From a virus: a stretch of DNA of 24,667 nucleotides. Of this stretch, positions 1 through 24,667 are shown in pieces. Within the stretch, counting starts at the first letter, position 1, and each line of letters starts with the position of its first letter. The notes beneath the pieces were generated by a model, which searched no databases, was not told the origin of the DNA, and saw only the letters and a list, made by a program, of their open reading frames with translations. The stretch is taken from positions 1-24,667 of IMG/VR virus record IMGVR_UViG_3300045110_000144; one strand, written 5' to 3'. The position numbers and the translations under genes are program-made.

Positions 1-117
1 ACGCTGGTAACGCCGTACGTTAAGCCGGACGCACCGCCACCACCGCCGCCCGAGCCAGAGCCGGAAGCAAAGCATGGGGACGATAGCCCGGAGGCGCGTC
101 GGGCCAGGCGCAAATAG
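1..117 (+). CDS. C-terminal end of an unidentified protein (partial)
   Basis: Frame 1 is open from the first base to a TAG at 115-117, giving 39 residues cut by the window edge. The piece has a run of seven prolines followed by alternating Glu/Pro, and ends in a basic tail (EARRARRK). This is a disordered, charged C-terminus with no recognisable domain. Lying upstream of the portal, it could be the tail of a terminase subunit or of another early morphogenesis protein, but nothing visible decides this. The next gene starts 2 nt after the stop, so the two are probably co-transcribed. Confidence 0.6.
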   Translation, partial: TLVTPYVKPDAPPPPPPEPEPEAKHGDDSPEARRARRK

Positions 118-119
118 CC

Positions 120-311
120 GTGGTCGAGATACTCAAGCGCGGCACTCCGTATGAGCAGCGCTACATGCAGCTCGAGTGCAAGCGCTGCCTGTCGCTGCTA
201 AAGTTCCGCGGCGACGAGGCGGTCAAGGGCGTCGACATCTCGTGGATTGTTTGCCCGGTGTGTGAGCAAAACGTAAATGTGGCGGGGGCCACAGCATGGG
301 TGCCGGCATGA
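120..311 (+). CDS. Small zinc-ribbon-like protein
   Basis: A 63-aa ORF starting with GTG. It has two CxxC knuckles, CKRC near residues 20-23 and CPVC near 45-48, separated by 21 residues. This spacing is typical of small zinc ribbons that bind one Zn through four cysteines. No other domain is present. It starts 2 nt after the upstream stop, and its own stop overlaps the ATG of the next gene (ATGA at 308-311), which suggests translational coupling. The function is unknown; small zinc-ribbon proteins in phages often bind nucleic acid or protein partners, but that is family knowledge and not shown here. The GTG start is the only one giving the full-length ORF. Confidence 0.6.
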   Translation: MVEILKRGTPYEQRYMQLECKRCLSLLKFRGDEAVKGVDISWIVCPVCEQNVNVAGATAWVPA

Positions 312-535
312 GCTCATCCAAGCACGACAAGACGCGGCATCCGCCGAAGAAGGAGAGGCCGTTGGGGGACGAGCACGTGAGCACGGTCAACATGCCGCCG
401 CGGCCCAAGGTGAAGCCGCGCTTGCCACCCCGTTCGGGAATAACCGAGCGCTATCCCGGGGAGCATGGGGTCGGCCGCAAGCCTCCACCGGCACCGCCAG
501 TAGCGGACGACATCGACGATGAACCCGCAACTTGA
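308..535 (+). CDS. Small basic proline-rich hypothetical protein
   Basis: A 75-aa ORF if it starts at the ATG at 308, which overlaps the preceding TGA as ATGA. An in-frame ATG at 296 would add four residues and is the alternative. The product is hydrophilic and rich in Lys, Arg and Pro, with motifs such as RHPPKKERP and PPRPKVKPRLPP, and ends in an acidic patch (DDIDDE). It looks intrinsically disordered, with no domain, membrane segment or signal peptide. The position between two other tiny genes with overlapping ends supports it being real, but its function is unknown. Confidence 0.5.
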   Translation: MSSSKHDKTRHPPKKERPLGDEHVSTVNMPPRPKVKPRLPPRSGITERYPGEHGVGRKPPPAPPVADDIDDEPAT

Positions 536-689
536 GCATCGCATTCTGGTCCTGCGGGCGCGCGCTCCGCTCGGGCTGCTGCCGGCCATCGATGAGGCGC
601 TGATTTACACGCGGCGCTTAGCGCGCGACATTGACATCACGGTGCTGCGCAATTTCGTCAACCACCTCGAGACAGTGCTGGGGCTGTAG
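519..689 (+). CDS. Small helical hypothetical protein
   Basis: A 56-aa ORF from ATG 519 to TAG 687-689, overlapping the end of the previous gene by 17 bases in another frame. It begins MNPQLEHRIL and ends NFVNHLETVLGL. The sequence is rich in Leu, Ile, Arg and Glu with hydrophobic spacing typical of two amphipathic helices, and has no low-complexity stretch. It fills what would otherwise be a gap of about 155 bp, and the next gene begins 2 nt after its stop. Function not recognised. Confidence 0.5.
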   Translation: MNPQLEHRILVLRARAPLGLLPAIDEALIYTRRLARDIDITVLRNFVNHLETVLGL

Positions 690-691
690 CC

Positions 692-1171
692 ATGCGCGTC
701 ATTGATGATGCCGGCTCGACTGGCCTGAAGCGGCTTCCGGCGGAATGTTATGCGCCGCCGCTGGACTTCGTTGCCGATGTCGAGCGCTCGCTGAAGGAGG
801 CGTGCGCGGTCGAGGTAGCGTTGCCGGAATGGCGCCCACCGAGCAAGGAGCAGCAGCGGCTCGAGGCGCGGGCGGCAGCCAGCAGCCAGCGCATAGCCGG
901 CAAAGCAACCGCACCGAAGCCAAAGCCGATCACCAAGCAGCTATGGCGGCAGCGGGTGGCGCGCGCCCATACCTTTGACCATGTTCTAATTGAAGAGCAG
1001 CGGCGCTATGAAGCGGCACTGAAGCATCTCCAGAAGCAACTGAGTTTTGTCCACGGCATTGAGGACGGGTTATGCTGTGTGCCGAGCCGGGCGCGCACGC
1101 TGGAGCGAGCCGCGGCTTTTGCCGAATGGCGCAAGGCCGAGCGCTATCTGTGGGCGTGCGAGCGGCCATAA
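692..1171 (+). CDS. Hypothetical protein, 159 aa
   Basis: ATG at 692, 2 nt after the preceding stop, 159 aa. The N-terminal third (to about residue 50) has mixed composition with an aromatic/proline stretch. The centre (about 50-85) is Ala/Lys/Pro-rich. The C-terminal half is predicted helical with regularly spaced Arg, Glu and Leu (for example EEQRRYEAALKHLQKQL) and could form a coiled coil. No signal peptide, membrane segment or catalytic motif is seen. It is the last gene before a noncoding strip with inverted repeats and the portal gene. Function unknown; an accessory head or packaging role is a guess from position only. Confidence 0.65.
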   Translation: MRVIDDAGSTGLKRLPAECYAPPLDFVADVERSLKEACAVEVALPEWRPPSKEQQRLEARAAASSQRIAGKATAPKPKPITKQLWRQRVARAHTFDHVLIEEQRRYEAALKHLQKQLSFVHGIEDGLCCVPSRARTLERAAAFAEWRKAERYLWACERP

Positions 1172-1177
1172 CCCTTC

Positions 1178-1200
1178 GGATTATCCCCGGGGGATAATCC
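1178..1200. repeat. 23-bp near-perfect palindrome between small-gene cluster and portal
   Basis: Arms GGATTATCCCC (1178-1188) and GGGGATAATCC (1190-1200) are exact reverse complements around a single G at 1189. It begins 6 nt after a stop codon. There is no T-run after it, so it is not a canonical intrinsic terminator. The perfect dyad with conserved ends would suit a dimeric DNA-binding protein, and an RNA hairpin is also possible. I saw no second copy in the window. Confidence 0.7.
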
Positions 1201-1205
1201 CAACC

Positions 1206-1284
1206 TGTCGCACCCCGGCTCGGAGTGAGTAGCGGTCATTCCGGGCTGCATAGGCCGTACGCACCCGTCGGCCTGGGTGCGACA
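1206..1284. repeat. Long-range inverted repeat with an inner hairpin
   Basis: TGTCGCACCC at 1206-1215 is the exact reverse complement of GGGTGCGACA at 1275-1284. Inside lies a further pair, AGGCCG (1252-1257) with CGGCCT (1269-1274), which abuts the right outer arm. Together they could fold the leader RNA upstream of the portal gene into a branched structure. No known riboswitch or RNA family was recognised. Confidence 0.45.
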
Positions 1285-1297
1285 CACCTCACACGAT

Positions 1298-1325
1298 TTC
1301 GAACTTCCACCCCTCCAAGTTCGAA
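1298..1325 (+). promoter_or_regulatory. Hairpin in portal leader overlapping the ribosome binding site
   Basis: TTCGAACTT (1298-1306) and AAGTTCGAA (1317-1325) are perfect 9-bp arms around a C-rich 10-nt loop. The right arm runs into the purine-rich GAAGAGAG (1323-1330), the best ribosome-binding candidate for a TTG start at 1340. The stem could therefore mask part of the site or tune portal translation. No T-tract follows, so a terminator is unlikely. The hairpin also argues against the longer portal start at 1277. Confidence 0.5.
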
Positions 1326-1339
1326 GAGAGCAGATCCCC

Positions 1340-3706
1340 TTGCCCCAAGGTTACACAGCCGGCGCTGCGGCTCGTCCTGCCGTGGGTGGCAACGACCCAT
1401 CGCGCGGGCCATCGCTGGCCGTGGACAACACGCGCGAGGAGGAGGACGACTATGACGTCGCCAAGCTGCGTCGGCAGTATCAGGATTTTCAGGGTGCCAA
1501 GCGCGAGGAGCTGAAAGAGCAGCGTATTGCGAGACATTACTACGCCGGCGATCAGTGGTCTTCCGACGAGCTGAAAATACTTAAGGCGCGCCGGCAGCCG
1601 GCGATCACCCGCAACCGCATCGCGCGCAAGATCGACGCTGTGGTGGGCTTGGTCGAGCGCTTGCGGCAAGATCCCAAAGCCTATCCGCGTTCGCCGCCGC
1701 CAGCCTTGCCGCAGGGCATCGCGGCGGTAATGGGCGATGTTGGCATACCGCCCCATCCGGGGGATCCGGCGAGTATGCCGCTACCGCAGGCCGGCGACGA
1801 GGGCATGGGCGTGCCGCCAACGGGGCTCGCCGCCGGCCTCGGGCTGGCCGGCCCACCTCCACCTAATCCAGCCTCACCGCCCGGTATTGGCACACCAATG
1901 CCGGAAGGTGGCTCAGGCGGGCCGCCACTACCAGCCCAACCACCGGGGGCACTTCCTCCCTCCCCGGGCGGTCAGCCGGGTGGCCCGCCTCCGCCGCCGC
2001 AGCAGGATGAGGACGACGAGCCGGGCGATCTGCAGGAGGAGGGCGCTGACGTTGCCACGGCCGCAATACGGTATGTGCTCGACAACTGCGAATGGCAGAC
2101 GCACAGCACCAATGCCGCGCGTGAGGGCGCTATCAACGGCGTCGGCGGCATAGAGCTCGCCCTCGAGGAGGGCGACCACAGCAAGCGGCAGCCGCAAGCA
2201 GATATGTCGTGGGACATGATCGGGGCGCTTGAGGGCGAGCAGCGCGATCAGGTCGACCCCGACGTCACCATGGCGGACATCGACCCGGACACGGTGTTCT
2301 ACGATCCGCGCAGCATGCGTCTCGACTTCTCCGACGCCCGGTATATGGGCGTGGCCAAATGGCTCGACCTTGATCTGGCGAGGGAAATGTTCCCCGACCA
2401 GGAGGAACAGCTCAACGGGCTAGTGTCGGTCGGCACGGAGATCGAGACCTGGCAGCAGCGCGATCGCGAGCGGCGCTGGATCGATGTCAACGACAAGCGG
2501 CTATTCGTCGTCGAGCACTGGTACAAGCGGCGCGGCGATTGGTGGTGGTGCTTTTATACTGGCAATACGATATTGATGCGGGGCAAGTCTCCGTTCATCA
2601 ATGAGAAGAACAAGACCTTTTGCCGATTTATACTGTATAGCGTCAATAGCGATCATGATGGTGATCGCTATGGCTTCGTCCGCAATTTGAAGCCGCTGCA
2701 GGACGAAATCAACGCGCGGGCCAGCAAGGCGCTGCACCTGATCAACGTGCGCCGCATTATCATGGAGGAGGGCGCGGCGCCCGACATCGAAGTCGTGCGG
2801 CAAGAGGCGGTGCGGCCCGATGGCGTTATGGTGGTGTCGCCCGGCAAGCGCTTTGAGCTCGATGATCAAGCTCAGCTGAGCATGATTCAGGGGCAGCTCG
2901 AGTTCTTGCAGCAGGCAATCACCGAAGTTGAGAATTTTGGCCCCAATCCCGCCGTTATTGGGCAGGGGATCGAGAATAAGAGTGGGCGCGCGATTGCGCT
3001 GCTACAGCAAGCCGGCATTGCCGAGCTCGGGCCATATATCCTCTCCTACCGCGGCTGGAAAATTCGGGTCTATCGCGCCATCTGGAACATCATCCAGCAT
3101 AACTGGTCGGCCGAGCGTTGGATCCGCGTCACCGATAACGAGGGGCTGGCCAAGTTCCTCCTCCTCAACGGCGAGCGCTACAACGAGTACGGCCAGCCAT
3201 CGATCGTCAACGCGGTCGGTGACCTCGACGTGGACATTGTCCTGGATGAGGGGCCGGATTCCATCTCGCTGATGATGGACACCTACGATGCGCTGCAGGC
3301 GCTGGCGCAGCAGGGCACCGCGGTGCCGCCCGAAGTGCTCATCGAGCTCAGCCCGATACCGGCGGCGACCAAGCGCAAGCTGCTGAAGATCGTCAAGGAC
3401 GCGCAGAAGCCGGATCCCGAGGTCGAGCAGGTCAACCGGGCCGGGGCACTCGCCAATATAGACAAGACGGCCAGCGAGACCGCGAAGAACCAGGCCAGCG
3501 CGCAGAAGATGCTCGCCGAAATACCGGGGACGCAGGCGAGCGCCGGGCGCGATAAGGCGGCGGCGTTCCGGGATATCACCGACGCCGTGCTGGCGCAGCA
3601 TCGCGAGCAGCATCCGTCGCCGTTCGACGTGCCTGGGGCTATGCCGGCCGGGCCGGACGACGGCGGTATCGGCGGTGCTGGTCAGAACTTCCCGGTGGGG
3701 CAATAG
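1340..3706 (+). CDS. Portal protein, P22 type
   Basis: 788 aa from the TTG at 1340; a GTG at 1277 would give 809 aa. I prefer 1340 because GAAGAGAG lies 9 nt upstream and a hairpin occupies the extra 63 bases. The protein forms the dodecameric DNA-entry ring at one capsid vertex. Recognition rests on the N-terminal segment (ARHYYAGDQWS, then RNRIARKIDAVVGLVERLRQ and DPKAYPR) and the following ATAAIRYVLDN and INGVGGIEL, which are typical of P22-like portals. Later segments (DPDTVFYDPRS, DGDRYGFVRNLKPLQDEIN, IENKSGRAIALLQQ) also fit. Residues 118-229 are a Pro/Gly-rich insertion that splits the usually continuous join between DPKAYPR and the EEGADVATAAIR segment. The C-terminus is Ala/Gln-rich and helical, as expected for a portal barrel. 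The next gene starts 9 nt downstream. Confidence 0.92.
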   Translation: MPQGYTAGAAARPAVGGNDPSRGPSLAVDNTREEEDDYDVAKLRRQYQDFQGAKREELKEQRIARHYYAGDQWSSDELKILKARRQPAITRNRIARKIDAVVGLVERLRQDPKAYPRSPPPALPQGIAAVMGDVGIPPHPGDPASMPLPQAGDEGMGVPPTGLAAGLGLAGPPPPNPASPPGIGTPMPEGGSGGPPLPAQPPGALPPSPGGQPGGPPPPPQQDEDDEPGDLQEEGADVATAAIRYVLDNCEWQTHSTNAAREGAINGVGGIELALEEGDHSKRQPQADMSWDMIGALEGEQRDQVDPDVTMADIDPDTVFYDPRSMRLDFSDARYMGVAKWLDLDLAREMFPDQEEQLNGLVSVGTEIETWQQRDRERRWIDVNDKRLFVVEHWYKRRGDWWWCFYTGNTILMRGKSPFINEKNKTFCRFILYSVNSDHDGDRYGFVRNLKPLQDEINARASKALHLINVRRIIMEEGAAPDIEVVRQEAVRPDGVMVVSPGKRFELDDQAQLSMIQGQLEFLQQAITEVENFGPNPAVIGQGIENKSGRAIALLQQAGIAELGPYILSYRGWKIRVYRAIWNIIQHNWSAERWIRVTDNEGLAKFLLLNGERYNEYGQPSIVNAVGDLDVDIVLDEGPDSISLMMDTYDALQALAQQGTAVPPEVLIELSPIPAATKRKLLKIVKDAQKPDPEVEQVNRAGALANIDKTASETAKNQASAQKMLAEIPGTQASAGRDKAAAFRDITDAVLAQHREQHPSPFDVPGAMPAGPDDGGIGGAGQNFPVGQ
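1691..2026 (+). other. Pro/Gly-rich disordered insertion inside portal
   Basis: About 112 codons (portal residues 118-229, start at 1340) encode almost only Pro, Gly, Ala, Met and a few polar residues. They include several polyproline runs and end in an acidic patch (DEDDEP). The frame stays open and canonical portal sequence resumes on both sides, so this is an in-frame insertion and not a frameshift. It is expected to be disordered and would protrude from the portal body. Confidence 0.8.
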
Positions 3707-3715
3707 GGCGAGGCC

Positions 3716-4324
3716 ATGGCGCGCGGCGATCAGCAACGAGTGCAGGAACGGCCTGGGGCGCATACCTACCGGCGGGGCTACTGGTATCTCGCCGGCGACG
3801 AAACGATGCTCGTCATTGCGGGCGGCACCATCAATGCCAATCAGTTTAGGCTCTACCCTTTTCGTATTCGCAGCCTGGTGCAGATTGTTAATCTCGGTAC
3901 GCGGATCACATTCGGCGCGGCCGGGCTGATGCAGTTGGCTATCTATCCGGCCAGCAAGCGAACACTACAGCCGGAAGGCTTGCCGGTGGCGGCAACCGGC
4001 GACATTGATATCACCACGGCACAAAATGTTTTTGGTGCCGTCATCGGTGGGTCGGCCATCCTGCCGCGCGGCGTCTATTGGGGAGCTTCGCTCACTAATA
4101 TAGCTGGTGTGATCGCTCAGACTGGCGGCGCCACTTGCAGCCATGCGGGCGCGTTGGTGGGAGCCTCCACGCAGGACATATTGACCAACACGGCGACCAG
4201 CGCCACACCAATTCGCTTCAATGGCAGCGTTCCTTACGGCACTTGGCCGGATTGCACGAAAGTGGCCCTGAGCGACATTGCCAACGGTGCTTATGCCCTG
4301 CTCCAGTTCCAGGTGGCGCCATGA
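3716..4324 (+). CDS. Paralogue A of a tandem family of three (putative virion surface protein)
   Basis: 202 aa, ATG at 3716 with a purine-rich GGGCGAGG upstream. It shares an ordered motif series with the next two genes: an aromatic GYWY near residues 21-24, YPFRIRSLVQI near 47-57, LGTRITFGAAG, AIYPAS, TLQPEGLPVAATGDI, a G-A-hydrophobic block, YGTW, and the terminal LLQFQVAP. The pattern suggests one beta-rich domain of about 200 aa. There is no signal peptide or membrane helix. The stop overlaps the next ATG (ATGA at 4321-4324). The family is not one I recognise. Its place between portal and scaffold suggests a capsid decoration, head-fibre or tail-surface protein, but that is inference. Confidence 0.75.
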   Translation: MARGDQQRVQERPGAHTYRRGYWYLAGDETMLVIAGGTINANQFRLYPFRIRSLVQIVNLGTRITFGAAGLMQLAIYPASKRTLQPEGLPVAATGDIDITTAQNVFGAVIGGSAILPRGVYWGASLTNIAGVIAQTGGATCSHAGALVGASTQDILTNTATSATPIRFNGSVPYGTWPDCTKVALSDIANGAYALLQFQVAP

Positions 4325-4926
4325 GCATTCCATCGCGCGCCGCGTATCAGGTTACGAGCGACACCGATCCGCCGCGCTATGCGCCGGGGTGTTGGTATAC
4401 GACGTTGCCGGTCGTGGCTGCTGCCGCAAGCGCCTCCTCCGCTAATGCGCTGCGTGCCTATCCGTGGGTGGTTCGTAGCCGTGTGCGCATCCAAGCCTTG
4501 GGCGCGCGCGTGACGACAGGCGCGGCGGGCCTGGCACAGTTGGCGATCTATCGTGCCAACAGCGCAACCCTTAATCCAATGGGTATTCCGCTGGCCAATA
4601 CCGGCGACATTGACGTGAGCGGAACCGGCAACGTCAATGGAGCCCTGGTGCAGGGTATTGTCACCATCAATCCCGGTTTGCACTACTTTGCATATTGGAC
4701 GAATATCGGCGTCACATGGCAGGGCTCTCCATTGAGCTATACCCCTGCCGCGGTGATCTTCGGGGGGCCATCACAGACCGTCATTGCGGCAGCCGCCACC
4801 ACTTCCGCCGTGCTTAAAAGCGCTGGTGCGACCTATGGCTCTGCTTGGCCTAATGCCGATCAGTTGACATGGGCCGAGGCGGGCAGTTCGCAAACCTTCC
4901 TCGGTCAATTTCAGGTGGCCACGTAG
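4321..4926 (+). CDS. Paralogue B of the tandem family
   Basis: 201 aa from the ATG at 4321, which overlaps the upstream TGA. An open frame extends further upstream to 4135 but would run deep inside paralogue A, so the overlapping ATG is preferred. It carries the same motif series: GCWY, YPWVVRSRVRI, LGARVTTGAAG, AIYRAN, TLNPMGIPLANTGDI, GLHYFAYWTNIG, GSAWP, and a terminal LGQFQVAT. The N-terminal 25 residues differ from those of A and C, as if the conserved core carried gene-specific leaders. TAG at 4924-4926 is followed directly by the next ATG, so the three genes are probably translated together from one message. Function unknown. Confidence 0.75.
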   Translation: MSIPSRAAYQVTSDTDPPRYAPGCWYTTLPVVAAAASASSANALRAYPWVVRSRVRIQALGARVTTGAAGLAQLAIYRANSATLNPMGIPLANTGDIDVSGTGNVNGALVQGIVTINPGLHYFAYWTNIGVTWQGSPLSYTPAAVIFGGPSQTVIAAAATTSAVLKSAGATYGSAWPNADQLTWAEAGSSQTFLGQFQVAT

Positions 4927-5526
4927 ATGCCGCGCGATCAGTACTCTCCGCAGGCCGACGCCGAGCCGGGCTACTGCCCGGGGTTCTGGTATCACATCGC
5001 CGCCGGTCAGGTCCAGGCGGGAGTGGCGGTCAATGTCACGCCGCGGATGCTTCCCTTTCAGGTCCGCGCGCTGGTTGATATCGTGGCGCTGGGCGCCCGC
5101 ATTACAACTCTTGCGGCGGCGGGGTTTTGCAGCTTTGCGATCTATCGGGCCAATGGCAACACGCTCTTGCCGATAGGCCGGCCTGTCGCCAGTACGGGAC
5201 CGATTGCGACGGACCTTGCCGTCAACGTCAGCGGTGCGCTGACCCAAGGCCGCGCGCAACTGTCTCCCGGCCTGCATTGGTTCGCTGTGCAGACCGATAA
5301 TGCCACGGTCGTCTTTCAGACGCTCAGTAACGCGCAGAACAGTTCGTTTGTCGGAGCGCCGACTCAGGACGGCATCACCAGCGCTGCCGCTGCCGTCGTC
5401 AGCTATCGCAGTGGCACCGCGCAGCCCTTTGGCGCTTGGCTTGACCTGACCGATCCGGCACTGACCTTCCCTAACATCGGCAACGCCACCTGCCTCGGCC
5501 AGTTCCAGGTCGCGCCGGCCTCGTAA
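4927..5526 (+). CDS. Paralogue C of the tandem family
   Basis: 199 aa, ATG immediately after the stop of paralogue B. It has the same ordered motifs: GFWY, LPFQVRALVDI, LGARITTLAAAG, AIYRAN, TLLPIGRPVASTGPI, GLHWFAVQTDN, FGAWLDL, and the ending LGQFQVAPAS. By eye B and C are closer to each other in the first half (LGARxT, AIYRAN), while A and C share the start MxRxDQ and the segment GAPTQD/GASTQD. No signal peptide or transmembrane helix is seen. The protein is rich in Ala, Thr, Ser and Val, typical of beta-structured virion surface domains. Function not recognised. Confidence 0.75.
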   Translation: MPRDQYSPQADAEPGYCPGFWYHIAAGQVQAGVAVNVTPRMLPFQVRALVDIVALGARITTLAAAGFCSFAIYRANGNTLLPIGRPVASTGPIATDLAVNVSGALTQGRAQLSPGLHWFAVQTDNATVVFQTLSNAQNSSFVGAPTQDGITSAAAAVVSYRSGTAQPFGAWLDLTDPALTFPNIGNATCLGQFQVAPAS

Positions 5527-5541
5527 GCGATAGGAAACACC

Positions 5542-8202
5542 ATGCTGCGCAACCTGCTTTATGCAGGTCTTGGCGTTGTCCTCGTTGGCGCTACCGCCTG
5601 GGCCGGCGGCGGTACTGCGGTCCTCAACGCCGACGGTACGGTGACCTTCACTCCGGACGCCAACTTCAACGGCACGGCCAGCTTCACCTATACGGTGAGC
5701 GACGGCACGACGACGAGCCCGCCGGCAACGGTGACGGTCAACGTGGCGCCGGCACCGGTCAACCACGCGCCGGTGGCCAATGCCGACACCCTGGCAGCGA
5801 CCGAGAACACCCCGGTCACCTACACCGCAGCTCAGCTCCTCGACAACGACAGCGACAGCGACAGCGATACATTGACCATCGCCTCGGTGACCAGCGGTGG
5901 CGGCAGCAGTATCAACGACCAGACGCTGCGCTTCGGCCAGTTGACCAAGATCGGAGCCGGCGAGGCGGCACTTGTCGGGGCTGAGGTGAACCAGGTCAGT
6001 TGCACCGGCAGCGCCGATTTCACATGGACGGTCAGCTCGCATGCCGCCGTGGTTGCCCCGGCCGCTGCGCTCGGGGCCGGCCCCTACGTCTACAATTGCT
6101 CGTTCAACGACGGCGCTGATACCGCCGTCGTCACGATCGACATTGACGCCAATGCCTACGATGTCACGACCTTCGCGCAGATGACGGCGGCGACAGCCGA
6201 GCAACTGACCAGCGCAAACGCCATCATCTACTACATCCGGCCGGATGCGAGGCTGGCCCCGTGGGATAACAATGCCTTCGCGAAGAACGGCAACACCCAC
6301 ACCGGCCTGTGGACGATCACCAGCCGCGACTTCGCGCATCCCGGCGTCATGGAGGCGTACAACACCGGCGGGGCGGCGACGACGAGCAACATTTACAACA
6401 GGTGGATCAAGTTCGATCACGTCGTGTTCGATGGCTCGCGCTACGATCGCCTCGGTGGCTTCGGCACTGCCAAGGCGCTGCTCCGCATGTCGACGGCCCA
6501 GACCGGGCCGGTAACAATTAGCAACAGCGAGTTCTTCGGCAAGAGCTTCGCGCTTTGCGGCCCCGGCCAGAATTACTACGGGGCGATTAACTCGAGCGGC
6601 TTCACCCAGACCGACAATATCGTCTTCAGCAACAACATCATCCACGACATCAAGGCCGGCGTGGTCGGGCCGCACAACAATCACGGGTCGGCTGGCACCT
6701 TCACGATGTCAGGCAACCACATCTACAACATGACCGGCGACGGGATTAAGTTCTCGGGGGACGCGCCGGACGGCACCATTGTCGAGGACAATATCGTCGA
6801 CAGTCCCGCCGTCGACGCTTGGCAGATTACGCTCGACGGAGCGACCGGCGGAGCCAATGCCAAGCAGACCCATAGCGGGGCGCTGAGTGGCAGCGCCGAT
6901 GGCCAGAAGGCGCTCTTTTACACGCAGATCACGCCGCTCGACACGATCGGTGCCGGGGGCGGTGCCGACGAGGTGTTTTTTACGAATGGGGGCCTCACGG
7001 TCAAACGCATCGCTAATGGCCACGTCGTGGTTACGGCGCTCGACACCGACGGCGCGACCGCCATATCGATGGAGAGCACCAACCAACTGCTCACCGAGCT
7101 GCGCAACGACATTCTGGTCAGCATTGATACCGCCGGCACCAGCCGCCTTTACCTGTGGACCGAAGGCGCCGACTGTACCGGGGCGTGGACGGCGGCGGCG
7201 AGCCAGACGGCGGCAGGCCAGACGCTCGATCTGACCGGCACCAGCATCATCGGCGACCCCTCCACCGACAGCCACGAATGGAAAACCAACCGCGTCGCCT
7301 TCTGGCAGGGGGTTGCGCCCGACATCACCAGCGACGCGGTGCGCGCCAACTTCGTCCAGACGACGCAGAGCTACACGGCGGATCCGTCATGGCCCGGCAT
7401 GATGGCCGACCCGGCTCTGTCGGTGGCCGCCTACGGTAGCCCCATCGTCGACTTCTACGGCGACCTCAACACCATCTGGCGGGCCGGCATTAACCAGGGA
7501 ACTGGCGGTAACTTCGTCGATACTGGCGTGTTCGACAGGGTCCACGGCGACTTGATGCAGAACATCCCAGGGACCGGGTTTGCAGTGCATGGCTGGCAAA
7601 TCCGGCGCAACCTTCTCTTCTCCGGTCGGAGCGACGTGCTGCGCGCCAACGACCGCTTCAACAGCCACGAGTTCCAGGGGATTTTCTTCGAGGATATCGC
7701 CGACGCCAATTACACCGACATGGTCATCGAGAAAAACCTGATCGTCGAGGCGGGCTCGCTGCAGGGTGTCAGCCTGTTCAATGGGATAACCTCGTCTCTC
7801 CTGAACAATACCGCGGTCCAGGTGCCGACCTGGGTGCCGGTGCCGTCGAGCTTCATTCCGACGATCAGCGTTGACGTTAATTTTACACCTCTGGCGCCGA
7901 TGCACGGCAACAACGTCGCCAACAACGTCAGCAAGAGCAACACCGCGCTGTGTGCCACTGCCGGCCATACGGCGGCGCAATGCAGCCCGCCCGATGGCGG
8001 CCCCAGCGATACCGTCGTCAACAACACCGACACGACGCCGGCTACGGTGGGCACAAAAGCCTATTCCAGCATCTTCGTTGGGCCGTTTGACGAGACCGTC
8101 GATACGCCGGCGGAAGCCCTGGCGGCTTTCAGCGCCAAGCCTGGCGGGGCGCTCGCCATCAATGGCTGGGGGTGCTGCACCGATGGAGCCTTCCGGCCCT
8201 GA
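5542..8202 (+). CDS. Secreted-looking Ig-like/beta-helix protein (adhesin or spike candidate)
   Basis: 886 aa with ATAGGAAA upstream of the ATG. Residues 1-21 look like a signal peptide or membrane anchor, with a hydrophobic core and an AWA-type cleavage site. Residues 22-118 hold cadherin/tandem-95-like Ig repeats: [15 protein letters not shown], then [18 protein letters not shown] and a DNDSDSDSD turn. The first repeat lacks its usual opening half. From about 280 to 430, short Asn-rich rungs ([44 protein letters not shown]) indicate a right-handed parallel beta-helix. Residues about 440-600 differ and may be a jelly-roll (LamG-like) insertion. Beta-helix rungs return from about 650 ([24 protein letters not shown]). 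Such helices occur in tailspikes, polysaccharide lyases and adhesins; no catalytic residues are assignable. A signal peptide is unusual for a virion protein. Confidence 0.8.
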
Positions 8203-8214
8203 AATAGCTTCGTA

Positions 8215-8249
8215 GACCGCACGATACGCGGTCGCGGCCGGGCCCGCGA
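8215..8249 (+). promoter_or_regulatory. Two overlapping hairpins after the beta-helix gene
   Basis: In the 128-bp gap 8203-8330, GACCGC (8215-8220) pairs with GCGGTC (8228-8233) around a 7-nt loop. TCGCGG (8232-8237) pairs with CCGCGA (8244-8249) around a 6-nt loop. The stems share two bases, so only one can form fully at a time. No T-tract follows. They may be an RNA processing or stability element or a Rho-type end. The rest of the gap shows only the AGAAAGGGA ribosome binding site at 8315-8323. Confidence 0.3.
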
Positions 8250-8330
8250 TACCACCCCGAAACGCCATGCTGCGCAGCTAACGCGCTCCGTGGCTACGTC
8301 AATCTCACGAAACGAGAAAGGGACGGCAAC

Positions 8331-9245
8331 ATGGCCGACACCGACGACCAAGCATTGTTTGAAGAGGCCCTATCGGGCGAGCCGGCGGCACCTGCCCCGG
8401 CTACCGACGAGATGGTCCTCACCGAGACGCCGACAGCGGAACCGCTGCCCGAAGGCGAACAGCCGCGCGATGAGCACGGCCGGTTTGCACCGAGGGCCGA
8501 CGGTACCGAGCAGCCCGCCGCGGAAGAAGAGCAGCCCGCCGAGCGGGAACGTGTCGTTCACACGGTCCCCATCAACGAGCTTCTCGCCGTTCGCGATCGG
8601 GCTCAGGCTGCCGAACGGGAACGCGACGAATACCGCCGACGAGTCGAAGAACGGGACAGACGCGAGCAACAGGCCGAACAGGCCCGGCGCCAGCAAGTCC
8701 CCGACATGCTTACCCAGCCGCAGCAGTATCACGCATGGGTCATGCAGCAGGTCCGTACCGAGCTGCAGCAGGAGCGCGAAGCGGCACGGGCGGGTATCGT
8801 CGATATCTCCATGCGCATGCAACATCGGCAGCATGGCGATACGTTCGTGCAGGCTTATCAGAGTCTGCAGAGCGAGTACCAGCGCGGCAACACCCAGCTG
8901 CGTAATTGGGTGGTCAACTCGCCCGACCCGGGCGAGGCGCTGATGACCTGGTGGGCAGATGTCTCGGCTCGGCAAGAGATCGGCAACGACTTTGCCGGCT
9001 TCAAACAACGTTACCGTGAGCAACTTAAGGCCGATCCGGCCTTTCAGAAGGAGCTCGCGGATTTCATTCGCGGCCGGCAGGCGCAAGCTGCGCAAGCCAA
9101 CCGCGGTGGCAATGGTGTCGTGCGTAACCGTCCCGGACTGCGCAGCATCCCGTCACTCACTCGAGCCACCGGCGCCGCCGATAGCGACGACCGCGCCGAG
9201 GAGAGCGAGGGGGGACTTCTCACTAGTGCGCTACGCCGGGGATAG
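8331..9245 (+). CDS. Scaffolding-like protein
   Basis: 304 aa, ATG at 8331 with AGAAAGGGA 7 nt upstream. The N-terminal 80 residues are acidic and low-complexity (Ala, Pro, Glu). Residues about 80-125 are extremely rich in Arg, Glu and Gln and should form a coiled coil. The middle is helical (TQPQQYHAWVMQQVRTEL, then a block around NWVVNSPDPGEALMTWWADV). The C-terminus is basic and Gly-rich. This layout, directly upstream of the major capsid gene, is what one expects of a capsid assembly scaffold, which guides shell assembly from inside the procapsid and is then lost. The identification rests on position and composition, not on a family signature. A minor internal head protein is the alternative. 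Confidence 0.7.
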   Translation: MADTDDQALFEEALSGEPAAPAPATDEMVLTETPTAEPLPEGEQPRDEHGRFAPRADGTEQPAAEEEQPAERERVVHTVPINELLAVRDRAQAAERERDEYRRRVEERDRREQQAEQARRQQVPDMLTQPQQYHAWVMQQVRTELQQEREAARAGIVDISMRMQHRQHGDTFVQAYQSLQSEYQRGNTQLRNWVVNSPDPGEALMTWWADVSARQEIGNDFAGFKQRYREQLKADPAFQKELADFIRGRQAQAAQANRGGNGVVRNRPGLRSIPSLTRATGAADSDDRAEESEGGLLTSALRRG

Positions 9246-9324
9246 CAGCCCGAGCTACGTCCGCGAGCCTCGCTCGCCGTCAATCCGATCCGCTAGGAAG
9301 TAAATCGTGAAGCAATAGCCGCGC

Positions 9325-9349
9325 GTGGCGCTCCGCCAAGGAACGCCAC
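9325..9349 (+). promoter_or_regulatory. Alternative hairpins around the capsid gene ribosome binding site
   Basis: The capsid ATG at 9351 has AAGGAA at 9338-9343. GTGGCG (9325-9330) can pair with CGCCAC (9344-9349), placing the ribosome binding site in the loop. The inner TGGCG (9326-9330) can instead pair with CGCCA (9334-9338) as a small hairpin just before the site. The two folds exclude each other. The remainder of the 105-bp gap (9246-9324) shows only a three-codon GTG-AAG-CAA reading frame preceded by AGGAAG, probably chance. Confidence 0.3.
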
Positions 9350-9350
9350 A

Positions 9351-10520
9351 ATGGCACTCACAACTATACAATCCAATAATAAGCTTGTTCAGTATCGCAA
9401 GGAGATCATCCGCGAATACGTCCGGGAGAACCTGTTCTCCCCGTACATGGGTGACGATCTCACCAGCATCATTCGTCTGCTCTACGACACCAAGAAGGGC
9501 GGCGAGCAGATCAATATCCCGATCGTTACCCGGCTCAACAGCCGCGGTAAGGGGCAGGGAACCCTGGTCGGCAACGAGGAGCGCATCGACAACTACGGCA
9601 TGCGCGTCTACGTCGACTGGGCAAGAAACGCTGTCAAAACGAACAAGGCAGAAGACCAGAAGGACAGCGCCGACGTCTTCGGTATTGCCAAGCCCCTGCT
9701 GAGTGATTGGGGCAAGGAGCTACAGCGCGACGAAATCATCGAAGCGCTGATGTCGATCCCGAGCGAGGCAGCCCCCGCAGGGCTTGGCTCGGACGAAGGC
9801 CAGCGCGTCAACGGCGTCCTCTATCAAAATGCCACGGCGGCGCAGAAGAACCAGTGGCAGACGGACAACTCCGACCGCATCCTGTACGGGGCAACTACCG
9901 CCAACCTGGTCGGCGGTAACCACGCCTCGGGCCTGACCAACGTCGACAACGCCGCCGACTTGTTCAACGCCAACGCTGTTGCGTTGATGAAGCTGTTGGC
10001 GAAGAAAGCCCAGCCGCGGATCAGGCCGTTCCAGCTCAAGGACGGCAGAGAGTACTTCGTCTGCTTCGCAGGCTCGCTGCCCTTCCGCGACTTTGCCGCG
10101 TCAATGCAGTCGGTTAACCAGAACGCGAGGCCACGCGAAAATCTCTCGGGCGTCGGCGGGGCACCAAACAACCTGATCTATCAAGATGGCGACGAGATGT
10201 ACCGCGGCGTCATCGTCCGGGAAGTGCCTGAGATTGATACCTACGTCGACGAGGTGTGGACGTCGCTGCTTACGGCAGGCGCCGGAGGCACGACGCGCGT
10301 CAACCCGGTGTTTCTCTGCGGACAAACGGCAGTCGCCATGCCCTACGGGCAAATGCCTCAGCCGACAGTGTTGGCCGAGGACGACTACGGGTTTGTCGAG
10401 GGAGCTGGCATCGAGATGTGCTACGGCGTCGCCAAGGTGGCTAAAAAGCATCCGATGGATGGTACCGCGCTCAAGCAGTGGGGCGTGGTGACGGGATTCT
10501 TCGCTTCGACAGCAACATAG
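9351..10520 (+). CDS. Major capsid protein, N4-gp56/DUF4043-like
   Basis: 389 aa, close to the usual length of this family. It makes the icosahedral shell and is expected to have the HK97 fold. Family features visible are the helical start (YRKEIIREYVRENLFSPYMG), the KGGEQINIPIVTRLNSRG segment near residues 49-66, then GNEERIDNYGMRVYVDWARN, and a long helix over PLLSDWGKELQRDEIIEAL. Further on come RPFQLKDGREYFVCFAG (near 225-240) and a C-terminal domain with GFVEGAGIEMCYGVAKVAKK. The scaffold-like gene precedes it, and a hairpin with a T-tract lies 15 nt after the stop, consistent with strong separate expression. Capsids in P22 itself belong to a different sequence family, so the head module is mosaic relative to P22. 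Confidence 0.92.
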   Translation: MALTTIQSNNKLVQYRKEIIREYVRENLFSPYMGDDLTSIIRLLYDTKKGGEQINIPIVTRLNSRGKGQGTLVGNEERIDNYGMRVYVDWARNAVKTNKAEDQKDSADVFGIAKPLLSDWGKELQRDEIIEALMSIPSEAAPAGLGSDEGQRVNGVLYQNATAAQKNQWQTDNSDRILYGATTANLVGGNHASGLTNVDNAADLFNANAVALMKLLAKKAQPRIRPFQLKDGREYFVCFAGSLPFRDFAASMQSVNQNARPRENLSGVGGAPNNLIYQDGDEMYRGVIVREVPEIDTYVDEVWTSLLTAGAGGTTRVNPVFLCGQTAVAMPYGQMPQPTVLAEDDYGFVEGAGIEMCYGVAKVAKKHPMDGTALKQWGVVTGFFASTAT

Positions 10521-10534
10521 CCTATCTATCTTAT

Positions 10535-10554
10535 GGCGAGGGCCCTCGTCTTTT
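10535..10554 (+). terminator. Intrinsic terminator after the capsid gene
   Basis: GGCGAG (10535-10540) pairs with CTCGTC (10545-10550), with one G-U pair, around a GGCC tetraloop, followed by TTTT (10551-10554). It lies 15 nt after the capsid stop. The central bases are also palindromic (CGAGGGCCCTCG). The stem is short but GC-rich and followed by Us, so it may be a partial terminator that lowers transcription of the downstream genes relative to the capsid gene. Confidence 0.6.
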
Positions 10555-10755
10555 GACCATCGTCCCGAAGCCCCCCAGCCGCGACGGGGGTTCCTCGCCA
10601 CCAGCTCTGAGCCTCCATTCAGCCGGAAGCTCATTGGCGCCGGGCGGCGCTTCATCTGCTCCATCAGTTGACCACCGCCGCCCGGTTGCTCCCGGTCGGA
10701 TCGCCTGGAGGGCGGTCCCGCGCTTCGCTCCTCACCAAAACGAAGGATCAATCCA
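10555..10755. other. Noncoding stretch downstream of capsid terminator
   Basis: I see no convincing gene on either strand here; the long minus-strand frame runs antisense into both flanking genes and looks random. It contains a CCCCC/GGGGG pair (10572-10576 and 10586-10590) and a GCGCC-GGGC-GGCGC hairpin (10637-10650). Just before the next ATG is a clear ribosome binding site, GAAGGA (10742-10747). TTGACC occurs near 10553 and 10668, but no matching -10 box is evident. In a genome this dense it may hold a promoter or processing site. Confidence 0.4.
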
Positions 10756-11118
10756 ATGCCTAGAACTGTGCCTGCCCGCGTTACCCATCCCCAGCACGTG
10801 CATTTTCTCTCCAAGGACTTTACTGCGCCGGCTACCGTTATTCTCGGCACGCTGCCGGCTGGCGCCACCCCGATCAGCGTCATCTTCGCGAACGATGTGG
10901 CGATCTCAGGTGGCACGCCGGTGGCCTCCGTGGGAACTGTTGCCGCGCCCACCTCTTACTTGGCCGCCGGCACGCTTACCGCGGGCGTCAACGCGCCCCA
11001 GGCAGTGATTGCCGGCATCGGCAGGCCGACCGCCGACACCACACTGCAAGTGGTCTTTACCGGCGGCGTGACGACCGGGTCAGGCCGCGTCCATCTGCAG
11101 TACATCCCGGTCGTATAG
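10756..11118 (+). CDS. Putative head decoration or minor structural protein
   Basis: 120 aa, ATG with GAAGGA 8 nt upstream. The composition is rich in Val, Ala, Thr, Gly and Ile with no helix-forming charged stretches, indicating a small all-beta domain. It starts MPRTVPARVTHPQHVHFLS and ends VHLQYIPVV, with alternating hydrophobic residues throughout. There is no signal peptide. Small beta proteins right after the major capsid gene are often capsid decoration or stabilisation proteins, but no family was recognised. Its stop overlaps the ribosome binding site of the next gene. Confidence 0.65.
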   Translation: MPRTVPARVTHPQHVHFLSKDFTAPATVILGTLPAGATPISVIFANDVAISGGTPVASVGTVAAPTSYLAAGTLTAGVNAPQAVIAGIGRPTADTTLQVVFTGGVTTGSGRVHLQYIPVV

Positions 11119-11123
11119 GAGGA
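11117..11123 (+). promoter_or_regulatory. Strong Shine-Dalgarno overlapping a stop codon
   Basis: AGGAGGA at 11117-11123 is a full-consensus ribosome binding site that shares bases with the TAG of the upstream gene (11116-11118) and lies 4 nt before the ATG at 11128. It fixes that start and couples the two genes. Confidence 0.75.
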
Positions 11124-11127
11124 TCCA

Positions 11128-11418
11128 ATGACCAAAGTGACCTATGTCGGCGGCCACGACGACGGCAATGCCGGCACCGTATCAATGGCCGGCATCGTCT
11201 TTCCGTTGAATAAGGCGGTCGACGTCAAAGACGCGCGTATGATTGAAAAGCTCAAGGGCAACCGGTTCTTCGACGTCGAGGGCGTCGACAAGCCGCCGGT
11301 CGCCGAGCGCCACAAGGCCGCCGCGCCGAGCGAATCCGACGCCGAACATGATGACGGCGACACCGATGATAGCGGCGTCCACTCGACTGCTTCGCGTAGC
11401 TCGCGCATGAGGCGGTAG
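11128..11418 (+). CDS. Small acidic-tailed hypothetical protein
   Basis: 96 aa, start fixed by an AGGAGGA site. The first 55 residues look like a small beta-rich domain (YVGGHDDGNAGTVSMAGIVF, then KAVDVKDARMIEKLKGNRFF), resembling the small head-region proteins that end with a hydrophobic-aromatic KLKGNxFF-type strand in many phages. The remainder is disordered with an acidic patch (DAEHDDGDTDD) and a short basic, Ser-rich tail. It lies between the decoration candidate and the gp4-like adaptor, so it may be a head-completion or accessory protein. Function not established. Confidence 0.6.
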   Translation: MTKVTYVGGHDDGNAGTVSMAGIVFPLNKAVDVKDARMIEKLKGNRFFDVEGVDKPPVAERHKAAAPSESDAEHDDGDTDDSGVHSTASRSSRMRR

Positions 11419-11420
11419 CG

Positions 11421-11768
11421 ATGACTACCAAAACCCGCGATCAGTTGATCACTGCGGTTTTGGGCAAGCTTCAGGTGCTTGCGGCCGGTCAGCCGCAGGC
11501 GCCTGAGGACGAAGCGCGCGTCAGCGATAACCTTGACGAGATCGTCGAGGCGCTCAACGAGCAGCACATCACTTACGTGCCCAACACCGACGCGATCCCT
11601 GGCGCTCTTTTCCAGGATCTCGCGGTGATGATCGCCTTTGCATTGATGGGGGATTTCTACGTGACGCAACTAGCCCCCGGTGTCGATCCGGCGCGTAGCC
11701 AATTGGCCTTGCGCACCATGCTCGCCGGCGAGCCCAGCCGGGCGATATTGGCCGCCGACTATTTCTGA
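11421..11768 (+). CDS. Head-to-tail adaptor, P22 gp4-like
   Basis: 115 aa, ATG 2 nt after the preceding stop. The product is almost entirely helical. It opens with TKTRDQLITAVLGKLQVLA, an arrangement like the N-terminus of P22 gp4 (a helix ending in a KLGV-type turn), followed by a second helix with acidic residues (VSDNLDEIVEALNEQ) and a third hydrophobic helix (LFQDLAVMIAFALMGDFY). Proteins of this type bind under the portal ring and extend the DNA channel. It is shorter than P22 gp4 (166 aa) and lacks the long tail. The gp10-like gene overlaps its stop by one base (TGATG), and the gp4-gp10 gene order matches the P22-type head-completion module. The identification is structural pattern plus context. 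Confidence 0.65.
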   Translation: MTTKTRDQLITAVLGKLQVLAAGQPQAPEDEARVSDNLDEIVEALNEQHITYVPNTDAIPGALFQDLAVMIAFALMGDFYVTQLAPGVDPARSQLALRTMLAGEPSRAILAADYF

Positions 11769-13195
11769 TGCCCGCGATCGTCTGGCCCACATCAACGTCA
11801 CCTGGCTATCGCGCTGTCGAGGGCGGCGGCCGCCTCGTGAACTGCTACGCCGCGCCGCTTACCGATGGCGCCCCGGCGCCGATCGTCATTCGCCGCACCA
11901 CCGGCTTGACGCGCTGGGTGACAACGGCGCAAACCGGCTACCGCGGTGGCTTCTATGACGGCGGCGCTTATGCTTATGCAGCCTTCAACGGGGTTTTGCG
12001 CAAGTTTGATAGCGCCGGTGTCGAGAGCGCAGTGGGCGCTCTGGCCGGCACCGATCCGTGCTTCTTTGCACGCAACCAGCGCACCCCGACACCCGATCAG
12101 CTCGTCGTCTGCAATGCCGGCACGTTTGCCTTTACGCCAACCACGATAACCCCGCTGGCAACCCCGACAGCGTTCAACAGTATCTGCTTTCTGGACGGAT
12201 ATTTTTTTGGGAGCGTTGGCGACGGTCGGGTTTATGCCAGCGGTATAAACGCGACGACCTGGAATACCAGCGACGTTATCCGCGCCGAAGCCAAGCCGGA
12301 CGGGGTCGTGCGCGTCATCGCTTTTTCGGGCGAGCTGTGGGTGTGTGGGGTTGACAATATCGAAGTGTGGGCGGCCGGCGGCAGCCCCAACCTAACCGGA
12401 TTTCCGCTGCGCAGAAGTACGGTTATCGACCGCGGTCTGATCAACAATACGGCTGTTTCAGGGTTTGAAGCGTCGTTTGAAAGCACCCTGGTGCTGGTCA
12501 GCAATGATAACACGGTGAGGCTGTTTGAAGGCTACACGCCGCGTGTCGTCAGCACACCCGATCTAAATCGCTTGCTCGACCGGGTTGCCGACAAAACGAC
12601 GATCAGCGCTTACTGCTATGTCAAATACGGTCTCAGCCGCATCATCGTCACGGCTCGCGGTCAATTCTCTTGGGTAATCGATCCACTGTCGCAAACCTGG
12701 TATGAGCGGCAGAGCTATCTCCGTAACGATTGTCGCTTTCAGGGCGAAACGTTCTATGCCTTCGGTAAATGGATCGGCGGCGATGTAATCAACACCGGCG
12801 ACCTGATTTTCCCCTCCGAAGAAACCCAGCGCGAGATCGATCAACCGCTCATCCTCGATGTGTCGAGCGCGGTCGGGCAGGGATTTCCGCAACGAGTCCA
12901 TGTTGCCCGCGCCGATTTCCAGTTCGTCACCGGGCAGGGCATCGTCAACGGCGAAGACCCGGTCGAGCGCAATCCGCAATGCGAAATCATGTGGTCCGAC
13001 GACGGCGGCAATACCTGGAGCACACCGCTTCTTCGGCGTCTGGGGGCGAGCGGCCAATACGGTGACATCACCATCAAGGTGCATGGGCTTGGCGTCAGCG
13101 GGGTCAAGGGCCGGCGCTGGCGCATCCGCATCAGCGATCCCGTTTACGCGGGGCTGTTAGCCGGCGACATGACGGTATCGCCCTACGCCAGTTAG
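11768..13195 (+). CDS. Packaged DNA stabilisation protein, P22 gp10-like
   Basis: 475 aa, almost the same length as P22 gp10 (472 aa). In P22 the hexameric gp10 sits below the gp4 ring and closes the portal channel. Matching features are an N-terminal VNCYAAPL-like segment and a repeating beta-propeller-like middle. The strongest match is RAEAKPDGVVRVIAFSGE followed by VCGVDNIEVW and an RSTVIDRGLINNTAV segment, parallel to gp10's RAESQPDG, VCFGSSTIEYF and QKGIAG. The C-terminal part has CEIMWSDDGGNTWS and RIRISDPVYAG. Cysteines are scattered with no metal-site spacing. The ATG overlaps the preceding stop. The stop itself overlaps the AGGAGAG site of the following ejection-protein gene. Confidence 0.88.
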   Translation: MPAIVWPTSTSPGYRAVEGGGRLVNCYAAPLTDGAPAPIVIRRTTGLTRWVTTAQTGYRGGFYDGGAYAYAAFNGVLRKFDSAGVESAVGALAGTDPCFFARNQRTPTPDQLVVCNAGTFAFTPTTITPLATPTAFNSICFLDGYFFGSVGDGRVYASGINATTWNTSDVIRAEAKPDGVVRVIAFSGELWVCGVDNIEVWAAGGSPNLTGFPLRRSTVIDRGLINNTAVSGFEASFESTLVLVSNDNTVRLFEGYTPRVVSTPDLNRLLDRVADKTTISAYCYVKYGLSRIIVTARGQFSWVIDPLSQTWYERQSYLRNDCRFQGETFYAFGKWIGGDVINTGDLIFPSEETQREIDQPLILDVSSAVGQGFPQRVHVARADFQFVTGQGIVNGEDPVERNPQCEIMWSDDGGNTWSTPLLRRLGASGQYGDITIKVHGLGVSGVKGRRWRIRISDPVYAGLLAGDMTVSPYAS

Positions 13196-13204
13196 GAGAG
13201 CGCA

Positions 13205-14389
13205 ATGGCTCAACAATCCAAGAAAAAGCAGGGCAAGACGCTCGCCGATATCGGCGGCGTCCACAGCCTGTTCAGTTCAGGCAACGAGGCCAAGGGCCGC
13301 CAGGAGCTCTCCCGCGGCTATCGCAAGTCCGATCGCGCTGCCACGAAGCAACTGACAAAAGGCAAGAAGGCGCTACTTGGCGATTACAAGTCGGCGGAAA
13401 CCACCGTTGCCGATACCGGCCCCGCCGGAGTGTCGGCGCTCGGCGCTGCCGAGCAGGTCGAACGCGGTGATGTCAACAAGGCGCTCGACGCTTCACTTGG
13501 CGCCGTCAATCAGGGCTATAACACCAGCGTCGGCGCCGTCAATCAGGGCTATGGCCAAGGCCGCGCCGACATTAATCAAGGCTATGGCCAGGCGCGCGGC
13601 GATATTACCGGCGCGCGGGATACCTCGCTCAGCTACTACGATCCCTATGCTCAGGCCGGGCAGGCGGGATCGCAGAGCTATGCCGATGCGCTCGGGCTCA
13701 ACGGCCAGGAAGGCATCGCTCGATCCCAGCAACAGTTTCAGGTCGGGCCAGGCTATCAGTTTGCCATGGATCAGGGCCTGACCGGCATCGAGCGCACCGC
13801 GGCAGCCCGCGGCGAGCTCGGCGGCGGCGGTACAACGTTAGACCAGATCAAGTATTCGCAGGGCCTCGCCAATCAGGAATGGCAACAGTATCTGAGCCGG
13901 CTACAGGGCGAGCAGGAGCTCGGTTACAACACCGCCGGGGCGCAGGCGAACATTACCGGGCAGGCTGGTACAGCGCTCAGCAATCTCGCCACCGGGCGGG
14001 CCGGCGCACTAAGCGGCCTCGACACCGGGCGGGCCGATGCGCTGAGCGGCCTCGCTACCGGGCAGGGCACGGCACTCGCCAACCTACAGACCGGTGCCGG
14101 TCAAAGCCTGGCCAATATCAATCAGCAAATTGCTACTCGGCAGGTGGCTGCCGCCACTGACGCAGCGACTAAAGCCGCCGCCATCCGTCAGGGCATGGGC
14201 GAAGCTAAGAGCGCCTATTACAGCAGCCTCGCTAACCTCGATTACAGCAAATACCTCGGCATTGCCGGGGCGCGTAATCAATACCAGGATAGCAAGGACC
14301 AGACCGGCGCCAATGTCTTCACCGGCGTCACCAGCGCCGCTAAAACCGCCAGCGACTTATTCAAGCCGACCTATAGCGTGGCGGGGTAA
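13205..14389 (+). CDS. Probable ejection (internal virion) protein with 11-residue repeats
   Basis: 394 aa, start fixed by AGGAGAG overlapping the previous stop. The N-terminal 60 residues are basic. Residues 101-133 are three 11-residue units (VNQGYNTSVGA, VNQGYGQGRAD, INQGYGQARGD). Residues about 140-235 contain the QFQVGPGYQFAMDQGLTGIE and ARGELGGGGT segments often seen in phage DNA-transfer-type proteins, followed by QGLANQEWQQYLSRLQGEQE. Residues 251-306 are a second 11-residue array (TG....AL..L). The protein is Ala/Gly/Gln-rich and helical, with no signal peptide or cysteines. P22 ejection proteins leave the capsid with the DNA and span the cell envelope; a similar role here is inferred from position after gp10 and from composition. 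Confidence 0.7.
   Translation: MAQQSKKKQGKTLADIGGVHSLFSSGNEAKGRQELSRGYRKSDRAATKQLTKGKKALLGDYKSAETTVADTGPAGVSALGAAEQVERGDVNKALDASLGAVNQGYNTSVGAVNQGYGQGRADINQGYGQARGDITGARDTSLSYYDPYAQAGQAGSQSYADALGLNGQEGIARSQQQFQVGPGYQFAMDQGLTGIERTAAARGELGGGGTTLDQIKYSQGLANQEWQQYLSRLQGEQELGYNTAGAQANITGQAGTALSNLATGRAGALSGLDTGRADALSGLATGQGTALANLQTGAGQSLANINQQIATRQVAAATDAATKAAAIRQGMGEAKSAYYSSLANLDYSKYLGIAGARNQYQDSKDQTGANVFTGVTSAAKTASDLFKPTYSVAG
13505..13603 (+). repeat. Tandem 33-bp repeat, three units (11 aa)
   Basis: The element AATCAGGGCT/AATCAAGGCT recurs at 13508, 13541 and 13574, exactly 33 bp apart. A 21-bp block beginning GGCGCCGTCAATC is identical at 13499-13519 and 13532-13552. The units encode [VI]NQGY-type 11-mers in the ejection protein. 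Confidence 0.85.
13955..14122 (+). repeat. Second tandem 33-bp repeat array in the same gene
   Basis: ACCGG-starting units begin at 13991, 14024, 14057 and 14090, exactly 33 bp apart, with a 36-bp first unit at 13955. They encode TG....AL..L repeats of 11 residues. Two units share ACCGGGCGGGCC exactly, so expansion by duplication is likely. Confidence 0.85.
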
Positions 14390-14392
14390 GCC

Positions 14393-15406
14393 ATGGCCAC
14401 CTTTCCCATCTTCACGCCGCCGTCGCCGGCGCCGTTTTTCAACCTCCCCAACCAGCCCAATTACTCGGGCGGCATTGCTGCGGGGATTGGCGGCATCGGC
14501 GATAGCTTCCGGGCTAATCGCGCTGAAGACTTTGCTGCGCAGAAGCTTGCCGACGAGAACGCCTATCGCAATGCGCAGATCGAGACGGAAAAGCGCGGGC
14601 AGGACATCACCGCGGCGCATTACGCGGCGACCAACGCTCAAGGACCCAAATGGTCGCTCAATACATTTCGCGGTACCAAGGACGGCAAGCCAGCCCTTTT
14701 CGTGAATAACGATCAGGGCGAGTCAAAGCAGCTGCTCCTGCCTGACGGATCGACGCCCACCGCTACACCAATCAAGATCCCTATGGGACTTTTTGACGTC
14801 CTTCTCGATCCGATCACTAATCAGGTGATCACCGGTCCCGACGGTCAACCCATGAAGTTTCCGCGAAACGTTGCCGGCGTTGCGGCGGCCAAGGCGCTCG
14901 GCGGTGCTGCCGGTGCTACGCAGGCTGCTCTGCCCGCCGTTGATGAAGCTGTGGCAGAATTTGATCGCAGCGTCGATGCGGTGCTCAACGATCCCGACCT
15001 TAATGCGCAGGTCGGTCCGATCGAAGGCCAGTTCCCCGAGAGTTTGGAGTTTCTTTCCGACGCTCGAAAGCGCGTGCGTGGCAATGCCCGCAAGGTTATG
15101 AACAACAGCTTTTCAATTGCATACGAGAAGCTCAAGGGCGCTGGTCCGATCAGTGAGGGCGAGGGCAAGGCGGCGACGGCAGCGATTGCTCAACTGGACG
15201 ACTTCACGGTTTCCGACGAGACCTACCGCCAGCGTCTGCAAGAAGCCAAAGACCGCGTTCATGCGATTGCCGAAAGTCAGCGCAAGAAGGCTGCGCTCCT
15301 GCCGCAAGTGACCGAAGAGCCGTTCAATCCGGACGGCGCGTCAGCAGCGCCCGCGGCAACTGCACCGGCGGCCCCCGGTGGTAACGATCCTCTCGGCATA
15401 CGCTGA
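14393..15406 (+). CDS. Probable second ejection/internal virion protein
   Basis: 337 aa, ATG 3 nt after the preceding stop. The N-terminus has a Pro/Phe-rich leader (MATFPIFTPPSPAPFFNLP) and a Gly-rich hydrophobic stretch (YSGGIAAGIGGIGDSF), then a charged helix (FAAQKLADENAYRNAQIETE). Residues about 85-165 look beta-rich. The C-terminal half is helical (VDEAVAEFDRSVDAVL, SVSDET-like charged helices) and ends in an Ala/Pro tail. No catalytic motif is seen. The Gly/Ala-rich amphipathic N-terminus could contact membranes. No family was recognised; membership of the ejection set is inferred from its place between two similar genes and the TGATG overlap with the next gene. Confidence 0.65.
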   Translation: MATFPIFTPPSPAPFFNLPNQPNYSGGIAAGIGGIGDSFRANRAEDFAAQKLADENAYRNAQIETEKRGQDITAAHYAATNAQGPKWSLNTFRGTKDGKPALFVNNDQGESKQLLLPDGSTPTATPIKIPMGLFDVLLDPITNQVITGPDGQPMKFPRNVAGVAAAKALGGAAGATQAALPAVDEAVAEFDRSVDAVLNDPDLNAQVGPIEGQFPESLEFLSDARKRVRGNARKVMNNSFSIAYEKLKGAGPISEGEGKAATAAIAQLDDFTVSDETYRQRLQEAKDRVHAIAESQRKKAALLPQVTEEPFNPDGASAAPAATAPAAPGGNDPLGIR

Positions 15407-17100
15407 TGGCTGGCCTCGCCGATATCCGCGCCCAGCATCCGGAGTATGGCGATCTGTCGGACCAGCAGCTCGCCGACGGCATGTACAGGAAATACTACTC
15501 CGACATGCCGCGGGCGCAGTTCGATCAGAAGATGGGACTGGCCATGTCGCCGGCCGAGCGCTTCAACGAGGCGGCGCCCGGGGCCGCCGATCCCAACGCA
15601 CCGCGCCCCGGACTGCAGGCGGCCACATCGGCCGCGGCCGACACCGAAGGGCAGCGGCAGGCAGCGCGAGATTGGAACGTCTCCGTCTTAGGCGTCCCGA
15701 TCCTTTCGACCAAGCCCGGCGAGATCGAGAAATCGCTCGGCACCGGCATTGTTCGCCTGCCCGCCCGCATGGTCGGCGCCTATAAGGACATCACTGAGAC
15801 GGCAGGAGCAGCGGCGGGCGGCATTGCTGGCTGGCTCGGCGCCAGTGACGAGACGGCGAAGGGTATCCACGACACGGTCACCGGCGCCGCCGCTAACGTG
15901 CCGGTCTTTGGCAGCCTGCCGAGCTCGGAGGAGGTGCTCGACAAAGCCGGCCAGGCTAACGAAGCGGTCTCAACGGCGACCGGCGTCGATCTTGGCATTC
16001 ACCAGCCGCAGGGTTGGAAGGGCGCTATCGGCGAGACAGCCGGCGGCTTGCTCGGCGGTCCCGGGCTGGCCGCCCCGGCAGTCGAACGGGCAGCGGCTAC
16101 AGCAGCAGCGCCGGCAGCCGAAGCCGCAACAGCAGCCCCGGCGGCGGCCAAGACGGCCCCAACCCTGGCGGAGATGAAAGGGGCAACCGATGTCGCCTAT
16201 ACCACCGCCCGCGATGCCGGGATTACGGTCTATGGCGGGCCCTTCTCACGGATTGCCAATGAAACTATAGCGGCGGCCCGTAAGGCTGGTTTCAACGACA
16301 TTGCCAAAGCATCGAAGGGCTATAAGCAAACCAAGGGAGTTAAGAAATTTCTCGACACAATGAGCGAGCGCGGCGACGACCTCACCGGCGAAGAGCTCGA
16401 TCAGATCCGTCAGGAATTTGGCGACGCTTACAAGGCGGCCAAGACTGAAAAAGATCGCCGCATCATTACCATCATGAAAGATCAGTTCGATAAAAGCGTT
16501 GATACGCTCAAACCTGGCGTCGACATGACCTCGTCGAAAATGGCACCGGAAGAGGCCGCCAAGCTGTGGAAGGATGCTCGCGCCACCAAGACCGCCGAGG
16601 AAACCGCCAAGTCAGTGGAGAAGGCTTTCGGGGGCAAAACCTCAGTTCAGATCCAGAAGCAGGCGCAGAAGTGGCTCGACGATCCGCGGCGAATGGCGCG
16701 GCTAGGCCCGGAAGAGCAGGATCTGGTGCGCCAAATGGCGACCACTAGCAAGCCGGAAGCGCTTGCCAACCTGATAGGTAAAGTCGTTCCCGGCGGCCCG
16801 CTCGGCGGTTTCCTCGCGGGTCATTTTGCCGGCCCAGCTGGCGTCGCTGCATCGGGGGCAGTGACTGCTACCAAGATGGTTACAGCCGCCAATCGTGTTC
16901 GCCGCGGCAAGGTGTTGTCCGATATAGTGCGCAGCGCCGGGCCTAAGCCCGCTGGCGCCGCTGCCGATGCGCTCCCTGCGGATGCCATTCCCGAGCCTGC
17001 CGCTCTGCCGCCTCCTGAACTGCCGCCCGCCACTTCGCCTCCCGTGCCTTGGCTTGCCATAGGCGCCGGCGATCGACCGCAAAGACAGCTACCACCGTAG
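15406..17100 (+). CDS. Probable third ejection/internal virion protein
   Basis: 564 aa; ATG overlaps the preceding stop (TGATG at 15404-15408). The first 45 residues carry a small helical motif, IRAQHPEYGDLSDQQLADG then MYRKYYSDMPRAQFDQKMGL, which I know from many phage internal virion and murein-related virion proteins. After it come Ala/Gly-rich segments with weak hydrophobicity (ETAGAAAGGIAGWLGAS near 128-145). Residues 250-430 form a long, charged helical region rich in Lys, Asp and Glu. A second Gly/Ala hydrophobic segment (GGPLGGFLAGHFAGPAGVAA) lies near 465-485. The last 50 residues are Pro/Ala-rich and disordered. The gene end is overlapped antisense by a minus-strand ORF. Family assignment is uncertain. 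Confidence 0.68.
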   Translation: MAGLADIRAQHPEYGDLSDQQLADGMYRKYYSDMPRAQFDQKMGLAMSPAERFNEAAPGAADPNAPRPGLQAATSAAADTEGQRQAARDWNVSVLGVPILSTKPGEIEKSLGTGIVRLPARMVGAYKDITETAGAAAGGIAGWLGASDETAKGIHDTVTGAAANVPVFGSLPSSEEVLDKAGQANEAVSTATGVDLGIHQPQGWKGAIGETAGGLLGGPGLAAPAVERAAATAAAPAAEAATAAPAAAKTAPTLAEMKGATDVAYTTARDAGITVYGGPFSRIANETIAAARKAGFNDIAKASKGYKQTKGVKKFLDTMSERGDDLTGEELDQIRQEFGDAYKAAKTEKDRRIITIMKDQFDKSVDTLKPGVDMTSSKMAPEEAAKLWKDARATKTAEETAKSVEKAFGGKTSVQIQKQAQKWLDDPRRMARLGPEEQDLVRQMATTSKPEALANLIGKVVPGGPLGGFLAGHFAGPAGVAASGAVTATKMVTAANRVRRGKVLSDIVRSAGPKPAGAAADALPADAIPEPAALPPPELPPATSPPVPWLAIGAGDRPQRQLPP

Positions 17101-17257
17101 CCAAGCGCGCTACGCCAACGGCGGCAAAGATCACGAACGTGACGGTAAGTTCCCAGTCGCGCGGTGGGACATCGGCGATTGGTGGCACTACCACCACGGC
17201 GCAGCAGCCGAACGCGACCAACATCGCGAGTATCTGCAGCCCATGCCGCCAGTTCAT
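16943..17257 (-). CDS. Candidate antisense two-TM membrane protein
   Basis: The minus-strand ORF gives 104 aa from an ATG at 17257 with AGGA 9 nt upstream; the frame could extend upstream to 17311. It has two clear hydrophobic helices, about 6-26 (GLQILAMLVAFGCCAVVVV) and 37-61 (LTVTFVIFAAVGVARLATVV), a short loop, and a strongly charged Arg/Glu/Gln/Trp tail. The N-in/C-in topology is like that of small holins, but a regulator or superinfection protein is equally possible. Its membrane half exactly fills the 237-bp plus-strand gap at 17101-17337. Its tail is antisense to the Pro/Ala-rich end of the previous gene. It would be the only minus-strand gene in the window, and that is the main reason for doubt. 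The competing plus-strand frame 17049-17333 looks like a Thr/Ala shadow. Confidence 0.4.
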   Translation of the reverse strand: MNWRHGLQILAMLVAFGCCAVVVVPPIADVPPRDWELTVTFVIFAAVGVARLATVVAVFAVDRRRLWQAKAREAKWRAAVQEAAERQAREWHPQGAHRQRRQRA

Positions 17258-17337
17258 TGGTAATTTTCCTGCTCCATCAGAGCAGCAGCTGAACCATGCC
17301 GCAGGCGCCATCGCAAGCGCCCTGAAGGATTAGCCCC

Positions 17338-20300
17338 GTGGTTGACTATCCAAACAATGCGCCGGCCGGCTCGTCGCAGGCGAACACCGCCATGCCCGGC
17401 TATGGCCAGCCGTTGCGCACCAATTTCAGCTATGCCGCCGGCTTGGCCGATGCGGTACGCAACGCGGCATCGTTCCTCGGCAATGTCTTCTCATTCGGTA
17501 CGCTGGGCGGGTCGTCCCCGAGCACGTCGAGCTCGCCCACGGCAGCGCCGACCGCCACCACGTCGCCGACCAGCACGACGACGCCGGGGGCTACAACCCC
17601 GCGCGAGGCAGCGGCAGCCCGCACGCCCCCGACGCCAACCACCTACCAACCGGTGGGCGGCGCTGGGGTGGCGCCCAAACCGACGACGGCCGCAGCGCCG
17701 GTGGCAACTGGCACGACCGCGCCTACCGAGAAGCCCGGTGCCAGCGCGATGAGCGCCATGGGCTACGCTGCCGGGTTGGGCGTGTCACCGCCGTCGTCCG
17801 GTATTGGCGCGGCCACTGCGCCCGTTGACGTTTCGAACTTCACCGATACCAAGTTCGGAACCGCTACGGACTTCACGTCGGTCCCTGTGGCCGCGACGGC
17901 ACCGGTGCCCGGCGAGGGTGTCGAGGCCGCGCATCAGGCGATCAGCGCTACGCCCAAGACCGGTACTGCGGCACCGCCGGCGCGGGTTACCTACAACCTC
18001 GACCCCAAGACAGCAGCCGCCGGTGGGACAACGACAACGATGGCGGCGGAAAAGCCGATCGTCACCGACGCCCTTTCCGCTATTTCTGCGGCAGCGCCCG
18101 GCTTTGGGCTCGATCGCATCGAGGTCACTGGCGGCGGTGGCGTCGGCGGCGGTCATGTGTCCCACAAGTACGGCACCGAGATGGATATCGTCGGCTACAA
18201 CGCTGACGGCTCGCCGTGGACCGATGAGCAGCGTGTACAGATCGCCAACGTTGCAGCGGCGCAAGGCGCTGGCCGCTTCGGTCTTTATCCTGGCGGCGCG
18301 CTCCATTTTGGTTTCAGCGAGGTCAATCCGCATGCCGCCTGGGGGCCGGGTGGCAAAACATCCGGTGTACCGGCCAGTGCCTTTCCACAGGGCGAGCGTG
18401 ATTTCGCGACCTGGGCGAAGAGCGGCCAGCCGTACAGCGCCTATCAGGGCGGGAGCCGTTTCAGCGGTGTCCCCGGCGCGGTCGATCCGTTTGCCGGCTC
18501 AACCACCTACGGCGCCGGCGGGCCGGCGACCGGCGGCAATTTCGAGCGCGACCCCAACGGCAATCCGGTGCCGCCTGCCAGCATTCCTGGCGGCTTGAAC
18601 ATTCCGCCCGGCGCACCCGTCGGCATGGAAAACAAAAACCCGGTCAACATCAAGTGGTCGGGCAGCGAGTTTCAGAAGAGCTATGCCCCCGGCGCTGTCG
18701 GCCCATCGAAAAACCTCGACCCGGGAACTGGGGGCAAGGGGCCTGGAACTCCGCAGGTCGTCTTCGAAAGCCAAGAAGCTGGCATGGATGCAGCGGTCGC
18801 GCTTGCTCAGCACCGCTTTAATGAGAACGGGCTGAACACCGTTAACAAGCTCATTACCGATGCTGATTTTGGCTGGACTCCAGGCTCCCAAGCAGCAGCG
18901 GAGCATGTCGCGCAAATAATGAAAGTTGGCGTTGACGACCCGATCAACCTGAACGATCCCGCGACGATGCAGAGGTACATGCGTGCCCTGATCACACAGG
19001 AGCAGGGCGATGCGGGAATGGCCTACGGTGATGACTTCATCAGCGCGTCGGTGGACCGCAAACTCGGTGGTGGTGCGGCGGGCGCTGCCAACGCCCAGGC
19101 GACCGGCGGTCCCATGCCGGCTGCTCCCGGCGGCGCTGATTTCTCCATTCCGGGTGCCGGGTTTGGGCAACCGGAAGCCTATGCGGCACCCGCGGCACCT
19201 GCTGCAGCTAAGCCAGCGGCACCCGCGGCAGCGACCACTGCCGCAACCGGCAAGCAACCATCCCTCAAAATTGGCGCTAGCGGTCCTGCCGTCCGCGATC
19301 TGCAGACTCAGTTAGCCGCTGCCGGCTTCAATCCAGGCGCCTTCGACGGTAAGTTCGGGCCGCAGACCAAGGCCGCGCTGGTCGCTTTTCAGCGGGCTAA
19401 TCCCGGAGCCGGCGGCCGTTCGGGGCGGCCCGATGCGATTGCTGGTCCGCGCACCCAGGCCGCGCTGCCGGCAGCCAATCCCTATCGCGATATTCAGCCG
19501 CCCGAGGACATCGTTGTGCAGCCACCGGGCGGCTATGCGGCCGGCCTCACCCCGACAGCGTTTAATGAACGCTTTGGGCCGACGCCGGCCCCGGCGGCAG
19601 CGGCGCCTCCGCCCTCCGCGGGACCAAACTTTGACGAGACCTTCAATGCGCCCACGCCACTGCCAGGGCAGGAGCTAACCCCAGAGCAGGGCGCCGGCAC
19701 CATGGCGACGCGCGGCGACCTGCGTGACCGCCTGCCGAGTGCAGCAGCAACCGCCGGGGCCGGTTACTACCGCGGCCTGCAATCGGTCGAAGAGGACCGC
19801 GCCAGTCGCGCCCGCATCCCCGAGACGATCGCAGCGACCTATGCGGCGATTACCGGCGGCGGCGGCATCGACCAGTTTGCCGGCGGGCCTACCGGCGGCA
19901 TTCCCGCGCCCGCGCCGGACTTCTCAACCAACCCTGCCGCAGTGGGAGCTAACATCGGCGCGGCCGGAGCGGCAGCACCGCCAGTCTCGAGCGGATATGT
20001 GCCGACGCCCTATCGTGACCCCGGTCTTGTCTCGCCGGATGAGGCGGCTCGTGCCCGCGCTGATTTCGAGCGGCTCAAGGGCGGCGCTGGCACCACCGCC
20101 CTCGGCGGCGGCGCGGGCGAGGACCAGCTTCGCGAGCCTGGTCCCGGCAATCTCTATCCCGGCGAGTGGCCGCTCTCAGGGGCAGCCAAAGCCTCAAGCC
20201 AAACGGTTCCAGGGACTATCCAAAGGGAACCAGAGCTGAACCTTCCACCAGAAGGTCCACGTCCGGCTCCCATGCGGCAATTGCTGGATCGCGGCATTGG

Positions 20301-20949
20301 CCGTCAAGCCATGTTTGTCGGGCAGCCGCCACAGGGGCCGTTTAACACGGGGCGGGAGCGCCTGAAGGGGGCGATGGATAAGACCGTCCCTGGTGGTCCG
20401 CCGGGACCCGAACTACAGCGCCCGATGGAGGATCTTCGCACACGTCCTGACGGGACGCCCGATGCTCCAGACCGTGTAATCGCCGATGCCGGTGCCGCAG
20501 CCCTCACCGCGCCCGAGCCCGACGTCGTGCGCACTCTCGCCAGCCTGCCACCCGAGGGCCAGGCGCAATACCGCGGCGCCTTCGTCAACAACATCATCGA
20601 CAGCATCGACCAGGCCGGCGACGCCCGTGGCATCCTGAAAGCGATTGACGCCAGCCCGCAGGCTTCCCGCCGGCTCGAGGTGGTCCTTGGCCCGCAGGGG
20701 GCCAGCCAGTTCAAGTCACTGGTCCGCGTCGACGGCATTGGCAACCGCGAGCCAGGTACCCGCTTTGCCGCGGCCCTACCCAGCATGGCGGGCCTACGCG
20801 GCAGCCCGCCGGTCGACAGCCAAGTGGCGGCACGCGTTGGGGCGCTCCTCGACAGCAACGACCCTGCCGAGTTCTCGCGCGGGCTGAAAATCGTCGCCAA
20901 TAACCCCAATCTCACAGCGCTCGTCCAGCGCGTCGACGCGATGGTGTAA
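17338..20949 (+). CDS. Giant multidomain virion protein with three murein-directed modules
   Basis: 1203 aa; GTG start with GAAGGA about 10 nt upstream. Residues 50-240 are low-complexity Pro/Thr/Ala. Residues about 244-335 resemble an M15/LAS-type metallopeptidase: H276-xx-G279-xxx-D283 and H323 (in LHFGF) could be the zinc ligands. Residues about 427-575 resemble the lysozyme-like domain that opens with N-x-N-P-G-N in phage virion proteins; here it reads NKNPVNIKW (432-440), followed by FESQEAGMDAAVALAQHRF and ALITQEQG. Residues 641-711 are a PG_binding_1 domain (LKIGASGPAVRDLQTQLAAA, FDGKFGPQTKAALVAFQ). The remainder is disordered with a helical C-terminal 150 residues. It probably locally digests peptidoglycan during DNA entry. 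Last of the four putative ejection proteins. Confidence 0.8.
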   Translation: MVDYPNNAPAGSSQANTAMPGYGQPLRTNFSYAAGLADAVRNAASFLGNVFSFGTLGGSSPSTSSSPTAAPTATTSPTSTTTPGATTPREAAAARTPPTPTTYQPVGGAGVAPKPTTAAAPVATGTTAPTEKPGASAMSAMGYAAGLGVSPPSSGIGAATAPVDVSNFTDTKFGTATDFTSVPVAATAPVPGEGVEAAHQAISATPKTGTAAPPARVTYNLDPKTAAAGGTTTTMAAEKPIVTDALSAISAAAPGFGLDRIEVTGGGGVGGGHVSHKYGTEMDIVGYNADGSPWTDEQRVQIANVAAAQGAGRFGLYPGGALHFGFSEVNPHAAWGPGGKTSGVPASAFPQGERDFATWAKSGQPYSAYQGGSRFSGVPGAVDPFAGSTTYGAGGPATGGNFERDPNGNPVPPASIPGGLNIPPGAPVGMENKNPVNIKWSGSEFQKSYAPGAVGPSKNLDPGTGGKGPGTPQVVFESQEAGMDAAVALAQHRFNENGLNTVNKLITDADFGWTPGSQAAAEHVAQIMKVGVDDPINLNDPATMQRYMRALITQEQGDAGMAYGDDFISASVDRKLGGGAAGAANAQATGGPMPAAPGGADFSIPGAGFGQPEAYAAPAAPAAAKPAAPAAATTAATGKQPSLKIGASGPAVRDLQTQLAAAGFNPGAFDGKFGPQTKAALVAFQRANPGAGGRSGRPDAIAGPRTQAALPAANPYRDIQPPEDIVVQPPGGYAAGLTPTAFNERFGPTPAPAAAAPPPSAGPNFDETFNAPTPLPGQELTPEQGAGTMATRGDLRDRLPSAAATAGAGYYRGLQSVEEDRASRARIPETIAATYAAITGGGGIDQFAGGPTGGIPAPAPDFSTNPAAVGANIGAAGAAAPPVSSGYVPTPYRDPGLVSPDEAARARADFERLKGGAGTTALGGGAGEDQLREPGPGNLYPGEWPLSGAAKASSQTVPGTIQREPELNLPPEGPRPAPMRQLLDRGIGRQAMFVGQPPQGPFNTGRERLKGAMDKTVPGGPPGPELQRPMEDLRTRPDGTPDAPDRVIADAGAAALTAPEPDVVRTLASLPPEGQAQYRGAFVNNIIDSIDQAGDARGILKAIDASPQASRRLEVVLGPQGASQFKSLVRVDGIGNREPGTRFAAALPSMAGLRGSPPVDSQVAARVGALLDSNDPAEFSRGLKIVANNPNLTALVQRVDAMV

Positions 20950-20952
20950 CCA

Positions 20953-21870
20953 ATGGCGGGCCTGTTCGCATTATCGCTTCATCAAGTTCTGGATGACTTT
21001 GGTCGCCCGATCCATGGCGCCCTCGCTTGGTTTTATGAGGCTTCCACGCTGACGCCATTGCCGGTCTACGTCGACTATAACGTCGGCGTGCCAGGCCCTA
21101 ATCCATGGCCGGCGGACGGCTATGGCCGCTTTCCGCAAATCTACCTGGCTGAAGGCGGCAGCGGCTTTTATCGATTCCGTGTCACCAGCGCTGAAGGCGC
21201 CATCATTCCCGGCCTCGACCTGCAGACGCTGCCGGTAATCGGCCAGAGCGGCGGCGGTGGCGGGGGTGGCCCGCCGGTCGATCCTAACAGCCTGACCAAG
21301 ACCGGCGATTGGGTTTTTGCCATGTCGCAGGACCCGCGCGCTGGCTTCGTCCGCGCCAACGGCCTGACGATCGGCTCCGCCGCTTCGGGCGCCAGCGAGC
21401 GCCCCAACGCCGACACGGAACCGCTGTTTACGTTTCTCTACAACCGTGTGGCCGACACCCTTTGCCCGGTCAGTGGTGGCCGTGGCGCCCGCGCTGCCGC
21501 CCATTTCGCCGCCAACAAGCGCATGACTCTGCCCGATGGACGTGGCCGCGCTCTGATCGGCATCGAAACCATGGGTAATGTCGCGGCCGGCCGCATCTCG
21601 AGTTTCACGATGACCCCGGACGGCCTTTCGCTGGGCGCCTATGCCGATACGAGCGACGGGCTGATTCTCACGGCAGCGCAATTGCCAGCGCACACACATC
21701 TCATTTCCGGCACCACCCTCGCCGGCGGCGGCATCCTTGGAGTTTTTCAGTTGTCGGGGGCTACCGGCAGCCCGGATAACCGAGTCGGCACCGATGGCGG
21801 CACCGGCATTGGCGCGGCCATCAACAAGATGCAGCCGAGCCTCGCCGGCGGTTATTACATCAAACTGTGA
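20953..21870 (+). CDS. Tail fibre protein with tail-collar domain
   Basis: 305 aa, ATG 3 nt after the preceding stop. The N-terminal 90 residues match a small beta-domain common in phage fibres: GALAWFYEASTLTPLPVYVD, then NPWPADGYGRFPQIYLAEG and YRFRVTSAEG. A seven-glycine linker (near 98-104) follows. The rest is a tail-collar-like domain (GDWVFAMSQDPRAGFVRANG, then GSAASGASERPNADTEPLF, LPDGRGRALIGIETMGN). It ends with LPAHTHL and a QPSLAGGYYIKL C-terminus typical of collar/fibre tips, whose His pairs bind metal in related proteins. It is likely a receptor-binding or fibre component on the tail. It is the first gene of the fibre block, directly after the ejection genes. Confidence 0.85.
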   Translation: MAGLFALSLHQVLDDFGRPIHGALAWFYEASTLTPLPVYVDYNVGVPGPNPWPADGYGRFPQIYLAEGGSGFYRFRVTSAEGAIIPGLDLQTLPVIGQSGGGGGGGPPVDPNSLTKTGDWVFAMSQDPRAGFVRANGLTIGSAASGASERPNADTEPLFTFLYNRVADTLCPVSGGRGARAAAHFAANKRMTLPDGRGRALIGIETMGNVAAGRISSFTMTPDGLSLGAYADTSDGLILTAAQLPAHTHLISGTTLAGGGILGVFQLSGATGSPDNRVGTDGGTGIGAAINKMQPSLAGGYYIKL

Positions 21871-21878
21871 GAAGTGCC

Positions 21879-22244
21879 ATGATCCGCGGCCCTTTCGATG
21901 AGGTTTCTAACCGTGCCGATTTTGCCGATGTGATCGAGGTCCATGATGGCGATACGCGCGAGCTAATCGATCTTACCGGAGCATCCATTCAGATCGAAAT
22001 CGGCCGACAGACGAGGCCGCCATGGGGCAGTGGCGATATCGTGCTGCGCGCTTCGACTGACGACGGCTCGATCACCATCCTGAGCACCGGCGTGTTCGAC
22101 TTCATCTTTCCGGTCGAAAAAATGCGCACCCTCGAGCCGGGCAATTATGATGTCGGGGCGACCATCAAACGCGATGGTCGCACGGCGCAACAGGCTATCG
22201 GCTCGCTACCCGTGGTCGACGGCATAGTGAGAACCTCCCAATGA
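21879..22244 (+). CDS. Small fibre-associated protein, BppU-like beta domain
   Basis: 121 aa from the ATG at 21879, with GAGAAG about 5 nt upstream; a GTG at 21867 overlapping the preceding stop would add four residues. The sequence reads as a beta-sandwich: VIEVHDGDTRELIDLTGASI, then VLRASTDDGSITILSTGVFD, EPGNYDVGATIKRDGRTAQQ and a closing LPVVDGIV. This order is the pattern of the N-terminal domain of baseplate upper (BppU) proteins and of small proteins beside fibre genes in rhizobial-type prophages. It probably links or caps fibres. Its stop overlaps the next ATG (ATGA at 22241-22244), so it is coupled to the large fibre gene. Confidence 0.65.
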   Translation: MIRGPFDEVSNRADFADVIEVHDGDTRELIDLTGASIQIEIGRQTRPPWGSGDIVLRASTDDGSITILSTGVFDFIFPVEKMRTLEPGNYDVGATIKRDGRTAQQAIGSLPVVDGIVRTSQ

Positions 22245-23452
22245 CTTATCAGCTTGGCGTCATCCCCCGCTTTCCGGCACGGGTTGTCGCCGGGGTTGGC
22301 ATTCGCATCGATCGCGCCAACGCGGTTTATGCGTTCTCGACCGATTACAGCACGGTGGCGCCGGGCAGCGTCGCCGATCCGGCTAATACCGACGTTCTCG
22401 TTCAGTTGCCCAACGGCACTTATGCGACGGTGCCCGTCTCGGCGATCGCTGCGAGCACACTACCGGTCGCGCAGACCGGTAAGCGCAATGCGCTGATCAA
22501 CGGCGGCATGGCGGTCTGGCAACGCGGGACAAACTTTGTGCCGGTGGCGGCAACGCGGACTTACACGGCCGACAGGTGGGCGGTGAAAACCGGCGCCGGA
22601 ACGCTGTCTAGCGTTACGCCCGGAGCAACTAACCCGGTCTCGCGGGCGCCGTATGCGCTAACGTTTGTAGGCAATGCCGGCGTGACGACCCTTGATATTG
22701 ACCAGCGGATTGAAGCGGTTTCACTGGCCCCCCTGAAGGGGCCGGTGACATTCTCGGCGTTGATCGCCAACGGCACCGGCAGCCCATTCGCGCCGACGCT
22801 TTTTGTCGAGACGCCGACGGCGCTCGACAACTGGACCGCCAGTGCAGTTCAAAACAATGCTGGCGCAGGAGATGCTTTGCAGTCGATCCCCGGCAGCGCT
22901 ACCGTGCGCGTGACCTGGTCCGCCAACATCGGCGGCTATGCCAATCTGGCTAATGGCCTGGCGTTTCGACTGCGCTTTCCAAGCGGATCGCTCAACAGCA
23001 ATGCCAAAGTGCTGTGGGTCAGCGAGGTGCAGGTCGAGCCGGTGGCGGCGGTGGGTACGGCGCCGAGCTTGTTCGAGGCGGAGATGTTCAGCGACGTGCT
23101 CGCCCGTTGCCAACGGTACTATTTCAAGACCTTCCCGTATGGCACGACACCAGTGCAGAATAGCGGAACAAGCAATGCGCTGGTCGGACCGCAAACCGTC
23201 GGAGTGTCTGCGCTCCAAGTGATCGGGCTTCCTTTGCGCTGGCCGGTTTTGATGCGCGGCCCGCCGGCGATCACGACATTCAATCCCAATGCCACCAATA
23301 TTCAGCCGCGCAACCTCGACACCGGTTCCGATTGCTCGGGGATAGCTGTCAATCCCTTTGAGGGGTCGATGCAATCTACATTTACAACACCGGCAGGCAG
23401 CACCATCGGTCAGAGAATATATCTTCACGTCACCGCAGATGCGGAGCTCTAG
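22241..23452 (+). CDS. Large tail fibre / receptor-binding protein
   Basis: 403 aa, ATG overlapping the previous stop. Residues 1-80 form an attachment head with PNGTYATVPVSAI. Residues from about 83 show the signature of a widespread phage-fibre carbohydrate-binding-like domain: NALINGGMAVWQRGT, then TYTADRWAV. It continues as a jelly-roll to about 275, ending with SEVQVEPV near 264. A short helix, EMFSDVLARCQRYYFKTFP, joins to a C-terminal beta domain (about 300-403) that would be the receptor-contacting tip. No chaperone-like autocleavage motif is seen. It sits between the BppU-like gene and two small proteins, consistent with a tail-fibre operon. The tip part is the likeliest to vary between relatives. 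Confidence 0.85.
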   Translation: MTYQLGVIPRFPARVVAGVGIRIDRANAVYAFSTDYSTVAPGSVADPANTDVLVQLPNGTYATVPVSAIAASTLPVAQTGKRNALINGGMAVWQRGTNFVPVAATRTYTADRWAVKTGAGTLSSVTPGATNPVSRAPYALTFVGNAGVTTLDIDQRIEAVSLAPLKGPVTFSALIANGTGSPFAPTLFVETPTALDNWTASAVQNNAGAGDALQSIPGSATVRVTWSANIGGYANLANGLAFRLRFPSGSLNSNAKVLWVSEVQVEPVAAVGTAPSLFEAEMFSDVLARCQRYYFKTFPYGTTPVQNSGTSNALVGPQTVGVSALQVIGLPLRWPVLMRGPPAITTFNPNATNIQPRNLDTGSDCSGIAVNPFEGSMQSTFTTPAGSTIGQRIYLHVTADAEL

Positions 23453-23454
23453 CG

Positions 23455-23676
23455 ATGGAAGAAATCATCAGCGCGCAGTGGGTGGACGACACCCACACCA
23501 CCATCGCCGTGACGGTCAAGGGCGCGATGGTGATGAATGCCGAGAAGAGCGTCGAGCATGATCCGGAAGGCGAGACAACGTTGTTTGTCCCCGACGATCC
23601 GCAGAACCGCCATCGCCAAGCGCTCGCGGAATGGGAGGCCGAGGGCAACACCATTGGCGAGCCGCCGGCAGCCTGA
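23455..23676 (+). CDS. Small hypothetical fibre-operon protein
   Basis: 73 aa, ATG 2 nt after the fibre stop. It begins MEEIISAQWVDDTHTTIAVT, with a beta-like N-terminal half and a helical C-terminal part (NRHRQALAEWEAEGNTI) ending in Pro/Ala. Small proteins of this shape, with an ALAEWEAEGN-like helix after a short beta part, often follow fibre genes in phages and may act in fibre assembly, but none is proven here. Its TGA overlaps the ATG of the next gene (TGATG at 23674-23678). Confidence 0.65.
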   Translation: MEEIISAQWVDDTHTTIAVTVKGAMVMNAEKSVEHDPEGETTLFVPDDPQNRHRQALAEWEAEGNTIGEPPAA

Positions 23677-23960
23677 TGCCCATCCGCGTCCGCAACCTCC
23701 CGAGCGACCGCCAGGCGATCAGTCGGGAACCGGCCGCTCGACCTGATACCGACTGGTTCGGCTACTGGCAGGATCTTGGCCGCGGCATTCGCGAACTGCA
23801 GGCTGGCCCGGTGGCGACGTCCTACACGGTGACGACGTTGCCGACGACGGCAACCGCCGGGGCAATAATCTACGTCAGCAATGAAAGTGGCGGCGCCGTG
23901 CCGGCCTTCTGGGACGGCACTAACTGGCGGCGAATGACTGATAGAGCCATCGTGACATGA
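23676..23960 (+). CDS. Small protein with fibre-tip-like C-terminal motif
   Basis: 94 aa from the ATG overlapping the preceding stop; an upstream start at 23631 lies inside the previous gene and is rejected. Residues 1-40 are charged and helical (DWFGYWQDLGRGIRELQ). Residues 48-94 read as a short beta motif, YTVTTLPTTATAGAIIYVSN then AVPAFWDGTNWRRMTDRAIV. That is the small 'LP..A.AG...YV.......P...DGTNWRR' module found at the ends of many phage tail fibres. As a free small protein it may be a tip cap or a detached fibre domain. Its stop overlaps the endolysin start (ATGA at 23957-23960). Confidence 0.7.
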   Translation: MPIRVRNLPSDRQAISREPAARPDTDWFGYWQDLGRGIRELQAGPVATSYTVTTLPTTATAGAIIYVSNESGGAVPAFWDGTNWRRMTDRAIVT

Positions 23961-24619
23961 TTGACCGGGACATATTTTTCAACGAGGTGCGCACCAGCCT
24001 GTTCAGCGGCGCCATGAGCCAGGAGCAGGTTGACGGCCAGAGCGTCATTCTGGCGGTGTGGGACTATCAGGCGGGGGGCACCCCGGCGACCGATCTGCGT
24101 TGGCTGGCCTACATGCTCGCGACGACCTTTCACGAGACGGCGGCGCGCATGTGGCCCATCGAGGAGTACGGTCACGGCCAGGGCCATGACTACGGGGAGA
24201 CCGACCCGGAAACCGGGCAGGCTTATTACGGCCGCGGCTTCGTTCAGCTGACCTGGCGGGAAAATTACGCCAAGGCGTCGAAAATCCTCTCGCTCTATGA
24301 CGAGCGCGATTTGGAGTTTCACGCTTGGATGGCGCTCGACTCCCTGATTGCGACGCGTGTCCTATTTCGCGGGATGGCTGAGGGGTGGTTCACCGGGAAA
24401 AAGCTCGGCGAGTTTTTCAACGACGACACCGATGATCCTGTCGAGGCGAGGATCATTATCAATAACGATGTCAGCAAGAACGGTCAGCTTATTGCCGGTT
24501 ATCACGCAGACTTTCTCAGGGCGATCGAACAGGCTGAGAGCGAACCGGCGGCGGCTGACAAGTCCGTCGTGAAAATCACCGTCCCGCCCGGCGTGCGCGT
24601 CGAGGTAACGGAGGGCTAA
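23957..24619 (+). CDS. Endolysin, GH19-type muramidase/chitinase fold
   Basis: 220 aa, ATG overlapping the upstream TGA. The catalytic core matches glycoside hydrolase family 19 phage lysins: LAYMLATTFHETAARMWPIE with H59-E60-T61, E60 being the likely catalytic acid, then YYGRGFVQLTWRENY from residue 90. It should cut peptidoglycan glycan strands at lysis. There is no signal peptide or SAR anchor at the N-terminus (MIDRDIFFNE), so it needs a holin to reach the murein. After about residue 195 is a short Ala/Glu-rich linker and a beta-like end (KSVVKITVPPGVRVEV). The gene follows the fibre operon and is followed 3 nt later by a hydrophobic ORF, a typical lysis-cassette order. Confidence 0.9.
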   Translation: MIDRDIFFNEVRTSLFSGAMSQEQVDGQSVILAVWDYQAGGTPATDLRWLAYMLATTFHETAARMWPIEEYGHGQGHDYGETDPETGQAYYGRGFVQLTWRENYAKASKILSLYDERDLEFHAWMALDSLIATRVLFRGMAEGWFTGKKLGEFFNDDTDDPVEARIIINNDVSKNGQLIAGYHADFLRAIEQAESEPAAADKSVVKITVPPGVRVEVTEG

Positions 24620-24622
24620 GCT

Positions 24623-24667
24623 ATGGTCGAAGTTGTCATCAAGGGGCTGATTGCCCTGGTCATACTG
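24623..24667 (+). CDS. N-terminus of hydrophobic protein, holin candidate (partial)
   Basis: ATG at 24623, 3 nt after the endolysin stop, with GGAGGG at 24610-24615 as ribosome binding site. Only 15 residues are inside the window (MVEVVIKGLIALVIL), and they are strongly hydrophobic from the start, like a first membrane helix. Position after the endolysin suggests a holin or spanin. The ORF runs off the window end, so neither length nor family can be judged. Confidence 0.6.
   Translation, partial: MVEVVIKGLIALVIL

Follow-up and report, generated by a model that had tools for sequence, protein, structure and literature searches.

Three adjacent genes in the structural module of a P22-like podovirus, here called A, B and C, encode genuine paralogs that most probably act as three non-enzymatic accessory heads on the virion surface. 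Each head would consist of a paralog-specific arm, by which it is anchored, and an outward-facing CBM-like sandwich. We give this reading a probability of roughly 0.6. The protein family is already known at the profile and fold level.

The virus and its structural module

The window (the whole stretch analysed, 24,667 bases, IMG/VR record IMGVR_UViG_3300045110_000144) holds the structural module of the phage. Its gene order is portal, A, B, C and an 886-aa protein, scaffold, major capsid protein, a small gene in the cement position, an adaptor-position gene, a head-closure protein, ejection proteins and a 1203-aa protein with a peptidoglycan-binding domain, followed by a tail fibre and a receptor-binding and tailspike-type gene set. 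The features discussed below are:

1277..3706, + strand: P22-type portal gene, directly upstream of A (Pfam PF16510, E 4e-103; phrog_156)
3716..4324, + strand: gene A, 202 aa; N-terminal arm, residues 1-24 (MARGDQQRVQERPGAHTYRRGYWY), and beta-sandwich body
4306..4323, + strand: A/B junction, QFQVA codons of A (CAGTTCCAGGTGGCGCC) with a Shine-Dalgarno-like AGGTGG just before the start of B
4321..4926, + strand: gene B, 201 aa; arm, residues 1-26, and beta-sandwich body
about 4908-4926, + strand: B/C junction, arranged as the A/B junction
4927..5526, + strand: gene C, 199 aa; arm, residues 1-22, and beta-sandwich body
5542..8202, + strand: 886-aa cadherin-like and right-handed beta-helix protein, in the portal-scaffold interval
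8331..9245, + strand: scaffold gene, downstream border of the interval (placed between portal and capsid genes, as in Pam5)
9351..10520, + strand: major capsid protein (phrog_334, E 1e-54; PF13252)

The terminal tail set resembles that of Pseudanabaena phage Pam5 (gp16, E 1e-39; gp17, 2.5e-9; gp18, 7e-7). Since this set is present, the ordinary adsorption genes are located elsewhere in the phage, and A-B-C is an extra. The gene in the cement position (10756-11118) is weakly similar to the cement of phage Pam1 (E 0.004). The nearest prophage portals are from Hyphomicrobiales (Bradyrhizobium, Mesorhizobium, Neorhizobium, Sinorhizobium, Devosia, and Methylobacterium), which points to an alphaproteobacterium as the probable host. 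The portal itself carries a proline/glycine-rich insertion of roughly 100 residues (about residues 140-255), which is also found in the IMG/VR contigs L004 and L005 and is absent from Pam1, Pam5, Pan3, and CBW1004C-Prop1.

Three paralogs and their junctions

The initial annotation, made from the sequence alone, had described three adjacent plus-strand genes of 202, 201 and 199 aa at 3716-5526, and these are present. In pairwise BLASTP, A and B share 38% identity over 158 aa (E 1e-30), A and C share 42% over 202 aa (E 1e-33), and B and C share 41% over 201 aa (E 3e-31). Plain BLASTP similarity is thus already significant and far above chance. The copies had been called strongly diverged, which is fair at 38-42% identity, but they still align easily, with about 50 invariant positions. 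The series of ordered motifs said to be common to all three holds except for LGxRxTxxAAG, which fits only A and B; the equivalent stretch in C is LGARITTLAAAG, with one extra residue.

Gene A starts 9 bases past the portal stop. As first described, A and B overlap by ATGA, and the ATG of C directly abuts the TAG stop of B. The QFQVA codons are CAGTTCCAGGTGGCG in gene A and CAATTTCAGGTGGCC in gene B, which places AGGTGG directly ahead of the next start in both cases, while C, with no coupled copy after it, has GTC instead. Judged from the sequence, AGGTGG would be the ribosome-binding site and translation of the three genes would be coupled. Because QFQVA is kept in C, the motif is not merely a ribosome site.

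Conserved arms and fast-evolving bodies

The proposal that the genes represent one family retained as three co-translated copies is supported. L004 and L005 likewise have the A-B-C series, placed after the portal and ahead of the scaffold. Their A, B, and C orthologs are 63-71% identical to those of the window, and the portal is 96% identical. In a maximum-likelihood tree each paralog forms its own clade with 95-99% bootstrap support, which places the triplication before the split of the three phages. When viral contigs were scanned with B alone and with C alone, no further relative was confirmed. In L005, a 79-aa Gly/Ser-rich low-complexity ORF (L005:5681-5917) lies between portal and A; it is not in the window.

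In each paralog, the N-terminal ~22 residues hardly vary among the three phages. Up to the WY motif, 20 of 23 arm positions are invariant in A, 23 of 24 in B and 20 of 21 in C, compared with 97/177, 82/174, and 113/176 positions of the respective bodies (pooled, 63/68 vs. 292/527; Fisher p 1.3e-10). Whole-gene dN between the window and its relatives is 0.22-0.32 for A, B, and C and 0.02-0.08 for portal, scaffold, and capsid, and at the protein level the bodies diverge several-fold faster than portal and capsid. dN/dS of the three genes is about 0.2, with no sign of positive selection. Body dS is high (0.8-2.2), so that the divergence partly reflects old or exchanged alleles and not amino-acid change alone. 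Arm dS is lower than body dS in all nine comparisons, which hints that whole bodies may have been exchanged behind fixed arms, on the evidence of arms of only 22-25 codons each.

Fold and family membership

The family had been called unrecognised, and this no longer stands: A, B, and C all match the same family, phrog_25864 (PHROGs; function unknown, 193 positions), with E values of 3e-7, 2e-8, and 3e-4, and a relative has a solved structure (9jwb_Z). With this shared family and the BLASTP similarity, neither of the outcomes that the initial annotation had set as refuting came about. The library entry carries neither a function nor a tandem arrangement, in contrast to the three tandem copies of the window. 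A Pfam search of the three proteins returned no family; a match of C to HTH_39 (E 0.03) fell below the cut-off and was attributed to chance. PDB sequence matches to YrdA, Homer3, and MotA (E 0.03 or worse) were also dismissed.

AlphaFold2 models were made for A and B, and the beta-sandwich is well predicted for B only (pLDDT about 84-93 at residues 41-130, with a disordered arm at residues 1-17). The top PDB match of the B model is 9jwb_Z (Foldseek E 5e-10), on which it superposes with Z 20.9 over 176 residues (rmsd 2.7, 19% identity; VIA). The next matches are the Bxb1 tail tip (Z 13.6) and the central fibre of Mycobacteriophage Douge (Z 13.2). The A model is weak (mean pLDDT 61), yet 9jwb_Z again comes first (E 4e-3, Z 9.3). 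The arms have low pLDDT in both models. Profile similarity extends over the sandwich in all three proteins, each of which stands alone with a short arm before the sandwich, and they thus belong to the family. The B sandwich is also similar to CBM6, CBM32, and CBM35 at Z about 6, with no sequence similarity; below Z 8, this likeness may reflect a common arrangement only. A TNF/C1q likeness is weak in Foldseek (E 0.04-0.1) and was not used as evidence for a trimer. P22-like Dec, lambda gpD, and Hoc are not among the top fold matches listed, an absence that is not evidence.

Relatives of known virion location

A profile built from nine sequences (A, B, and C of the window, L004, and L005) matched A4L_25 of cyanophage A4 (Anabaena phage A-4L) with E 1e-5. 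This protein, labelled 'Plastocyanin-like domain-containing protein', is chain Z of 9jwb, the capsid asymmetric unit of A4, which comprises seven major capsid chains and this one chain. There would then be 60 copies on the T=7 shell, a number compatible with a single monomer on each hexamer or with a trimer at the three-fold axis. Like A, B, and C, A4L_25 is a standalone protein of ~200 aa with an N-terminal arm followed by the same beta-sandwich. It differs from them in being single-copy and in having its gene among tail genes, and A4 belongs to the Saffermanviridae, whereas the window phage is P22-like.

The same profile also matched gp2 of Rhizobium phage RHph_N1_10 (E 5e-36). In Nostoc phage N1 it picked up three proteins (E 4e-12, 2e-8, and 3e-5), and in the tail fibre of Rhodobacter phage RcRhea the match was to the C-terminal domain (E 1e-7). 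The neck-fibre protein gp80 of phage A-1(L) entered at the next iteration (E 3e-10); BLASTP independently links it to the N1 proteins (E 3e-9). These capsid, neck-fibre, and tail-fibre relatives (the A4 subunit, gp80, and tail-fibre C-terminal domains) support the virion-surface role that the initial annotation had suggested. In A-1(L), the operon gp82-gp81-gp80 gives rise to a bead-chain neck fibre; gp80 was detected among the virion proteins by mass spectrometry, was placed at the neck-fibre tip by the authors on the basis of virion mass spectrometry and a recombinant complex, and was modelled by them as a trimer (PMC10966104). The gp80 module did not bind to the host in the published assay (PMC10966104), so ligand binding is no rule of the family.

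Proteins of the gp80/N1 group share with A, B, and C the arm, an aromatic [GN]xW[YF]-like motif and then the sandwich. However, A-1(L) is a contractile-tailed Anabaena myophage in which the gp80 gene follows gp82 and gp81, whereas the window phage is a podovirus. No gp81 or gp82 homolog was found among the window proteins (best E 0.12), in a record that may be a fragment, and because these homologs are missing, membership in an A-1(L)-type neck-fibre system was rejected. Phages N1, YongM2, and Dfl-JY23 carry the same three co-directional paralogs, in one-to-one correspondence, behind their neck-fibre genes, and A-1(L) has one. The window triplet and the cyanophage triplet form separate clades (97/93), so triplication happened twice, independently, on a tree in which some branches are long. 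In Dolichospermum phage Dfl-JY23, a 650-aa protein annotated as alkaline phosphatase D (L170:1532-3484) is encoded between the gp82-like and gp81-like genes.

Among the tail-fibre relatives, RcRhea gp19, which has a DUF2793 N-terminus, contains the same domain by profile, and Douge gp20 and the Bxb1 tail tip are alike by fold (Z 13). All three domains are fused to long tail-tip fibre proteins, C-terminally in gp19, whereas A, B, and C stand alone.

Proposed role and alternatives

Under the favoured reading, the short paralog-specific N-terminal arm would plug each protein into a conserved component of the virion that the same operon encodes, either the capsid lattice or the portal vertex, with each arm selecting its own site. 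The beta-sandwich would face outward and most likely contact host-surface glycans or another surface ligand. Ligand binding is plausible given the CBM-like fold and the fast-evolving body. The position in the head operon favours the capsid lattice or portal vertex over the tail tip, yet the A4 gene lies among tail genes, and with homologs located at capsid, neck fibre, and tail fibre, the exact site is not transferable from them. On this reading, phrog_25864, a poorly known surface family, gains a fold, relatives of known virion location and a modular logic of conserved arm and fast-changing head. That triplication took place twice independently suggests an advantage in having three distinct heads, which bears on the chemical diversity of phage surfaces.

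The three proteins could instead form a single 1:1:1 A:B:C heterotrimer, a homotrimeric head diversified by gene triplication, by a logic comparable to that of C1q with its A, B, and C chains. The putative coupling of translation and the strict retention of all three genes in three phages speak for such an assembly, as does the independent cyanophage triplication, kept 1:1 in three phages in place of a single gp80 modelled as a trimer. The single chain per capsid asymmetric unit in A4 fits a monomer per hexamer equally well, however, and three sites would explain the different arms just as well; we regard the heterotrimer as a tentative and rather unlikely explanation. The same doubt attaches to a wider proposal, in which either an obligate heterotrimeric head arose from a homotrimeric knob of the capsid or fibre, or the paralogs were sorted to the three classes of T=7 three-fold site, a step that would have been taken twice, in P22-like podoviruses and in N1/A-1(L) cyanophages. 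On a T=7 lattice such sites fall into one strict class and two local ones, and three proteins that reinforce them and bind nothing outside would be pure capsid cement. The A-B-C position in the head operon is consistent with this, and the A4 relative lies in the asymmetric unit of a capsid termed 'double-stabilized' in the title of its published account (PNAS 2025, e2423403122). But the gene at 10756-11118 already occupies the cement position, the evolutionary rate of the bodies greatly exceeds that of the lattice to which they would attach, and Pam1, Pam5, Pan3, and the 63 prophage relatives lack a family member in the stretches searched, which makes pure cement unlikely.

Least probable, and in our estimate improbable, is a composite fibre or spike built by A-B-C with the 886-aa beta-helix protein, whose gene adjoins theirs in the window. 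A parallel exists in RHph_N1_10, where the single-copy family member gp2 and the next protein, gp3 (729 aa; L007:554-3399), have an N-terminal stretch of ~28 residues in common (57.7% over 26 residues, E 1e-4), as though a single anchor peptide served two distinct heads. Against this, L004 and L005 retain A-B-C without the 886-aa gene, and none of the arms matched the 886-aa protein when searched against the proteins of the window.

The portal-scaffold interval as a cargo site

Relatives of the phage were gathered with a mixed portal alignment, which yielded 80 viral and 63 genome loci; the first portal patterns had reached only L004 and L005. In the 99 relatives with both portal and capsid genes found, the median portal-to-capsid distance is 1.36 kb (54 viral or cultured relatives, a set that includes near-duplicates) and 1.17 kb (45 prophages). 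This gap has room for a scaffold only, and the interval is usually empty. Distances above 2.5 kb occur in 10 of the 54 viral or cultured and 3 of the 45 prophage relatives. No family member was found within the stretches searched of Pam1, Pam5, Pan3, CBW1004C-Prop1, and the 63 prophage relatives, which makes A-B-C accessory.

The interval is filled by a pectate-lyase-like tailspike-type protein in four loci (L031, L032, L034, and L035), by a lysophospholipase-like esterase protein in L038 and elsewhere by several unknown proteins. Downstream of the portal, L041 encodes a protein that carries the A/B/C domain at its C-terminus and has a GDSL-esterase match below threshold; this contig ends before the scaffold. 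From these loci (L019-L161), the interval emerges as a variable cargo site of P22-like phages, occupied by surface-type genes, where more such genes can be sought.

The 886-aa protein has an N-terminal signal-like stretch ahead of its cadherin-like domains and right-handed beta-helix. In L004 and L005, C joins the scaffold directly. The gene is bracketed by an imperfect direct repeat (18/20; GAAACACCATGCTGCGCAAC at 5534 and GAAACGCCATGCTGCGCAGC at 8259), which suggests that it was inserted by recombination.

After the portal of L079-L081 (e.g., L080:3056-3625), there are related acidic proteins of 190-229 aa, one of which was searched against Pfam and PHROGs with no match. Their 'SGLNPSSAAIGD..LYVSGTGF' region resembles an IPT/TIG-type Ig domain by eye.
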